Of a DNA stretch of 64,000 nucleotides, positions 1 to 64,000 are shown in pieces. Source of the DNA: Collinsella aerofaciens (GTDB taxonomy: Bacteria; Actinomycetota; Coriobacteriia; Coriobacteriales; Coriobacteriaceae); assembly GCF_015558785.1 (NCBI RefSeq), contig NZ_JADMOP010000005.1, positions 1-64,000 on the forward strand, given 5' to 3'. How positions within the stretch are numbered: the stretch's first letter is position 1; each line of letters begins with the position of its first letter. The position numbers were made by a program, and so were the translations under genes. The notes below the pieces were generated by a model, which made no database searches, was not told where the DNA came from, and was given only the letters and a program-made list of their open reading frames with translations.

Positions 1-60
1 GCCTGGGGTCCCTCATATACGGCCCTCCCGTCTCCTGCGCCCCTCCCGGAACTGTCCACA
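1..60. other. Unassigned left edge next to a truncated permease
   Basis: These 60 bases carry no gene that can be read. They begin directly after the premature stop of the truncated permease (61-444), where an intact permease would have continued for roughly another 115 codons. The sequence could be the end of an insertion element or a deletion junction, but too little of it is present to identify. Confidence 0.3.
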
Positions 61-444
61 TCAGTGTAGCCAATCCACGGCCAGCGCGCCCGCGCCGAGC
101 GCCGCAAGGGCGAGCAGCTTCGCCGCGACGGCGCGCCCGCGCGAGGGGACCGCCGTGAGGTTGGCGAGGCGCCCGGCAGCGCGCTCCTCGTCCACGGCGA
201 GCCCGCAGACGATGGCGGACATGAGCGGCATGAGGGCGCCGAGGAACTGGACGTAGGCGTCCGCGCCCAGCGCCGGGTCCCATCGGACTATGGAGAAGTA
301 CTCGCCGCAGGCAAGACCGGCTGCCAGGCCGCAGACGAGGTGCACCACCGCGAGCGGGGAGCGCGCCAGGCGCAGGGCCTCGGAGAGCAGGGCTCGCGGG
401 AGAGTCATACGCGGCGTCGGGTCGGAGAGTCGTGTCACGGCCAT
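61..444 (-). pseudogene. 3'-truncated ABC permease, lantibiotic immunity type (MutG/EpiG-like)
   Basis: The 127-residue product starts MAVTRLSDPTPR and contains two or three hydrophobic segments (about residues 31-50, 66-84 and 103-123). It is the second permease of the ABC exporter encoded upstream. Related MutG/EpiG permeases are about 240-250 residues with six membrane segments, so only the N-terminal half is left. The frame ends at a TGA right after VDWLH, and the bases beyond do not continue a membrane protein. The start overlaps the stop of the preceding permease (TGATG at 442-446), so the two were translationally coupled. It probably cannot form a working heterodimer. The assignment to this family rests on operon position and hydrophobic pattern more than on a motif. 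Confidence 0.6.
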
Positions 445-1210
445 CACCTCTCCTCGGAGCGCGCGAACCAGGCCGCGCCCGCCGCCGTGAGCGCGGCGAA
501 CGCGAGCGCGCAGACCGCAAGGCCCGCCAGTGTGAGCATGCCGTCCGCCGCGAGCGCCCCGCCGAGCGCCATGTCCGCCGCGAGTGGCTCGCCGCTCGGC
601 AGCACGGGGATGAAGCTCGTGGGGATGACCATGCTCGCCGACGGCGGAAAGAGCTGCGGCAGCGGCATCAGCGACCAGGCGAACCCACCCACGAGCTGCG
701 TGGCGAGCGGGCAAAAGATGCCCGCGAGCATGCCGAGCCGCGCCGTGAGGAAGAGCCCTGCGGGGATCATCCACGCCGCGGTCACCGTGTTGGCGAGCGC
801 GCAGAGGAGCATCGTGAACGTGCCCGCGGCCGTGAGGCCCTGCGAGGAGAACGCCGATCCCGCGAGGTAGATGCCGAAGACCACGAGGTTCGAGAGCGTG
901 CAAAGCGCGAGGCACCAGAGCGCCTTGGCCCACCAGGCGCGCCTAAGCGGGAAGCCCAGGCCCAGAAGCCCCCGCATCCGCGTGCGCGCGTCCGCCCGCG
1001 CGACGCAAGCCACTACGAGCGAGAGAGCCACGGGCAGGAAGAGCGCGTACCAGTAGTTCCACGCGCTGAAGATCTGCACGCCCCGGTAGGGCATCGCGCC
1101 GAGCAGTGGCATCGGCAGCGCCATGAGCACGGCCAGGCGAACCGGTGCCGCGTGGCGCGACTTCAGGGCCTCGGCGCGCAGGCCCGCGAGCAGGCCGCCT
1201 TTCTCGCCCG

Positions 1211-1214
<4 letters not shown>
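444..1214 (-). CDS. ABC transporter permease, lantibiotic immunity type (MutE/EpiE-like)
   Basis: This 256-residue membrane protein has about six hydrophobic segments (roughly residues 28-45, 60-80, 100-122, 134-158, 166-190 and 225-248), with the N-terminal layout of MutE/EpiE permeases (charged start, first helix, then an aromatic-rich stretch SAWNYWYALFLPVAL). Such transporters expel lantibiotics or similar membrane-active peptides from the membrane. The start overlaps the ATPase stop (ATGA at 1211-1214), and its own stop overlaps the next permease, giving an ATPase-permease-permease operon. Because the partner permease is broken, activity is doubtful unless this subunit can homodimerise. 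No lantibiotic structural gene is visible nearby. Confidence 0.75.
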
Positions 1215-1939
<725 letters not shown>

Positions 1940-2102
1940 GGGTTCGTCCTTTCTCTTCCGGGTGCGCGGGCCGAGTCGCCGTGCCCGCGCGCCTTACCTT
2001 TCGGGTTCACCATCCATGGTGGGGCGCGTTTCTAACGAAGCCGTAACGGCCGTTGGGCTCTTTTGGCGCCAGCCCTTCTCGACCCGTACGCCACTCATGG
2101 TA

Positions 2103-2118
2103 TGTTTATCGCGATAAC
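2103..2118. promoter_or_regulatory. Palindrome, candidate TetR operator
   Basis: The 12-bp perfect palindrome TTATCGCGATAA (2106-2117) sits 18 bases before the start of the TetR fragment, between it and the divergent ABC operon. This is the usual place for a TetR operator controlling both directions. A second palindrome, CACCAT-CC-ATGGTG (2008-2021), lies nearer to the ABC start. Function is inferred from position and symmetry only. Confidence 0.4.
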
Positions 2119-2134
2119 AAGGACGGAGGTGCCC

Positions 2135-2236
2135 GTGGCACGCAATAAGTACCCGGAGGAGACGGTCGAGAAGATTCTCGACGTTGCCGATCGGCTCCTC
2201 GTGGAGCGCGGCTACGAGCACACCACGATGATCTGA
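2135..2236 (+). pseudogene. TetR-family regulator, N-terminal fragment
   Basis: A GTG start with GGAGG five bases upstream opens a frame reading VARNKYPEETVEKILDVAD then RLLVERGYEHTTMI, the typical first helix and start of the TetR helix-turn-helix. In intact family members the text continues with D-I-V-x-A-A-G-V-S and a ligand domain of about 150 residues. Here a stop follows at once, and the next bases have a different, lower-GC character. The gene was therefore broken by insertion or recombination at about 2234. It is divergent from the lantibiotic-type ABC operon and presumably once repressed it. Confidence 0.8.
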
Positions 2237-2672
2237 AGAGCAATACGCTAAATCGAAAAAGGCAAACCCTGGAGACGCGATTTTCGCCAGAACGAGCAAG
2301 AATATCGAAGATGTCTGCACACCATTGGCGTAGGAAGGGGAACAACCGGCTGCAATCAGCGGACACTCTTGCGCGTATGCGACCGATAGCATTATCCCGA
2401 GATACCTAGCATATTTAATCAGGGCTGCCAGTGACAGCGTGAGGGTAATTAAGCGGTGGCGGTTCTGCCCGCTGCCGTCCCGTGCTGATTCTGGCTTGCG
2501 AGGCGATTCTGCTATTCTGCGAGTTGAAAAGGTTCCATCCCGGCGACAAGAGCTCCCCTGCTCTTCCGCGAACAGCGGATAGCCGGGGTGGTCGTTTGTT
2601 GGTAGTACTTTTTTGAACGGTAAAGTTACCGTGATTATCAAGCGGTTGACTGCCGTTGCCTAAGCAGTCTTG
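2237..2672. other. Intergenic junction segment, no supported gene
   Basis: This 436-base stretch lies between the broken TetR gene and the end of the MerR gene. Its base composition is less GC-rich than that of its neighbours. A frame on the minus strand stays open from 2641 to 1994, but it starts with TTG without a ribosome binding site and runs antisense over the TetR fragment, so it is not called. The segment probably holds the left boundary of the imported MerR cluster. Confidence 0.5.
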
Positions 2673-3140
2673 TTATATCGTTGCCGCAGTCCCCGGCGCA
2701 GTGCGCAGATCCTGCCTAATCTTCCGAAAGCGTTCCGGGACTTCGGCAAGCTCCATCTTCTGCGGGGCATCGACCGTACCCGCTTCCTTCGCCGTTTCGT
2801 AATACCAGCACTTGTAATCCACCATCTCCATGGTGTGCTGCAATTCCGCCATCTGCTGTTTCAGAACTTCTTGTTGGCGCCGGAACATGGCAAGGCGCAA
2901 ATCGATGGTGCCGTCTCCTTGCAGCGCCATCTCGATGTACTGCCGGATGTCCTTGATGGACATCCCGGCTTTCTTCATGCAGCCGATCACCTGCAGCCAT
3001 TCGATATCCGATTCCCGGAACATGCGAATGCCACCGGAGGAGCGCTCCACGAAGGGCAGCAGCCCCTCCTTGTCGTAGTAGCGCAAGGTGGACGCCGCAA
3101 CCCCCAGCAGCTTCGCCATCTCTCCCACCGTATAGACCAT
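2673..3140 (-). CDS. MerR-family transcriptional regulator, AdhR-like
   Basis: This 155-residue regulator opens with the MerR winged helix (YTVGEMAKLLGVAASTLRYY, residues 3-22), followed by a dimerisation coiled coil (about 80-115). Cys54 in the stretch LQVIGCMKKAG falls where AdhR of Bacillus has the single conserved cysteine that senses aldehydes. The start at 3140 is chosen because GGAGGGG lies at the right distance, whereas the frame upstream has none. It is divergent from a five-gene reductase operon whose promoter holds a MerR operator. By family knowledge such proteins bind within an over-long spacer and untwist it when an electrophile modifies the cysteine. The sensed compound here is inferred, not shown. 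Confidence 0.85.
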   Translation of the reverse strand: MVYTVGEMAKLLGVAASTLRYYDKEGLLPFVERSSGGIRMFRESDIEWLQVIGCMKKAGMSIKDIRQYIEMALQGDGTIDLRLAMFRRQQEVLKQQMAELQHTMEMVDYKCWYYETAKEAGTVDAPQKMELAEVPERFRKIRQDLRTAPGTAATI

Positions 3141-3173
3141 CTGAAAACCCCTCCGAATTATTCCAGAATCCCC

Positions 3174-3204
3174 TTGACTTAAAGTTAACTTCAAGTTCTA
3201 GGAT
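3174..3204 (+). promoter_or_regulatory. MerR-type promoter with 19-bp spacer and internal operator
   Basis: A -35 box TTGACT (3174-3179) and a -10-like box TAGGAT (3199-3204) are separated by exactly 19 bp, the over-long spacer typical of MerR-activated promoters. The spacer region carries the 18-bp near-perfect palindrome CTTAAAGTTAACTTCAAG (3178-3195), which matches the operator style known for AdhR-like regulators. The promoter drives the plus-strand operon starting at 3274. The divergent regulator gene starts 34 bases away. Confidence 0.85.
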
Positions 3205-3273
3205 GCACATGAAGTTCAAAGGAAGCATGCTTCCAAACAGAATGTTTGTCAATCATAAGGAGGGGAATCGAAC

Positions 3274-3995
3274 GTGAACAGGCCGTATGTTTTCTGCCAC
3301 ATGATGTGCGCTTTGGACGGAAAGATCATGGGCGGTTACATGGGAACGCCGCAGGGCAGAGCGGCGGGCGATGCGTCTATGACATCGCCTTCGGGAAAGA
3401 GCCCTTTTACCATCACCAGGGCTGGCTGTCCGGCAGGGTGACGACGGACGATAACTTCACCTTCTACAGGAAGCCGGACCTGGACGAAGATGCGCCGGCC
3501 GTTCCGGCAGGTGATTTCATCGCGCAACCGGACTTCGGAATGTTCTATGTCTCCGTGGACCCCCATGGCAAGCTGGGGTGGAAAAGCAGCGCCCTGCGCT
3601 ATGTGGACACCACCGCCCATGTCGTCGAGGTGCTGACAGAGCAGGTCGGCAACGCCTACAGGGCATTTTTGAGAAAGCTGGGAATCTCGTACATCATCGC
3701 GGGAGAAACGGAGCTGGATCACGGCCTGGCCCTTTCCAAGCTGAAAGAAAAATTCAGCATCGAGACCCTGATGCTGGGCGGTGGCGGCGTGCTGAACTGG
3801 TCGTTCCTGCAAGCGGGGATGTGCGATGAGATCAGCATCGTGTTGGCGGCGGCGGCAGACGGGAGCCCGGATACGCCGCCGGTTTTCCGAGCCGCAGAAG
3901 GCATTTCGGAGAGCAAGGCCCTTGGCTTCACGCTGAAAGAGGCGAAGGCCATGGACGGCGGGGCGGTCTGGCTGCGCTATGGCGTGAATCGATAA
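3274..3995 (+). pseudogene. RibD C-terminal (dihydrofolate reductase-like) family reductase, frameshifted
   Basis: A GTG start with AAGGAGGGG upstream (3257-3265) gives VNRPYVFCHMMCALDGK, the characteristic start of RibD-C/DHFR-like reductases that bind NADPH. After Ala34 (GCG at 3373-3375) this frame reads nonsense and stops about 20 codons later. The natural continuation, YDIAFGKEPFYHHQGWLSGR, lies in another frame from 3378 and runs to a TAA at 3993-3995. Restoring one T after 3375 (GCG TTC TAT) joins both parts into a full product of about 241 residues, including the GGGGVLNWSFLQAG cofactor region. It is therefore a one-base deletion or a sequencing error. It is the first gene of the MerR-controlled operon. 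Confidence 0.8.
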
Positions 3996-4017
3996 TCCTA
4001 AGCAGGAGGTTTCAATT

Positions 4018-4449
4018 ATGAGGTATGAACGAAAAGAGCAGTTCGAGAAGGTCAACGCATTCGGCACGGGAACGGCGAACAACGCCTATCCCCAGTATTT
4101 CACCGGCGATTCGTTCCTGAATCCGCTGACCGATCCGGAAGGCGGCCTGTTCGCCGCCAACGTGACCTTCGAGCCGGGATGCCGCAACAACTGGCATATC
4201 CACCACGCGGACAAAGGGGGCGGTCAGCTCCTGCTCTGCACGGCTGGCGAGGGCTGGTACCAGGAGGAAGGCAAGGCCGCCGTCAGCCTGCACGAGGGCA
4301 GCGTCGTGATGATCCCCGCCAACGTCAAGCACTGGCACGGAGCGAAGAAGGACAGCTGGTTCAGCCATATCGCAGTGGAGGTTCCCGGCGAGAATTGCGA
4401 GAACGAGTGGTGCGAGCCGGTATCCCACGAAGAGTACGCAAGGCTGTAG
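4018..4449 (+). CDS. Cupin-domain protein
   Basis: This 143-residue single cupin carries the metal-site pattern NWHIHHADKGGGQLLL with His60 and His62, and the second motif with His105 and His107 (NVKHWHG). The central barrel strands flank a G-x-G-W turn (GEGWYQEEG). It follows the reductase by 22 bases with AGGAGG upstream. Cupins of this subgroup are commonly found beside carboxymuconolactone decarboxylase-like proteins and aldo-keto reductases, as here, and act on small carbonyl or quinone-type substrates, but the reaction is not established. It is part of the MerR-controlled operon. Confidence 0.85.
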   Translation: MRYERKEQFEKVNAFGTGTANNAYPQYFTGDSFLNPLTDPEGGLFAANVTFEPGCRNNWHIHHADKGGGQLLLCTAGEGWYQEEGKAAVSLHEGSVVMIPANVKHWHGAKKDSWFSHIAVEVPGENCENEWCEPVSHEEYARL

Positions 4450-4462
4450 GGAGGAACGAAAC

Positions 4463-4789
4463 ATGGCAGTCAAGCAGACGGCAGGCAGAGATGCCCTGGG
4501 CGAATTCGCCCCGAAATTCGCGGAACTGAACGATGACGTGCTCTTCGGAGAGGTCTGGAGCCGAGAGGGGCAGCTCAGCCTCCGCGACCGCTCCCTCGTG
4601 ACCGTCGTCGCGCTGATGGCTCAGGGGCTTACCGATGAGAGCTTCCGCTATCACCTGACGGAGGCAAAGAAGAACGGTATTACAAAAGAAGAAATCGCGG
4701 AGGTCGTGACCCATGCAGCCTTCTACTGCGGCTGGCCCAAGGCGTGGGCGGTTTTCCGCATGGCAAAGGATGTCTGGGGCGAGGAGTAG
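4463..4789 (+). CDS. Carboxymuconolactone decarboxylase (CMD) family protein
   Basis: The 108-residue product has the CMD helical fold signature: LSLRDRSLVTVVALMAQG in the first half, then a helix EEIAEVVTHAAFYCGWPKAW. The paired CxxC of AhpD-type peroxidases is absent. Only one Cys sits in HAAFYCGWPKAW, so it is more like the gamma-carboxymuconolactone decarboxylase branch and unlikely to be a disulfide peroxidase. GGGAGG lies upstream, 13 bases after the cupin. Substrate unknown; the context suggests detoxification of reactive carbonyl or aromatic compounds. Confidence 0.85.
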   Translation: MAVKQTAGRDALGEFAPKFAELNDDVLFGEVWSREGQLSLRDRSLVTVVALMAQGLTDESFRYHLTEAKKNGITKEEIAEVVTHAAFYCGWPKAWAVFRMAKDVWGEE

Positions 4790-4793
4790 AACG

Positions 4794-5663
4794 ATGATCT
4801 TGAATGAAACCTACCCGTTGGCAAACGGAGTCCAGGTTCCCAAGCTGGGACTGGGCACCTGGTTCATCGACGATGCCGAGGCGGCGGAAGCCGTTCGCGA
4901 GGCGGTAAAGCTGGGCTATCGCCTGATCGACACCGCGCAGGCCTACGGAAACGAACGCGGCGTCGGCGAGGGCGTGCGCACCTGCGGCGTTCGCCGGGAA
5001 GAACTTTTCGTCGCCAGCAAGATCGCGGCAGAGCTGAAGACCTACGAGGATGCGGCGAAGTCCATCGATGAGACGCTGGAGAGGATGGGGCTCGGCTACC
5101 TCGACCAGATGATCATCCACTCTCCCCAGCCGTGGAGCGAGTTCCGTGTGGAGAAGCGCTATTTCGAGGAGAACAAGGAGGTCTGGCGTGCGTTGGAGGA
5201 TGCGCGGGCGGCGGGCAAGGTCAAGGTAATCGGCGTGTCCAACTTCCTGCAAGATGACCTTGAGAACCTCCTGAGCTCTTGCCGCGTGATGCCCATGGTC
5301 AATCAGATCCTCCTGCACATCACCAACACCGATTCGGCATTGGTGGACTTCTGCAAGGCGCAGGGCATTCAAGTGGAGGCATACTCTCCCATCGCCCACG
5401 GCGAGGCCCTGAAGAATCCGGCGATCGTTAAGATGGCAGAGAAGTACGGCGTATCTGCCGCCCAGCTCTGCATCCGCTATGTCCTTCAGCTTGGAGCCGT
5501 CGCGCTTCCCAAGACGGCAGATCCCGCCCACATGGAAAGCAACGCGGACGTGGATTTCGCGATCTCCGAGGAAGACATGGAAACTCTCAAGAACATGGAG
5601 CGCATCGCCAACTATGGTGAATTCAGCGCATTTCCCGTGTTCAGCGGAAAGCCTCTTGCATGA
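4794..5663 (+). CDS. Aldo-keto reductase
   Basis: This 289-residue NADPH-dependent reductase has the complete AKR tetrad: Asp46 and Tyr51 in RLIDTAQAYGNE, Lys76 in FVASKIAAE and His109 in MIIHSPQPW. The C-terminal cofactor site reads ALPKTADPAHM. The start at 4794 is taken because the frame upstream only overlaps the CMD gene. The gene begins 4 bases after the CMD stop (TAGAACGATG). Enzymes of this family reduce aldehydes and ketones, including methylglyoxal, to alcohols. That fits induction by an AdhR-like regulator. Its TGA overlaps a possible ATG of the flavodoxin gene. Confidence 0.92.
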   Translation: MILNETYPLANGVQVPKLGLGTWFIDDAEAAEAVREAVKLGYRLIDTAQAYGNERGVGEGVRTCGVRREELFVASKIAAELKTYEDAAKSIDETLERMGLGYLDQMIIHSPQPWSEFRVEKRYFEENKEVWRALEDARAAGKVKVIGVSNFLQDDLENLLSSCRVMPMVNQILLHITNTDSALVDFCKAQGIQVEAYSPIAHGEALKNPAIVKMAEKYGVSAAQLCIRYVLQLGAVALPKTADPAHMESNADVDFAISEEDMETLKNMERIANYGEFSAFPVFSGKPLA

Positions 5664-5677
5664 GGAGAATGCGTGAA

Positions 5678-6154
5678 ATGAAAACCTTGATTCTGTACTA
5701 CTCCTACGGAGGCAATACGAAGCGCATCGCCGAGATGATCCAGAGAGAAATCGGCGGGGATATTGCTCGTATGGATACGGTTGTTCCCTACGATGGCGAT
5801 TATGATGAAGTCGTCAATCAGGGGCAGCGTGAGATTGCCGAGGGTTATTGCCCGGAACTGAAGCCGCTGCACATTGGCTGGAGAGATTACGACACCATCA
5901 TCCTGAGTTCTCCTGTCTGGTGGTACACCTTTGCGCCCGCCATGCGCAGTTTCCTGGAGCGGGCTGACCTGACCGGGAAGATCGTGTATCCGTTTGCCAC
6001 CAATGGCGGCTGGCTGGGACACGCGCTGAAGGACTTTGGGGAAGCCTGCAAAGGCGCAATCGTGAAGCCGGGCCTCGATGTGCAGTTCGATGAATCCATG
6101 CTCCGTACTTCTGAGAAAGATATTCAGGCATGGATTAATACAATCCGCAGATAA
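5678..6154 (+). CDS. Flavodoxin
   Basis: The product (158 residues from MKTLILYYSYGGNTKRIAEM) has the FMN phosphate loop YSYGGNTKR near the start, the isoalloxazine-contact loop SSPVWWYTFAPAMRSFLE in the middle and the long C-terminal helix. It carries low-potential electrons for reductases. An ATG at 5660 overlapping the previous stop (ATGA) would add six residues. The internal ATG is preferred because GAGGAG lies eleven bases before it and the family starts there. It is the last gene of the MerR-controlled operon and probably feeds electrons to one of its partners. Confidence 0.88.
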   Translation: MKTLILYYSYGGNTKRIAEMIQREIGGDIARMDTVVPYDGDYDEVVNQGQREIAEGYCPELKPLHIGWRDYDTIILSSPVWWYTFAPAMRSFLERADLTGKIVYPFATNGGWLGHALKDFGEACKGAIVKPGLDVQFDESMLRTSEKDIQAWINTIRR

Positions 6155-6400
6155 TCGATCTGCAGCTTTCGGCATCCGCCACAGAGCTGGCAAGGGTTTG
6201 GGGCAAAACGAAAGCTCAACGCCCTGAGTTTGAAGTGATTATATTGTAACTGTCTTGGCTTTTATTTCCGGAACCGACAAAGCGTGCCTCCGCCTCTTTT
6301 GCGTGAAGCCGGCCGGGATGTGGGGTAGTTTTGCGTCAGCAGATTTGCGCAAGGGGCCAACGGACGGGGCTTCATTGGCCCCTTGCGCATCGATTGCGAA

Positions 6401-6754
6401 TTAGAACATGATAGCGTCGTCGGCCGTGAAGGCATTAAGGGACCCCTGCTTGACCTGGATGCAGACGTATGTGATACCCGAGTTGGACGCGGCGCGGAAC
6501 TGGCGGTGTGCGGCGGGGGAAATGCGCAGCCAGTCGCCGGCTGCAAGCTCGATTTCCTCATCGTCGATCGTGACCGAGCCCGCGCCTTCGAGCACGTCAT
6601 AGATCTCCTCGTTTTCCTTGTGTGCATGGACGAACGGAACGCCAGCGCCGGCGGGAAGATTGTTGACACTCACCTCTGCCCCGGTAAGCCTGAGCACTTC
6701 GTGCAGCTCGACACGGCTCTCATTACCGATGTGGGTCTTTGCATAATTAGCCAT
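6401..6754 (-). CDS. Cupin-domain protein
   Basis: This 117-residue single-domain cupin has motif 1 with His43, His45 and Glu49/50 (PFVHAHKENEEIYDVLEG) and motif 2 with His83 (GDWLRISPAAHRQF), the usual metal-binding set. AGAGGAACC precedes the start. It is transcribed divergently from the HxlR regulator at 6906, with a shared 150-base control region holding a palindrome, so it is the likely regulated target. Its substrate is unknown. This class of small cupin often accompanies HxlR redox or electrophile regulators. Confidence 0.85.
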   Translation of the reverse strand: MANYAKTHIGNESRVELHEVLRLTGAEVSVNNLPAGAGVPFVHAHKENEEIYDVLEGAGSVTIDDEEIELAAGDWLRISPAAHRQFRAASNSGITYVCIQVKQGSLNAFTADDAIMF

Positions 6755-6837
6755 AATGGTTCCTCTCTTGGGGTTGATTTACCTTGCAGGCATCTCCTGC
6801 GTGAGATATATTCAACGCGAAAGCGCATGCAAATACG

Positions 6838-6865
6838 AGTACGCACATATTTGTAACTGCGTACT
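6838..6865. promoter_or_regulatory. Inverted repeat, candidate HxlR operator
   Basis: Perfect 8-bp arms AGTACGCA (6838-6845) and TGCGTACT (6858-6865), 12 bp apart, lie between the divergent cupin and HxlR genes. The spacing places equivalent bases about two helical turns apart, as expected for a dimeric winged-helix regulator. Confidence 0.55.
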
Positions 6866-6905
6866 ATTTTATGAAACCGGTATGGTCAAGGAGGTTGGGT
6901 CTCCC

Positions 6906-7232
6906 ATGATGGCGAAAGAGGAGCTTCCGGAGTGTCCGGTCGCAACGGCGGTTGCGCTCATTGGCGGCAAGTGGAAGCTGCTCATTATCCGTAACTTGCG
7001 CGTACGCCCTTGGCGTTTCAACGAGTTGCGCCGCAACCTTGGGGGGATCTCTCAGAAGGTGCTTACCGACAGCCTGCGGCAGATGGAGGATGATGGACTG
7101 GTCTTTCGCCATGACTATGGCGAGAATCCTCCCCGCGTTGAGTATGGCCTTACCGAGCTCGGCCGCCAGATGATGCCCATCATGGACTCGCTCGCAGACT
7201 TCGGCGCCTATTACAAGACGGTCGTTTCGTAG
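6906..7232 (+). CDS. HxlR-family transcriptional regulator
   Basis: The 108-residue protein has the HxlR winged helix: CPVATAVALIGGKWKLLI with the N-terminal Cys (about residue 12) and GGKWKLLIIRNL, then FNELRRNLGGISQKVLTDSL and the wing VEYGLTELGRQ. The conserved cysteine is the redox or electrophile sensor in several relatives (HypR, YodB, QorR). The start is set at the first of two tandem ATGs, 11 bases after AGGAGG. The regulator probably controls itself and the divergent cupin through the palindrome at 6838-6865. Confidence 0.9.
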   Translation: MMAKEELPECPVATAVALIGGKWKLLIIRNLRVRPWRFNELRRNLGGISQKVLTDSLRQMEDDGLVFRHDYGENPPRVEYGLTELGRQMMPIMDSLADFGAYYKTVVS

Positions 7233-7850
7233 CGGACACGCTGCTTAGGGGGGCGGAGAGCCGCTACGAGTACGATAGCGATTCTCCTGCGGCTGCCGTC
7301 GATTCCGTAGTTATAGAGCGGAAGGAGACTGCAATGGGGTCGTCCGCCCCACAAGAAGGCCCTCCCTTCCCGGTATGGCGCCGACATGCGCACGCTGGCT
7401 CAAACTGCTCGATGCGCGAAGTGTTGTTATGGCTTCACTCAGCCTGCGGCGCGCCCAATCATCCGCGCACCACATTCTGCCCATGTGCATGGGCGGCTGC
7501 CCCCACCGCCATATGGTCTCCGGCGTGCGCCGTTGCCCCTGGTTCAAAGACGATCCCGATGCCTACGTCCTCGCCAAAACTCGCGCCGCCCGCAAGAGCC
7601 GCCAATAAAACCTCCGGCCCTGCTTGGCCCTGGGAATAAAAGTCAAACTTGCCCGATCCATGCCTCGCGCAAGGGCCGTTCTACTTCCCAAACCTGATCT
7701 GCCTGTCGCACAGCTCGAGGGCGACAAGGGAAGCCTGGGCCACCTCCTTGATATCCTCTGCGAACTACTGGAGTGCGGCACGGTCGGATGACTGGACTGT
7801 TTTCGTTGGACCTTGGTTGTTTGCCTGTGTGAATGGCGTATTTGTTTTAG
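7233..7850. other. Decayed region between hxlR-type gene and surface protein
   Basis: About 620 bases without an intact gene. A cysteine-rich fragment resembling a radical-SAM SPASM tail lies at 7471-7608 and is listed separately. Just before it another frame contains RCAKCC, which may belong to the same broken gene. The remaining bases (7609-7850) show no convincing coding signal, RNA gene or terminator. Confidence 0.5.
7471..7608 (+). pseudogene. Possible remnant of a radical-SAM protein C-terminus (SPASM-like)
   Basis: A 45-codon open stretch reads HILPMCMGGCPHRHMVSG, then a Cys in VRRCPWFKDDPDAYVLAK, and ends RAARKSRQ. The pattern C-x3-GGC followed about 13 residues later by another Cys resembles the auxiliary iron-sulfur (SPASM) tail of radical-SAM maturases. 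No radical-SAM core CxxxCxxC is present, and no start codon with a ribosome binding site fits. It is best read as the leftover tail of a lost gene. The similarity is judged by eye only. Confidence 0.33.
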
Positions 7851-8771
7851 CTAGCGGCTGCGACGCCTTGTTGCGGAAATGCCAACTGCTGCAACTGCGC
7901 CACCGGCAACACTCAGGGCGACAGCCATCGCGCCGTTGTCGCCCGTCGCGGGTAGGGTGGTCCCGGCTGGTTTAACCGCCGCTACTGCCTTGGTGGAAAC
8001 GGGATTTGCCGCGGGCTTTTCTGCTTTGGGCTGCGGTGTGGGCTCGGGTTTGGTTTCCGGTTCGGGTTTGACCTCTGGGCTCGGCTTAACACTTGGATCG
8101 GGTTTGGAACCGCTCGTATCGGTTACAATCAAGTGCACGTCGCTGTCGAAGACGTAGCGGATGTAGTAATCGTGCCGCGTCTCGTGCACAATCCCCTGCC
8201 CGCTGTCGAAGTCGCGGTCAACGTGTGTGCCAAGTTGGGTTGAGCTGATGAGGTTCAGCCTGTAAGGGATTTGGTCGTCGGCGTAGCCGCCTGTAAAGAC
8301 TGCGGTTGCTCTAACGTGATTGTCGATCATGGTCAGGGCAATAGAGACGCTGGCCTCTTTGGGGTTCTCGGTTTTTATAAGGCTTTCGGTATCGGTGTCG
8401 ATCTTGAAGAGAAGGACGGTGTCGTTAAGCCCGTAGATGAAGTCCTCGGGTTTGTCGGGGAAATCGTATGCAAACGCCTCATTCTGGACCAACATGAAGG
8501 CAGGAGGGAGCTCCAGGTCATAGTTATGGTCGACAACGGTGGTAGCTGTGAGGCTGCCTTCTACGTTGGCTTCGTCGCAGGTAATGGGTGCTGCGACATC
8601 GGTTTCGGGCATTTCTGTCGCCAGTGCTGCGCAGGGTAGCAAAAGCAGTCCTGCCACAAGAATGCTTACTCCGAAGGCGGCGATTCTGGCGTCTGCATGA
8701 CGCTTGACGTCGCGGATAGACAGGCCAGTCCGTTTGTTATGGGTCTGCGGTGCAACATGCTGTCCATACAT
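7851..8771 (-). CDS. LPXTG-anchored surface protein
   Basis: This 306-residue protein has a signal peptide with an unusually long basic lead (MYGQHVAPQTHNKRTGLSIR, hydrophobic core about 33-51, cleavage near ALA-TEM). A beta-rich ectodomain (about 55-215) follows, then a Pro/Lys/Glu-rich wall-spanning stretch (about 220-262). The C-terminus has LPATG (273-277), a hydrophobic segment and RRRSR, the complete sortase signal. GGAG precedes the start. The ectodomain matches nothing recognisable. It contains no cysteine-rich or repeat module. No sortase gene is in the window, so a housekeeping sortase elsewhere must act on it. Confidence 0.85.
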   Translation of the reverse strand: MYGQHVAPQTHNKRTGLSIRDVKRHADARIAAFGVSILVAGLLLLPCAALATEMPETDVAAPITCDEANVEGSLTATTVVDHNYDLELPPAFMLVQNEAFAYDFPDKPEDFIYGLNDTVLLFKIDTDTESLIKTENPKEASVSIALTMIDNHVRATAVFTGGYADDQIPYRLNLISSTQLGTHVDRDFDSGQGIVHETRHDYYIRYVFDSDVHLIVTDTSGSKPDPSVKPSPEVKPEPETKPEPTPQPKAEKPAANPVSTKAVAAVKPAGTTLPATGDNGAMAVALSVAGGAVAAVGISATRRRSR

Positions 8772-9092
8772 AAGACGCTCCTTGTTCGTAGGCCGGTTTC
8801 CGCGGATCTATATTGCGCCTGGCCGATGCGGCTAGGCTCTTTCACGCGAACGCTTATGCGAGCAGGGAGAAAGCTCAAGCTAATTTTCTCACAGTCGATA
8901 CTTTGCGAGCAACGATTTGCTGTTCAATTTTCGGAGAGAGAGTCAAGACAGTCGAGGAGTTATCAGGCGGTGAGATTATGTCTAGAGAACACTGACGAGA
9001 GATGTGGCCTGCAGACGACTGAATAGCTCCATCCGTTTTGGTTACAACGAAATGTATGCCGCGCGCCTGCGGCATGAAGAAGGGAGATTCTT
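8772..9092. other. Intergenic region with a 5' hairpin
   Basis: This 321-base gap between the divergent surface protein and FMN reductase genes has no supported gene. A 60-codon plus-strand frame at 8813-8995 lacks a ribosome binding site and known features. Just before the reductase gene the hairpin ATGCCGC/GCGGCAT (9056-9062 and 9069-9075) stops immediately ahead of its Shine-Dalgarno sequence and may influence translation. Confidence 0.45.
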
Positions 9093-9623
9093 ATGAATAT
9101 CGTTGTATTGAGCGGTAGCCCGCGCAAGGGCGCCAATACCGACACCATGGTCGAGGCGTTTGCCGAGACCGCGCGCGAGGCCGGCCATACGGTCGAGGTC
9201 ATCCGCGTTGCCGGCAAGAAGATTGCTGGTTGCCTGGGGTGTCAGTACTGCTTTGCCCATGAGGGTGCCTGCGTGCAGAAGGACGACATGGCCGGTGTGC
9301 TCGAGACACTGAAAGGCGCCGATATGGTTGTCTTCGCTTCGCCTATCTACTGGTTTGATATCACTGCGCAGGAGAAGGCCGCCATCGACCGCCTGTATGC
9401 CTTCGGTGCTACGGGCTTCCCGTTCACCAAGACGGCCCTTTTGCTCGATAGCCATAGCGAGGGCGTCTATGATGCGGCGATCGCTATGTACAAGTCAACC
9501 TGTGCGTACTGCAAGTGGGAGGACCAGGGCATTGTCACCATCAGCGGTATGACCGAGCGTGACAGCATGGTCTCCTCGCCCAAGTTGGAAGAGGTGCGAG
9601 AGCTCGCTCGCAAACTCGCCTAA
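9093..9623 (+). CDS. NADPH-dependent FMN reductase / flavodoxin-fold iron-sulfur-like protein
   Basis: The 176-residue protein has the flavodoxin-like phosphate loop GSPRKGANTDTM (8-19). A cysteine cluster follows at Cys47, Cys50, Cys53 and Cys60 (GCLGCQYCFAHEGAC), then the flavin-contact loop FASPIYWFDITAQEK. This is the layout of the NAD(P)H-dependent flavin reductases called iron-sulfur flavoproteins, in which a compact cysteine motif may bind an Fe-S cluster. GAAGGGAG precedes the start. It likely handles quinones, nitro compounds or oxygen stress in an anaerobe. A long inverted repeat follows the stop. Confidence 0.85.
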   Translation: MNIVVLSGSPRKGANTDTMVEAFAETAREAGHTVEVIRVAGKKIAGCLGCQYCFAHEGACVQKDDMAGVLETLKGADMVVFASPIYWFDITAQEKAAIDRLYAFGATGFPFTKTALLLDSHSEGVYDAAIAMYKSTCAYCKWEDQGIVTISGMTERDSMVSSPKLEEVRELARKLA

Positions 9624-9633
9624 GGACAAGAAG

Positions 9634-9703
9634 AACGCATGGCAATCAGCGTTGGCGGAAAGCCTACTTCCCTTACCAAGAGGATTACTGATTGCCATGC
9701 GTT
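9634..9703. repeat. Long inverted repeat, 16-bp perfect arms
   Basis: AACGCATGGCAATCAG (9634-9649) is repeated in perfect inverted form at 9688-9703, with a 38-base loop. Outer bases GGACA (9624-9628) and TGTCC (9706-9710) extend the symmetry with small bulges. It lies between the convergent FMN reductase and ATPase genes. There is no T-run, so it is not a classic terminator; a relic of a small mobile element or a bidirectional RNA hairpin is possible. Confidence 0.7.
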
Positions 9704-9730
9704 GATGTCCTTATGGACAATCTCCGCGTG

Positions 9731-10825
9731 CTAGGAGACTTTCTCGCTCAGGAACTCCCTGAATGCGGGGATGTCAAAGCCAACGAGACCACGCCCACGT
9801 TCCCCGATGACGCCGTCCTCGAGAAGGCGGCGTTTGTATTGGCTTGCGTAGTTGCTAGCGACGCCCATGCGTTTGGCTATCTCCGAGACCCTGCTGGGGC
9901 CAGAATCGGGCAGCATCGCGAGTAAAAACTCAATGTCTTTATCGGAAAGCTCTCGATAGGTCGTTTCGAGAATGCGATCACGCAGCTCCATGCGTGCGAG
10001 TAGGGAACCCTGCTGGACATCGGATGCACTGATTTGGGGCGAGTTCTCCGAAACATCCCAAGTGCGATATCCGACGAGCTGCATCATGTAGGGGAATCCG
10101 TCGACGGCCTTCACAGCATTCTCGAGCGCTTCTGGTGTGATTGAACGTCCTCCGGCCTCAACGGTTTTGCGAAACGCGTTTGCAATTTCAACGTCAGTGA
10201 TTCGTCCTAACTGATGATATTGGGAACGCCTGAGGAACGAGACGGAATCGTTACGCAGCAACGCCGATACTTTGTAGGGCAGTCCTGCCATGAGTAGGGC
10301 AACTTTTTTACCTTCGCGTACAAAGTGCTGGTAAACAGAGGCAAATTGAAGCATTTCTTCGAGATCGACGGTGACTTCATCGATGGTAATGAGAAGTCCG
10401 ATGTCATGTTTTTCGAGTTGCTTAAAGATGCCATTCATGCGTGTGCGCCAGTTGCCCTGGACCTCTTGAGCATATGTCCAATCGATGCCCACTGGACCAA
10501 TTTGAACGCCGTTTATGCGCGCATGAGGCTGTGAGAGGTAGCTATCTGCGGCTTCTTTGGTTCGCTCGATAATATCTTCGAGCATGTCTGGCATGGCGGA
10601 GACATTTGCTGCGATCCAACCGTGTTCAAGCGCCGTTTCTGAAAGGAGCGAGAGAAGCGCCGTCTTGCCCGTTCCCCTTGCGCCCGTAAAAATAGTCGAC
10701 AGGTTTGGATCTCCCGGGCCGTTGATAAAACCACGGTTGATGTCACGCAGAATATGCTCGCGACCCGCTAGAAAGGGAGGGATACTTCCGAACGTCGGGG
10801 TAAAGGGGTTCTTGCTGTACTCCAT
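9731..10825 (-). CDS. AAA-type ATPase with C-terminal winged helix (NPF family, paralogue 1)
   Basis: This 364-residue protein has an N-terminal NPFTPTFG motif (residues 6-13), FLAGR, Walker A GARGTGKT (48-55) and Walker B LLITIDE (144-150). An arginine-rich sensor region (FLRRSQYHQLGRI) and GFPYMMQLVGY follow. The C-terminus is a winged helix (SRVSEIAKRMGVASNYASQYKRRLLEDG, about residues 300-330, then wing ERGRGLVGFDIP). The start at 10825 has AAAGGAG upstream. The fold is that of ATPase_2/AAA_16 proteins, whose role is unknown. It is a close paralogue of 62689-63789 and a more distant one of 59024-60142. Three 19-bp repeats overlap its promoter. Autoregulation by its own winged helix is inferred. 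Confidence 0.8.
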   Translation of the reverse strand: MEYSKNPFTPTFGSIPPFLAGREHILRDINRGFINGPGDPNLSTIFTGARGTGKTALLSLLSETALEHGWIAANVSAMPDMLEDIIERTKEAADSYLSQPHARINGVQIGPVGIDWTYAQEVQGNWRTRMNGIFKQLEKHDIGLLITIDEVTVDLEEMLQFASVYQHFVREGKKVALLMAGLPYKVSALLRNDSVSFLRRSQYHQLGRITDVEIANAFRKTVEAGGRSITPEALENAVKAVDGFPYMMQLVGYRTWDVSENSPQISASDVQQGSLLARMELRDRILETTYRELSDKDIEFLLAMLPDSGPSRVSEIAKRMGVASNYASQYKRRLLEDGVIGERGRGLVGFDIPAFREFLSEKVS

Positions 10826-10836
10826 GGTGTCTCCTT

Positions 10837-10889
10837 TGCAAGTTTTGCTAATTTTTGCAAGTTTTGCTAATTTTTGCAAGTTTTGCTAA
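10837..10889. repeat. Three tandem 19-bp repeats upstream of the ATPase gene
   Basis: The unit TTGCAAGTTTTGCTAATTT occurs almost three times, with GCAAG starting at 10838, 10857 and 10876. Each unit contains the short palindrome GCAA-GTT-TTGC. The array begins 12 bases before the start codon of the ATPase gene and must overlap its promoter or leader, so it looks like a set of operators. Confidence 0.85.
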
Positions 10890-10930
10890 CGACCGACCAA
10901 AGGGCATCGAAGCAGTGACGCTGACATTTT

Positions 10931-10972
10931 TTAACGCAGAAAAATAAGCAGAAATCAATTAATCTGCGTTAA
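10931..10972. repeat. Inverted repeat TTAACGCAGA/TCTGCGTTAA
   Basis: Perfect 10-bp arms lie at 10931-10940 and 10963-10972, and a further GCAGA copy sits inside the loop (about 10948-10952). The element lies upstream of the ATPase gene and downstream of the topoisomerase operon terminator. It resembles an operator more than a terminator because it is AT-rich and has no T-run. Confidence 0.55.
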
Positions 10973-10984
10973 GAAATAGTTGAG

Positions 10985-11036
10985 AAGAAAAACGACGAGT
11001 CCCGGGCGCAATGTCGTTGCGCTCCGGGCCTCGTCG
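10985..11036 (-). terminator. Rho-independent terminator of the topoisomerase operon
   Basis: On the minus strand a long GC-rich hairpin (arms CGACGAG, CCGGG and GCGCAA with their complements between 10993 and 11036) is followed by TTTTTCTTCT. It lies 38 bases after the stop of the topoisomerase A-subunit gene. Confidence 0.8.
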
Positions 11037-11073
11037 CTTTGCGAAGTATCTAACGGTCTCGTTGCCGTGGTAC

Positions 11074-13314
11074 CTAGTCAAACAAACTCGGCATGTCGTT
11101 TTCCTTCATGAGGGCACCGGCGGAGGGCAGGCTCTGCGCGGTGAACTTCTCGGCCGAGACGCCGGCGCCAAGGATCTCTTCGGTCGTGCCGACGGTGGTG
11201 ACCAAGCGACCCTTCTTGGCTGTAAAGGCCTGGACGCCCTGCGTGTTGGTGGTCGTCTTGGTCTTGAGCAGCGACGTGTTGAAGTTCATCAAACGATAGT
11301 CGCTCGAGACCAGCGCGATGTCGCGATCTGTGTTGAGCACCTGGGCATACAGCAGCTTGCTGCCACCGTAGATGGCGTTCTTGAGGCGTTTGCGGTTGGT
11401 CTTGGTGACGTATCCAGAAAGCGCGACGCGCACCACGCGGCCGTTCTCAAAGACAAACAGCACGTCGGCCTTGTAGTCCTCGGGGTCGATGACCCAGATG
11501 ACACTCTCGTCGGGTTCCATCTCAAGATCGGTCGGCAGGTACGAGCCCAGCTGGGCCGACTTGGTATCCTCAAACGTCGCGACCTTGCACTTGTATACCT
11601 GACTCTTGTTGGTAAAGACCAGCAGCTCGTGGGTGTTGGAGGACGGGAACTCGATAAAGGGCTTATCGCCGTCCTTGTACTTGAGCGTGGTCGCCTTCTT
11701 GAGCACGCGGTCCGTCATCTTCTTAAGGTAGCCATCGCGCGAGAGCATGATGGTCACCGGGTACTCCTCGACCTCGGGCTCCAGGCTTACCTCGACGACC
11801 TCATGGGGCTCGATCCTGCCCGTGCGGCGCGGCATCACATATTTCTTGTTGACTGCTGCCAGCTCATCGCTGATGACCTTCTTGATGTTGTCTTCGCTCG
11901 AGAGAATCTCCTCAAGCTCGGCAATCTCACCCTCGAGCTTGGCGATGTCCTTGGTGCGGTTGAGGATGTACTCCTCGTTGATGTTGCGGAGCTTAAGTTC
12001 GGCAACAAACTCGGCCTGGGTCTCGTCGATGTCGAAACCCTTCATAAGGTTGGGCACGACTTCGGCTTCGAGCTTGGTGCCGCGGATGATGGCGATGGCC
12101 TTGTCGATGTCGAGCAAGATCGCCTCGAGGCCGTGCAGCAGGTGCAGGCGCTCGGACTTTTTGCCCAGGTCATAGTTAATGCGGCGACGTGTGGACTCAA
12201 TACGCCACTTGACCCACTCGTGCAGGATCTGGCGCACGCCCATAACACGGGGATAGCCATCGACGAGCACGTTGAAGTTGCACGAGAACGAATCCTGTAG
12301 CGTGGTCGAGCGATAGAGCTTGGCCATGAGCTTGTCGGGGTCGACGCCGCGCTTAAGGTCGATGGCGATGCGCAGACCCGAAAGGTCTGTCTCGTCGCGG
12401 ATGTCGGCGATCTCCTTGACCTTGCCTTCCTTGGAGAGCTTGACGATGCGTTCGATGATGACATCGATCTTGGTGGTGTAGGGGATCTCGTAGACCTCGA
12501 TGATGCGCTCTTCGGGAATCCAACGCCAGCGGGAGCGGATCTGGAAGCTGCCCAGGCCGGTCTCAATAATCTTCTCCATTTCCTCGCGGCGGTAGATGAT
12601 CTCGCCGCCGGTCGAGAAGTCGGGCATGGGCATGTACTCGAGCAGGTCGCAGTCGGGATCCTGCAGGTAGTGCATCGTGGCGGTGCAGACCTCGTTGAGG
12701 TTGAAGCCGCAGATGTCGGACGCCATGGCGACGCCGATGCCCTTGTTGGCCGAGACAAGGATGTTGGGGAACGTGGTGGGCAGCAGGCGCGGCTCCTTCA
12801 TGGCACCGTCGTAGCTGTCGACGAAGTCGACCGGGTCCTTGTCGATGTCCTTGAAGATCTCGGCGCTGATGGGGGAGAGCTTGGCCTCGGTATAACGCGA
12901 GGCGGCGTAGCTCAGGTCGCCCGAATAGTACTTGCCAAAGTTGCCCTTCGACTCTACGAAGGGGGCAAGAAGCGCCTCGTTGCCGGTGGCCAGACGCACC
13001 ATCGTCTCGTAGATCGCGGCGTCGCCGTGCGGGTTGAGCTTCATGGTCTGGCCCACGATGTTGGCGCTCTTCTGGCGCTCGCCCTTGAGCAGACCCATCT
13101 TGTACATGGTGTAGAGCAGCTTGCGGTGCGAGGGCTTAAAGCCGTCGATCTCGGGGAACGCACGCGAGACGTTGACGCTCATGGCGTAGGGCATGTAGTT
13201 GACCTCGAGCGTCTGCGTGATCGGCTGGTCGGTGACCTCGGAGTGCAGGCCGATGACGTTCTCGGCGTTGACCTGCTTTTTCTTTGGCTGGTTCTTCGTC
13301 TTCTTCTTTGCCAC
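11074..13314 (-). CDS. Type IIA DNA topoisomerase A subunit (ParC/GyrA-like)
   Basis: This 746-residue subunit cleaves and rejoins DNA through Tyr141 in AASRYTEAKLSP. The N-terminal winged-helix domain has GFKPSHRKLLYTMYKMG (58-74) and the NPHGDAAIYE segment (94-103), then a coiled-coil tower and a C-terminal domain with only a few beta-pinwheel blades and no GyrA box visible. It is therefore closer to ParC or a lineage-specific paralogue than to gyrase. Residue 99 is Ala where GyrA/ParC normally have the Ser contacted by quinolones. The start is GTG at 13314 with AAGAGGAT upstream. It follows the B-subunit gene by 45 bases in one operon. Confidence 0.9.
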   Translation of the reverse strand: MAKKKTKNQPKKKQVNAENVIGLHSEVTDQPITQTLEVNYMPYAMSVNVSRAFPEIDGFKPSHRKLLYTMYKMGLLKGERQKSANIVGQTMKLNPHGDAAIYETMVRLATGNEALLAPFVESKGNFGKYYSGDLSYAASRYTEAKLSPISAEIFKDIDKDPVDFVDSYDGAMKEPRLLPTTFPNILVSANKGIGVAMASDICGFNLNEVCTATMHYLQDPDCDLLEYMPMPDFSTGGEIIYRREEMEKIIETGLGSFQIRSRWRWIPEERIIEVYEIPYTTKIDVIIERIVKLSKEGKVKEIADIRDETDLSGLRIAIDLKRGVDPDKLMAKLYRSTTLQDSFSCNFNVLVDGYPRVMGVRQILHEWVKWRIESTRRRINYDLGKKSERLHLLHGLEAILLDIDKAIAIIRGTKLEAEVVPNLMKGFDIDETQAEFVAELKLRNINEEYILNRTKDIAKLEGEIAELEEILSSEDNIKKVISDELAAVNKKYVMPRRTGRIEPHEVVEVSLEPEVEEYPVTIMLSRDGYLKKMTDRVLKKATTLKYKDGDKPFIEFPSSNTHELLVFTNKSQVYKCKVATFEDTKSAQLGSYLPTDLEMEPDESVIWVIDPEDYKADVLFVFENGRVVRVALSGYVTKTNRKRLKNAIYGGSKLLYAQVLNTDRDIALVSSDYRLMNFNTSLLKTKTTTNTQGVQAFTAKKGRLVTTVGTTEEILGAGVSAEKFTAQSLPSAGALMKENDMPSLFD

Positions 13315-13359
13315 GATATCCTCTTGAACTTCTTATGGGCCGTCGTTATCGATTTGCTG

Positions 13360-15357
13360 TTACTGCAGGTCCAGCTGGTCCAGGTATTCCTTGCCGTGCT
13401 CGGAGATATGGCGCTTGCGGCCTGCCTCGTCGTTGCCCAGCAACAGATTGAACATGGTCTCCATCTTGGTGACGTCCTCGGGCTCCACCTTGATCAGGCG
13501 ACGCGTCTCGGGGTTCATGGTGGTGAGCCACATCATGTCCGGGTCGTTCTCACCAAGACCCTTGGAGCGGTTGATGGAGCACTTTTGGTCGCCAATCTCC
13601 TTGAGGATGCCGTTCTTCTCGAGCTCGGTGTAGGCAAAGTAGGTCTTCTCTTTGCAGTTGATCTCGTAGAGCGGCGATTCGGCGATATACACGTAACCCT
13701 CGTCGATAAGCGTGGGCACCAGGCGGTAGAGCATGGTGAGCACGAGCGTACGGATGTGATAACCGTCGACGTCGGCGTCCGTACAGATGATGACCTTGTT
13801 CCAGTTGAGGTTGTCCAGGTCAAAGGCACCAAGGTTTTTGATGCGCTTGTCCTTGATCTCCACGCCGCAGCCCAGCACGCGCATGAGGTCCATGATGATG
13901 TCGGACTTAAAGATGCGCGGATAGTCTTCCTTCAGGCAGTTGAGGATCTTACCGCGGACGGGCATAACGCCTTGGAACTCGGCATCGCGCGAGGTGCGAA
14001 TGGCGCCTGCTGCCGAGTCGCCCTCTACGATGTAGATCTCGCGGCGGCTCTTGTCCTTGGAGCGGCAGTCGATGAACTTCTGCACGCGGTTGGCCATGTC
14101 GGTCTTCTGCTGTAGGTTGGTCTTGATGCTCTGACGCGTCTTCTCGGCGTTCTCGCGCGAACGCTTGTTGATGAGCACCTGCTCCATGATCTTGTTGGCA
14201 GCGTCTTTGTTCTCGATTAGGTAGGTTGAGAGCCGCTCCTTAAAGAAGGCCGTCATAGCCTGCTGGATAAAGCGGTTGTTGATGGCCTTCTTAGTCTGGT
14301 TTTCATAGGACGTCTGGGTGGAGAAGCAGTTGGTCACCAGCACCAGACAGTCCTGGACGTCCTGCCACTTAATGCCGCTCTCGTTTTTGTTGTACTTGCC
14401 CTGTTGCTTAATGTAAGCATCGATGGCACTGGTCAGAGCGCTGCGGGCGGCCTTCTCGGGCGAGCCGCCATTCTCGAGCCACGATGAGTTGTGGTAGTAC
14501 TCCTGCATCATGATGGTGCGCGAGAAGCACATGCACGCGGTGATCTTTACATTGTAGTCGGGCAGGTCCTCGCGATCGCGACCGCGACGGTCGGCCTCGA
14601 TAAAGAAGGGCTCGGTGAGGTAGTCGGTACCGACCTTCTCGAGCACGTAGTCTTCGATGCCCTTGGGATAGCAAAAGTCCTCTTCGGAAAACTCGCCATC
14701 GTCGCCCTCAATGCGCAGGCGGAAGGTCACGTTGGCGTTGACCACGGCCTGGCGGCGCATGGTCTCGCGATACCAATCGTGGGGGATGCTGATGGAGGTA
14801 AAGACCTCAAGATCGGGGCGCCATTTGATGGTGGTGCCGGTACGGTCCTCGTCGCTGGGCTCAATCTCGAGTGCCTTCTTTTTGGCGCCAACGACCTTGC
14901 CCTTTTTAAAGTGCAGGGAGTACTTGTTGCCGTCGCGCCAAACCGTGACGTCCATGTATTCGGAGGCGTACTGGGTCGCGCACGAGCCCAGGCCGTTGGT
15001 ACCGAGCGAGAAGTCGTAGTCGCCGCCCTGGTTGTTGTTGTATTTGCCACCTGCGTAGAGCTCGCAAAAGACGAGCTCCCAGTTAAAGCGCTTCTCGGAG
15101 GGGTTCCAGTCGAGCGGGCAGCCGCGGCCGTTGTCCTCTACCTGAATGGAACCATCGCGAAAGGCGGTAAGGGTGATGAGCTTGCCGTAGCCCTGGCGCG
15201 CCTCGTCAACGGCGTTGGACAGGATCTCGAAGGCGGCATGCGCGCAGCCGTCGAGTCCGTCCGAGCCAAAGATGACGGCGGGGCGCAGGCGTACGCGCTC
15301 CTCGTCCTTGAGCTGGCGGATACTGTCATTACCATAGTTTGCGGTGTTTTTTGCCAT
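13360..15357 (-). CDS. Type IIA DNA topoisomerase B subunit (ParE/GyrB-like)
   Basis: The 665-residue ATPase subunit has the GHKL fold with FEILSNAVDEA (43-53, Asn48 for Mg), DNGRG (75-79) and the lid GTNGLGS (119-125). The transducer domain follows, then the TOPRIM motifs EGDSAAG (445-451) and DADVDG (527-532) that hold the catalytic metal. It pairs with the A subunit encoded next. The sequence departs from ordinary GyrB in several stretches (for example KYNNNQGGDYDFSLGTNG), supporting a paralogue or ParE role. The ATG at 15357 is preceded by GAGAG. It is the first gene of a two-gene operon ending in a strong terminator. Confidence 0.9.
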   Translation of the reverse strand: MAKNTANYGNDSIRQLKDEERVRLRPAVIFGSDGLDGCAHAAFEILSNAVDEARQGYGKLITLTAFRDGSIQVEDNGRGCPLDWNPSEKRFNWELVFCELYAGGKYNNNQGGDYDFSLGTNGLGSCATQYASEYMDVTVWRDGNKYSLHFKKGKVVGAKKKALEIEPSDEDRTGTTIKWRPDLEVFTSISIPHDWYRETMRRQAVVNANVTFRLRIEGDDGEFSEEDFCYPKGIEDYVLEKVGTDYLTEPFFIEADRRGRDREDLPDYNVKITACMCFSRTIMMQEYYHNSSWLENGGSPEKAARSALTSAIDAYIKQQGKYNKNESGIKWQDVQDCLVLVTNCFSTQTSYENQTKKAINNRFIQQAMTAFFKERLSTYLIENKDAANKIMEQVLINKRSRENAEKTRQSIKTNLQQKTDMANRVQKFIDCRSKDKSRREIYIVEGDSAAGAIRTSRDAEFQGVMPVRGKILNCLKEDYPRIFKSDIIMDLMRVLGCGVEIKDKRIKNLGAFDLDNLNWNKVIICTDADVDGYHIRTLVLTMLYRLVPTLIDEGYVYIAESPLYEINCKEKTYFAYTELEKNGILKEIGDQKCSINRSKGLGENDPDMMWLTTMNPETRRLIKVEPEDVTKMETMFNLLLGNDEAGRKRHISEHGKEYLDQLDLQ

Positions 15358-15514
15358 ACTCGCTCTCTCGGTGCTCCTTTGCTGCGTTTAAGTCATATAG
15401 ATAGTCAAGGTAGCATAGCCCAGCCCACAGACGATTCCAACCAACACGAAATCCATCGAACAACCGTTCGATTAGATAATGAATGCTTGGAATGCGGGAG
15501 GGACCTGTCCTGTC

Positions 15515-16897
15515 CTATCCAAACATCTGCGGCAGGTCGATGAAGACGGTTCGATCGCTTTCGCCAGCTTCGAAGCCCGAACGGGAGAAGAATCCATAGC
15601 GATGGCACTTGAGTCCCGTTGCCTCGACTTGGGCGATTTCCTCGTCGACCATTTTTTGCGTGATGGGGGATTTGCGGAACTTTGCTTCGTAGAATGCGTA
15701 GCCCTCGGGGTCTTGCGTTACCACATCGAATTCGCCGCTCGTTTTGTTTGCGGGGTCGTCGTACCAGTACTTGCCTATGGCGTCGAAAGCCGGTTCGATC
15801 TTGCCGGTCCTGTTCTGCCGCACGAGGTATTGACGGCAGATCTCCTCGAACATATGAGGAACGTAGTTTTCCTCGAAGTCTTGGAAGACGTGACGATCAT
15901 AGAAGACTTCCGGGTCGAGCAGCTGACGCGCTGAGGCATTGCGGAAAACATAGCGATAGTAAAAGAGCGAAAGCGGATCCACTACAAAGTAGCCAGACTT
16001 GCGCTTGTTCGTAGGGTCGTTGATGGGTGCACGCTTTTGGACGATTTCGAGTGACATGAGCTTGTCGAGCACGTCTGCCATGGCCGGACCGCTCGAGACG
16101 TGCGACTGTGCCAGCACGTCCCCCCAACGGGAGTAGCCTTGTGCGAGAGCCCCGAAAACTTCGTTGGCGTTGGTCATCTTCGAGATCTCGGCGTTGAGAT
16201 AGGACGGCACCTCGCTTTCTAAGCGGGCGCCAGGTTCCGTGACGAGCTCGATGATGTTGTCGCGTACGCTTTGGGATTGATCGATGAGGCGATTGTAAAA
16301 GGGGATACCGCCAAAAACGCTATAGAGCCGCACCTTGTCCTCGGGCGAGAACGCGGGATAGAACTTCGCAGCGTCAAAGTAATCCATGGGCTTAAGCTCA
16401 AGCGCGAGATCAATTCGCCCGTAGAGGGGGCTTTCATGCTCGATGAGGGATTTCATAATCTCAACGTAGGAGCCGCACAGGACAATGTTTAAACGTGAGT
16501 CTTCCCTGTGGGCGTCGATTGAGGTCTGAAGAATGCTGTCTAAGCCTTTAACCGCATCTCTCAAGTAGGGGTATTCGTCGAGAACGAGGGTAATGTTCTT
16601 GTCTTTAGCTTGGGCAAACAGAAATTCGATGAGCTCGCGGATGCCTGTGAAGGCGAGCGGAGGAAAGCTCAGCGCTTCAGCAACAAGGACGGACAGACTC
16701 TCGAGGTTGTCTGCCTCGGAGGTTTGGCGGCACTCGTAATAGACCGTTGCGACGTCCGACAAATCGGTTAGCGCCTGCTTGATGAGCTCACTTTTTCCGA
16801 CGCGACGCCTGCCGTAAATGAGAACATTGCGCTGCTCGGGTGCTTTGAGCGTTTTCTTAATACGGGCGAGCTCACGCTCCCTGCCAATAAATTCCAC
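15515..16897 (-). CDS. ATPase_2/DUF234 family protein with nuclease-like C-terminal domain
   Basis: This 460-residue protein starts MEFIGRERELARI and has Walker A GRRRVGKS (29-36), Walker B ITLVLDE (102-108) and a GGIPFYNRLI segment typical of archaeal-type ATPases. A central winged-helix region follows (about 235-300). The C-terminal DUF234 domain keeps the PD-(D/E)XK signature, with Asp391 in GEFDVV and Glu404-x-Lys406 in FYEAKF. The start is GTG at 16897. The family is widespread and of unknown function. Four 18-bp palindromes lie directly upstream, the first only two bases before the start codon. That implies tight autoregulation or sequence-specific DNA recognition. Confidence 0.82.
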   Translation of the reverse strand: MEFIGRERELARIKKTLKAPEQRNVLIYGRRRVGKSELIKQALTDLSDVATVYYECRQTSEADNLESLSVLVAEALSFPPLAFTGIRELIEFLFAQAKDKNITLVLDEYPYLRDAVKGLDSILQTSIDAHREDSRLNIVLCGSYVEIMKSLIEHESPLYGRIDLALELKPMDYFDAAKFYPAFSPEDKVRLYSVFGGIPFYNRLIDQSQSVRDNIIELVTEPGARLESEVPSYLNAEISKMTNANEVFGALAQGYSRWGDVLAQSHVSSGPAMADVLDKLMSLEIVQKRAPINDPTNKRKSGYFVVDPLSLFYYRYVFRNASARQLLDPEVFYDRHVFQDFEENYVPHMFEEICRQYLVRQNRTGKIEPAFDAIGKYWYDDPANKTSGEFDVVTQDPEGYAFYEAKFRKSPITQKMVDEEIAQVEATGLKCHRYGFFSRSGFEAGESDRTVFIDLPQMFG

Positions 16898-16899
16898 TT

Positions 16900-17001
16900 A
16901 CTCGGTTCCTTCCGACTCGGTTTTGTCCGAGTTAATTGTATCGCATGGATCAGTTTATGCTCGAGTTTACTCGGACAAAACCGAGTCGGTTCTGCCCGAG
17001 T
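16900..17001. repeat. Two inverted 33-bp double-palindrome elements upstream of the DUF234 ATPase
   Basis: Four 18-bp units of the form ACTCGG-N6-CCGAGT occur as two pairs: 16900-16917 with 16915-16932, and 16969-16986 with 16984-17001. Within each pair the units share three bases. The two resulting 33-bp elements are inverted copies of each other, identical except for one 6-base spacer, and 36 bases apart. Two outer units have one mismatch. The array covers the promoter and leader of the minus-strand ATPase gene. Confidence 0.9.
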
Positions 17002-17300
17002 AAATTTGAAGGCGGCCGAATGCGTCTTGCTGCGTTTGCGGTTGGATACGTTGTCGAAAACGTGTCGTGCGGATTGTTGGATCGAATCGAACATTGGGAC
17101 AGACGTCTCGTTTTATGGGCCGGGGGCGTGCATGTGCGAGTTCTTTTGGCCCATAAGGAACGCTGGTGGGTCGTTATTTGGGCCACGGGTCACTTCGCCG
17201 GCGCCGTGTTTCGTCATACGCTCATAGTGGAAGCCGATGCCACGGGGTCGACTTGGGACTCGGGCAATGGATGAGCTGCAAGCCGAAAGGAGCGGTGAGA
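17002..17300. other. Intergenic region before the lipoprotein gene
   Basis: No gene is supported here. An inverted repeat TTATGGGCC/GGCCCATAA (17113-17121 and 17148-17156) with a 26-base loop is present. Further on, GAAAGGAG (17284-17291) is the ribosome binding site of the lipoprotein gene. A 112-codon frame across the repeats (16936-17274) is composed mainly of repeat-derived codons and is not called. Confidence 0.45.
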
Positions 17301-18320
17301 ATGATGAGGCCCATGACAAAGAAACTGCTGTTAGGAATTCCCACCGTGACGCTTTCGGCCGTGCTGGCGTGTACAGTGGCCGGCTGTGGCGGTAGTGCTC
17401 CGAGCGGCTCGCCTGGCGGTTCGGGCGGCAGCGCGCCTGTGCAGGAAAAGCCCAGGGCCTATGATTCGCAGACGGTCGAGGTGGCAGGCATTACCTATGA
17501 GTCGGTGGCTCACGGTACGTTCTATCGCGGCGATGCCAAGCTGCAGGACGGCTTTTACCTGCACATCAAGATCACCAACAACAACACAAAGAACAGGACG
17601 TTCAGTTCCTTTAACGTGCATGCTGCTCAGGGCGATCTTGAGGCAGGCGACCCGTTGTTTACTTCCGGCAAGGCGGCCGTGCTCGACTACGTTGCAAGCG
17701 AGGCTCCCGATGAGCTGCACGAGGGCATCGACCTTTCCGAGAGGCCAGGTATCGGCCCGGGCGAGACCGTTGAGTACGTGTATTTCTGGGCGCCCAAGAC
17801 GGCGTACTACGGGCCCATCACTGTCGAGTTCGTAGACGCTTATGCCCCCGCCAAGAATCATGAGGCCATGCACTTTGACACCACGGGATGCGAGACCAAG
17901 GAGTTCAAGGCGGCCGGCGGCGTGGCCGATTCTGGCGAGAAGACAGATTTAACGGGCATCGACTGCGCATCGTACAGCATCGAGGCCGCCGATGGGTACA
18001 CGCTGGATTCGTCCGACGAAGAGCGCGAAAAGGCAAACTTCTTCCACGACGAGACTGGAGGACGCCTGAACATCAGCATCTTCCCGCGCTCGCCGGAGGA
18101 AGAGGTTGCAAGCCTAGAGCAGGTCTACGAAGGCAAGGAGACAACAACCGACCAGGTCGAGTACAACGGCATAACGTGGCTGCGCTTTACCGGTCCCGAC
18201 AACGGCCATACGCTGTTTGCGACGGCTCCCGCGACGGGCGAGACCGTCCGCGTGTCGATTGGCTGGAAGATCGATTGGGACGCCGCCGCGCCCATGATGG
18301 AGGCATTGAAGCTCAAGTAG
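17301..18320 (+). CDS. Secreted lipoprotein of unknown function
   Basis: The 339-residue product has a lipoprotein signal: basic start MMRPMTKK, hydrophobic core and the lipobox VAGC with Cys29. A Gly/Ser-rich linker follows. The first domain (about 55-195) is a beta-sandwich type with LHIKITNNNTKNRTFSSF and GPGETVEYVYFWAP, the pattern of extracellular DUF4352/DUF5067-like domains. The second part (about 215-339) is unassigned. The start has GGAGCGGTGAGA upstream, with a second ATG directly following. It has its own terminator at 18351-18385 and seems monocistronic. It probably sits on the outer face of the membrane. Confidence 0.75.
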   Translation: MMRPMTKKLLLGIPTVTLSAVLACTVAGCGGSAPSGSPGGSGGSAPVQEKPRAYDSQTVEVAGITYESVAHGTFYRGDAKLQDGFYLHIKITNNNTKNRTFSSFNVHAAQGDLEAGDPLFTSGKAAVLDYVASEAPDELHEGIDLSERPGIGPGETVEYVYFWAPKTAYYGPITVEFVDAYAPAKNHEAMHFDTTGCETKEFKAAGGVADSGEKTDLTGIDCASYSIEAADGYTLDSSDEEREKANFFHDETGGRLNISIFPRSPEEEVASLEQVYEGKETTTDQVEYNGITWLRFTGPDNGHTLFATAPATGETVRVSIGWKIDWDAAAPMMEALKLK

Positions 18321-18350
18321 CGGGTTGCGATTCCCATGTCAGGCGACTCA

Positions 18351-18385
18351 GGGCTGGCTCCGAGTTATCGGGGCCAGCCCCTTTT
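18351..18385 (+). terminator. Rho-independent terminator after the lipoprotein gene
   Basis: GGGCTGGC (18351-18358) pairs with GCCAGCCC (18373-18380), followed by CTTTT. It lies 30 bases after the stop. Confidence 0.8.
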
Positions 18386-18432
18386 GGTGTTCGATGAGCC
18401 GAGTCGGCGTCTCTCACAAAAGTAACTAGGAG

Positions 18433-21400
18433 CTAGCGAGACCTATCCGAATTGACCTCATTGGCGGTGTCTTTTTCGAGCGCCGTGCGGCGGGCGCTGT
18501 AGGCGATGAGGCCGGCGCCTGCCGCGGCGAGTGCTGTAGCGGCTGCCGTAAGGGGAGCATTGACATCGCCCGTGCCAGCGAGCGCGCCCGCTTTTCCGGA
18601 GCGCTTGTTATTGCTGTGGTCCTTGCCACTGCCGGAGCTCCTTCCGCCGGAGCCGCCGCCCTCGTCGGTACCGCCGCCACTCGAGCCGCCATCGTCGTCT
18701 GCTGTCATCGGGGCGTCGTGAAGTTCTGTCGTATCCGCGCTGTCGCATACGCCGACCTGAACTTCTGAGCGTTCGCATGCCGCGTCGGGCACATGAAGCT
18801 CGTGCAGTACGGCACCCAGCGCCGAGTTTGCGCCCGGTCGAATTTCCTCGAGCGTTACGGGATCGAGCGCCACCAGATTACGCGCCTTCGCATACAGCGT
18901 TACGCGTTTGCCCACTTCGTCGCTCCAACTCTCGGGGATAGCGAAGCTCATGCGGAACTGTGCCGTGCAACCCGGTGCCAGCACGGCGTTGCCACTGTCG
19001 GCTACCAGCGGGTGCGTTGCAAAAGGTGTGCCCAGCGTTTCGAGCGCGTACTTCACGTGTGCCATGTCGTTGACCGAAGCGTCCTCGGCAAGCTCTGGAT
19101 CGTAGATCGATGCCATGCGTGTGTTCGCTCCGAACCCGATGGATGCGCTGGAGAACGGCTGGCTGGAGCCCTCTCGGTACAGATCGATTGTGCCGGCGGT
19201 CAGCAAGGTGTTGCCGTCGTTTCGCACCGTGACCATGAAGGATTCGCCTGCTGCTCCGGGCACCACCGCGCCCGAGGTAGCGACTGCGCCCGTCGGAGTG
19301 GCACACGCCACCAAGGGCACTTCGATGCCGTGTAGTTCTGCCTCGCTCTTCTCCGCGCTCACAATGTGCGTGGCGAGCGCGGAGAGCATGCTCCCCGACG
19401 TCAAAAATGTCGTTATCTGATCGACGGGATGGTCCAGCTCGCACATCACGAACGGCTCCGTAAACAGATCGCCTGCCAAGGTGCTGGCGAAGATGCGGAA
19501 GTGCTTGCCCATCACTGCTACCGGGTTGCCTTCTTCGTCGTAGGTTTGCCCCACCTTGCCATCGGTGTTCTCTACATAGAGCACGCACCTGCCGTTGTTG
19601 CTTACGCTAAACGATGCCGGGCCACAGCCTGCGGCACCCACGGGCTGCGTTGCAAATGCCGATGCGCCTCGCGTCCAAGTAATATGCTGCAGTTGCTCGT
19701 TGACGGTAGCCAAAAAGCCCGTGTGCTGCGGCCACGGCACCGCGTGGGGTACTGTGGCATCTGGCGACATAACGCCCCAGCTCGCAATGGACTGGCCGAT
19801 CACGGCGTACGATGCACAGCCACAACCGCCTGCGGTCTCGTATGCAATGGGCACCACCATTTTGCCGTTGATATTCTCGGGCGCGCCGAGCTCGATGCTC
19901 GACGGTGTCTGCGGAAAGCGGAGGACCTGACGGAACGTGAGACTGTCGCCCGAAACGTCCGACCACAGGGTAAAGCACTCCAGCGCAACCTCGGCCTCGC
20001 TGCCGAGCGTCTTTTCTGCGGTGGTTCCGCGGCGGTGGAGGTAGGCGCCCGACAGGCGCCCGTCGACAAGTGTCTTGCCCACCGTGATGCGTGGGCACTG
20101 CAGGCAATGGTAGCCATCCTCCTGAAGGCGGCCGCGCGAGATGCTGCGCCACGACGTGTGCGATATCACGCGAACTCCGTCGTTGCTTATGCGCAGGCGC
20201 ACAACGGACAGTATGCCGGATGTGCTCGCCGTATCGAAAAGGGTGTTGTCGCCGGCGGGGCGCTCGCCCGAGACCAGCAGCACGTAGGCGTCCTGGTTTC
20301 CTCTTCCGTCCGTATATTCCACTACGTCGAAGTCGTAATCGTATATGCTGTCGCGCTCCACGTCGCCCTCGCCAAACCCAAGGGGAAAGTCCACAGGCGT
20401 GGGAGCGGACCACGTCCCGTTTGCCTTTGTGTGTACCACCAGGCGCGAGCGACCATTGTCGCCGTAGCGCACCGAGGCGATACGGAACAGGCATTCTACG
20501 CCGGCAATCATTGCCAGCTTCATGTGGGCTTCGCTGAGCACGCCAGCAAACAGCACGTTGTCGCTCGAGGGCTTGATGCCGCCACGCTCGTCCTCCGACA
20601 CGCCGGCAGAATCGGCGTTCGGGTCGGCAACGGTGTTCGTTGCCTGACCGATGTAGGTGTACTCATACATCGGCGCGGCGTTTTCGTCGTTCTCTATCAG
20701 TGCATGGACGAAATGCTCGATCTGTCCCGTGTCGTCGCTTTCTGCATCCGCCTCGAGCTCAATGCGCGTGACCGCCCGATCCCAATCGCGCACGACAGGC
20801 GCGGCGTTTACGGCAGTGGCCTTAACCTCGGCGCGTGCGAGCAGCTCGGCGTTGGTGACGATGGTGGCCGATGCGATAAATTGCGGAACGCCGCCCGCCT
20901 CGATGTTGCCGGGCGTGCCGAAGCGGGCGTCCAGCGTGTAAGGCGTATCTCCACCCAATGCGAGCTCAGAGCGCTGGAGCGCATACTGGTCGCCATTGTT
21001 CACCGACATATTCCACGAATCGATGAGTGTGGGCCACGACCCCGACCAAGCCTTGGTGGTCCACTTGAACATTACGAACTGGAGTATCACATCGACATCG
21101 ACGTCTGCACCTACGCGCAGTCGCGGAAGCTGGTGTCCATCCGCCTTCTCGTACCCAATGAACAGCGTGAGGGATGCGGCGCCGCGCACGGCAGACGAAG
21201 CGACGCCTGCAACGCCGGCGCCAAAGGTGACGGCGAGTCCGATCTGGATGGTGAACGAGCCCGACGTGTTTGAATAGTCGAGCGAAATGTTTTTAAAAAA
21301 CGCCGCGCCGCTGCCGTGCGTGTGGGCACCCACGGCGAGCGCCAGTTTTGCCAGCACCCAGGGGTTGACGTTTAGGAAAAATGGCACCGGTCCTAGGGTA

Positions 21401-22800
21401 AACTGCTCGGTCCAATTGAGGTCGGTTCTTACCTGGAAGAGGGCCTTAATATTGCCGTATGCGGGGTCGTTGTTGTTACCCCAGGTTTTGCCCACCCAAT
21501 CGTAGGCGAGCGAGCCGTACAGCTGTGTGGCGATATCCATCGTGAACAGCGGCGTGCAATGGTGGCGAAGGAGCTTGGTGTTTCTTGGATCGGTGCCCGA
21601 ACCGGCACTCATCCTCTTGTACTGATTCCACTTCCCCTCCATCTCGTCGAGGTAGCGGTTTGCCTGCTTGGCGCCCGACTCGCGCGGCGATTTCTTCCAG
21701 TATTCCGGATCAGGGTTGCCCGAATCGTTCATATAGCTAGCTGGTTTGTACCCTCCGCCAAACAGCACGTATCCAGCAAACGAGAAATCGAACAGAATGG
21801 GAAATGTGGGCATCCAGCACGTGAACTTATTGCCGCCGATACCGGGAAACGCCGCGGGGAAATCAAACGGAGTGATCTCTTGGTCCATGGTGGTGGGAAT
21901 GATGGTGGTCGAGCCCGATTCCGCCTTTGCGGCCGGCGCGGTGACAACGGCCATAGGGGATGAGAGCGTGTAGGTTTTGCCCTGGTAGTCGAGCATAAAG
22001 CGCAGCTTGCACCCTTCCTCCAGAAGGCCCGAAGCTGCATCGAGGAACGTGTCTTCGAGCGTGAACGTCGCCAGATTATCCGCGCCCGATGCGCTGGCCT
22101 TGATCTGGCCGATCTGCGTGACGGTTTCGGTTGAGCTGCCCGCAGAGGGCATCACTTTATTGATATGCAACGTTGCCTGCCCGCCCTGCGGCAGATGAGC
22201 CTGCACGGTAAAAGCGTGCGTGTCGGGCTGGTCGTTTGCTGCTTCGTCCGCTGGCATTGCCATAAACGTGGCGTCGGCGTACTGGATGTCCCATTCGTCG
22301 AACGTGAGCTGTCGAAAGTACGGCTCGCCATCGGAGAGCGGACGTGTGGGTGCGGTAATAGCGGTGCCGCCCTGGATACGCGCAAGGGGAATCTCGACAT
22401 CGCGGTAGCCTGCCATGCTAATGGAGATGCCGCCGTTAAAGTCGTACGCGTCGAGAAGCGTTGCCTCGTCCACGTAGCCTTCTGAAAGAGGGGCGACCTC
22501 AAAGATGGCCGTGCCTTCGTCATCGGTCGTGGCGGTGAGCTGCTTGCCTGCGGCATAGCGCGATATGAGCGTGACCTGGGCACCCGTGATGGGCGTATTC
22601 TTGTTGGCGACGTCGACCACGACCACACCGAACATGGTGCGCGAGAGAACGAGCACCCTGAAGGGGTCTTTTTCGTCGGCATGGGCTTCGGTGGGTGCGA
22701 ACGGCAATATGAAGGCGTTTGCGCTTCCCGGCACGCGCGGCATCATAATGCTCGCTAACGAGGACGCTCCGGCGACAAGTAACGAACGGCGATCAAGCAT
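18433..22800 (-). CDS. Giant cell-surface protein with Tat-like signal and LAGTG sorting motif
   Basis: This 1455-residue protein begins MLDRRSLLVAGASSLA, a twin-arginine-like signal with AxA cleavage near residue 32. A transthyretin/carboxypeptidase-regulatory-like domain follows (about 50-145, ITGAQVTLISRYAAGKQLTA and DDEGTAIFEV). The middle is a very long region rich in Trp, Asn and beta structure, without recognisable repeats. The C-terminus has a Ser/Gly-rich linker (GGSSGGGTDEGGG), LAGTG (1407-1411), a hydrophobic stretch and RR, a non-canonical sortase signal. The start at 22800 has GGGAG upstream; the frame further upstream lacks one. It is next to a LuxR regulator on the same strand, a likely controller. 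Adhesin or glycan-binding function is a guess. Confidence 0.8.
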   Translation of the reverse strand: MLDRRSLLVAGASSLASIMMPRVPGSANAFILPFAPTEAHADEKDPFRVLVLSRTMFGVVVVDVANKNTPITGAQVTLISRYAAGKQLTATTDDEGTAIFEVAPLSEGYVDEATLLDAYDFNGGISISMAGYRDVEIPLARIQGGTAITAPTRPLSDGEPYFRQLTFDEWDIQYADATFMAMPADEAANDQPDTHAFTVQAHLPQGGQATLHINKVMPSAGSSTETVTQIGQIKASASGADNLATFTLEDTFLDAASGLLEEGCKLRFMLDYQGKTYTLSSPMAVVTAPAAKAESGSTTIIPTTMDQEITPFDFPAAFPGIGGNKFTCWMPTFPILFDFSFAGYVLFGGGYKPASYMNDSGNPDPEYWKKSPRESGAKQANRYLDEMEGKWNQYKRMSAGSGTDPRNTKLLRHHCTPLFTMDIATQLYGSLAYDWVGKTWGNNNDPAYGNIKALFQVRTDLNWTEQFTLGPVPFFLNVNPWVLAKLALAVGAHTHGSGAAFFKNISLDYSNTSGSFTIQIGLAVTFGAGVAGVASSAVRGAASLTLFIGYEKADGHQLPRLRVGADVDVDVILQFVMFKWTTKAWSGSWPTLIDSWNMSVNNGDQYALQRSELALGGDTPYTLDARFGTPGNIEAGGVPQFIASATIVTNAELLARAEVKATAVNAAPVVRDWDRAVTRIELEADAESDDTGQIEHFVHALIENDENAAPMYEYTYIGQATNTVADPNADSAGVSEDERGGIKPSSDNVLFAGVLSEAHMKLAMIAGVECLFRIASVRYGDNGRSRLVVHTKANGTWSAPTPVDFPLGFGEGDVERDSIYDYDFDVVEYTDGRGNQDAYVLLVSGERPAGDNTLFDTASTSGILSVVRLRISNDGVRVISHTSWRSISRGRLQEDGYHCLQCPRITVGKTLVDGRLSGAYLHRRGTTAEKTLGSEAEVALECFTLWSDVSGDSLTFRQVLRFPQTPSSIELGAPENINGKMVVPIAYETAGGCGCASYAVIGQSIASWGVMSPDATVPHAVPWPQHTGFLATVNEQLQHITWTRGASAFATQPVGAAGCGPASFSVSNNGRCVLYVENTDGKVGQTYDEEGNPVAVMGKHFRIFASTLAGDLFTEPFVMCELDHPVDQITTFLTSGSMLSALATHIVSAEKSEAELHGIEVPLVACATPTGAVATSGAVVPGAAGESFMVTVRNDGNTLLTAGTIDLYREGSSQPFSSASIGFGANTRMASIYDPELAEDASVNDMAHVKYALETLGTPFATHPLVADSGNAVLAPGCTAQFRMSFAIPESWSDEVGKRVTLYAKARNLVALDPVTLEEIRPGANSALGAVLHELHVPDAACERSEVQVGVCDSADTTELHDAPMTADDDGGSSGGGTDEGGGSGGRSSGSGKDHSNNKRSGKAGALAGTGDVNAPLTAAATALAAAGAGLIAYSARRTALEKDTANEVNSDRSR

Positions 22801-22955
22801 CTTGGGCTCCCATCCCGCAAGTATCGGTGGAAATAATCCAATTTTGCGAGAAGGCGCCCCGTGGCGGTAGTGCCGTTCAAGGGTCAAAATGTCCAAATTG
22901 ATCGAGCGAAGCGCCGGGTTCCGGAACGCGTTCGATGCGCTTGGTAGTCCGGTCG

Positions 22956-23960
22956 CTAACGTAACATATGCGCGACCAGCTCGGCGCGTGTGCCGATGCC
23001 AAGCTCTGCGTATACGCCGGATAGGCGGTTTTTGACGGTGCCCGGCGATACTCCCATATGGCGTGCGATTTCGGCGTTGGTCCACCCACGACAGGCGAGC
23101 ATGGCCATGGTGAATTCCGTGGTCGTTAGATCGTCGGCAACGTCCTCGCCCGAATCGGGGTTGTGGATGCGCCGCCAGCCGTAGCTGAAGCGGTACGTGA
23201 TCTCGATGATGCGCGCGAAGTCGTCAGGGTATTGCGTTTTTAGGCATGCCTCGATAAGCCCCTGTAAAAGGCCGTGATGCTCGCCAATGAGCTCAATAAG
23301 GCCGTCGGGACGCGCAATGTTCCAAGCAACTCCGAAGTGCGTTTTTGCGGCGTCGATGTCCTTGAGGCTCATGCATGCCATGGAAGCTGCCAAGTGCAGG
23401 AACAGCTCCGAGATGGGATAACTTCCCTGTTTCATGATCAGGGCGTTTTCCGCCATGCCCAGGCTGCGGCCATATTCGCCGCGCAGGTACAGGGCATGCG
23501 CCATCACGTAGCTGGCGAACAGGCGCAGACCTTCGGGCAGATGCGCCGCAAGCGGATAAAACTCTTCGGCGGAATACGGGGAAGGCAAGTGCAGCAGGAC
23601 GCTCGCGGCCGAGGCGAACAGGATATGCGTGGCGTGGACGGCGGGCGACTCCTCGTCAGCCGGCGTATCGAGGATGCCAGCAAGGCACCGGCGGGCGTCG
23701 GCGATACGGTTGAGCGACAGGCTGGCGTATCCGCAGATAAAGCATGCGGAATAGCACAGCGCGGGATCGGTGGCGTCAAGATAGGGGCGCGCCGTCTTGG
23801 CAGCGAGGGCGGCCTGTCCGCGAAAGTACAGCGCTTCTGCCGTGGCGATGGTGCGTGAATCGGGGTCGGAAATGCCTGCAACCGCAGCGTCAATCTGCCC
23901 CGGCACAAAGGCGGTGCACATCAACGGCATGGGAACGCATGGGTAGCCATCGCAGTCCAT
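22956..23960 (-). CDS. LuxR-family transcriptional regulator with TPR-like sensor region
   Basis: The 334-residue protein ends in a LuxR helix-turn-helix (LTTTEFTMAMLACRGWTNAE, then IARHMGVSPGTVKNRLSGVY). The N-terminal 265 residues form alternating helices of the TPR kind (AEALYFRGQAALAAKTA, LCYSACFICGYASLSLN). No receiver domain is present, so it is not a classical response regulator. The start MDCDGYP at 23960 is chosen because GGGAG lies before it; a TTG-type extension is possible. It precedes the giant surface protein on the same strand by 155 bases and may activate it. MalT-like regulators without the ATPase part look similar. Confidence 0.75.
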   Translation of the reverse strand: MDCDGYPCVPMPLMCTAFVPGQIDAAVAGISDPDSRTIATAEALYFRGQAALAAKTARPYLDATDPALCYSACFICGYASLSLNRIADARRCLAGILDTPADEESPAVHATHILFASAASVLLHLPSPYSAEEFYPLAAHLPEGLRLFASYVMAHALYLRGEYGRSLGMAENALIMKQGSYPISELFLHLAASMACMSLKDIDAAKTHFGVAWNIARPDGLIELIGEHHGLLQGLIEACLKTQYPDDFARIIEITYRFSYGWRRIHNPDSGEDVADDLTTTEFTMAMLACRGWTNAEIARHMGVSPGTVKNRLSGVYAELGIGTRAELVAHMLR

Positions 23961-24027
23961 CTTCCATCTCCCAACAGCTGGCAACAATGCAGCAATTGTA
24001 CTCCTGTTGCTCGGGACCCCTTTCGTT

Positions 24028-25179
24028 TTACTGTTCGGTTAACGCTGCGGATCGTTTTGGAAGGCTTACGAGTATGGTAGTACCGTTCTCGGAACTTTCT
24101 TCGACCTCTACCGTGCCACCGTGAAGCGCTGCAATCTCCCAAACGAGCGCTAGTCCGAGTCCTGCGCCGCCGTATGCCCTGCTGCGGGATTTGTCTAGAC
24201 GAAAGAACGGCTGGAAGATGCTCTCACGGTACTGCTTGGGTATTCCCGGGCCCTGGTCCTCGACTCGCAGGAACACATGGCTGTCGTTGTCGCAGATGGA
24301 GACGTTGACAGTCGAGCCGGTGCGGCTGTAACGGATGGCATTTTCGACCAGGTTAAACACCAGCCTATAGAGGAGCGTGTCGCTCCCGATTACTAAAGCG
24401 TCTCCAGCACAATTGAGGGCTATGCCCTTATTTTCGGCAAGTGGCGCAAGGTCGGTGAGGACCTCTTCGGACAAAGGACCAAGTTCCACATCGTCCTCGC
24501 AAGGGACGCTGCGGAGCTCACTCATCTCGAGCAATACCTTGGCCATTCGAGACATGCGCTCGGTTTGTTCTTGTAGCAGGCCGAGCAGCTCGGCTGTTTC
24601 GGGTTGCAAACCGGAGTGCTCGGAGATGAATAGTTCAATCTGTGCTTGCATAAGGGCGAGCGGGGTGCGCAGCTCGTGTGCGGCGTTGCCGGTAAACTGA
24701 CGCTGTGCAGAGAACCCTTCGCCAAGACGGGCGATCATGTCGTTGAAAGAGGCGCTGCATCGTTGTAGCTCGGTGGGCACATCTTCACTGAGTCTGATTT
24801 CGCTTAGGTTGTCAGGCTGCACGCGCTCAACCTGGGCTGCAAAAGCCCGTAGCGGTTTGAGTGCACGGCCGCTCACAAAGTATGCCAGCACGCCGCCAAG
24901 GAGTGTGACTCCAGCCGTGATGTACCAAGCTGTCGTGCCAAAAGATTCCTGTGCGTCGTTTACGACGATCGTGACCTTGTCATCGGGGGTCGCTTTCGTT
25001 GGGTCGAACACCTGGGGCGAATCCGCGCCGGCAGCGTTAAAGGCCGAGATGTCACTGCCGATGGCATCCATATAGCGCATGCCCGTATAGCCGACCAGGC
25101 AGTTCGTCAGCACGCACGCCGCACACGTCAGCAGCGCCGTCATGATCGTTATGCGCCATTGCAGCGAAAGCCTTTTCAT
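24028..25179 (-). CDS. Sensor histidine kinase
   Basis: This 383-residue kinase has membrane segments at about 9-31 and 84-103 enclosing a short 50-residue external loop. A HAMP-like linker follows (ALKPLRAFAAQVERV), then the phosphoacceptor His168 in NAAHELRTPL and the HATPase boxes N (LVFNLVENAIRYS), G1 (VEDQGPGIP), F and G2 (YGGAGLGLALVWEI). It autophosphorylates and passes phosphate to the response regulator encoded just before it. The genes overlap by ATGA at 25176-25179. The pair is divergent from the redox operon starting at 25941. The signal is unknown. Confidence 0.92.
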   Translation of the reverse strand: MKRLSLQWRITIMTALLTCAACVLTNCLVGYTGMRYMDAIGSDISAFNAAGADSPQVFDPTKATPDDKVTIVVNDAQESFGTTAWYITAGVTLLGGVLAYFVSGRALKPLRAFAAQVERVQPDNLSEIRLSEDVPTELQRCSASFNDMIARLGEGFSAQRQFTGNAAHELRTPLALMQAQIELFISEHSGLQPETAELLGLLQEQTERMSRMAKVLLEMSELRSVPCEDDVELGPLSEEVLTDLAPLAENKGIALNCAGDALVIGSDTLLYRLVFNLVENAIRYSRTGSTVNVSICDNDSHVFLRVEDQGPGIPKQYRESIFQPFFRLDKSRSRAYGGAGLGLALVWEIAALHGGTVEVEESSENGTTILVSLPKRSAALTEQ

Positions 25180-25850
25180 TCGCTATCCTCCATAACGTAG
25201 CCCTCTCCAATCCGATTGCGAATCGGGTCGTATCCCAAAGCGCTGCGCAACTTTTTTCGGAGCGACGAGATGTGAACGCGGGTTGCGTTGCTAAAGCTGT
25301 TCACGGTGCTATCCCAAACGTGCTCGATAAGCTCCTCTTGGCTTACCGGTCGCCCCTGATTAAGTATCAGGTATTCCAAGATTCCCGTTTCCTTGCGTGT
25401 AAGAGATAAGGCCTCGCTGCCCACGGAAGCGATGCGCGCCTTGGTGTCAAAGCTGAGTTTTCCGCAGGTTAATACTATGTCGCTTTGTGCGAAGCGCCTG
25501 AGGGTAAGGCTGCGGATCCTTGCCGCAAGTTCGTCCAGATGAAACGGCTTGGTGAGGTAATCGTTGGCGCCGGCATCGAGTCCGTCGACCTTATCGGATA
25601 CTTCGCCACGCGCGGACAGAATCAGCACCTTGGTCTCGCAGTCGGTTTTCCTAAGTTCCCTGAGTACGGTCATGCCGTCGATACGGGGAAGGTTGAGGTC
25701 GAGTACCACGAGGTCAAAGACTTCGACGCCCAGCAGGTCGAGCGCCTCCCGTCCGTCGTGACAGCAGTCGACGCTGTATGCCAGGTTTCGCAAGCTGCGC
25801 GCGATTGCGTCACACAGCGCCCGCTCGTCCTCGACGATCAAAATACGCAT
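25176..25850 (-). CDS. OmpR-family response regulator
   Basis: The 224-residue regulator has a receiver domain with acidic residues EDE (7-9), phosphoacceptor Asp51 in VVLDLNLPRIDG, and Lys101 in YLTKPF. A C-terminal OmpR winged helix follows (LSLTRKETGILEYLILNQGR, then the recognition helix SNATRVHISSLRKKLR). The start at 25850 has AGGAG seven bases upstream, so the six residues before it are not used. It works with the overlapping histidine kinase gene. A divergent redox operon starts 90 bases away and is the obvious candidate target. Confidence 0.93.
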   Translation of the reverse strand: MRILIVEDERALCDAIARSLRNLAYSVDCCHDGREALDLLGVEVFDLVVLDLNLPRIDGMTVLRELRKTDCETKVLILSARGEVSDKVDGLDAGANDYLTKPFHLDELAARIRSLTLRRFAQSDIVLTCGKLSFDTKARIASVGSEALSLTRKETGILEYLILNQGRPVSQEELIEHVWDSTVNSFSNATRVHISSLRKKLRSALGYDPIRNRIGEGYVMEDSE

Positions 25851-25940
25851 AACAGTCTCCTTGCACATTTCAAATCGCGCTTAACACGGATTTTATAGTC
25901 GATATGGTCCAATGGTCGCGTAACGAAAGGAGTGGTCGAG

Positions 25941-26087
25941 TTGTTCAAAGCGGTAAAACCCATGGTACAGGTCGCTTTGTTGATCGTCGGAATTGCCATG
26001 GTGTGCTTTGGTGTTATGCGTGGCGAGGCGGATGCCGTGCTGGCCAAAGCGATTAGGCTGTGCTTGGAGTGTATCGGAATTGGATAA
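25941..26087 (+). CDS. Small CXXC membrane protein, CD1871A-like
   Basis: A 48-residue product starts at TTG with AAAGGAG eight bases upstream. It is a single hydrophobic helix (VQVALLIVGIAMVCFGVMRG) followed by an amphipathic part ending LCLECIGIG, with Cys41 and Cys44 as the CXXC pair. That matches the small CD1871A-type CXXC proteins found beside 4Fe-4S NapH-like proteins and TlpA thioredoxins in anaerobes. It overlaps the next gene by eight bases, so the two are translationally coupled. It likely exchanges thiols or electrons with its neighbours at the membrane. The exact role of the family is not established. Confidence 0.85.
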   Translation: MFKAVKPMVQVALLIVGIAMVCFGVMRGEADAVLAKAIRLCLECIGIG

Positions 26088-26982
26088 AAGAGCAAACACC
26101 GCGTCGCATGTTTTGGCCCGATTTCGCGGACTCATTCAGGCGGCGGCGACGCTGGTCACCAACATTCACCTGCCAAACTTTGCCAAAGGCGGCATCTATC
26201 AGGGCGCGGGGAAAACAGTCTGCGTACCTGGACTTAATTGCTATTCGTGCCCCGCGGCATCGGGCGCGTGCCCCATCGGGTCGTTCCAGTCGGTGGTAGG
26301 TTCATCCAAGTTCAACTTTTCTTACTATGTTACCGGTACGCTCATTTTGCTCGGCGTGCTGCTGGGACGCTTTGTATGTGGCTTTCTGTGTCCGTTTGGC
26401 TGGCTTCAGGAGCTGCTTCATAAGATTCCCGGCAAAAAGTTCTCCACAAAAAAGCTTAAGCCGCTCACGTACATCAAATACGTCGTGCTGCTGTTTGCCG
26501 TGGTGCTGCTGCCCGTCTTGGTGGTTAACGACGTGGGCATGGGCGACCCGTTCTTTTGTAAGTACATCTGTCCGCAGGGCGTGCTCGAGGGCGCCATTCC
26601 GCTGGCCATTGCCAACGCCGGCATTCGATCTGCGCTGGGGCAGCTCTTTACCTGGAAACTTGCCGTTCTCATTGCCGTAGTAGTGCTGAGCGTTTTGTTC
26701 TATCGCCCCTTCTGCAAATGGATTTGCCCGCTCGGCGCATTCTATGCGCTCATGAATAGGGTGTCCTTGTTGGGGATTCAGGTTGACGCGTGCAAATGCG
26801 TCTCGTGCGGCAAGTGTTCAAGGGTTTGTCAGATGGACGTTGATGTGGTCCGCGCGCCCAATCATGCCGAATGTATCCGGTGCGGAAAGTGCATCGGGGC
26901 CTGTCCTGTCGATGCCATCAGCTATCGCTATGGCCTGGATGTGTCGGCGGAAAAGCTTCCCTTGACCGCCGATAAAAAGTAA
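26080..26982 (+). CDS. 4Fe-4S membrane ferredoxin, NapH/CcdA-partner-like
   Basis: This 300-residue integral membrane protein begins at a TTG that overlaps the upstream stop, with GGAG ten bases before it. An N-terminal cysteine set (Cys48, 54, 57, 64 in CVPGLNCYSCPAASGACP) precedes four or five membrane helices. Two NapH-type CP motifs follow in the helices (CGFLCPFGW and CKWICPLGA). The C-terminus holds two 4Fe-4S motifs (CVSCGKCSRVCQ and CIRCGKCIGACP). It would move electrons from the cytoplasm through the membrane to an outer thiol partner. The flanking CXXC peptide and TlpA lipoprotein support a disulfide-reducing relay. Confidence 0.88.
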   Translation: MDKRANTASHVLARFRGLIQAAATLVTNIHLPNFAKGGIYQGAGKTVCVPGLNCYSCPAASGACPIGSFQSVVGSSKFNFSYYVTGTLILLGVLLGRFVCGFLCPFGWLQELLHKIPGKKFSTKKLKPLTYIKYVVLLFAVVLLPVLVVNDVGMGDPFFCKYICPQGVLEGAIPLAIANAGIRSALGQLFTWKLAVLIAVVVLSVLFYRPFCKWICPLGAFYALMNRVSLLGIQVDACKCVSCGKCSRVCQMDVDVVRAPNHAECIRCGKCIGACPVDAISYRYGLDVSAEKLPLTADKK

Positions 26983-27011
26983 ACAAGCTTCGACAAAACG
27001 GAGGAATGACT

Positions 27012-27983
27012 ATGAAGCTTTCTAAGATTGCGGCCCTGTTTATGGTGCCGGTATTGGCCTTGTGCCTTGTGGCATGTTCGGCGCCCGGTGGCAATGCGAG
27101 CGAATCTGCGAGCTCCGATCCTAAGATCGCAGAACTCACTGCGCAGAAGCCGGCCAATGCCGACGAGGCCGCCGAGCTGTATGCGAAGCTCATGCAGAAG
27201 GAGAACGATATCTTTTCGAGTGATAATGCGCTGTGGGAAAAGGTATTCAATGCGGCAAATAAAGACTCGACAATGATTGAGGACGGCAGCAATTACGGCG
27301 ATTTCCTGCTCAAGACCATCGACGGCGCCAAGGATAAGTTTACGGCGGATGAGCTTAAGACGCTCAAGGCCGGTGCACAGCAGATCAAGGAGATCGAGGA
27401 CAAGCTCGAGAGCTTGGAGAAGGAGTTCCCCGGCTGTGGAAGCACGCCGAGCGCAGGCGAGAGCGTCGACGCTTCGACCGCTGGCATGACGGCTGGTGCC
27501 AATGCTTCGAGCGAGGCGACGAAGTTCCCCAGCTTTACGGGCAAAGACCTGGATGGCAACGACGTGAGCAGCGACGAGCTGTTCTCTAAGAACAAGGTCA
27601 CCGTCATGAACTTCTGGTTCACCACTTGCAAGCCGTGCGTGGGTGAGTTGGGCGACCTTGAGGACCTGAATAAGGAGCTTGCCAAGAAGGGCGGCCAGGT
27701 CGTGGGCGTCAATTCCTTTACGCTTGATGGCAACAAGGGTGAGATTGCAGATGCCAAGGACGTGCTGAGCAAGAAGGGCGTGACATATAAGAACATCTGG
27801 TTCAAGTCGGATAGCGAGGCCGGTAAGTTTACGTCAAATTTGTTCTCGTTCCCGACAACGTATGTCATCGATCAGAATGGCAACATCGTAGGGGAGCCCA
27901 TCGTGGGCGCCATCAGCTCCGCCGAGCAGCGTGCAGCACTCGACAAGCTTATCGACCAGGCGATTGCGAATAGCGAGCAGTAA
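27012..27983 (+). CDS. TlpA-type thioredoxin lipoprotein
   Basis: The 323-residue lipoprotein has the lipobox LVAC (Cys22) after MKLSKIAALFMVPVLALC. A helical, Lys/Glu-rich segment follows (about 35-145), and then a thioredoxin domain (about 170-323) with the active site FTTCKPC (Cys206, Cys209) and the cis-proline loop FPTTYVID. The start at 27012 has GGAGG seven bases upstream; an ATG six bases earlier is too close. It is exported, tethered to the membrane and should reduce or exchange disulfides outside. The membrane Fe-S protein and CXXC peptide of the same operon probably supply electrons. The helical insert is unusual for TlpA. Confidence 0.9.
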   Translation: MKLSKIAALFMVPVLALCLVACSAPGGNASESASSDPKIAELTAQKPANADEAAELYAKLMQKENDIFSSDNALWEKVFNAANKDSTMIEDGSNYGDFLLKTIDGAKDKFTADELKTLKAGAQQIKEIEDKLESLEKEFPGCGSTPSAGESVDASTAGMTAGANASSEATKFPSFTGKDLDGNDVSSDELFSKNKVTVMNFWFTTCKPCVGELGDLEDLNKELAKKGGQVVGVNSFTLDGNKGEIADAKDVLSKKGVTYKNIWFKSDSEAGKFTSNLFSFPTTYVIDQNGNIVGEPIVGAISSAEQRAALDKLIDQAIANSEQ

Positions 27984-28062
27984 AAACGCGTAAAGCATAG
28001 CGAGGATCGTGTGCCGTTGTGCGAAGTAGTCCGCTGCTTTTCAAGATAAGCTCCACCATATA

Positions 28063-28089
28063 GAGGTCCCGCTCGGGACCTCTTCTTTT
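28063..28089 (+). terminator. Rho-independent terminator of the thiol-redox operon
   Basis: GAGGTCCC-GCTC-GGGACCTC (28063-28082) is followed by TTCTTTT. It closes the operon 80 bases after the TlpA stop and precedes the ABC exporter promoter region. Confidence 0.85.
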
Positions 28090-28236
28090 GGGCGCCATCC
28101 CGTTCGTTTTTTGGCGCGGTTCGTTACATTCCTCACTGGCTCCGGCAAAAAATGGGGATAGAGTAGGACAAACGCGTCGAATACGAACGGCGGGGGAGAG
28201 CGGGCAAGTGCGCCCGCGTGGGAGAGGTTGCCGTCC

Positions 28237-31200
28237 ATGCTGGAGCTCAAAGGAATTTGCAAAAGGTACGTCACGCAGTCGTTTACGCAGGTGGCGCTCG
28301 ACAGCGTGAGCCTGTCTTTTCGCGATAACGAGTTCGTGGCCATTCTGGGTCCCTCGGGTTCGGGTAAAACCACGATGCTCAATGTTATCGGCGGACTGGA
28401 TCACTTTGATTCTGGCGACCTGCTGATTGACGGTATCTCGACCAAGGACTTCCGCGACCGCGATTGGGATGCCTACCGCAACAACCGCATCGGCTTTGTG
28501 TTCCAAAGCTATAACCTCATTCCGCATCAGACCATTTTGGAAAACGTTGAGCTGGCGCTCACGCTCACGGGTGTGGGGCATGCCGAGCGCCGTCAACGTG
28601 CGCGCGAGGCGTTGGAGAAAGTTGGCCTGGGCGAGCACGTTAACAAGCGCCCGAGCCAGCTTTCGGGCGGGCAGATGCAACGCGTGGCCATCGCCCGCGC
28701 CCTGATTAATGATCCCGAGATTGTGCTTGCCGACGAGCCGACCGGCGCTTTGGATTCAACGACATCCGTACAGGTCATGGACCTGCTCAAGGACGTGGCG
28801 CGCGACCGCCTGGTCATCATGGTCACGCACAATCCCGAGCTGGCGTACCAATATGCCACGCGCATCGTCAATCTGGCGGACGGCAAGATCACCGACGATT
28901 CCGATCCCTTCGATGCTGCCAAGGCCGCGCGTCGCGAGGCAAAGCCTACGCGCAAAACCTCGATGAGCTTTGTGACGGCGCTGGGGCTTTCTGCCCGAAA
29001 CCTCATGACCAAGAAGGGCCGCACGGCCATGACTGCCTTTGCGGGCTCGATTGGCATTATCGGTATCGCGGCGATTCTGGCGCTGTCCAACGGCGTAAAC
29101 GGCTACATCAAAAAGGTCGAGGAGGATACGCTCTCGAGCTACCCGCTCACCATTTCCAAGCAGGATTACGACCTGTCGTCCATGATGGGCGGACAGGGGG
29201 CCACGGACGACGATATGTCCAAGAACGAGGGCTCGTCCGACGACAGTGCCGGCGGCAAGGCTAAGGGAACCGATAAGATTCCTGTGGTCACGGCCGTAAA
29301 GGATATGTTTGCGAGCGTTAAGTCTAACGACATGACAAGCTTTAAGGCATGGCTCGATGCCGGTGGCGACGGCATCGATAAAGAGGTCAACGCCATTCAG
29401 TACGGCTACGGTGTATCGCCGGTTGTCTATCGTGCCGGCAAGGGCGATGAGAAGCCTGTTCGGCTGGTGCCCAACGCTATGACCGAGGCCATGAGCGGAG
29501 GCGCGAGCTCGGCGGCAACGGTGAGCATGGAATCCATGGGAACCTCGGTCTTTAACGAGATGATCGACGACCAGAGCCTGCTCGACAGCCAGTACGATGT
29601 CGTGGCGGGGCATTGGCCTACGTCTGCTAACGAAGCCGTGATGGTGCTTTCGAGCCGTGGCACGGTGGGCGACTACACGCTCTACAGCATCGGTGCGCTG
29701 GATATCAATGAGCTCAACGATCTGGTAAACAGCGCTATGACGGCTGACGGTGGGGTCGAAACGCCCGAGACCGGCACCGAATTTACCTACGACGATGCGC
29801 TGTCCACGACGTTTAAGGTGCTGTCGCCGGCCGATGCGTATCGCAAAAACGAAGAGACCGGCATATGGACTGACATGCCTGACGATGCCGACTTTATGAC
29901 GGCCAAGGTTGCCGACGGTATTGACGTGCGCATTGTGGGCGTGGTGCGACCTAACGAGACGGCCAACGCGAGCGCATTGACCCCGGGCATTGCCTATACG
30001 CATGCACTGACTCGTCAGCTTATGGAACGCGCCGCAAATTCGCAGATTGTGCAGGAGCAGCTTGCTCACCCCGAGATGGATGTCTTTACGGGCAAAACCT
30101 TCGACGAACTGCAAGGCGAGGCCAAACAAGGCGTGGATCTGAGCAGCATGTTCAGCGTGGACGAGGCGGCGCTCAAGAGCGCGTTCTCGTTTGATGCGTC
30201 TGCACTCTCGGGTGCGGCCGGCGGTATGGACCTTTCTGGCATCGATCTGTCGGGGCTGGACATTGACCTTTCGGGCGTTGGCAAGGACATCGACTTCAGC
30301 AGCATCATGGCAAAAGCGCCAACCCCAGATTTCTCGGGTATCTTTGACGGTCTGGAACTCACGCCCGAGCAAATGCAGCAGGTGGGAGCACTAGCCAACC
30401 AGCTGTTTGAGGGCTTTTTGCAGTCTGATCAGTTTAAGGCGCTGTCGCCCGAAGATCTTAAAGACGCGTCAAAGCTCGCTGCCGCATTCTCGACGTATCT
30501 TGAGCATGATGCCGCAGCCCAGCAATGCCTGGCTCAATTGAAGGCGCTCGGCGGCGATGCCCTGGCCGAGCGCCTGCAACAGGCGATGACCGACTATGTG
30601 CAAAAGCAGCTGGCTCCGTATCTGCAGCAGGCTATGGATCAGGTGATGAAGGCAATCAGCGAGCAGATAGCGTCGACGGTATCGTCCCAGCTCAAGGCGG
30701 GCGCAGCGGGGCTTATGGACCAGATGGCGACGCAGATGTCTTCGAGTTTTGCCAACCTGACGAGCGCCATGCACGTGGATGCGAGCGCCTTTGCTCGTGC
30801 CATCCATTTCAACATGGACGCCGAGGACCTGAGTTCGCTCATGATGAGCTATGCCAAGGCTTCGAAGCTCACCTACGACAACAATCTGACCACGTTGGGC
30901 TATGCGGACGAGGCAGACCCCATCTCGGTCAAGATTTTCCCGCGCGACTTTGAGGCCAAGGAGCGCGTGCTCGATCACATCGACGCGTACAACAAGCAGG
31001 TCAAAGCCTCTGGCCACGATGAACAGGCAATCTCATACACCGACTACATGGGCATCATCATGGGCTCGGTGACCGGCATCGTGAACACCATCAGCTTGGT
31101 GCTCATCGCATTCGTGAGTATCAGCCTGGTCGTGAGCTCCATCATGATCGGCATCATCACATACATCAGCGTGCTGGAGCGCAAAAAGGAGATTGGCATC

Positions 31201-31491
31201 CTGCGCGCGATCGGCGCGTCGAAGCGCAACGTGGCCAACGTATTCAATGCCGAGACCTTTATCGAAGGCCTCATCGCCGGCGTCTTTGCCATTATCGTCG
31301 TGGTGCTCGTGAGTTTTCCGGTTAATACCTGGGCGCTTGCTGCCAAACAGGTACCCAATCTGATGAGCTTGCCCGTGCGGGATGCGCTGGTGCTCATCGC
31401 GATTTCGGTGCTGTTGACGGTCGTTGCCGGCCTGCTGCCTGCCCGCAGCGCATCCAAGAAGGACCCCGTCGAAGCCCTGCGCTCCGAATAA
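28237..31491 (+). CDS. MacB-like ABC exporter, ATPase and permease fused, large ectodomain
   Basis: This 1084-residue protein has an N-terminal LolD/MacB-type ATPase: Walker A GPSGSGKT (38-45), LSGGQMQR signature (near 145) and Walker B IVLADE (near 165). The permease part has one helix at about 268-288, a very large outer domain of about 650 residues and three C-terminal helices (from about 950) with the FtsX-like cytoplasmic motif [19 protein letters not shown]. The outer domain contains short leucine/aspartate repeats ([17 protein letters not shown]) and a long helical segment. Ordinary MacB is about 650 residues. The start at 28237 has GGAGAGG nine bases before it. It probably works as a mechanotransmitting transporter for peptides or lipids. 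Confidence 0.9.
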
Positions 31492-31492
31492 T

Positions 31493-31519
31493 GTGACAAA
31501 GGGACAGCCCCTTTGTCAC
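31493..31519. repeat. REP-like hairpin GTGACAAAGGG (copy 1)
   Basis: Arms GTGACAAAGGG (31493-31503) and CCCTTTGTCAC (31509-31519) with a five-base loop start directly after the stop codon of the ABC exporter. The same palindrome occurs at 62651-62683 and 63907-63941. It may double as a terminator, but the repetition across the window points to a dispersed element. Confidence 0.85.
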
Positions 31520-31544
31520 GTTCGTTGATATGAGAGAAGAGTAG

Positions 31545-32498
31545 ATGATTCTATCGTTGGCCCCTATGGAGGGGATTACCGGGCATGTGTTCCGTCGCGT
31601 GCATGCGGAGTGCTTCGGCGCGCTCGATTGCTATTACACGCCGTTTTTGCCGCCGCCGCGGGTGGGAAACCGCTTTGGCGGCAAGGCGTTTAAGGAGATC
31701 GATCCTGCCAATAACCAGGGGCTCAACGTAGTGCCTCAGCTGATGTCCAAGAACGCGGACGAGTTTGTGTGGGCGGCACAGGTGCTCGCCGACATGGGCT
31801 ACCGCGAGGTCAATCTCAACTTGGGTTGCCCTTCGGGAACGGTTGTCGCCAAGGGCAAGGGCTCGGGTTTCTTGCGCAATCTCGACGAGCTCGAGGCGTT
31901 CTTAAGCGATGTGTGCGAGCGGTCGCCGTTGCCGGTATCGGTCAAAACTAGGCTGGGGCTCGAGGACGACGACGAGTATGAGCGCGTGCTCGATCTGTAT
32001 TGCCGCATGCCGCTAACAGAGCTGATCGTGCATCCGCGCGTACAGAAGGACCGTTATACAGGCTCACCGCGCAAAGAGTTCTATGGCGAGACGCTGGAAC
32101 GCGCGCCGTTTCCGGTGGCATACAACGGCGATATTTTTGATCTTGAGGATATGGATGCGCTGGTGGAGGCCTATCCCGGGACACGCCATGTGATGCTGGG
32201 GCGTGGCTTGCTTGCGAATCCCGCTCTCGCTCGCATGGTCAAGGGCGGCCCTGCTGCCACGGCAGCCGAACTGCAGCGTTTCCACGACACGCTGTTTGCG
32301 GCCTATGCAGAAGAGATTGGCGGTAACGCGGTCTTTCGTATGAAGGAGTGGTGGTTCTACGCCAAGTGCGCTTTCGTCGACCCCGCTACCGTTCACAAGC
32401 TCGTACGTAAGACCAAAAAGGTCGACGAATACCGCGCCGCCGTCGAGCGGGTCTTTCGCGAGCAGCCACTCGCACCCATAGCTCGCTTCCGCGGCTAG
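31545..32498 (+). CDS. tRNA-dihydrouridine synthase
   Basis: The 317-residue FMN enzyme of the Dus family opens with LSLAPMEGITGHVFRRV, the usual N-terminal barrel strand. It contains the catalytic motif LNLGCPSG with Cys95, the phosphate/FMN-contact strand VSVKTRLG, the VHPR stretch (IVHPRVQKDRYTG) and GRGLLANP near the end of the barrel. It reduces particular uridines in tRNA D-loops using NADPH. The length is typical. Which position it modifies (DusA, B or C class) cannot be told from sequence alone. It is flanked on both sides by palindromic repeats and appears to be monocistronic. Confidence 0.92.
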   Translation: MILSLAPMEGITGHVFRRVHAECFGALDCYYTPFLPPPRVGNRFGGKAFKEIDPANNQGLNVVPQLMSKNADEFVWAAQVLADMGYREVNLNLGCPSGTVVAKGKGSGFLRNLDELEAFLSDVCERSPLPVSVKTRLGLEDDDEYERVLDLYCRMPLTELIVHPRVQKDRYTGSPRKEFYGETLERAPFPVAYNGDIFDLEDMDALVEAYPGTRHVMLGRGLLANPALARMVKGGPAATAAELQRFHDTLFAAYAEEIGGNAVFRMKEWWFYAKCAFVDPATVHKLVRKTKKVDEYRAAVERVFREQPLAPIARFRG

Positions 32499-32503
32499 TT
32501 AGA

Positions 32504-32551
32504 CATCGGGGACGTTCTTTAGCGACTAGTCATTTAAGAACGTCCCCGATG
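32504..32551. repeat. Palindromic element with GGGGACGTTCTT core (copy A)
   Basis: Perfect 16-bp arms CATCGGGGACGTTCTT (32504-32519) and its complement (32536-32551) flank a 16-base loop containing ACTAGTCATT. It starts six bases after the Dus stop. A closely related element with 20-bp arms lies at 53112-53169. Confidence 0.88.
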
Positions 32552-32565
32552 ACTACCCGCAAAAA

Positions 32566-32632
32566 CTGTACACCAGCATCCAAAGATGTCGAAAGATGTC
32601 GACTTTGGATGCTGGCGTATATGTTTGGGTCG
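32566..32632. repeat. 67-bp hairpin repeat, left copy
   Basis: This copy differs from the one at 33645-33711 at three of 67 positions and has the same orientation. It forms a stem CCAGCATCCAAAG (32573-32585) with CTTTGGATGCTGG (32603-32615); the loop contains ATGTCGA twice. The two copies flank a 1-kb islet. Confidence 0.88.
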
Positions 32633-32647
32633 GCGGGGGAGTTGAGT

Positions 32648-32914
32648 TTAGGCAATCATTGCATCGAGCGTGATGAGCTCCCTGAGTCGCTCCGTGCGTG
32701 TTTGCCCATGGCGCTTTGCTTTTGCGTCAAAGGCTTCAAGGACCGATTCGCCCACACGTGCCGATAAAACAACGCTTGGCTCATCGGAGATCGACGGCCT
32801 TCCCAGCTTGATGGTGCGACCCTTCGGCCATTCATCTTTTTCGTATGCCTCTGCGGCTTTCTCCAACTCTCCGGGGGCAAACCCCATCTTTTTTTCGAGC
32901 TGCTTAGCGTCCAT
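32648..32914 (-). CDS. Ribbon-helix-helix antitoxin-like protein
   Basis: This 88-residue protein ends in a ribbon-helix-helix-like segment: the strand SVVLSARVGES, then helices VLEAFDAKAKRHG and TRTERLRELITLD. The N-terminal half is charged and helical (LEKKMGFAPGELEKAAEAYE). The start at 32914 has AGGAG seven bases upstream. It resembles the antitoxin half of a toxin-antitoxin pair, but no toxin gene is seen on either side, so it may be an orphan or solitary regulator. A palindrome at 32965-32992 directly upstream would be its operator. It lies within the islet between the two 67-bp hairpin repeats. Confidence 0.7.
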   Translation of the reverse strand: MDAKQLEKKMGFAPGELEKAAEAYEKDEWPKGRTIKLGRPSISDEPSVVLSARVGESVLEAFDAKAKRHGQTRTERLRELITLDAMIA

Positions 32915-32964
32915 AGCGTCTCCTATCGATCGGCATAATGTCGAGCACAGGTCAACGGATAATC

Positions 32965-32992
32965 TTTTTGTATACAGTCTTGTAGACAAAAA
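32965..32992. promoter_or_regulatory. Palindrome, candidate operator of the ribbon-helix-helix gene
   Basis: Arms TTTTTGTATAC (32965-32975) and GTAGACAAAAA (32982-32992) are inverted with one mismatch and a six-base centre. The site lies 51 bases upstream of the minus-strand gene that ends at 32648, in promoter position. Confidence 0.6.
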
Positions 32993-33317
32993 AACAAACA
33001 GTTTATCAGGCTAATTAGCTTGTTTTGACCCGCGTGTTCGATAGAAAATGAGCATTGACGGCTTCGATACTCCTTTGCTTTTCAGCCTGGAATTTGGATG
33101 CTCATTGAACTTCCGGAGGGGAGCGCTTTATTAAGCTATCGAGATTCTGGGCAGGAGCTCTCACTGGTCTTCGATAATGGGACCAGCTTAATTCGCGACA
33201 CAGTGTGTCGCGAATGGGAGTAGTCGTTAGGTGTCCTTCAATGGCTAATCATATAAGAACGTCCAAGTGCCGGATTTTGTCATTTAGTGTCGTCCTCAGC
33301 GGCTATTCTGGAGGGTC
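32993..33317. other. Intergenic, no feature recognised
   Basis: About 325 AT-richer bases between the antitoxin-like operator and the palindromic element. No open frame with a ribosome binding site, RNA gene or strong hairpin was found. AGAACGTCC near 33260 is a partial copy of the arm of the GGGGACGTTCTT palindrome family. Confidence 0.45.
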
Positions 33318-33546
33318 GTGGTCAAAAAAGGGCAAATATGAGTACTGTTGCCATTATAGTTGCATTTATTTGCTATAAATTGTAGCTCCTGATGAGATTT
33401 GTTCCCATTAAGAGCTACTTTTATTGAACATATGAGGAGAAATAACGTCGTCTGCGGACGAGTGGAACGTTGAATAGTTCCTGAAGTGATCAAAATCGCT
33501 GCTACTAAACAGGTAGCAGTACTCATATTTGCCCTTTTTTGACCAC
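33318..33546. mobile_element. MITE-like element with perfect 30-bp terminal inverted repeats
   Basis: Bases 33318-33347 (starting GTGGTCAAAAAAGGGCAAAT) recur in perfect inverted form at 33517-33546. Weaker symmetry continues both outward (GAGGG) and inward. The 169-base interior is AT-rich and contains no gene. Size, long termini and lack of coding capacity fit a miniature inverted-repeat element or another mobile palindrome. No clear target duplication can be read at the ends. Confidence 0.75.
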
Positions 33547-33644
33547 AGCCCTCTCGGAAACCTTTCCAGAGGCGTCAAACAGCCATAATCCAAAGGTCTC
33601 CTCAAACAATTAGCCGGCCAAGAGCGTCCATGACTACCAAAAAG

Positions 33645-33711
33645 CTGTACGCCAGCATCCAAAGATGTCGAAAAATGTCGACTTTGGATGCTGGCGTACA
33701 TGTTTGGGTCG
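33645..33711. repeat. 67-bp hairpin repeat, right copy
   Basis: Second copy of the repeat at 32566-32632, with a longer stem of 18 bp (33647-33664 pairing with 33682-33699). Both copies are preceded by a similar stretch (CGTCC...ATGACTACC) and followed by ATGTTTGGGTCG, so the duplicated unit is somewhat larger than the core. Confidence 0.88.
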
Positions 33712-33747
33712 TATGGGTTGGGGCCCTGGACGGACAGAGCGTGCGTA

Positions 33748-33993
33748 CTAGAGCAGGTTTTCCTGCACCCACGCGATGATGTCGCTCGATTCGTAGAGTG
33801 GTTTGCCGTCGATGAACAGGCAGGGAACCTGGCGTTTTCCGCCGACGGCGATGAGTGTCTGTTCGGCATCGGAATCGGTCGAGATATTGCGCTCGGGAAT
33901 GGTCACGCCGTTATCGGCCAGGAAGCGCTTGACTTTTATGCAGTACGGGCAGCCGGTCATAACGTACAGCGTGAGCTCATGATCAGTAGCCAT
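33748..33993 (-). CDS. Glutaredoxin-like protein
   Basis: The 81-residue product has the dithiol active site CPYC (Cys15, Cys18) after LTLYVMTG, the TVP-like cis-proline region RQVPCLFIDGK and the GG-like helix end SSDIIAWVQ. Length and fold match single-domain glutaredoxins or NrdH-type redoxins. The start at 33993 is preferred because GGAG lies before it. The extension upstream to 34032 has no binding site. It reduces protein disulfides in the cytoplasm. The source of electrons (glutathione is unlikely in this group; thioredoxin reductase or mycothiol-like thiol) cannot be told. Confidence 0.85.
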   Translation of the reverse strand: MATDHELTLYVMTGCPYCIKVKRFLADNGVTIPERNISTDSDAEQTLIAVGGKRQVPCLFIDGKPLYESSDIIAWVQENLL

Positions 33994-34044
33994 AGGTCTC
34001 CAATCGGTTGAGGTTTTGATTGAAATACCCAAAGCCGCCGCGGT

Positions 34045-34872
34045 CTATGCGCGGGCCAGTGACGACTCGATGGCCTGTACCAGAAACGCCGTGGCTCCGG
34101 TGCCGCAGGGCTTGTCGTAGTAGTCAACAAAGCGCTGGTCGGCAAGATAGCCGTGGGCGAGGCCCAGGTATGCTTCGTTCTGGGGCTCGTGTCCCCAGTT
34201 AAGGCCAATCCATCGACGGTGCATCGTGACAAGCTTGCGGGCCTCGTTGCTCTCTGGGTCGCCAATGCCCATGGCAATCGAGAGCTGGCCCAGAATAGCG
34301 CGTTCAAGTTCCTTCATGTCGTTCCATGTCTCGGGGTCCATGTCCAGCAGCGCTTCGTTTGCCGCGTCGATGGTCTCGTCGCCATAGCGCGCCCGTGCCT
34401 CGGCGCCGTAGCGCTCTTCGTTTTCCTGCACGGAGCGCCAGCGCTCCAGTTGCGGCAGGACGGCGCCCATGAGCGAGACGGCTTCGTCGAGCGACATGCC
34501 GGTGTTTTGCGCCAGGCGCGGGGCACAGTCCTCGATCATTGCCTCCATCGTGGTGTCGTAGGCGTACTGGCCGTGGTCGTAGCACCACTTGCAGTAATGA
34601 TCGGTCGCGGCGCCCGTGGCATCGGTGCCGCAGTCGCCGGGCGTGAGTATCATGCCGCAGCTCTGGCAATAGTGCTCGGGCATTTCGAGCAGGTGAGACA
34701 GGGGCTCGCCGGTCACGGCGGCAATGAGCTTCATCATGTCGATGCCCGGTGTGACCTCGCCGCGTTCCCAACGGCTGACGGCTTGGCGTGTGACGAAGAG
34801 CTTAGCGGCGAGCTGCTCCTGGGTAAGGTGATGGGCGCGACGAACGGCGATGAGCTTTTCTGCAAAGGCCAT
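34045..34872 (-). CDS. XRE-type regulator fused to zinc ribbon and TipAS-like domain
   Basis: This 275-residue protein combines an N-terminal Cro/C1 helix-turn-helix (LTQEQLAAKLFVTRQAVSRW, 16-35) and a putative zinc ribbon with Cys69, Cys72, Cys94 and Cys97 (YCQSCGM and YCKWCYD). The C-terminal helical domain with WIGLNWGHEPQNEAYLGLAHG and DYYDKPCGTGATAFLVQAI is typical of TipAS, the ligand-binding part of the thiopeptide-sensing regulator TipA. TipA itself carries a MerR-type DNA-binding part, so here a TipAS-like sensor is joined to a different reader. GGAG lies upstream of the start. It may sense thiopeptide or other cyclic antibiotics. It is divergent from trmO. Confidence 0.82.
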   Translation of the reverse strand: MAFAEKLIAVRRAHHLTQEQLAAKLFVTRQAVSRWERGEVTPGIDMMKLIAAVTGEPLSHLLEMPEHYCQSCGMILTPGDCGTDATGAATDHYCKWCYDHGQYAYDTTMEAMIEDCAPRLAQNTGMSLDEAVSLMGAVLPQLERWRSVQENEERYGAEARARYGDETIDAANEALLDMDPETWNDMKELERAILGQLSIAMGIGDPESNEARKLVTMHRRWIGLNWGHEPQNEAYLGLAHGYLADQRFVDYYDKPCGTGATAFLVQAIESSLARA

Positions 34873-35013
34873 AACGGCTCCTTTCTGCTGGTTGATGGCT
34901 TAAGCATACGCGGCGGCAGGCGCCCTTCCAAGCAACCGTTGGTTGCACGACGGGGGACCGCGGCGAAGAATTGCGCGCTGCGCCCCACGCCTCCATGCCG
35001 TACAATGACCGGC

Positions 35014-35751
35014 ATGGAACCTATCGCACGCATACATACCGACCTGCCGCAGAAGTTCGGCATTCCGCGCAACAGCTTTTTGGCGCCTCATCTGCAGGGA
35101 CGCATCGTTTTTGAGCCGGAATTTGCCTCCAATGCAGCGGTTGAGGGTCTGGACTTCTTCTCTCACCTGTGGCTGCTGTGGCGCTTTGAAAACGGAACGC
35201 CCGGCGGTACGGCTAAGGACATAGCTACCGATGCCAAGTCGCAAGACAGGTCCGGCACCAATGCCAGGTGGTCGAAAACCGTGCGCCCGCCGCGTCTGGG
35301 TGGAGCCGAGCGCGTGGGCGTGTTTGCCACGCGCAGTCCGTTTCGCCCTAATCCCATTGGGCTTACCTGCGTCAAGCTCGATCGCGTCGAGCTCACCGAC
35401 AATGGCCCCATCATTCATGTGCTGGGGGCCGACCTGCGTGACGGCACACCCATCTACGACATTAAGCCCTACATTCCATTTGCCGACTGTCACCCGGATG
35501 CGACCGGCGGCTGGATTGAGGACGCTCCGTGGCAAGAGCTCGACGTCGAGTTCCCGCAGGCGCTGCAGGATATGGTCCCGCCCGCAAAGCTCCCCGGTCT
35601 GGTCGAGGTTCTTCGCCAAGATCCGCGCCGCGCGGGCAGCAAGCACGAGCCAAACCGCGTTTACCACTTGGCCTACGCCGGGCTCGACATATCGTTTACG
35701 GTCGATGAAACCCAGCTAACCGTAGTCGCCGTCAACGACGCGCGAGACTAA
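35014..35751 (+). CDS. trmO: tRNA (N6-threonylcarbamoyladenosine-37-N6)-methyltransferase TrmO
   Basis: The 245-residue protein begins MEPIARIHTDLPQKFGIPR, the hallmark of TrmO (TsaA/YaeB) proteins. It contains the beta-barrel SAM-binding motifs FFSHLWLLWRFEN, VGVFATRSPFRPNPIGLT and LRDGTPIYDIKPYIPFAD. The C-terminal part (YHLAYAGLDISFTVDE) is the small extra domain seen in bacterial members. It adds a methyl group to t6A at position 37 of some threonine tRNAs. The chosen ATG gives the conserved N-terminus; an ATG nine bases earlier would add MTG. No clear Shine-Dalgarno sequence precedes it. Confidence 0.9.
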   Translation: MEPIARIHTDLPQKFGIPRNSFLAPHLQGRIVFEPEFASNAAVEGLDFFSHLWLLWRFENGTPGGTAKDIATDAKSQDRSGTNARWSKTVRPPRLGGAERVGVFATRSPFRPNPIGLTCVKLDRVELTDNGPIIHVLGADLRDGTPIYDIKPYIPFADCHPDATGGWIEDAPWQELDVEFPQALQDMVPPAKLPGLVEVLRQDPRRAGSKHEPNRVYHLAYAGLDISFTVDETQLTVVAVNDARD

Positions 35752-35863
35752 CCGGCCATTCGTCCGCACCCGTCAAATTAAGCGCCAAACCCCGCGCCAA
35801 AACCGCCCACGCTGGTGGACAATAACGCCTACCGAATCATTCCGCTCTGCACGGGAGTCCAGC

Positions 35864-37078
35864 ATGAAATATGACTTCACTTCAATCATCGACCGCCACG
35901 GCATGGACTCCATCGCCGTTGACTCTTGGGGCGAGATCCCCGGCATGGCTCCGAACGCACCCGACGAGGGCTTCGACCGCATCCCTATGTGGGTGGCCGA
36001 CATGAATTTTGCCACGGTGCCCACGGTCCAGGAGTACATCATCAAGCGCGCTCAGCACCCCATGTTTGGCTACTTCAATCCGCGTCCCGAGTATTTCGAT
36101 CGCATCATCGAATGGCAGAGGCGCCGCAATGGCGTTGAGGGCTTGGCACCGGAGCATATCGGCTACGAAAACGGCGTGCTGGGCGGTGTCGTGTCGACGT
36201 TGCGCGCGTATGTCCAGCCGGGCGATGCGGTGCTGGTCCATAGCCCCACCTACATCGGCTTTACCAAATCCATCGAAGCCGCGGGCTATCGTATTGTCCA
36301 CAGCCCGCTTAAGCTCGACGATCAAGGCGTGTGGCGTATGGACTTTGAGGACATGGAGCACAAGCTCGCCCAAAACCACATCCATGCCGCGGTGTTCTGC
36401 TCGCCGCACAATCCCTGCGGCCGCGTATGGGAGCGCGACGAGATCGAGCGCGCCATGGACATCTATCGCCAGCACGATTGTGTGGTGATCTCGGACGAGA
36501 TTTGGTCCGATATCATCCTGCCGGGGCACAAGCATATCCCGACGCAGTCGGTGAGCGAGGATGCCCGCATGCGTACGGTTGCCCTCTACGCGCCCAGCAA
36601 GACGTTCAACCTGGCGGGCTTGGTCGGCAGCTACCACATTATCTACAACGAGACGCTGCGCGACCGCATATGCGCTGTGTCTAACAAGACCCACTACAAC
36701 GAGATGAATGTCCTCTCCATGCATGCGCTTATCGGTGCCTACCAGCCGCAAGGCTACGAGTGGGTGGACGAGCTCAACCAGGTGCTTGCCGGCAATATCG
36801 AGTACTTCTGCGATTACGTGGACGAGCATTTTGGGGGCGTGTCCTATTCGCGTCCGCAGGGCACGTACATGGTGTTTCTGGACTGCACCGAGTGGTGCCG
36901 CGAGCATGGCCGCGATATTCAGTGGTTGCTCGACGAGGGGGGGCGCGTGGGCGTGGGGTATCAGGACGGCCGCCCGTTCCACGGGCCCCGCCACATTCGC
37001 GTGAATCTGGCGCTGCCGCTTTCGCGCGTGAGGGAAGCGTGCGACCGCCTGGACCGCTACGTTTTTAATGCACGGTAA
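35864..37078 (+). CDS. MalY/PatB-type PLP-dependent aminotransferase (cystathionine beta-lyase)
   Basis: This 404-residue fold-type I PLP enzyme carries the Schiff-base Lys246 in YAPSKTFNLAGL, Asp211 in VISDEIWSDI, the PHNPCGRVW motif (181-189) and the start motif PMWVADMNFATVP of PatB/MalY. Enzymes of this group split cystathionine or cysteine-S-conjugates to give pyruvate, ammonia and a thiol. The C-terminal substrate arginine lies in HIRVNLALP. GGGAG lies before the start. It is monocistronic as far as visible, with a hairpin at 37091-37128 after it. In gut bacteria such enzymes can release volatile thiols; the actual substrate is not shown. Confidence 0.92.
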   Translation: MKYDFTSIIDRHGMDSIAVDSWGEIPGMAPNAPDEGFDRIPMWVADMNFATVPTVQEYIIKRAQHPMFGYFNPRPEYFDRIIEWQRRRNGVEGLAPEHIGYENGVLGGVVSTLRAYVQPGDAVLVHSPTYIGFTKSIEAAGYRIVHSPLKLDDQGVWRMDFEDMEHKLAQNHIHAAVFCSPHNPCGRVWERDEIERAMDIYRQHDCVVISDEIWSDIILPGHKHIPTQSVSEDARMRTVALYAPSKTFNLAGLVGSYHIIYNETLRDRICAVSNKTHYNEMNVLSMHALIGAYQPQGYEWVDELNQVLAGNIEYFCDYVDEHFGGVSYSRPQGTYMVFLDCTEWCREHGRDIQWLLDEGGRVGVGYQDGRPFHGPRHIRVNLALPLSRVREACDRLDRYVFNAR

Positions 37079-37090
37079 GCGCGCACTGCA

Positions 37091-37128
37091 TGCGGAGCCT
37101 TCTGCCAAGTCGGCTAGAAGGCCCCGCA
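37091..37128. terminator. Hairpin between convergent genes
   Basis: TGCGG-A-GCCTTCT (37091-37103) pairs with AGAAGGC-C-CCGCA (37116-37128). No T-run follows on either strand, so it is a weak terminator candidate between patB-like and the FMN-binding protein gene. Confidence 0.45.
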
Positions 37129-37173
37129 TGGTAATGCGTCTGTAACCATTGGGCGCAGACCTGCTGCGGAGGT

Positions 37174-37653
37174 TTATTTTTCTTGAATCTGCTTGCCGCA
37201 AAGATGCTCAATCGTAATCTCGTAGAGCTGGACGCCCTTAATGTCCTTGGCGATTTCCTCTTCGACTTCCTCGGCAGAAGGGTAGTACTTAAGGGCGAGC
37301 TGGCGGACTTTGTCCTCGATAAACGCGGGGGTGTCATTCGCCAGGCGACAACGGCCAAAGACCACGGTACTCATAACGTAGGGAGCCCAGTCATTGTCCT
37401 TATACCACTCGTTACCGTAAACGGTAAAGCAGATCTTGTCATCGCGTTTGAGTGCGTCGACCTTGTGGCCGGCTTTGGCGCCATGGAAATAAATCTTGTC
37501 GTGCTCGGCGTCAAAGAAGTAGTTGACGGGAATGGCATAGGGGTAGCCATCATCGCCGTTGACGGCAAAGACGCCGCGCTTGCAGGTGGCGAGCAACTTG
37601 CGCGCTTCCTCGTCAGTGATGGCGCGTTTCTTTCGACGTAAGGGCCTAAACAT
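37174..37653 (-). CDS. Pyridoxamine 5'-phosphate oxidase-fold FMN-binding protein
   Basis: The 159-residue split-barrel protein reads EEARKLLATCKRGVFAVNGD, PYAIPVNYFFD and KIYFHGAKAGHKVDALK, the characteristic first half of the FMN-binding split barrel of the NimA/PNPOx type. A helical end follows (YPSAEEVEEEIAKDIKG). AAAGGAAG lies before the start. Homologues include nitroimidazole reductases and many proteins of unknown activity; a histidine at the NimA position is not clearly identifiable, so resistance should not be assumed. The gene faces patB-like and ends 95 bases from it. Confidence 0.85.
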   Translation of the reverse strand: MFRPLRRKKRAITDEEARKLLATCKRGVFAVNGDDGYPYAIPVNYFFDAEHDKIYFHGAKAGHKVDALKRDDKICFTVYGNEWYKDNDWAPYVMSTVVFGRCRLANDTPAFIEDKVRQLALKYYPSAEEVEEEIAKDIKGVQLYEITIEHLCGKQIQEK

Positions 37654-37693
37654 CGTTGGCTTCCTTTCTGGTCGTGCGTGGTTGCTGCAAAAA

Positions 37694-40499
37694 CTATAGC
37701 GAAACGGATCCGTTTTTCTTGATGCGGGCGAGTATGTTTTTGAGCTTGTTAAAGTCGAGCGGTTTGGACAGATGGGCGTTCATGCCAGCATCGTGTGCCG
37801 CCTTGGCGTCCTCGGCAAAGGCATTGGCGGTGAGCGCGATGATAGGGATATCGGCTGCATCGACCTTCTCGCTCAGACGAATCGCGCGGGTTGCCTCATA
37901 GCCGTCCATGTCCGGCATCATAATGTCCATCAGGATCGCATCGAAGCTGCCGGCGGGATGCGATAGGTACAGATCGACGACCTCGTTGCCGTTGGCGGCG
38001 CGGGTGACCACGACGCCCTCGGATTCTAGCAGCGTCTGGGCAATCTCGGCATTCAATTCGTTGTCTTCGGCGAGCAGCACGTTCATGTCGGTGAGCGAGC
38101 AGTCGGGCGCACTCTCAACCGTATTCGCCCGCGCCTGGGGATTCTCGTCGATATCGAGCGGAATCTCCACGTAGAACGAGGTGCCCACATGGAGCTCACT
38201 GGTGACTTCGATGGTGCCGCCCATCAGTTCAATAAGCGACTTGACGATTGGCATGCCCATGCCGGTTCCTTGGAACTTGCTGCGCGCATCGTCACCTTCT
38301 TGGGCAAACGGCTCATAGATATGCTGTAAAAACTTGGGAGTCATGCCAATGCCGGTATCCGAAACGCTAAAGCAAAAGAGTGCGCGCCCGTTATCGAGTG
38401 GCTTGGTCTTTGAACTAAAGGTGACGGAGCCGCCGTGCTTGTTGTACTTAATGCTGTTGTCTAACAGGTTGATCATGATCTGTCGGATATGGGTGGGACT
38501 GCCGATCATGTATGGCCCCGTGGCGTACGGCAGACTATTGTCCTGCATGGTGATGCCGTTACTGGACGCGCGGAGCTTGCACAGAACCAGCGTATTGTCA
38601 CAGAGCTCTTTGAGGTTAAAAGGCGCATGCTCCAGTGTTAGCTTGCGGTCTTCGATTTTGCCCATCTCGAGGATGTCGTTGATCAGCGAGAGCAGGTGAT
38701 TGGCGGCAACGCGCGCCTTGGCACGGCTCTCGCGGGCGACCTTGATATCGCCTTCCTTCAATTCCTCAATCTCGATAAGGCCCAGGATACCGTTGAGCGG
38801 CGTACGGATGTCGTGGCTCATGCGCGTGAGGAATGCCGTCTTAGCGGCGTTGGCAGCGTCGGCTTTTTTTGCGCTCGGTTCGAGCGCGCACGAGCGCCCA
38901 GATGAGCAGGACGATGCCGACCGACAACATACCGATGAGGGTAGCGGCAATGGCGGTGCGGTTGCGAAAAAGGAATTGAAGCGTGTCTGATTCCTGGGTC
39001 GTGTACGACGTGGAGGAGTAATTGCTTGCGGAGAGCGATTCTCCGGCATTGATGATGCCCTTGTTGATGATTCCCAGCAGCTCGGGCTTTCCGCGCGAAA
39101 TCCAGCACGAGAGCTCACAGGTGTCAGGGAGCTCGACCGTCTCGTAGTCCTTGAGATCATGACGGTCACCGATGGTTTTTATGCGTGAGCTGGGAGCGAC
39201 GATGCAGTGCGCCATTCCCTTCCTGAGGGCGTCGAACGCTTCATCGTCGGATTGGTATTCGGTCACGGTCGCTGTGGGGAACAGACTTTCAAGTGCATTT
39301 TTGTTGACAAACGATGATTTGGTACAGGCGATGTTCTGAAGGTCTTTGTTCAGGTCGCTGCCGGTGTGGATGGCGGTGAGGGATATGGTCCCCAACGATA
39401 TCGACTGCACAACGCCTGATTGCTCGGCAAACCAGTAATCTCGGTATACCGGCAGCACAACGTCTATGCTTCCCTTTGACAGGGCTTTTGACATCATCTT
39501 GTAGCTATCAAAGGCGACGGTTTTGACCGTAATGCCAAATTTATCGTGCAACGTCGTCGCAAGCGATGCGAGCGAGCCTTCCATTTCGCCGTTTTCGTCT
39601 TCGTTGCAGTAGGGGAGTCTGCCCGTAATGTAGCCGAGCGTGATGGTGTTGTCATTTGTTTTGAGCCAGGAACGTTCGGGGCCGTTGAGCGATGATGAAC
39701 CGCTGTTTTGGGCCGAGTAGTTAGATTTGACTTCGTCGATATAGCGTGGGTTGACGCGGGCGATTGCCGACATGGCGGCATTGATGTCGTCCATCAGGTC
39801 GGGGCGGCTTTTGGGGACGGCAAAATAGTAGTCGCTCGAACCAATGTAGAACATGGGGGAGGCGCTGGGTGACGAGGTCGTGTCGTTCATGATGATGGCA
39901 TCGACCTCGTTGTTTGCGAGCGCGTCAAAGAGGGCACCGCCAGTGTTGATTTCTTTATAGGTGCAGGTAATGCCTTCGTTGGCGAGCCACTGCTGGCCAA
40001 CGAAGGTTTGCATAACGCCGGGGTTGCAGCCGATGGTAAGGCCTTGGAGCGCTTGGGGGTCACCCTTGGCCAGATCGTCGCGATCGGGCTTGGCGTAGAT
40101 GAAGTAGCGCTCGGTGCCCTCGGGGTTCGAGGAAAAGAGCAGCTTTTGGGCACGTTCCTCGGAGTAGGAGATGTTGGGCATGAGGTCGATCTCGCCCGCC
40201 TCGAGCATGTCCAAAAGCTCGGTGAAGGTGCCGGAGACGTATTCGTACCGCCAGCCGGGCGTGTAGTACGACAGGGTCTGGAGGTACTCGTAACCCCATC
40301 CCGAGAGACGCTCGCCGGGGGTGCCGTCCTGGAAGCCCTCGTTGTTGACGAGCCAACCAACGCGGACCGTCTTGACTGGCTGACTAGAGTCATCGGCAAA
40401 AGCCTGAACAGGCGCGATTGAACTCAGCACGGCAAGCGCGGCAAGCACAATGGTCAGGGCGCGACATATAACTGAACGAAGGGCAGTGGCAGCTCTCAC
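37694..40499 (-). pseudogene. Hybrid sensor histidine kinase with two substrate-binding-type domains, frameshifted at an A7 run
   Basis: The first part, from a GTG start with AGGA six bases upstream, has a signal peptide and two periplasmic-binding SBP_bac_3-like domains (about 40-270 and 280-480). A membrane helix follows (about 513-535), then ALVRARTERKK. Here the frame meets AAAAAAA (38864-38870 on the plus strand as T7) and turns to nonsense. Removing one A continues as ADAANAAKTAFLTRMSHDIR with the phosphoacceptor His, HATPase boxes (NLLDNSIKYN, DTGIGMTP, GTGMGMPIVKSL) and a receiver domain (ILMDIMMPDMDGYEA). About 935 residues result. The gene may be truly broken, a sequencing error, or decoded by slippage. 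Confidence 0.82.
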
Positions 40500-40586
40500 A
40501 TGCAATCCTAACGAATCGAGACATTACCGCATAAGGATACCAGCTCAGCCTGCCCAGTTGGCAGCTGTACCGCTAAACGCTCCCGC

Positions 40587-40644
40587 CCGGCAGCTGGGGA
40601 CAGTCCCTTTCTGCCGGCACAAAAGGAACGTCCCTGGCTGCCGG
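40587..40644. repeat. Palindromic element with GGGGACAGTCCCTTT core
   Basis: CCGGCAGC (40587-40594) and GCTGCCGG (40637-40644) close a long imperfect stem containing GGGGACAGTCCCTTT and its partner AAAGGAACGTCCC. It lies between the divergent kinase and channel genes and combines the sequence features of the AAAGGGAC and GGGGACGTTC repeat families. Confidence 0.7.
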
Positions 40645-40697
40645 TTGTGGGACAATACCGGGCGAACGTGATTGAGCGTCTGGGAAAAGGGGTCGCG

Positions 40698-41123
40698 ATG
40701 AACAAGTTGAGGACGCTTGCCGATGTGCTGCGACAGGCTGGCTTTGCGCGCATCACGGGTCTGTTTCTTATCTTTTACCTGCTGTGCTCGACGGCTGTCT
40801 GGCTGTCCGAGCCTACGACCCTCACCTTTGGCGATGGACTTTGGTTTAGCTTCGAGACGGTCTCGACCATCGGCTTTGGCGACATTCCGGCCGAAACACC
40901 GGTTGCCCGCGCTATTACCGTCGTCTTGAGCGTTATTAGCATCTTCTACATCGCCATGCTCACGGGCGTGGCGGTGAACTACTGCAATACGCTCATCAAG
41001 ATGCGTCAAAAGGACACCATGGCGCGCTTTATGGACGATCTTGAGCATTTGGAAGAGCTCGATCGCGACCAGCTCGCCGATCTGTCGCGCCGCGTGCGCG
41101 AATATCGGCGCCGCCAACGCTAG
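40698..41123 (+). CDS. Two-TM potassium channel-like protein
   Basis: The 141-residue membrane protein has a first helix at about 18-37, a pore helix GLWFSFETVSTIGFGD with the selectivity filter TIGFGD (57-62) and a second helix at about 68-94. A charged cytoplasmic coiled tail follows (LEHLEELDRDQLADLSRRVR). This is the minimal K+ channel plan (Ion_trans_2). No RCK or nucleotide-binding domain is attached, so the gating signal is unknown. The start has AAAAGGGG upstream. It is followed 36 bases later by the LOG-family gene on the same strand. Confidence 0.88.
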   Translation: MNKLRTLADVLRQAGFARITGLFLIFYLLCSTAVWLSEPTTLTFGDGLWFSFETVSTIGFGDIPAETPVARAITVVLSVISIFYIAMLTGVAVNYCNTLIKMRQKDTMARFMDDLEHLEELDRDQLADLSRRVREYRRRQR

Positions 41124-41159
41124 AGCGGGCGCCGCGCGTCACAATGAGGGGGACTGAAT

Positions 41160-41693
41160 ATGAATATCACCGTGTATCTGGGTGCCAGCGTCGGCAATGA
41201 CCCGGCGTTTCTGCCCGCGGTGCAGGAGCTGGGCAACTGGATTGGCGCCAACGGCCAGGCGCTCGTGTACGGTGGGTCCAAGTCGGGACTGATGGGCGCT
41301 CTCGCCGATAGCGTACTCGAGGCAGGTGGACACGTGACGGGTGTTGAGCCGAGCTTTTTTATAGAGGCCGAATTTCAACACGACGGCATTGACGACCTCA
41401 TCGTGACGAGTGATATGGCCGAGCGCAAAGCCAAGATGATTGAGCTCGGCGATGCGTTCATCGCCTTTCCCGGTGGCACGGGCACGCTCGAGGAGATTGC
41501 CGAGGTCATGTCCGCGGTGTCATTGGGGCACCTGAGCGCTCCGTGCATCCTGTATAACCTGGACGGTTACTACAACGACCTCAAGGCGCTGCTCGGGCAC
41601 ATGATTGATAAAGGGCTTTCGAGCCCGAGGCGCCAGCACGGCATCTACTTTGCCGACGATTTGCGCGAGATTGTCTCGATTATCAACGGATGA
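41160..41693 (+). CDS. LOG-family (lysine decarboxylase-like) nucleotide phosphoribohydrolase
   Basis: This 177-residue protein has the LOG signatures YGGSKSGLMG (37-46) and PGGTGTLEE (104-112), which bind the phosphate and hydrolyse the N-glycosidic bond of cytokinin riboside or purine 5'-monophosphates. The opening strand NITVYLGAS is also typical. Members were long misnamed lysine decarboxylases. It follows the potassium channel gene and precedes the chloride channel gene on the same strand, without evident functional link. A GGGGGA stretch precedes the start. Confidence 0.92.
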   Translation: MNITVYLGASVGNDPAFLPAVQELGNWIGANGQALVYGGSKSGLMGALADSVLEAGGHVTGVEPSFFIEAEFQHDGIDDLIVTSDMAERKAKMIELGDAFIAFPGGTGTLEEIAEVMSAVSLGHLSAPCILYNLDGYYNDLKALLGHMIDKGLSSPRRQHGIYFADDLREIVSIING

Positions 41694-41818
41694 GTCTTGA
41701 GCCTGTCCCGCTATGGCTCCCAATGGTGCCGTTTGCGGCGCAGACGGTTGGCTCGTTCGGGCAACGCTCGCTCTACAATAAAACATAACTATGTCGACTT
41801 TGACCGCGGGAGGACCCG

Positions 41819-43123
41819 ATGGATAACCTTGCCAAACCCACAAACCGCGCGCTGTTTTTAGTTAGCGTTGCTGTGACCGGTGCGTTCGCAGGTGCCGCGG
41901 TCTGGCTGTTCTTTTTTGCGATGGAGCACGGTATCGACTATCTGTGGACCGAGATTCCGCACGCGCTGGGCGTCGCTTCGCCCGAGCTCGCCAGCGGCCC
42001 GTTTGGCTTTTTGCCGTACCCGTTTTTTGTCTGCCTGCTGGGCGGCCTATTAATCGGTCTGTACGAAAAGATGACAGGCGCCAAGACCGATGACCTCAAC
42101 CAGGTGATGGCTAAGGTTAAGCAAGACGGGCGCTACCCGTACGACAACCTGGGCAAGCTTTCGCTCGCGGCGTTGCTGCCGCTGCTGTTTGGCGGCAGCA
42201 TTGGACCGGAGGCCGGTCTGACCGGTGTTATCGCGGGTCTGTGCAGCTGGGTCGGCGACCGTATGCGTTGCTTTGGCGCCGAGTTTAGGGAGCTCACGCT
42301 GCTGGGCACCCAGGCTGCCCTGACGGCGCTCTTTACCGCGCCCGTCTTTGGCTTTGTAGCACCGCTTGCCGGTAGCGCCGACGGCCAGGGCGAAGACGCC
42401 GACGATGAGTCCACGTCCGGCGAGATCACCATCAAGCTACCCAAGGTGCAAAAGACCGTGGTCTATGGCATCGCGATTGCCGGCGGTCTGGGCACCTACC
42501 TGCTGCTTGGCCAGCTTGTGGGCGGCGGCATGGGCATGCCCAGGTTCGAGTCCGCCGAGGTGGGCAACCTGGAACTTGCCTGGCTCATTCCGCTGGCGTT
42601 GGTCGGCACCGTTTGCGGCTGGCTGTACTTTGTCTCCGAGCACGCAAGCGAGGCGCTGTCTCATGCAATAGGGGAGCGTCCTGTCGTCAAAGCCATGCTG
42701 GCCGGTCTGGCGCTCGCCATCTGCGGCACGGTCCTGCCCTACACCATGTTTGCCGGCGAGACCCAGGCCGACGTGCTCATGGAAACCTACCTGACCATTC
42801 CCGCCGGCGTGCTTATCGCGACCGGTCTTGTCAAAGCCATGCTGACCCCCGCCCTCATCAACCTGGGCTGGCGCGGCGGCCACTTCTTCCCGGTTATCTT
42901 CTCGGGCGTAAGCCTGGGCTATGGCCTTGCTATCCTCACCGGCGCAGATCCGGTCTTTTGCGTCGCCGTCTGCACGGCATCGACGATGGGTGCGGTCATG
43001 CGCCAGCCGGTCATGGTCGTGGGCCTGCTGCTCATGTGCTTCCCACTCAAAGGTATCGTCTGCATGATCATCGCCGCCGTTATCGCTTCCGGCATTCCGC
43101 TGCCCAAGCCGCTGCGCAAGTAG
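41819..43123 (+). CDS. ClC-type chloride channel or transporter
   Basis: The 434-residue protein has about ten hydrophobic helices and the ClC signature GGSIGPEAGLTG (125-136). Its first part is an inverted membrane repeat half and its second contains LGWRGGHFFPVIFSGVSLGYG. The position of the gating glutamate in GREGP is Ile here (GSIGP), with Glu131 two residues later, a trait of a bacterial sub-branch. An acidic inner loop (DGQGEDADDESTSGE) is inserted between helices. GGGAGG lies before the start. It should move chloride or a related anion, possibly in acid or osmotic responses. The transport mode cannot be deduced. Confidence 0.88.
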   Translation: MDNLAKPTNRALFLVSVAVTGAFAGAAVWLFFFAMEHGIDYLWTEIPHALGVASPELASGPFGFLPYPFFVCLLGGLLIGLYEKMTGAKTDDLNQVMAKVKQDGRYPYDNLGKLSLAALLPLLFGGSIGPEAGLTGVIAGLCSWVGDRMRCFGAEFRELTLLGTQAALTALFTAPVFGFVAPLAGSADGQGEDADDESTSGEITIKLPKVQKTVVYGIAIAGGLGTYLLLGQLVGGGMGMPRFESAEVGNLELAWLIPLALVGTVCGWLYFVSEHASEALSHAIGERPVVKAMLAGLALAICGTVLPYTMFAGETQADVLMETYLTIPAGVLIATGLVKAMLTPALINLGWRGGHFFPVIFSGVSLGYGLAILTGADPVFCVAVCTASTMGAVMRQPVMVVGLLLMCFPLKGIVCMIIAAVIASGIPLPKPLRK

Positions 43124-43210
43124 CGCGGTGGCGCACGCCGAGGACATGCCATTTGTCACGGATTTGCGGGGGGGGGCGATCGCGTCCTTCGTGGATTGAG
43201 ACTCGCGTGG

Positions 43211-43909
43211 CTACAGATCGCGTACTCGATAAACCTTGGTGCTGACGGTGCAGCTGATTACGCATAGCGCGAGGGCCAGTACGGCAATTCCTGCGCACAG
43301 ACAGCCAAGGACGGCGGGATCGGGATTCGCTCCGGCAATCGACATGAGCCAGTTGCTGATGGGGTTGGAGGAACTCAACGTTGCCATGGTAAGGCACCCG
43401 AGCATGGCAAACAGGCCGACGGATAGGCGCAGCGCCTCCATGTGTCCAAATCGAAAGAACAGCGGCTGCGCCAAAAACACCATCATGAGGGAAATGAGCA
43501 TCGAGGCTGCCGAGGCGATTGCGATTTCAAAGACCGTCTGTCCCGTCGAAGGAATGCCCGCGCTGTTGAAGAGCGGGATGGCGACGATACGCAAAAGCGT
43601 AGCTGCACATGCCATGACGGCGGAGAAGACAATAACGCTCAGGTAGCGTGCACAAATAATGTCTTTGCGCGAGAAGGGCAGCGTTGCCCGATAGCGCTCC
43701 CAGCCATTTTGATTGTCGAAGCCGGCCAGCGAGCTCATGACCATGATGGGCGACATGGCACTGACCGCGCAGGCGCCAGCGCTCATGCCGGAATCGCCAT
43801 CCGACGCGTTGGCAAGAGTCAGCACGACGAAGATAAACAGGCCGACGCCCGCGATGCTCGGGATGAGCGTGCGAACGATGGCGAGTTCGGACATAAAGGC
43901 CCGTTTCAT
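43211..43909 (-). CDS. ABC-2-type permease (BcrB/YtrC-like)
   Basis: This 232-residue protein has six hydrophobic helices (around 15-34, 48-60, 85-110, 122-150, 160-180 and 195-220) and the start MKRAFMSELAIVRTLIPSIA. It is the membrane partner of the ATPase encoded directly upstream; their genes overlap by ATGA (43906-43909). A GntR-family repressor of the YtrA type opens the operon. Such three-gene sets export antimicrobial peptides or respond to cell-wall stress. The substrate is unknown. Confidence 0.82.
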   Translation of the reverse strand: MKRAFMSELAIVRTLIPSIAGVGLFIFVVLTLANASDGDSGMSAGACAVSAMSPIMVMSSLAGFDNQNGWERYRATLPFSRKDIICARYLSVIVFSAVMACAATLLRIVAIPLFNSAGIPSTGQTVFEIAIASAASMLISLMMVFLAQPLFFRFGHMEALRLSVGLFAMLGCLTMATLSSSNPISNWLMSIAGANPDPAVLGCLCAGIAVLALALCVISCTVSTKVYRVRDL

Positions 43910-44787
43910 TTCGAAGCCCCTTTCAGCATGAGGCGCAGATAGTCATCAATGGTTGCCCGATCGCAGGGAATCTCGGGGAAGGCCTCGAGTGTTTCGCGAC
44001 GGTTGGGTACGAGTACGTTCACGCTGTAGGCATGGCGGGCGGCGCGGGCACCTTCGACGCAAGCCATAAGCTCGGCGGCCTGTGCTTGGGTGCAGTGGGC
44101 GATGCCGGCTCGGTCGGTAATGTCCTCGCGCGGCAGGTCAAACACAATCGAGCCGTTATCGATGCAGATGACGCGGTCGGCAGCGCGATCGAGGTCGGAC
44201 GTAATGTGGCTCGAGAGCAGCACGCTGTGCAGGCCGCCGGAAACAAAGGCGAGCAGTTCATCAAGCAGCTCCTCGCGTGCCATGGGATCGAGGCCCGCGG
44301 TGGCTTCGTCCAAAACGAGCAGCTTGGCCTTGTGGCTGAGTGCGCAGGCAAGCTGCAGTTTCATGCCCATGCCGCGGGAGAGGTCCTTGACCTTTGTCTT
44401 GGGATCGAGGCCAAATCGGTTGATGAATCGGGCGAACGTTTCGCGGTCCCACGTGGGGTACGCTGGGCCTACGAGCGACTCGATCTGGCCCACCTTGAGC
44501 GTGGAGGGGAAGGGGCACGTGTCCAGGACAAGACCGATGTGGGAACGCAGGCAGCGCTGCGCCTCACCGGGTGCGTCGGCGCCACAGTGCTGCTCAAACA
44601 GGTGTACCTCGCCGGCATCGAGTTTGATAAGCCCAAGCGCGGCTCGAATCGTCGTTGTTTTGCCGGCACCGTTGGCACCCACAAAGCCGACGATCTGGCC
44701 AGGCTCCACGGCAAGCGTGACGTCGCGCAGCGAAAAACGGTCACTCACATGGCGTGAGATGCCTTTGAGTTCTAAAAGGTTTTGCAT
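43906..44787 (-). CDS. ABC transporter ATP-binding protein
   Basis: The 293-residue ATPase has Walker A GANGAGKTT (37-45), Q-loop near 85, signature LSRGMGMKL (a variant of LSGGQ) and Walker B LLVLDEATAGLDP followed by the switch His in LLSSHIT. A C-terminal extension of about 80 residues (ARHAYSVNVLVPNRRETLEAF) is typical for the YtrB/BcrA branch. AAAGG lies upstream. It is the middle gene of the GntR-ATPase-permease operon. Confidence 0.9.
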   Translation of the reverse strand: MQNLLELKGISRHVSDRFSLRDVTLAVEPGQIVGFVGANGAGKTTTIRAALGLIKLDAGEVHLFEQHCGADAPGEAQRCLRSHIGLVLDTCPFPSTLKVGQIESLVGPAYPTWDRETFARFINRFGLDPKTKVKDLSRGMGMKLQLACALSHKAKLLVLDEATAGLDPMAREELLDELLAFVSGGLHSVLLSSHITSDLDRAADRVICIDNGSIVFDLPREDITDRAGIAHCTQAQAAELMACVEGARAARHAYSVNVLVPNRRETLEAFPEIPCDRATIDDYLRLMLKGASK

Positions 44788-44810
44788 GGTATAGCCTTTC
44801 TTGCAGATGG

Positions 44811-45191
44811 CTACTGCATGGTTTCGGGGGCTACCAGGTCGAGCATCTCGTGCAGCTTGTCGCGCGTGACGCCCAGGGCCTCGGCTTGGCTTGCCGCTTT
44901 CGCGAGCAGCTCTTCGATATGGCAGAGCTGGTTTTCACGCAAGAGCTCTTGGTTGCCGTCGGCGACAAAACAGCCCTTGCCTTGCACGGTGCAGATAAAC
45001 CCGAGCTGCTCCAGGTCGGCGTAGGCGCGCTTGGTGGTGATGACGCTCACGCCAAGATCGCTCGCGAGTGCACGGATGCTGGGGAGTTTGGCTCCCGCAG
45101 CGAGCGTGCCCGATAGAATCTGAGCTTTGACTTGCGAAGCTATTTGCTCGTAGATGGGCTTGTCGCTCGAATTGGATAGGATAATGTCCAC
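44811..45191 (-). CDS. GntR-family regulator, YtrA subfamily
   Basis: The 126-residue protein has the GntR helix-turn-helix (KPIYEQIASQVKAQILSGTL, then LPSIRALASDLGVSVITTKR and AYADLEQLGFI) and only a short C-terminal helical dimerisation part. That is the mark of the YtrA subfamily. The start is GTG with AAGGAG upstream. YtrA repressors control the ABC operon they lead, and respond to cell-envelope stress or glycopeptides. A strong inverted repeat GTGTATATA...TATATACAC just upstream (45219-45253) is the expected operator. Confidence 0.9.
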   Translation of the reverse strand: MDIILSNSSDKPIYEQIASQVKAQILSGTLAAGAKLPSIRALASDLGVSVITTKRAYADLEQLGFICTVQGKGCFVADGNQELLRENQLCHIEELLAKAASQAEALGVTRDKLHEMLDLVAPETMQ

Positions 45192-45218
45192 AGCGGCTCC
45201 TTAGCTGATGGGCTACAC

Positions 45219-45253
45219 GTGTATATAACCGGTAAGCACAGTATATATACACT
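45219..45253. promoter_or_regulatory. YtrA-type operator and promoter region
   Basis: Arms GTGTATATA (45219-45227) and TATATACAC (45245-45253) are perfect inverted repeats with a 17-base centre, fitting the GTGTA...TACAC pattern known for YtrA repressors. TATATA-like sequences inside it could serve as the -10 element of the minus-strand operon. Confidence 0.75.
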
Positions 45254-45302
45254 ATGCACAGCTATGCAAGAGGTAAATAGGGATTGTCCGCTCGTTCATT
45301 CA

Positions 45303-45519
45303 TCTCAATCTGTAACATCTGGAACCGGTTTGGACGGCTACCTGTTACAGATTGAGATTTTGCTAGCGGACCCCATTTGGTTGTCTCAATCTGTAACAAC
45401 TGGAGAAGTTTTTGGCTGCTAGATGTTACAGATCGAGATCTTTCTGGGACGCCCACCTGTTTGTCTTAATCTGTAACAGGTAGAGGTTCAAAAACCGTCT
45501 AGATGTTACAGATCGAGAC
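45303..45519. repeat. Six-arm alternating palindromic array
   Basis: The 15-base arm TCTCAATCTGTAACA and its inverse TGTTACAGATTGAGA alternate: forward at 45304-45318, 45385-45399 and 45465-45479, reverse at 45344-45358, 45425-45439 and 45505-45519. Spacing is 25-26 bases throughout, giving a 40-base step. The first pair is perfect (16 bp with its flanks), the second has one mismatch and the third two. The spacers inside each pair are related to one another; those between pairs form another group. It lies between the GntR operon and prfC and contains no gene. Confidence 0.9.
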
Positions 45520-45663
45520 AAACTGCTGCGGAGTGCCGCCATCGACTGCTACCCTAGGCCCCAACTGATGAATTTGTCCTGATAGGTGCCCTATGGCGGG
45601 ATTTCGCGGCTACAATAGTGCGGTTACATCGACGTAATGCACTCAATGCAAGAAAGGATCCGC

Positions 45664-47277
<1,614 letters not shown>

Positions 47278-47283
47278 CGCATT

Positions 47284-47321
47284 GGCGCGGTGGTCCTGTG
47301 GGGCTGCCGCGCCGTTTGTTT
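47284..47321 (+). terminator. Hairpin after prfC
   Basis: GGCGCGG (47284-47290) pairs with CCGCGCC (47307-47313), followed by GTTTGTTT. It is a probable terminator, though the T-run is interrupted. Confidence 0.55.
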
Positions 47322-47432
47322 GCCTTATGCCGCGCGAGCGGCTATCATACCCACGTCGTCTCAAGACCGGGACGTCCGAGCAGTTCGGGTCCGATATCCT
47401 GCTCGTTAAACCTAAAACCAAAGGAGTACATA

Positions 47433-48155
47433 ATGATCAAGAAGGTCATGGAGGACTACAAGGTCCTGTTGCGGAGCATTCCCGCGGCAACGGTTTCGCT
47501 GTTTTTCGTAAGCGTCATCATGATGAACCTGCTGGCCAACAAAGAGCTTATCAGCCTGCCGTATCTGGCACTCGATTGCGGCTTTGTGGTGAGCTGGGTT
47601 TCGTTTTTGTGCCAGGACATGATCTGCAAGCGCTTTGGCGCCAAGGCATCCATCAAAATCTCTATCCTCGCACTGGCGGTCAACCTTGCCGTGAGCCTGT
47701 GCTTTTGGGCATGCTCGCTCACGCCCGGCATGTGGGGTGCTTACTACGACACGGGTATGATCGAGGTCAACACTGCCCTTAACGCCACCATCGGCGGCAC
47801 CTGGTACGTGGTGCTGGGCTCTTCGCTGGCAATGCTCGTTTCTGCCGTGGTTAACTCCACGCTCAACCAGTCGCTCGGCCGTATGCTCAAAAAGAATAAC
47901 TTTGCGAGCTTCGCCTTCCGCTCCTATGTGTCCACAGGTGTTGGCCAGTTTATCGACAACCTGGTCTTTGCCATTGTGGTGAGCCACACGTTCTTTGGTT
48001 GGACCTGGGTGCAAGTTCTTATGTGCTCGCTGACCGGCGCTGTCGCCGAGCTGCTGTGCGAGGTCTTCCTGAGCCCCGTGGGCTACAAGGTCGTGCGCGG
48101 CTGGGAGCGCGAGAACGTGGGCTCCGAGTACCTCGAGCGCCACGCAACCGCCTAA
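47433..48155 (+). CDS. VUT-family transporter (queuosine precursor transporter, YhhQ-like)
   Basis: The 240-residue membrane protein has six helices and the VUT pattern: SLFFVSVIMMNLLANKE, LDCGFVVSWVSFLCQDM, FASFAFRSYVSTGVGQFIDN and the final part TGAVAELLCEVFLSPVGYKV. Relatives (YhhQ/QPTR) import the queuosine precursors preQ0/preQ1 or queuine for tRNA modification. AAGGAG lies eight bases before the start. A putative oxidoreductase gene follows nine bases later, so the two may form an operon. A preQ1 riboswitch was looked for upstream and not seen. Confidence 0.85.
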   Translation: MIKKVMEDYKVLLRSIPAATVSLFFVSVIMMNLLANKELISLPYLALDCGFVVSWVSFLCQDMICKRFGAKASIKISILALAVNLAVSLCFWACSLTPGMWGAYYDTGMIEVNTALNATIGGTWYVVLGSSLAMLVSAVVNSTLNQSLGRMLKKNNFASFAFRSYVSTGVGQFIDNLVFAIVVSHTFFGWTWVQVLMCSLTGAVAELLCEVFLSPVGYKVVRGWERENVGSEYLERHATA

Positions 48156-48164
48156 GGAGCAAGT

Positions 48165-48845
48165 ATGCGGGTTTTGATCACGGGCGCTTCGGGCGGTATC
48201 GGAGCCGCATGCGTGCAGCGTTTTTTAGACGAGGGCCACGAGGTCGTGGGCTTTGATCTTTTGCCGGCGGCGATCGAACACGAGCGCTACCGCCATCTGA
48301 TCGTTGATGTCCGCGAGCCGGACTCGTTTCCAGGCGATCTTGAGCCCCAGGTAATCGTGAACGTTGCCGGTACGCAGGATTCGGCCGATGATATCGCCGC
48401 CAACCTGCGTGGCACCATCAACGTGACCGAGTGCTACGCCTTTGTGGGGGAGGGGCTTGCCGCCAAGCCGGCGCCGGCTATCAGATCCGTGGTCAATGTG
48501 GGGTCGGCGAGCGGGCATACGGGATCGGAGTTTCCCGCCTATGCCGCCAGCAAGGGCGGCGTTATCGCCTACACCAAGAACCTTGCAAACCGCCTAGCAC
48601 CGCAGGCCATCGCCAACAGTGTGGACCCTGGTGGCGTTATCACGCCGCTCAACCGTTGCGTGATGGAAGACGAACACCTGTGGAGCCAGATTATGGAGCT
48701 CACGCCGCTTAGGCGCTGGGCCACCGCCCAAGAGATCGCCGAGTGGATCTACTTTGTGGGCGTGACCAACCGGTTTATGACCGGGCAGAGCCTGTTGATC
48801 GATGGCGGCGAGGCCGGCCGTACACAATTTATTTGGCCCGAATAG
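48165..48845 (+). CDS. Short-chain dehydrogenase/reductase
   Basis: This 226-residue Rossmann enzyme has the NAD(P) loop TGASGGIG (6-13), NVAGTQ in the NNAG position, the catalytic Ser of NVGSASG and the YAASKGG motif (Tyr-x3-Lys). The closing PGGVITPL and GQSLLIDGGEAG are typical SDR motifs. Substrate unknown. It follows the VUT transporter with AAGGAG upstream and ends before a bidirectional terminator. Confidence 0.92.
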   Translation: MRVLITGASGGIGAACVQRFLDEGHEVVGFDLLPAAIEHERYRHLIVDVREPDSFPGDLEPQVIVNVAGTQDSADDIAANLRGTINVTECYAFVGEGLAAKPAPAIRSVVNVGSASGHTGSEFPAYAASKGGVIAYTKNLANRLAPQAIANSVDPGGVITPLNRCVMEDEHLWSQIMELTPLRRWATAQEIAEWIYFVGVTNRFMTGQSLLIDGGEAGRTQFIWPE

Positions 48846-48846
48846 G

Positions 48847-48882
48847 AAACGCGCCCGATGGAAAGCCGTCGGGCGCGTTTTT
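48847..48882. terminator. Bidirectional terminator between SDR and ung
   Basis: AAACGCGCCCGA (48847-48858) and TCGGGCGCGTTT (48869-48880) form a 12-bp stem with T-runs on the plus strand. It serves the convergent SDR and ung genes. Confidence 0.85.
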
Positions 48883-48895
48883 GATGTATCGATTA

Positions 48896-49621
48896 TTAGT
48901 CGAGGCAAGTCCAGCTGACGGGGGTCGAGCCGTGCTGTTCGAGTAGCCGATTGGCTGCCGAGAAGGGGCGCGACCCCATAAAGGCGGGGAGTTCTGCCGT
49001 GGCACGGTTGGCCGAAAGCGGCGAGGGGTGTGTAGAGGCCAGGCAGAACTTGCCGGTTGCCTTGCCCGCACCAGTTGCGACGAGCTTGCCTTCGACCATT
49101 TGCTGGGCAAAGCGACCCCATGCCAAAAAGACTACCGGCTGGGGCAGCTGGCAGCAGCGTTCGATAACGTAGTCGGTCAGGGTGCTCCAGCCCAGCTTGG
49201 CGTGCGAGTTGGCGGCATGCTCGCGCACGGTGAGCGTAGTGTTGAGGAGCAGGACGCCCTGTTGTGCCCATGGTGTTAGGTCTCCCGTGGCGGGAATGGG
49301 GCAACCCAGATCGGCTTTGAGTTCCTTATAGATGTTGCGCAGACTCGGCGGCAACTTGGTTTGCGTCGCGGGGACCGAAAACGACAGTCCCATGGCCTGG
49401 TTGGGTCCGTGATAGGGGTCTTGACCCAAAATGACAACTTTGACCTGGTCTGCAGGCGTGTAGGCGAGGGCATTGAGGATGTCGTCTTGTGCCGGGTAGA
49501 TGATCTGCTCGGCACGCAAAAGGGCGATACGCTCGAGCAGCTGGTTCGTAGTGTCACGTACCGGCTGTGGCGCATCGCCCAACCAAGTTGCTATGTTGCG
49601 ATCGCAAGTTGCGGTGTCCAT
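48896..49621 (-). CDS. ung: Uracil-DNA glycosylase, family 1
   Basis: The 241-residue protein has the water-activating motif GQDPYHG with Asp68 and His71, the NQAMGLSFSV uracil pocket, LLLNTTLTV and the DNA-minor-groove loop HPSPLSA. These are all hallmarks of family 1 Ung, which removes uracil from DNA. AAAGGAG precedes the start. Its end meets the terminator shared with the SDR gene. Confidence 0.96.
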   Translation of the reverse strand: MDTATCDRNIATWLGDAPQPVRDTTNQLLERIALLRAEQIIYPAQDDILNALAYTPADQVKVVILGQDPYHGPNQAMGLSFSVPATQTKLPPSLRNIYKELKADLGCPIPATGDLTPWAQQGVLLLNTTLTVREHAANSHAKLGWSTLTDYVIERCCQLPQPVVFLAWGRFAQQMVEGKLVATGAGKATGKFCLASTHPSPLSANRATAELPAFMGSRPFSAANRLLEQHGSTPVSWTCLD

Positions 49622-49709
49622 GGGGCTCCTTTATGGCAGATGCTCTGTTTGCATCTATTGTAAAGGCGCACCGGTTGCCTTTATGCTACGGCTGTATGAA
49701 GAGTGGGGT

Positions 49710-50612
49710 CTACGAGACGCGCTCGGGCGCCCCTGCCATGCGAGCCTGTCCATGTGCGCGAAGGCGCGGAAGCTCGACGGTTGCCACCATGACGCCGGTG
49801 AGGATGAGGGCGGCGCCAAAGAAGGCGATGGGGCTCAGGACCTCGCCAACCAAGAAGAACGAAAAGACGGCGGAGCAGACCGGCTCGAGCGAGAAGGCGA
49901 AGCCGGTGGTCTCGGCGGGCACGTGGGGCTGCACGAGTGTCTGAGTGATAAAGCCGTAGGCGGAGCAGATGAGTGCGAGCGCGACGACAACGACGATCTC
50001 GCTGGGCGTGCCGGGAAGCGTGAAGCCGCCAAAGGTGAATGCAGCGATGCCCGAGAACAAGCCGCCGAAGCCCAGCTGCCAAACGCCCAGAGCAAGCGGA
50101 TCGACTTCTTCGACAAAGCGCTTGGCCACGATAATGTGGCTGGCATAGATAAAGGCGGAGAGCAGCATGATGAGCGCGCCCGGGTTCAGGCTGGTGAAGT
50201 CGGCGCCCGAGAGCAGCAGCATGCCGCAGGTGACGATAGCCGTGCCGACGAGCACCTTGCGCTCGGGGGCGCGACGCAGCAGGGCGGCGTTGGCAAACGG
50301 CACGATCACGACCGTCAGGCTCTGCAAAAAGCCGGCGGTGGAGGCAGAAGTGAGGCTGGAGCCCAGGCACATGCAGGTGAGCTCGGTTGCCATAATGGCG
50401 CCGATGATGGCGGCGCGGACCATAAGGTCGCGGTTGATGTGCAACGCGCGCTTGTGGAAGAGCAGCAGGCAGACCACAAAGGCGATAATGCAACGCAGCG
50501 CAACGATACTCGTGGCGTTCATGCTGTCCATGCCGATCTTCATGAGAGGGTACGAAAAGCCCCATGCGACGGGAACGGAAAATGAGAGCGCGATTGCTTT
50601 TTTGCGATCCAT
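49710..50612 (-). CDS. EamA-family (DMT) transporter
   Basis: The 300-residue membrane protein has ten hydrophobic helices in two EamA repeats: start IALSFSVPVAWGFSYPLMKIG, middle FTSLNPGALIMLLSAFIYAS, then SLEPVCSAVFSFFLVGEVLS near the last helices. It exports or imports small metabolites such as amino acids or drugs; the substrate cannot be told. The start has AAAAGGAG upstream. It is divergent from a LysR regulator at 50771, the usual partner for control of such transporters. Confidence 0.92.
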   Translation of the reverse strand: MDRKKAIALSFSVPVAWGFSYPLMKIGMDSMNATSIVALRCIIAFVVCLLLFHKRALHINRDLMVRAAIIGAIMATELTCMCLGSSLTSASTAGFLQSLTVVIVPFANAALLRRAPERKVLVGTAIVTCGMLLLSGADFTSLNPGALIMLLSAFIYASHIIVAKRFVEEVDPLALGVWQLGFGGLFSGIAAFTFGGFTLPGTPSEIVVVVALALICSAYGFITQTLVQPHVPAETTGFAFSLEPVCSAVFSFFLVGEVLSPIAFFGAALILTGVMVATVELPRLRAHGQARMAGAPERVS

Positions 50613-50770
50613 GGGACTCCTTTTGTTACAGAACGGTTTCGCAAAAAGGATTCTGCTCCCAGATGTGGATGTAGTAAAGCGAATGTATCTTCAGTATGAT
50701 TAAGAAATGCTAATGTTGGCGGGAAAAGTCCTGGCAAAACGTTTTACAGCTACATCGATGTGGAGGCACG

Positions 50771-51637
50771 ATGGCATCGCGGTATCAGATTGTATGTATG
50801 GTGGTCGATTGCGGCAGTCTTAAGGGCGCGGCGGACGAGCTGGGCTATACGCAAAGTGCGGTGAGCCAGGCCGTCAAGGCACTCGAGCGCGAGCTGGGTA
50901 CCACGCTTATCGAGCGCGGAAAGCAGGGCGTTTCGCTTACGCGCGACGGTAAGCAATATCTGCCGTACCTGCGCCAGATCGTGACCGCCGAGGCCGAGCT
51001 CGAGGGCAAGCGCCAGGAACTGCTGGGGCTTTCGTCGACCGATATTCGCATTGCAACGTTTACCAACGTGAGTCGAACCGTGTTGCCGCGCGTGATCCGC
51101 GACTTTGGGGCGCTGCACCCGGGCGTACGCTTTACCCTCAAGCAGGGCGATTACACGCGCAACGCCCAGTGGGTGCACGATGGCGTGGTTGACTTTTGCT
51201 TTACGGCGCGTGGGTTTACCGCAGGGCTCGAGAAGCGCGTGGTCTATCACGACGAACTGGTGGCGCTGTTACCGACTGCGCACCCGCTGACAGCAAAGGA
51301 AAAGGTGACGCTTGCCGACCTAGCGTCCGAGCCGTTTGTGCTGCTGGATGAGGGCGAACAGAGCCTGGTGCTCGATGCATTTGCGGCGCATGGCTTGTCG
51401 CCGCACGTGACGAGCGAGGTCACCGACGACTACACCATCATGGCGATGGTGGAGGAGGGTCTAGGCGTGAGCATGCTCTACCGTCGTACTGTGGAGGGCA
51501 TGCGAGCCGATATTCGCGTGCGGCCCATCGTGCACGCTCCCTCGCGTGACGTAGTGGCAGCCTGGCGCAGCTGGGATACCATGCCCATCGCCACGAGGCG
51601 CTTTATCGACTATATGAGCTCGCATATTGTCAATTAA
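50771..51637 (+). CDS. LysR-family transcriptional regulator
   Basis: This 288-residue LysR protein has the N-terminal winged helix YQIVCMVVDCGSLKGAADEL and GYTQSAVSQAVKALERELGT with linker helix. The substrate-binding part (about 90-288) reads IRIATFTNVSRTVLPRVIRD and SEVTDDYTIMAMVEEGLGVS. It likely controls itself and the divergent EamA transporter across the 158-base intergenic region. GTGGAGG precedes the start. The ligand is unknown. Confidence 0.92.
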   Translation: MASRYQIVCMVVDCGSLKGAADELGYTQSAVSQAVKALERELGTTLIERGKQGVSLTRDGKQYLPYLRQIVTAEAELEGKRQELLGLSSTDIRIATFTNVSRTVLPRVIRDFGALHPGVRFTLKQGDYTRNAQWVHDGVVDFCFTARGFTAGLEKRVVYHDELVALLPTAHPLTAKEKVTLADLASEPFVLLDEGEQSLVLDAFAAHGLSPHVTSEVTDDYTIMAMVEEGLGVSMLYRRTVEGMRADIRVRPIVHAPSRDVVAAWRSWDTMPIATRRFIDYMSSHIVN

Positions 51638-51664
51638 TGACTGGCGTGGCTTTGAGTGCGGTGT

Positions 51665-53047
51665 TTAGCGGGCTGTCGCTTTGGCTTGGGTGGCGCGATA
51701 GGTGCGTGCCGGGTGGCAAAGTAGTACCGCCACGACCATAAAGAACGCCGTGGTGCCCAGGCTGATGGGGTAGACCATCATGATGTTCGCAAAGGTGCGG
51801 AAGTGCGGGAACACGCAGAACACCCAATAGAAACGGATGCCGCAGACGCAGATCATGGTGATGAGGGCGGGCGTGAGCGAGATACCAAAGCCGCGCAGGT
51901 AGCCGGACATGTTTTCGTAGAACATGCTAAAGGCGTACGCCGGGAAGATCGAACACACGCGGATATAGCCGATCGAGACGATGTTGGGATCGCTGTTGAA
52001 CAGCGACAAGATCTCGCGTCCCAGGCCGACAATAACGATGATCGTGGTGAGTGCAACGATACCGCCTTCGACCAGGCAGACCTTGAGCGTTTTGGTGCAG
52101 CGGTCGATCTGGCGGGCACCGTGGTTTTGTCCCACAAAGGTGGTGCAAGCCTGGCTAAAGCTGTTGAGCAGGTTGTAGCATACGTACTCCAAGCTCATAG
52201 CGGCGCTCGATGCCGCCATGACCTCGGTGCCCAGGCTGTTGATAGCAGACTGGATGATGATGTTGGCGACGGCAAAGACGGCGCTCTGGATGCCGGCGGG
52301 CAGGCCGATCTTGACGATGCGCTTGAGGGCGACGGGGTCGATAGCCAGGTCGCGCGGGGTGACGCGGACGACGGAGTCGGTCTTGAGCAGGCGGATAAAG
52401 AGCGTGGCGGCGCTGACAGTGTAGGCGATAGCGGTGGCGATGGCGACGCCCGCGACGCCCCAGTGGAGTATGGGGACAAAGATGAGATCCAGGCCAATGT
52501 TGAGGACGGTGGACACGGCAAGTGCCTGCAGCGGCATGCGGGTGATGCCGACGGAGCGGAAGATCGCGGCCTCAAAGTTGTAGAGCAAGATCGAGGGCAT
52601 GCTGAGCAAAAAGACGCGCAGGTAGAGCGAAGCGAGCGGCATGGTTTCGGCGGGAACATTGAGCGCGGCGAGCATGGGCTCGGCAAAGATCTCGCCCAGC
52701 GCAATGACGACAAAGCCCACGAGCGCCATTAAAATCGAGGTATGGACGGCGCGTTTGACCATGTTCTGATCGTTGCGGCCGATAGCGTTGGCGATGACCA
52801 CGTTGGAGCCAAGCGACATGCCAATAAACAAGTTGAGCATAAGACTGGTAAGCGGAACATTGGAGCCGACCGCCGCCATGGCGAGGGTTCCCTGGTCACC
52901 CGAGAAGTTACCGATAATGACCGTGGCGATGAGGTTCGACAGCTGCTCCAAGATGCTCGTGGCGGCCACGGGGAAGGCGAACAGGGGAACATTGCGCCAC
53001 AGCGATCCGGTGGTCATGTCAATGTGCTTAGATACGGTGTCAGCCAT
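51665..53047 (-). CDS. MATE-family efflux transporter
   Basis: The 460-residue protein has twelve hydrophobic helices in two bundles and MATE features: VPLFAFPVAATSILEQLSNL at the start, GDQGTLAMAAVGSNVPL after the first helix and QNHGARQIDRC before the second bundle. It is a cation-driven exporter of drugs or organic cations. It converges with the LysR gene and is separated from the next gene by a palindromic element. Weak GAGAG is the only ribosome binding site candidate. Confidence 0.92.
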   Translation of the reverse strand: MADTVSKHIDMTTGSLWRNVPLFAFPVAATSILEQLSNLIATVIIGNFSGDQGTLAMAAVGSNVPLTSLMLNLFIGMSLGSNVVIANAIGRNDQNMVKRAVHTSILMALVGFVVIALGEIFAEPMLAALNVPAETMPLASLYLRVFLLSMPSILLYNFEAAIFRSVGITRMPLQALAVSTVLNIGLDLIFVPILHWGVAGVAIATAIAYTVSAATLFIRLLKTDSVVRVTPRDLAIDPVALKRIVKIGLPAGIQSAVFAVANIIIQSAINSLGTEVMAASSAAMSLEYVCYNLLNSFSQACTTFVGQNHGARQIDRCTKTLKVCLVEGGIVALTTIIVIVGLGREILSLFNSDPNIVSIGYIRVCSIFPAYAFSMFYENMSGYLRGFGISLTPALITMICVCGIRFYWVFCVFPHFRTFANIMMVYPISLGTTAFFMVVAVLLCHPARTYRATQAKATAR

Positions 53048-53111
53048 ACGCTCTCAATCTCTAACATGCTCTTTTGTGCTTATTTGCGCAGACGATGATA
53101 CTCCTAATCGA

Positions 53112-53169
53112 CTAGTCATTGGGGACGTTCTAAAACGATTACTCATTCAAGAACGTCCCCAATGACTAG
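53112..53169. repeat. Palindromic element with GGGGACGTTCT core (copy B)
   Basis: Perfect 20-bp arms CTAGTCATTGGGGACGTTCT (53112-53131) and its complement (53150-53169) flank an 18-base loop. Its core is shared with the element at 32504-32551; the outer CTAGTCATT occurs there in the loop instead. It lies between the divergent MATE and methyltransferase genes. Confidence 0.9.
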
Positions 53170-53225
53170 GCGGGGAAGGCGTGCGACAATGGTGGGCGTT
53201 GTGTTGTTCGCGCTAAGGAGTTGCC

Positions 53226-54041
53226 ATGTTGTTGTGTCCCGTTTGCCATGAGCCGCTGGTGGATGACGAACGCGGTGCTGCATGCGCGGGTGGGCACCGG
53301 TTTGACCGTGCGCGCGAGGGCTATCTATATCTCCTGCGCTCGTCCAAGAGCGGCGACTCCATGGGCGATCCCAAGTCGCAGGCACGCAGCCGTCGCGACT
53401 TTCTGAACCGCGGTTACTATGCGCCGTTGCGCGATGCGATGGTCGAGCTGGTGCGCGAGCGGGTGTCTGGACGTGCCGCGTCTACGAACTGCCCCATGAC
53501 GTTGCTCGATATTTGCTGTGGCGAGGGCTATTACACCAGCGCCATGGGTGCGGTGCCGGGCGTGGATGCTTACGGCTTTGACCTGGGCAAAGAGATGGTG
53601 CGCCTTGCCGCCAAGCGCGGCGATGCGACCTACTTCGTGGCCAACATGAAGGACATCCCCGTGGCCGATGGCACCTTCGATATGGTGACCGAGCTCTTTG
53701 CTCCCTTTAACGAGCGTGAGTTTTCTCGCGTGCTGGCGCCAGAGGGCTCGCTCTACACCGTGGTGCCGGGTGCCCGTCATCTGTTTGGGCTCAAGGAGGT
53801 ACTCTACGACACGCCGTACCTTAACGATGAGAAGCTGCCGAAGACCACCGAGCTCGAGTTGGTCGGAACGCGGCGGGTGTCTGCGAACATTACGCTCCAA
53901 ACCCAGGCCGACATCGAGGCGGTGTTCCAGATGACGCCGTACTACTACCGCACGCGCCCTGCCGATAAAGAGCGCCTGGCAAACTTGGACACCCTTCAAA
54001 CCGACATCGACTTCATCATCGCCGAGTACCGCCACAGCTAA
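53226..54041 (+). CDS. 23S rRNA guanine-N1 methyltransferase, RlmA-like
   Basis: The 271-residue protein has the RlmA zinc finger with Cys4, Cys7, Cys20 and His24 (LCPVCHEPL and CAGGHRFDRAREGYLYLL). The class I SAM domain follows (LLDICCGEGYYTSAM, 93-107), with VTELFAPFNEREFSRVLAPE as the post-motif region. E. coli RlmA methylates G745 and the TlrB branch methylates G748 of 23S rRNA, the latter giving tylosin resistance; the branch cannot be decided here. AAGGAG precedes the start. Confidence 0.9.
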   Translation: MLLCPVCHEPLVDDERGAACAGGHRFDRAREGYLYLLRSSKSGDSMGDPKSQARSRRDFLNRGYYAPLRDAMVELVRERVSGRAASTNCPMTLLDICCGEGYYTSAMGAVPGVDAYGFDLGKEMVRLAAKRGDATYFVANMKDIPVADGTFDMVTELFAPFNEREFSRVLAPEGSLYTVVPGARHLFGLKEVLYDTPYLNDEKLPKTTELELVGTRRVSANITLQTQADIEAVFQMTPYYYRTRPADKERLANLDTLQTDIDFIIAEYRHS

Positions 54042-54042
54042 C

Positions 54043-54079
54043 AACCTGCCAAAAAGGGACAGGTTTGTTTTGGTAGGTT
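54043..54079. repeat. Palindromic element AACCTGCCAAAA with AGGGACAGGTTTG loop
   Basis: AACCTGCCAAAA (54043-54054) pairs with TTTTGGTAGGTT (54068-54079) with one mismatch; the loop carries AGGGACAGGTTTG. It begins directly after the rRNA methyltransferase stop codon and belongs with the other GGGAC-containing 3' palindromes of the window. Confidence 0.65.
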
Positions 54080-54095
54080 TTGTCTGGGCAAACGT

Positions 54096-54134
54096 AAAGG
54101 GCCGACCGCGGAGATGCGCGATCGGCCCTTTTTA
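54096..54134. terminator. Bidirectional terminator
   Basis: AAAGGGCCGA (54096-54105) pairs with TCGGCCCTTT (54122-54131), extended inside by further GC pairs and followed by TTTT. It serves the rRNA methyltransferase gene on the plus strand and the small membrane protein gene on the minus strand. Confidence 0.82.
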
Positions 54135-54169
54135 GTTGCTTGGCTGCAGAGGTTATGAGAAGCGAGCGC

Positions 54170-54571
54170 TTACAGGCGGTCCTTGTTCTCGGCCTTAACG
54201 GCGTGTGCCTGCTGAACAAAGAACAGGTCGTAGACCACGATGACAAAGGCGACGATATTGACGGAGCTGCCGCCGAGCGCGGGAAGCGTGAGCGCGGCCT
54301 GCGCAATCGTGGCGATTGCGGCAACGATGCCGAGCTTAAACGCACCATCCACCTGCGAAGGCTTGTTGGCGCCCTTGATGCCCGCAACGCCCGCGGCGAG
54401 ATCGATGAGGCCCTTGGCGACCAGCACGACCGCGGCGAGCATGGCGTTCGACCCGTACGTGGAATCGAGGTTGCCGGTCGCGATGCCGACGCCGGCGATG
54501 ACGAGGCTGGCGATGCCCAAAACAAAGTAGACGAGGGCAAGGATTTTGAGAGTCTTACGAGCAGAGCTCAT
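54170..54571 (-). CDS. Small four-helix membrane protein
   Basis: The 133-residue product has four hydrophobic helices (about 10-32, 45-65, 75-97 and 100-120) and a short charged tail AHAVKAENKDRL. The start MSSARKTLKILALVYF at 54571 has AAAGGACC upstream; the longer frame to 54640 has none. It matches no family I can name with confidence. Small four-helix proteins of this kind often occur in actinobacterial gut genomes without a known job. It is monocistronic, with a shared terminator. Confidence 0.65.
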   Translation of the reverse strand: MSSARKTLKILALVYFVLGIASLVIAGVGIATGNLDSTYGSNAMLAAVVLVAKGLIDLAAGVAGIKGANKPSQVDGAFKLGIVAAIATIAQAALTLPALGGSSVNIVAFVIVVYDLFFVQQAHAVKAENKDRL

Positions 54572-54799
54572 GGCTGGTCCTTTCGATACGAGTACGCCAA
54601 CCTGGCGCACCCCAAGTGCTGCACATATGGTGAAGCACATTGTAGTTCAACGGGGCGATGCATGCGTTTGAAAGCGTCTCTTGCCTGCACGGTCCAACCT
54701 TTCAAAAAGGAAAGCCAGCTGTAAGGCAAATCGATGGCAGCCCATGTGCGGCGCTGCGATGATGAGGCCGTAACAAGGAGCTGGTCTCAAGGAGGAGTC

Positions 54800-54943
54800 A
54801 TGATGTACGGAGCAGGGCAAGTGCGTGAGCCGCGGTCGTTGGGAAGGCGCATGGGCGATTCCGTGATCGCTGCCGTGTGCACGGGATTGATGGCGGTACT
54901 TTGCATTGCGATGCTGTGGGCCATGTCGCATGTGGGACAATAG
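54800..54943 (+). CDS. 47-residue single-helix membrane protein
   Basis: A strong AAGGAGGAG (54789-54797) precedes two tandem ATGs at 54800 and 54803. The product MMYGAGQVREPRSLGRRMGD is followed by one hydrophobic helix, VIAAVCTGLMAVLCIAMLWA, and a short end MSHVGQ. The basic N-terminus suggests that the C-terminus faces outside. No homologous family is recognised. The well-placed ribosome binding site and clean topology are the evidence for a real gene. Confidence 0.55.
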   Translation: MMYGAGQVREPRSLGRRMGDSVIAAVCTGLMAVLCIAMLWAMSHVGQ

Positions 54944-55006
54944 CGGACGGTTGGGTGCCGACATAAACGGCGCTCACGTATTCGTTTTGATTGTTAAGGA
55001 GTACCC

Positions 55007-55711
55007 ATGGGCGTCGTCGATCCCTTTTCTGTTGCTCGGGCCGCGGGGCTTGAGCTGACCGGGAAGTCCGAGGGCCTCACGCTCACCGACGGCACGATGG
55101 AGCTGCGTGCCGATTTTGGCCGCATGCTGCCGCGACTCAAGCAGGGCCGTCTGCAGCAAGAGCTGTTGGTGAAGGCTGCGCGCACAAAGGGCATCGAGCG
55201 ACCATGGGCGATTGACGCTACGGCAGGCTTTGGCGAGGATTCGCTGCTGTTGGCGGCCGCGGGCTTTACCGTCGATCTGTATGAGCAGGATTGCGTGATC
55301 GCGGCGCTCCTCAAGGATGCCCTGGATCGCGCGGCAGATGATCCGGCGCTTGCGGCTGCCGTGTCGCGCATGCGCTTACATGCGGGCGAGGACAGCATTG
55401 CCGGCCTTCGCCATACGGCTGAGCTGATCGGGCGGGGCGAGCTTGCCGCCCCCGACGTGGTATATCTGGATCCCATGTTTCCCGAACGCACCAAGAGCGC
55501 GGCGGTGAAAAAGAAGTTCCAACTCTTACACCATCTGGAGCAGCCGTGCGCCGATGAGGAGACGCTGGTCGAAGCTGCGCTTGCGGCGCGCCCGCGCAAG
55601 GTCGTTATCAAGCGGCCGGTGAAGGGGCCGCTGCTTGCCGGCGTTAAGCCGAGCTATCAACTTGCGGGCAAGGCCGTTCGCTACGATGTGTTGGTGCCGC
55701 CGCGCCCGTAG
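55007..55711 (+). CDS. RsmJ-like SAM-dependent rRNA methyltransferase
   Basis: This 234-residue protein has LTDGTMELRADFGRMLPRLK and a QQELLVKAAR segment, followed by the SAM loop IDATAGFGEDSLLLAAAG and the catalytic-type motif VVYLDPMFPERTKSA. The end VVIKRPVKGPLLAG is also typical of RsmJ, which methylates G1516 of 16S rRNA at N2. AAGGAG precedes the start. The N-terminal half is shorter than in E. coli RsmJ. The specific target is inferred from family resemblance. Confidence 0.82.
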   Translation: MGVVDPFSVARAAGLELTGKSEGLTLTDGTMELRADFGRMLPRLKQGRLQQELLVKAARTKGIERPWAIDATAGFGEDSLLLAAAGFTVDLYEQDCVIAALLKDALDRAADDPALAAAVSRMRLHAGEDSIAGLRHTAELIGRGELAAPDVVYLDPMFPERTKSAAVKKKFQLLHHLEQPCADEETLVEAALAARPRKVVIKRPVKGPLLAGVKPSYQLAGKAVRYDVLVPPRP

Positions 55712-55759
55712 CTTGCGTGCGATGGCTGGCGCTCCGTCAATGCCGTGCCGATGCGGCGC

Positions 55760-56056
55760 CTATTTCCAAGGGTGCGACGTCAAGTGCCAGCCGCCGCAGT
55801 ATTCGCATTTGTAGCAGGCCAGCCCGCGGCGTCCGCGGTTTTCGCAGTCGGCCATAACTGCCTCGGCCTCGGCGCGCGTGTCGTAACGGTTTTTGCGCTC
55901 GCACGATTTGTAGCGCCAGGCTTCATCGCGCTCGGAGTCCAGGGCGTCGCGGCGCTCGTCCTCGCGTGCAAACAGGTCGCTCATATCGCCGCCGGTAGCA
56001 GCGCTCAAAAACTCGCTTTTGGCCTTTGACCAGGCGGCTCGCTTTTTGCTTCCCAT
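55760..56056 (-). CDS. Small cysteine-rich protein with C-terminal zinc-finger-like motif
   Basis: This 98-residue product starts at ATG 56056 (MGSKKRAAWSKAKSEF). A TTG extension of seven residues is possible. It is highly charged with a long helix and ends CYKCEYCGGWHLTSHPWK, where C-x2-C-x2-C and the GGWH residues could bind one zinc with an upstream Cys. This ending recurs in small phage-related and actinobacterial hypothetical proteins. Its role is unknown. It is divergent from the GNAT gene, with a palindrome between them. Confidence 0.6.
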   Translation of the reverse strand: MGSKKRAAWSKAKSEFLSAATGGDMSDLFAREDERRDALDSERDEAWRYKSCERKNRYDTRAEAEAVMADCENRGRRGLACYKCEYCGGWHLTSHPWK

Positions 56057-56080
56057 CTGCTTCGCGCCCTTCTCCAAACG

Positions 56081-56112
56081 TTGGTATCATTGCTCAATCA
56101 AAGTGATACCAA
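56081..56112. promoter_or_regulatory. Inverted repeat between divergent genes
   Basis: TTGGTATCA (56081-56089) and TGATACCAA (56104-56112) are perfect inverted repeats 14 bases apart, placed between the cysteine-rich protein gene and the GNAT gene. It is likely an operator for a regulator not encoded next to it. Confidence 0.55.
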
Positions 56113-56133
56113 TAAACGTGAGGTCGCCGCGTG

Positions 56134-56622
56134 ATGATCAGAAAAACCCTCGATACCGACATTCCCGCCGTCATGGCCATCTATGACGCGGCCCGCGCCT
56201 TTATGCGCGCACATGGCAACACGACGCAGTGGCCCGAGGGCACGCCTTCGGGCGAGCAGCTGGCTGCCGATATCGCCGCCGGTGGCAGCTATGTGTGCGA
56301 GGAAGACGGACGCGTGGTGGCGACGTTTGCCTTTCTGCCGGGGCCGGACAGTTCCTACGATGTGATCGAGGGCGGCCAGTGGCGCAGCGACGCCCCGTAT
56401 GCTGTGCTGCACCGCGTGGCATCCGACGGCACCACGCATGGCGTCGCGGCTGCGATGTTTGCCTTTGCCGAGGAACGCATCGACCATCTGCGTATCGACA
56501 CACACCAAGACAACCTGCCCATGCAGGGCGCCATCGCCAAGGCCGGGTTTAAGCGCGCCGGTATCGTATATGTGTCGGACGGTACGCCGCGCGTCGCGTT
56601 TGATTGGCTGCGCGAGGCATAA
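56134..56622 (+). CDS. GNAT-family N-acetyltransferase
   Basis: The 162-residue protein begins MIRKTLDTDIPAVMAIYDAA and has the GNAT core: VCEEDGRVVATFAFLPGPD, VLHRVASDGTTHGVAAAMF (in the acetyl-CoA loop position) and LRIDTHQDNLPMQGAIAKAG with FKRAGIVY at the end. The standard Q/RxxGxG/A is degenerate (SDGTTHGVA), as in several small-substrate acetyltransferases. A GTG three bases earlier is an alternative start. Substrate unknown. A terminator lies 35 bases after the stop. Confidence 0.85.
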   Translation: MIRKTLDTDIPAVMAIYDAARAFMRAHGNTTQWPEGTPSGEQLAADIAAGGSYVCEEDGRVVATFAFLPGPDSSYDVIEGGQWRSDAPYAVLHRVASDGTTHGVAAAMFAFAEERIDHLRIDTHQDNLPMQGAIAKAGFKRAGIVYVSDGTPRVAFDWLREA

Positions 56623-56656
56623 AGGCCGAGTCACATACCAGCGTTTCATCGAAATG

Positions 56657-56683
56657 AAAATGGCCCCGAGTGGGGCCATTTTT
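56657..56683 (+). terminator. Rho-independent terminator after the GNAT gene
   Basis: AAAATGGCCCC-GAGT-GGGGCCATTTTT forms an 11-bp stem with flanking A and T runs. Confidence 0.88.
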
Positions 56684-56926
56684 GGTAAAACGCGTTGTTG
56701 TGGGGTTCGCGCTGTTACCGCCTCAGATGAGCCAAGGCAGACAAAAGGGGAGGTGCCGGCTTTCGCAAGGCGCGAACCTACGAAAATCGCCGCGCGGCAA
56801 CGCGGGGCGATGAGCTCGGTCGGGGGATAGGGCCCGCTTCGCCCGCCGGCCCGTAAATTGTATCATCCAGTGTGGAGCGTGAACGCCCGTTGCCGCGTGC
56901 GATGGGCTTGTAATAAGAGGAGAGCC

Positions 56927-58930
56927 ATGTCGAAGCAAGCGGTCGTTGGAATCTTGGCGCATGTCGATGCCGGCAAGACCACGCTGGCCGAGGCCATGTT
57001 GTTCAACGCGGGTCGCATTCGCAAGCGCGGCCGCGTGGACGATGGCGATTCGCATCTGGACACGAATGCGATCGAGCGTGAGCGTGGCATTACGATCTTC
57101 TCGTCGCAGGCCGTGCTCGACCATGGCGATACCCACGTCATGCTCGTGGATGCGCCGGGACATGTCGATTTTTCTGCCGAGGCGGAGCGCACGCTGCGCG
57201 CACTCGACTACGCGATTTTGGTTGTGGGCGCCAACGACGGCGTGCAGGGGCACACCGAAACCCTGTGGCGCCTGCTTGCGCGCTATGACATCCCGACGTT
57301 CATCTTCATCAACAAAATCGATTTGGAGAATCCCGGCCGCGATGTTTTGCTGGCACAACTTGGGCAACGCCTTTCCGAGGGCTGCTTGGATGCCAGCGAA
57401 CTGCTGGCGGGCGGGGCCGTTCAGGAGGACGCTGCCGCGTTAGACGAAGAAGCGCTCGAGGAGTTTTTTGAAGCGGGCGAGCTTTCTGTCGCAACGCTGT
57501 CGCGCATGGTTGCCGAGCGCAAGCTCTTTCCCTGCTTTGCCGGCTCGGCGCTCAAGGACCAAGGCGTGGACGAGCTGCTGGATGGCATATGCGCGCTGAT
57601 GCGTGAACAGGCGTGGCTCCCGGAGTTTGCCGCGCGCGTCTATCGTGTCAGCCGTGGGGATCACGGCGAGCGTTTGGCTTGGGTTAAAGTGACCGGCGGC
57701 ACGTTGCATGCCAAGCAGATGATTGACGGACGTTCCGGTGCCGAGGCATGGGAGCAGAAGGTCGATCAGGTCCGCATCTATAACGGCGAGAAGTATGAGC
57801 TTGCCCAAGAAGTTGCTGCTGGCGGTATTTGTGCCGTGACGGGTCTTGCGCACGTTCGCCCAGGGGACGCCTTGGGCGCGGAATCCGCGTGCGATGCGCC
57901 CGTCATTGCGCCAGTTCTCACCTATACGGTGCTTCCGGGCGAACACGATGTCCATGCGGTGTTCAAAGCACTGACTGAGCTGGCGGACGAAGATCCCATG
58001 CTCGGCGTAAGCTGGAATACGCATCTTGAACAAATACATCTGCAGCTCATGGGGGCGGTGCAGCTCGAGGTCGTGCAGCGGGTGTTGGCCGATCGCTTTG
58101 GCCTTTCGGTTGCGTTTGAGTCTGGCGGCATTCTCTATAAGGAGACTATTTCGCAGCCGGTCGAGGGCGTGGGCCACTTTGAGCCACTGCGCCACTATGC
58201 CGAGGTGCATCTGTGCCTGGAACCGTTGCCGGCGGGTTCGGGCGTGCAGTTTGGCACCGTGACCTCGACCGACGAGCTCGATCTTAACTGGCAGCGTCTG
58301 GCACTCACCAACGCCATGGAGCGCGATCATCTGGGCGCGCTGACCGGCTCGCCCATCACCGATGTGCGCATTACGCTCACGGGTGGCCGCGCGCATGCCA
58401 AACACACCGAGGGCGGCGATTTTCGCCAGGCCACGTACCGCGCGATTCGCCAGGGGCTCATGCAGGCGCGTGAGGCCGGCGCGGCGGTGCTGTTGGAGCC
58501 GTGGTATCGCTTTGAGCTCGAGGTGCCGGGGGAGTGCGTGGGCCGGGCGCTCTCGGATGCCACGCGCATGGGTGCCGAGTACGAGCCGCCGACGATGGCG
58601 GGAGACCGGGCGAAGCTTGTGGGTCGCGTGCCGGCATCTGAGGTGCAGGATTACGCGCTGGAGGTGGCTGCCTACACGAGTGGTCGTGGGCATCTGTACC
58701 TGGAGTTCGCCGGCTATGCGCCTTGCCATGATGCCGAGTGCGTAATCGAGACGGCCGCCTATGAGCCCGAGGCCGATCTGCCCAACACGCCCGACTCGGT
58801 CTTTTGCTCTCACGGCGCCGGCTACACGGTCAAATGGTACGACGTACCCGCCGCAGCTCATGTAAAGGTCGATCCCACCACCTTCCGCTCCTGGCGAGCA
58901 GCAGACGCCGAGTTTTTCGGCCATAGGTGA
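56927..58930 (+). CDS. TetM/EF-G-like translational GTPase
   Basis: This 667-residue GTPase has G1 AHVDAGKTT (11-19), G2 ERERGITIFSSQ, G3 DAPGHVDFSAE and G4 NKID. EF-G-like domains II-V follow (for instance LMGAVQLEVVQRVLADRFGL and YRFELEVPGECVGRALSDAT). The arrangement and length (TetM is about 640) resemble ribosomal protection proteins rather than the 700-residue EF-G. The chromosomal setting and absence of a tet leader peptide or mobile genes favour a lineage housekeeping paralogue whose tetracycline effect is unknown. The start at 56927 has AAGAGGAGA upstream. Confidence 0.82.
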   Translation: MSKQAVVGILAHVDAGKTTLAEAMLFNAGRIRKRGRVDDGDSHLDTNAIERERGITIFSSQAVLDHGDTHVMLVDAPGHVDFSAEAERTLRALDYAILVVGANDGVQGHTETLWRLLARYDIPTFIFINKIDLENPGRDVLLAQLGQRLSEGCLDASELLAGGAVQEDAAALDEEALEEFFEAGELSVATLSRMVAERKLFPCFAGSALKDQGVDELLDGICALMREQAWLPEFAARVYRVSRGDHGERLAWVKVTGGTLHAKQMIDGRSGAEAWEQKVDQVRIYNGEKYELAQEVAAGGICAVTGLAHVRPGDALGAESACDAPVIAPVLTYTVLPGEHDVHAVFKALTELADEDPMLGVSWNTHLEQIHLQLMGAVQLEVVQRVLADRFGLSVAFESGGILYKETISQPVEGVGHFEPLRHYAEVHLCLEPLPAGSGVQFGTVTSTDELDLNWQRLALTNAMERDHLGALTGSPITDVRITLTGGRAHAKHTEGGDFRQATYRAIRQGLMQAREAGAAVLLEPWYRFELEVPGECVGRALSDATRMGAEYEPPTMAGDRAKLVGRVPASEVQDYALEVAAYTSGRGHLYLEFAGYAPCHDAECVIETAAYEPEADLPNTPDSVFCSHGAGYTVKWYDVPAAAHVKVDPTTFRSWRAADAEFFGHR

Positions 58931-58961
58931 TAGAGGGTCAGACTCTTTGCCGCATTTAATT

Positions 58962-58997
58962 GGTATAACTCGGTATAAGTTGGTATAACTGTTACCA
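58962..58997. repeat. Three GGTATAA iterons with 10-bp period upstream of the ATPase gene
   Basis: GGTATAA recurs at 58962, 58972 and 58982, one helical turn apart, and is followed by the inverse form GTTACC. TGGTA-N7-TACCA (58981-58997) makes a short palindrome. The set lies 27-62 bases before the ATG of the ATPase gene and overlaps its promoter region. Confidence 0.8.
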
Positions 58998-59023
58998 GGG
59001 TTTACCGATCCGAGGAGGCCGAC

Positions 59024-60142
59024 ATGAATCCAAATCCCTTTAAGCCAACGGCAGGCAAGCGGCCTCCGATGCTCATCGGTCGAGAGTCGGTCATCGAAGA
59101 TTTTGAGGAAGGACTCGACAACGGCGCCGGAGCGCCGGGCAGGCTCATGCTCATTACGGGAAATCGCGGCTGCGGCAAGACGGTTCTCCTGCGGGAGCTG
59201 CAACGTCTAGCCAGCGAGCGCGGATGGGCGGTTGTCTCCGATTCCGCTTCGCTTGGCTTGTGCGACCGCCTGGCCGACGCGCTTCGCTCGAATAAACCCG
59301 TTGTGACGTCAATGGAATTCGGTCCGTCGTTTGGTCGGATGTCAGTCGAGGCGGCGCGGGCAAAGGGCGAGATGTTGCGAGGGCTGGTCAACGAGCGCCT
59401 TAAGAAGCTCGGTCCAGGCAAAGGCATACTGTTTGCGATTGACGAGGCGCAATCGGCGTCTATCGAGGAGCTGGCGGCCCTTGCCGTTCTCTATCAGCAG
59501 GTGCTCGGAGACCAGGATGCCACGGGCTTGCCCGATAGCGAGCAGCGCGGTCTTGCGCTGGTGTTCGCCGGCTTACCCAGTATGGTTGACGACCTGCTCG
59601 AAGAGCCGAGCGTGACGTTTTTGCGGCGTGCCCAGCAGCGTACGCTGGGGGCGATATCCTTGCCCAAGGTGCGTGATTCATATATCCAGGCGGTCAAAGA
59701 TGCTGGTCTTTACGTTGACGCGGAGACGGCGGACCTTGCGGCGCGCAAGAGCATGGGGCATCCCTATATGGTTCAGCTGGTGGGATATTACATGTGGCGG
59801 TCTGCTGTCCGGCGTAGCTCGCAGGTCATCGAAAGGCGCGATGTCGAGGATGGCCATGCGGATGCCGTCTCCGAGTTCTACGAAGCGGTTGACGCGCCTC
59901 TGTATTACGGGCTGCGCAGTCCACAGCGCCTCTTTATCGAGGCCATGGCGGTTGACGAGGGCAAACCGACGCGCATGGCGGATATCATTGAGCGCTGCGA
60001 GCGTACCCAGAGCTGGGCGAGTAAATATCGCGCAAGCCTGATTCGCGAGCGCGTCATCGAAGCTGCCGGATACGGCCTCGTCCGGTTTACCGTGCCCATG
60101 CTGGGCGCGTACATTCGCGATCGAGTTTTATGGCATGAGTAG
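59024..60142 (+). CDS. AAA-type ATPase with C-terminal winged helix (NPF family, paralogue 2)
   Basis: This 372-residue protein starts MNPNPFKPTAGKRPPMLIGR and has Walker A GNRGCGKT (46-53), Walker B ILFAIDE, the FAGLPSMVDDL sensor loop, FLRRAQQRTLGAI and GHPYMVQLVGYYMW. The final winged helix (TRMADIIERCERTQSWASKY, then a wing with YGLVRFTVPMLG) matches the other two members in the window. The start is preceded by GAGGAG. Its stop overlaps the start of the UvrA-like gene by eight bases, so both are probably one transcript. The function is unknown. Confidence 0.82.
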   Translation: MNPNPFKPTAGKRPPMLIGRESVIEDFEEGLDNGAGAPGRLMLITGNRGCGKTVLLRELQRLASERGWAVVSDSASLGLCDRLADALRSNKPVVTSMEFGPSFGRMSVEAARAKGEMLRGLVNERLKKLGPGKGILFAIDEAQSASIEELAALAVLYQQVLGDQDATGLPDSEQRGLALVFAGLPSMVDDLLEEPSVTFLRRAQQRTLGAISLPKVRDSYIQAVKDAGLYVDAETADLAARKSMGHPYMVQLVGYYMWRSAVRRSSQVIERRDVEDGHADAVSEFYEAVDAPLYYGLRSPQRLFIEAMAVDEGKPTRMADIIERCERTQSWASKYRASLIRERVIEAAGYGLVRFTVPMLGAYIRDRVLWHE

Positions 60143-62648
60143 GGTGATAAAGGTGACGGAACAGAAGATGAGCCCGCAGGCTATCGAGGTACGTGGCGCG
60201 CGCGTCCATAACCTCAAGGACATCGATATCGACATTCCGCTGGGAAAGCTCGTGGGTATTGCCGGCGTATCGGGTTCGGGCAAGAGTTCGCTGGCGCTGG
60301 GGGTTCTTTATGCCGAGGGCTCGCGTCGCTACTTGGAAGCACTCAGCACCTATACTCGACGTCGCCTAACGCAGGCCGAACACGCCCAGGTGGACGAGGT
60401 ACTGCACGTGCCGGCGGCGCTCGCATTGCATCAGCGCCCCAGCGTGCCGGGCGTGCGTTCCACCTTTGGCACCATGACCGAGCTCAACAACAGCCTGCGT
60501 CTGCTCTTTAGCCGCTGTGCCCATCACGTGTGCCCGCATTGCGGGGCGCGTGTGGAGCCGAGCCTTAATGTGGCTGCGGGCCTGTCGCTCACGTGCCCCG
60601 CATGCGGCCGCGAGTTCTACGCGCCGGGTGCCGAGGACCTTGCCTTTAACAGCGGCGGCGCGTGCTCTACCTGCGGCGGCACTGGTGTCATTCGCGAGGT
60701 GGACGAGGCGAGCCTGGTGCCCGACGAGTCAAAGACCATCAACGAAGGCGCGGTGCTTCCCTGGGGTACGCTCATGTGGGATCTGATGAAGCAGGTAGCC
60801 GGCGAGATGGGCGTGCGCACCGACGTGCCGTTTAACCAGCTCACGCCTCAAGAGCGCGACATCGTGTTTCACGGCCCCGCGGTTAAGAAGCACATTCTTT
60901 ACGTTCCCAAAAACGGCGAGGGCGCCACGCCGCTCGACTTTACCTATTACAACGCCGTCTATACCGTCGAGAACGCACTCGCAAAGGTCAAAGACGATAA
61001 GGGTCTCAAACGCGTTGCACGCTTTTTGCGCGAGGGGCCATGCCGTGACTGTGGCGGCACGCGTCTCTCCGAGGCCGCACGCCAGCCCCAGGTACGCGGT
61101 ATCAATCTGGCACAGGCCGCGGCCATGACGCTTGGTGATGCGGTTGAGTGGGTGCGCGAGGTGCCCGCATCCTTGCCGACCGAGATGCAGCCCATGGCGA
61201 CGGATATCTGCGATTCGTTTTTGGGTGCGGCCCGTCGCCTGGTCGATTTGGGCCTCGATTATCTTTCGCTCGACCGCGCCGGCGCCACGCTCTCCACGGG
61301 TGAGCGCCAGCGCGTCCAGCTTGCTCGCGTGGTGCGCAACCGATCGACGGGCGTGCTCTATGTGCTGGACGAGCCCTCGATTGGCTTGCATCCGGCAAAT
61401 GTCGGCGGCCTGGTAGGCGTGATGCGCGATTTGGTGGATGACGGCAACACCGTGGTTGTTGTCGACCACGACACGCGCGTGCTGGCGGAAGCCGACTATC
61501 TGGTCGAGATGGGCCCCGTTGCCGGAGCGGGCGGCGGCAATGTGATTGCCGCTGGCACGATAGATGAGGTCGAACAATCGCGGGGCAGCCGCATCGCCCC
61601 GTTTTTGTGCACAGAGTCCAAACGCATGCGTCCGCAGGTGACTGACGAGGAGATGTTCGACCAGGGCCACATCCGCATGGCAACCGATGCCATCCATACC
61701 GTAAAACCGCTCGAAGTCGATATTCCGCGCGGCCGTCTTGTCGCGGTGACAGGCGTTTCGGGCTCGGGCAAGACGACGTTGGTGCTCGAGACGCTCATTC
61801 CGGCGCTTAAGGCCCAGGCAGCTGGCGAGCGCTTGCCACGCCATGTGCGTTGGGTCGATGCCGAAGGCATTGCCCGTGCCAACCTGATTGACGCCACGCC
61901 CATCGGCGCCAACGTGCGCTCGACGGTCGCAACCTATGCCGACATCCATGACGAGCTGCGCCGCGCCTTCGCCCGCACGCCAGAGGCCAAGGCAGCCGGC
62001 TACAAGGCAGGTGCCTTTAGCTACAACACTGGCACTCTGCGCTGCCCTACGTGCGATGGCACGGGATCGATATCGCTCGACGTGCAGTTTCTGCCCGACG
62101 TCGAGATCGTCTGCCCGGCATGTCGCGGTTCGCGTTATGCAGACACGGCTTCGCATATCCATCGCGAGGGCAAGGACGGGAGCCTGCTTACGTTGCCGCA
62201 GCTCATGGACATGAGTGTGGACGAGGCCATCGACGCCACACTGGGACTCAAGAAAGTCCAGGCGCGCTTGCAGACCTTGCACGACCTGGGCTTGGGTTAT
62301 CTCACGCTCGGTGAGCCCACGCCGGCGCTCTCGGGCGGCGAGGCGCAGCGTCTTAAGCTTGCGAGCGAGATGGGACGCGTGCAGGACGATGCCGTATTCG
62401 TGTTCGACGAGCCTACGATCGGCCTACATCCGCTCGATGTTCAGGTGCTGCTGAGTGTGTTCGACGGCCTTGTTGCCAAGGGCGCCACGGTTATCGTGAT
62501 CGAACACGATCTCGACCTTATCCGTAACGCCGATTATGTGATCGACATGGGCCCGGGCGGTGGCGACGCCGGCGGGCAAATCGTCTGCGCCGGCACGCCG
62601 AGCGACATCGCGGCTTGCTCCAAGAGCATTACCGGTCGCTACCTATAG
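60135..62648 (+). CDS. UvrA-like ABC ATPase (UvrA2-type)
   Basis: The 837-residue protein has two ABC ATPase halves: Walker A1 GVSGSGKSS (44-52) and a second GVSGSGKTT, signatures LSTGERQRV and LSGGEAQRL, and Walker B VLDEPSIGLHP and VFDEPTIGLHP. The zinc cysteines are CPHC...CPAC, CSTCGG and, in the second half, CPTC...CPAC. Classical UvrA is about 940 residues; this one is shorter, apparently with a reduced UvrB-binding insertion. It fits the UvrA2/drug-resistance type. The start at 60135 overlaps the ATPase gene; an internal ATG at 60168 with AAAGG upstream is a serious alternative. Confidence 0.88.
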   Translation: MSRVIKVTEQKMSPQAIEVRGARVHNLKDIDIDIPLGKLVGIAGVSGSGKSSLALGVLYAEGSRRYLEALSTYTRRRLTQAEHAQVDEVLHVPAALALHQRPSVPGVRSTFGTMTELNNSLRLLFSRCAHHVCPHCGARVEPSLNVAAGLSLTCPACGREFYAPGAEDLAFNSGGACSTCGGTGVIREVDEASLVPDESKTINEGAVLPWGTLMWDLMKQVAGEMGVRTDVPFNQLTPQERDIVFHGPAVKKHILYVPKNGEGATPLDFTYYNAVYTVENALAKVKDDKGLKRVARFLREGPCRDCGGTRLSEAARQPQVRGINLAQAAAMTLGDAVEWVREVPASLPTEMQPMATDICDSFLGAARRLVDLGLDYLSLDRAGATLSTGERQRVQLARVVRNRSTGVLYVLDEPSIGLHPANVGGLVGVMRDLVDDGNTVVVVDHDTRVLAEADYLVEMGPVAGAGGGNVIAAGTIDEVEQSRGSRIAPFLCTESKRMRPQVTDEEMFDQGHIRMATDAIHTVKPLEVDIPRGRLVAVTGVSGSGKTTLVLETLIPALKAQAAGERLPRHVRWVDAEGIARANLIDATPIGANVRSTVATYADIHDELRRAFARTPEAKAAGYKAGAFSYNTGTLRCPTCDGTGSISLDVQFLPDVEIVCPACRGSRYADTASHIHREGKDGSLLTLPQLMDMSVDEAIDATLGLKKVQARLQTLHDLGLGYLTLGEPTPALSGGEAQRLKLASEMGRVQDDAVFVFDEPTIGLHPLDVQVLLSVFDGLVAKGATVIVIEHDLDLIRNADYVIDMGPGGGDAGGQIVCAGTPSDIAACSKSITGRYL

Positions 62649-62650
62649 GC

Positions 62651-62683
62651 AATGTGACAAAGGGACTGCCTCTTTGTCACATT
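62651..62683. repeat. REP-like hairpin AATGTGACAAAG (copy 2)
   Basis: Arms AATGTGACAAAG (62651-62662) and CTTTGTCACATT (62672-62683) follow the UvrA-like stop by two bases and end five bases before the stop of the convergent ATPase gene. Confidence 0.88.
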
Positions 62684-62688
62684 GATTT

Positions 62689-63789
62689 CTATTTCACGCA
62701 TTGAGCCGCGAGATAGTCGCGGAAGAATGGCAATTCAAATGCGACGAGCCCTCGTCCTCGCTCCCCGATGATGCCGGCGTCTATCATGCGGCGTCGGTAG
62801 CGGGAGACCTGCTGCGGCGAACGCTTAAGGCGCTCGACAAGGTCAGCGGTGGTGGACTCTTCTTCGTCATCGAGCATGGCGATGAGGAATCGCTTGTCCT
62901 CTGCAGTGAGTTCCCGATAGGTTGCCGCGAGGATTCGGTCGTCCATCTCGTCGCGCGCGATTTTGATTCCCAGGTCAAAGTCGCGTGACGAGATTTTCTT
63001 CGAATCGTTTGTGAGATCCCAGGCACGGTAGCCTACGAGTTGCAATAGGAAGGGAAAACCAGAGATCGAGCGAACGGCTCTATCGATTCCCTCAGCATCT
63101 GCCAGGCGATCGTTTTCCTGGATTGTGCGAATCAAGGCCTCTCGCACGTCATAGTCGGCAATGCGACCCAGATGATATTGTTGGGCGCGGCGAAGGAACG
63201 AGACCGTCTTGTGGTTCAGCAACGTCGAGACGTTGTTGGGAAGTCCCGCCATGAGCAGCGCGACGCGTCTCCCATCGGTCACAAAGTGCTGATACGTCGC
63301 TGCGAGCTGAATCATCTCGTCGAGTGTCGGGTCCACCTCGTCAACCGTGACGAGCAGACCGGTGCCCGCTTCGTTGAGCTGGTCGATGATGTCGCTCATG
63401 CGATACCGCCAGGTTGAGGCATCGTGAACGCGACTGACCTCGATGCTGCCGAGCGGTGCAATTCCGAGACCGGTGACTTCGAAGTGGTTGGACGGGTCGA
63501 TAAGATGGCCGGCAGCACGTTTCGCCCCGAACTCGATTTCCTCAAGCATTCCCGGGAGCGCGGTCGTCTTTACGGCAATCCAGCCGTGGGATTCCGCCCT
63601 TGTCGCGAGCGACGACATGAGAGCGGTTTTACCGGTTCCACGAGCGCCTGAGAAGATCGAGGTCAATTCTGGGCGCCTGCGCTGGCTCAAGAAGGCACGG
63701 TCCAAATCCCGAATAATCTGTTGTCTGCCAGCGAGGTGGGCAGGAACCTCACCAAAACTGGGGGTAAACGGGTTCTCGAGATATTCCAC
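62689..63789 (-). CDS. AAA-type ATPase with C-terminal winged helix (NPF family, paralogue 3)
   Basis: This 366-residue protein is a close paralogue of 9731-10825: MEYLENPFTPSFGEVP, HLAGR, Walker A GARGTGKT (48-55), Walker B LLVTVDE, MAGLPNNVSTLL, FLRRAQQYHLGRI, GFPFLLQLVGYRAW and the winged helix DLVERLKRSPQQVSRYRRRM with wing ERGRGLVAFELP. The start is GTG at 63789 with AAAGGAGAG upstream. An inverted repeat (63814-63837) unlike that of the other members lies in its promoter region. Its end converges with the UvrA-like gene, separated by a REP-like hairpin. Confidence 0.82.
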   Translation of the reverse strand: MEYLENPFTPSFGEVPAHLAGRQQIIRDLDRAFLSQRRRPELTSIFSGARGTGKTALMSSLATRAESHGWIAVKTTALPGMLEEIEFGAKRAAGHLIDPSNHFEVTGLGIAPLGSIEVSRVHDASTWRYRMSDIIDQLNEAGTGLLVTVDEVDPTLDEMIQLAATYQHFVTDGRRVALLMAGLPNNVSTLLNHKTVSFLRRAQQYHLGRIADYDVREALIRTIQENDRLADAEGIDRAVRSISGFPFLLQLVGYRAWDLTNDSKKISSRDFDLGIKIARDEMDDRILAATYRELTAEDKRFLIAMLDDEEESTTADLVERLKRSPQQVSRYRRRMIDAGIIGERGRGLVAFELPFFRDYLAAQCVK

Positions 63790-63813
63790 AAAGCTCTCCT
63801 TTCACACCGCCGT

Positions 63814-63837
63814 TTAACTTCATTTTACTTTAGTTAA
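63814..63837. promoter_or_regulatory. Inverted repeat upstream of ATPase paralogue 3
   Basis: TTAACT (63814-63819) and AGTTAA (63832-63837) are inverted with a 12-base centre, 24 bases upstream of the GTG start. Further ACTT-like half sites lie inside and beside it. It is AT-rich and in operator position. Confidence 0.5.
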
Positions 63838-63906
63838 TTCTGATTAAAAGTGAGGGCTCTTTATCTAGAGCATCAATTAGGCGTGTGTGCCATCGGCGCG
63901 GCGCTT

Positions 63907-63941
63907 GAATGTGACAAAGGGACAGTTCCTTTGTCACATTC
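63907..63941. repeat. REP-like hairpin GAATGTGACAAAGG (copy 3)
   Basis: Arms of 14 bp (63907-63920 and 63928-63941) with a seven-base loop form the most perfect copy of the AAAGGGAC-type palindrome. One arm overlaps the stop codon of the trmL fragment on the minus strand. Confidence 0.9.
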
Positions 63942-64000
63942 CCGGAAAGCCTGTTTGGCGTAGGGCCTCGTAGAGGACGATGGCGGCGCTGTTGGAAAGG
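63934..64000 (-). CDS. trmL: TrmL-like tRNA 2'-O-methyltransferase, C-terminal end (partial)
   Basis: Reading leftwards from the window edge, the last 21 codons are LSNSAAIVLYEALRQTGFPG followed by Met and a TGA at 63936-63934. This matches the C-terminal helix of SPOUT-class tRNA (cytidine/uridine-34 2'-O)-methyltransferases (LSNS...VLYEALRQ). The rest of the gene lies outside the window. The stop codon is provided by an arm of the REP-like hairpin, so the last residues may have been altered by insertion of the repeat. Confidence 0.75.
   Translation of the reverse strand, partial: LSNSAAIVLYEALRQTGFPGM

Follow-up and report, generated by a model that had tools for sequence, protein, structure and literature searches.

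Intergenic arrays of alternating 15-bp arms in Collinsella aerofaciens are putative REP/BIME-like protein-binding sites

The region between prfC and the gene of a GntR-family regulator in Collinsella aerofaciens contains a regular array of six alternating 15-bp arms. Judged from the sequence, it is best read as a REP/BIME-like array that has been retained as double-stranded binding sites. It belongs to a set of about 20 arrays dispersed between genes. We tentatively favour the explanation that these are arrays of protein-binding sites, that the binder is a domesticated protein of a group termed family A, and that the arrays are likely to serve chromosome organisation. No description of these Collinsella arrays was found in the literature searched.

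The DNA analysed was a stretch of 64,000 nucleotides (the window). Six 15-bp arms alternate in orientation at a 40/41-bp step from 45303 to 45518, starting at 45303 (+), 45343 (−), 45384 (+), 45424 (−), 45464 (+) and 45504 (−). The steps from arm to arm are 40, 41, 40, 40 and 40 bp, and the spacers are 25, 26, 25, 25 and 25 bp long. Three of the six arms are exact copies of TCTCAATCTGTAACA and the other three deviate at position 4 or 5. When up to three mismatches were allowed, nine arm matches were found in the window (0.85 expected), and none of 100 shuffles gave nine or more. The array is intergenic and its two neighbours are divergent. The features are as follows.

44811..45191, minus strand: GntR-family regulator, neighbour
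45292..45543, no strand: whole element, extent inferred by comparison with the empty sites in 11 species
45303..45357, no strand: unit 1 (arm, 25-bp inner spacer, inverted arm)
45303..45317, plus strand: arm 1, TCTCAATCTGTAACA
45343..45357, minus strand: arm 2, TCTCAATCTGTAACA
45358..45383, no strand: linker between units 1 and 2, 26 bp
45384..45438, no strand: unit 2 (doublet)
45384..45398, plus strand: arm 3, TCTCAATCTGTAACA
45424..45438, minus strand: arm 4, TCTCGATCTGTAACA
45439..45463, no strand: linker between units 2 and 3, 25 bp
45464..45518, no strand: unit 3 (doublet)
45464..45478, plus strand: arm 5, TCTTAATCTGTAACA
45504..45518, minus strand: arm 6, TCTCGATCTGTAACA
45664..47277, plus strand: prfC, peptide chain release factor 3, neighbour

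The six alternating, regularly spaced arms of the preliminary description were confirmed (steps 40/41; spacers 25–26), and its statement that no gene lies inside the array is supported. Its rejection of a CRISPR also holds: the repeats alternate in orientation, the spacers share a motif, and no cas gene was seen by eye among the flanking ORFs. The inferred element is flanked by the imperfect hexamers GTCCGC/GACTGC, which may reflect either target duplication or short-repeat deletion. Lone arm-like sequences away from the arrays, at 53052-53066 of the window and at position 1839 of L036, are possibly array remnants.

The pattern TCTCRATCTGTAACA had 100 matches in the own genome at up to one mismatch, 67 of them exact, and a reversed-pattern control in the same genome had none. 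This agrees with the earlier suggestion of a REP-related repetitive element, as the repeat is a dispersed one of REP/BIME type. Nearly all of the 100 copies fall in about 20 intergenic arrays with 2–12 arms each. The genes flanking an array are convergent, codirectional or divergent, without preference for any orientation, and they are unrelated (thrS, clpB, PEPCK, dxs, gltB, tuf). Localisation of the arrays to ori or Ter was a trend only (P 0.07–0.33). Genome G000 has two near-identical arrays on the clpB side; the first (L033 1832-2047) adjoins a run of N, so this duplication may be a scaffolding artefact. Between two arrays of G000 and G006 lies a gene (325 aa in G000) that is apparently missing from G005 together with the stretch between the arrays (L172 compared with L042 and L159), which suggests array–array recombination.

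All arrays of the own genome with more than one arm open with an outward TCTC arm and close with an inverted arm, and the building block is therefore a 55-bp doublet (arm, 25 bp, inverted arm). The arm core is almost invariant, and position 5 is A or G in roughly equal shares. The inner spacer is 25 bp long in 134 of 136 doublets from three genomes, and the linkers between units are 24–26 bp long with W-rich edges. Inner spacers resemble each other, with TRG adjoining the arm, an A-tract, CYA at the opposite side and G+C-rich shoulders. In 115 of 134 units the exact centre is covered by an A-tract 4 bp or longer, whereas 6.7 were expected after shuffling. The likeness that had been noticed among spacers within pairs is thus real (TRG, A-tract, CYA); the likeness noticed between pairs applies to the edges, which the linkers have in common, and not to the rest of the spacer.

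The arms, the centre and the spacing of the units are under purifying selection. Among 118 orthologous unit pairs, the arm core had 2.25% differences per site and the centre base 2%, compared with 14.3% for the inner spacers. Array indels were about one quarter of flank indels, in pairs that were partly chosen for equal length. All 51 matched orthologous units agreed in spacer orientation. With 0 of 51 inverted, site-specific inversion at the arms was rejected, and the result also speaks against recombination across the arms. At arm positions 5 and 51 of all arrays, an A/G switch was seen in 36% of orthologous pairs; this switching is several-fold above the neutral transition rate and symmetric in direction. 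CpG/methylation decay was rejected as its cause, given the symmetric triples and the lack of CpG hypermutability.

Arrays were present in 24 of 45 Collinsella genomes, with 32–84 exact arms each, and the remaining 21 had 0–2 exact arms. The preliminary description would have been undermined by arms that are single-copy and unconserved; these counts, and the 100 copies in the own genome, are clearly the opposite. Among 298 Coriobacteriia genomes, the exact doublet was found in no genus other than Collinsella, and no array occurred in phage records or in 2.9 million viral contigs, where the only matches were stray single 15-mers. Most arrays share loci between species, with about 94% flank identity, and array length differs by whole units of about 80 bp. 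The prfC site is occupied by 134–136, 215–216 or 295–296 bp in 12 species and is empty in 11 clade species. Filled and empty alleles of this site are scattered over the tree, and the direction of gain or loss is undecided. Stray units in genomes without family A are degenerate (P = 0.04). One decayed unit each lies upstream of clpB in array-less G021 (L301) and G043 (L304), where the clpB region resembles a horizontal acquisition from the array clade. Outside this clade, G034 has a broken array; the unit in G042 is intact and differs little from one clade locus, which is read as transfer or contamination.

Other repeats were observed near some arrays and in related genomes. A second dispersed repeat, CCACCACAAAGGGGACAGGCACCTTTGTGGTGG, has 16 exact GGGGACAGGCACC cores in G000. 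Of 58 arrays, 13 have this repeat within 300 bp, frequently at a distance of about 34 or 58 bp (arrays in L031, L033, L039, L155, L164, L165, L167-L169, L173, L175 and L180). It fits the TIRYT consensus GGGG[AT][CG]A[CG] (PMC6006769), and in L146 it borders a Y1 gene on both sides. Unrelated, partly inverted repeats of about 40-bp pitch occur in other Coriobacteriia (L109 4725-4985 and L067 7057-7190; TATGGACTGAAGCGCGATTTTGCA; CGTATGCTTTTGGCCCG).

Because Y1 (HUH) transposases are the partners of REP/BIME arrays in other systems, Y1_Tnp proteins were searched. The own genome encodes one such protein of 269 aa, a member of family A, which combines Pfam Y1_Tnp with several overlapping C-terminal HTH models (HTH_23/HTH_7-like) and scores 42.6 bits against the NCBIfam RAYT model (cut-off 80). 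Family A is present as a single copy in 23 of the 24 array genomes (71–100% identity). None of the 21 array-less genomes has it, and their best matches are at most 41% identical. The co-occurrence is strong in a phylogeny-naive test that takes no account of its one evolutionary origin (Fisher 5.8e-12); it is confounded by shared ancestry, and any clade-specific gene would fit equally. G036 is the sole array genome without family A, and the adjacent suf genes are likewise missing from its assembly, so an assembly gap is likely. The gene occupies the same locus throughout the clade genomes, with both flanks found except in G038 (one flank), and in array-less G025 this locus is taken by a diverged Y1 gene whose motifs are intact. 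No arms were found near family A genes within the loci of about 3 kb examined. Directly downstream of the gene in L124, at 2323-2361, lies a short sequence of which G006 and G036 carry several copies (82–90% identity).

Aligned outgroup homologues retain the HUH motif and the catalytic Tyr. Among the 23 family A members, Tyr is replaced by Ser in 19 and the HUH motif is also lost in 11; both are kept in 4 species. The HTH recognition-helix motif YTGI[SG]KSTxxRIVR is present in all 23, the reading frames contain no stops, and dN/dS is about 0.3 among Tyr-less members. The search for a RAYT-type gene that had been proposed earlier therefore returned a RAYT/TIRYT-related Y1+HTH gene that co-occurs with the arrays, but one that is mostly catalytically dead and situated away from them. 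Exact arm counts were 54–84 where both motifs are lost and 65–78 where both are intact, not clearly lower. Since arm counts hold where family A is catalytically dead, transposition is probably not what maintains the arrays, and this supports their reading as duplex binding sites. We infer that family A is a candidate binder of the arms.

BIMEs group as many as twelve alternating repeats in intergenic clusters, which vary in length between strains and bind host proteins such as IHF and gyrase (PMC2817692, PMC6379681). The Collinsella arrays share with enterobacterial BIME/BIME-2 the intergenic, high-copy, regularly spaced repeats in alternating orientation. In contrast, BIME/REP repeats are imperfect palindromes with a GTAG/GTGG-like head, whereas the Collinsella arm is a single non-palindromic 15-mer that pairs only with other arms, without covariation or compensatory changes, across an inner spacer fixed at 25 bp. 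As in gyrase/IHF sites of BIMEs, there are features of indirect readout, namely a central A-tract with G+C-rich shoulders. However, the gyrase motif is long, degenerate and periodic at about 10.75 bp (PMC6379681) and gyrase is universal, while the Collinsella arms are strongly base-specific and clade-restricted. The Collinsella arrays recall REPIN/RAYT systems (PMC3116915, PMC2817692) in their inverted doublet unit, in the related Y1 (HUH) protein that accompanies them in the genome, and in a cognate gene that tracks the repeats (family A in 23/24 versus 0/21 genomes, phylogenetically confounded). RAYT genes differ in being flanked by their own REPs, while family A has no arms alongside, has mostly lost the nucleophile and often HUH, and accompanies stable array loci; HUH plus catalytic Tyr, which mark an active RAYT, are lacking in most members and present in 4. 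Class-2 Y1 proteins have HUH and Y---NP in common, and those of TnpA-REP subclass 2.1 (TIRYT) join Y1 to a C-terminal HTH, their genes being associated with GGGG[AT][CG]A[CG] inverted repeats (PMC6006769). Family A likewise has Y1 and a C-terminal HTH, and its own genome carries the GGGGACAGGCACC repeat resembling that consensus, but the 15-mer on which the arrays are built is unrelated, and catalytic degeneration has affected most members of family A.

Several other explanations were weighed. The predicted folding of each strand of the array is much stronger than that of shuffled sequence (z about −10.5 and −11.5), which would suit three structured RNAs of about 55 nt each from the intergenic region, as the preliminary description had considered. 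Such folds are expected of inverted duplex sites. Positions R5 and Y51 were paired across the palindrome in 31 of 69 units (33.7 expected), and inner-half complementarity was below chance, also once units were oriented by the A-tract (209 pairs, 238 expected). This lack of covariation between opposite positions makes a conserved hairpin unlikely, be it RNA or cruciform, and speaks as well against processing as single-stranded hairpins in the REPIN/RAYT style. An Rfam search with the array matched no family, and a scan of it gave no promoter-like or terminator-like site; the three-RNA explanation is thus extremely improbable. A multi-site operator, for prfC or the GntR/ABC operon here and for other genes of one regulon elsewhere, is also very improbable. 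The window array does lie between divergent genes, but the other arrays stand in all orientations beside unrelated genes and the prfC site is empty in 11 clade species. A coherent gene set was sought among the array neighbours and none was found.

Active or recently active mobile repeats of REPIN/BIME type, in which a RAYT/TIRYT transposase moves single-stranded hairpin units and arm conservation reflects transposition, would account for the alternating orientation, the intergenic position, the integral doublets, the gain and loss of units, the few similar units shared by different arrays and the RAYT-related gene in nearly every array genome. This is nevertheless rather unlikely, since array loci are conserved across species, the arms are conserved despite loss of Tyr and HUH, and hairpin covariation, a GTAG-type tag and arms beside the family A gene are all lacking. 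It is less improbable, yet still doubtful, that the double-stranded arrays serve another clade-specific protein, whether nucleoid-associated, partition-like or regulatory, and that family A is a mere fellow traveller in the clade. All of the evidence for duplex binding is independent of family A, no arms lie near its gene, and the co-occurrence is phylogenetically confounded. However, family A alone among the genes tested has the matching distribution, it belongs to a superfamily that pairs with REP/BIME arrays, and a limited search of array neighbours gave no other candidate.

In the favoured explanation, each 55-bp unit would present two inverted 15-bp sites, 40 bp apart, on either side of the central A-tract. 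Each unit may be occupied by a dimer or by two molecules bound to bent DNA, and units may stack along the array. The candidate binder is the clade-specific, single-copy Y1(HUH)+HTH family A, related to RAYT/TIRYT, which may have become a DNA-binding protein by way of its HTH. The arrays would have begun as substrates of its transposition and would now serve as double-stranded docking sites, and their most likely role would be BIME-like chromosome organisation rather than control of a single regulon. Against family A as the binder are the absence of arms beside its gene, unlike classical RAYT/REP pairs, and the 4 catalytically intact species; the explanation also leaves the fast A/G switching at arm position 5 without account. 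A more specific scenario is possible but not probable: one Collinsella clade would have domesticated a RAYT/TIRYT-type HUH transposase, turning it into a sequence-specific DNA binder without catalytic activity, and selection would have retained its former substrates as about 20 nucleoid-shaping docking arrays.

Whether REP/BIME repeats are kept as selfish elements or as useful host sites is a long-standing question. The Collinsella arms are under selection where the related transposase cannot cut, and maintenance is in this respect separable from mobility. The arms and family A also provide a directly testable candidate protein–DNA pair in a common human gut commensal.
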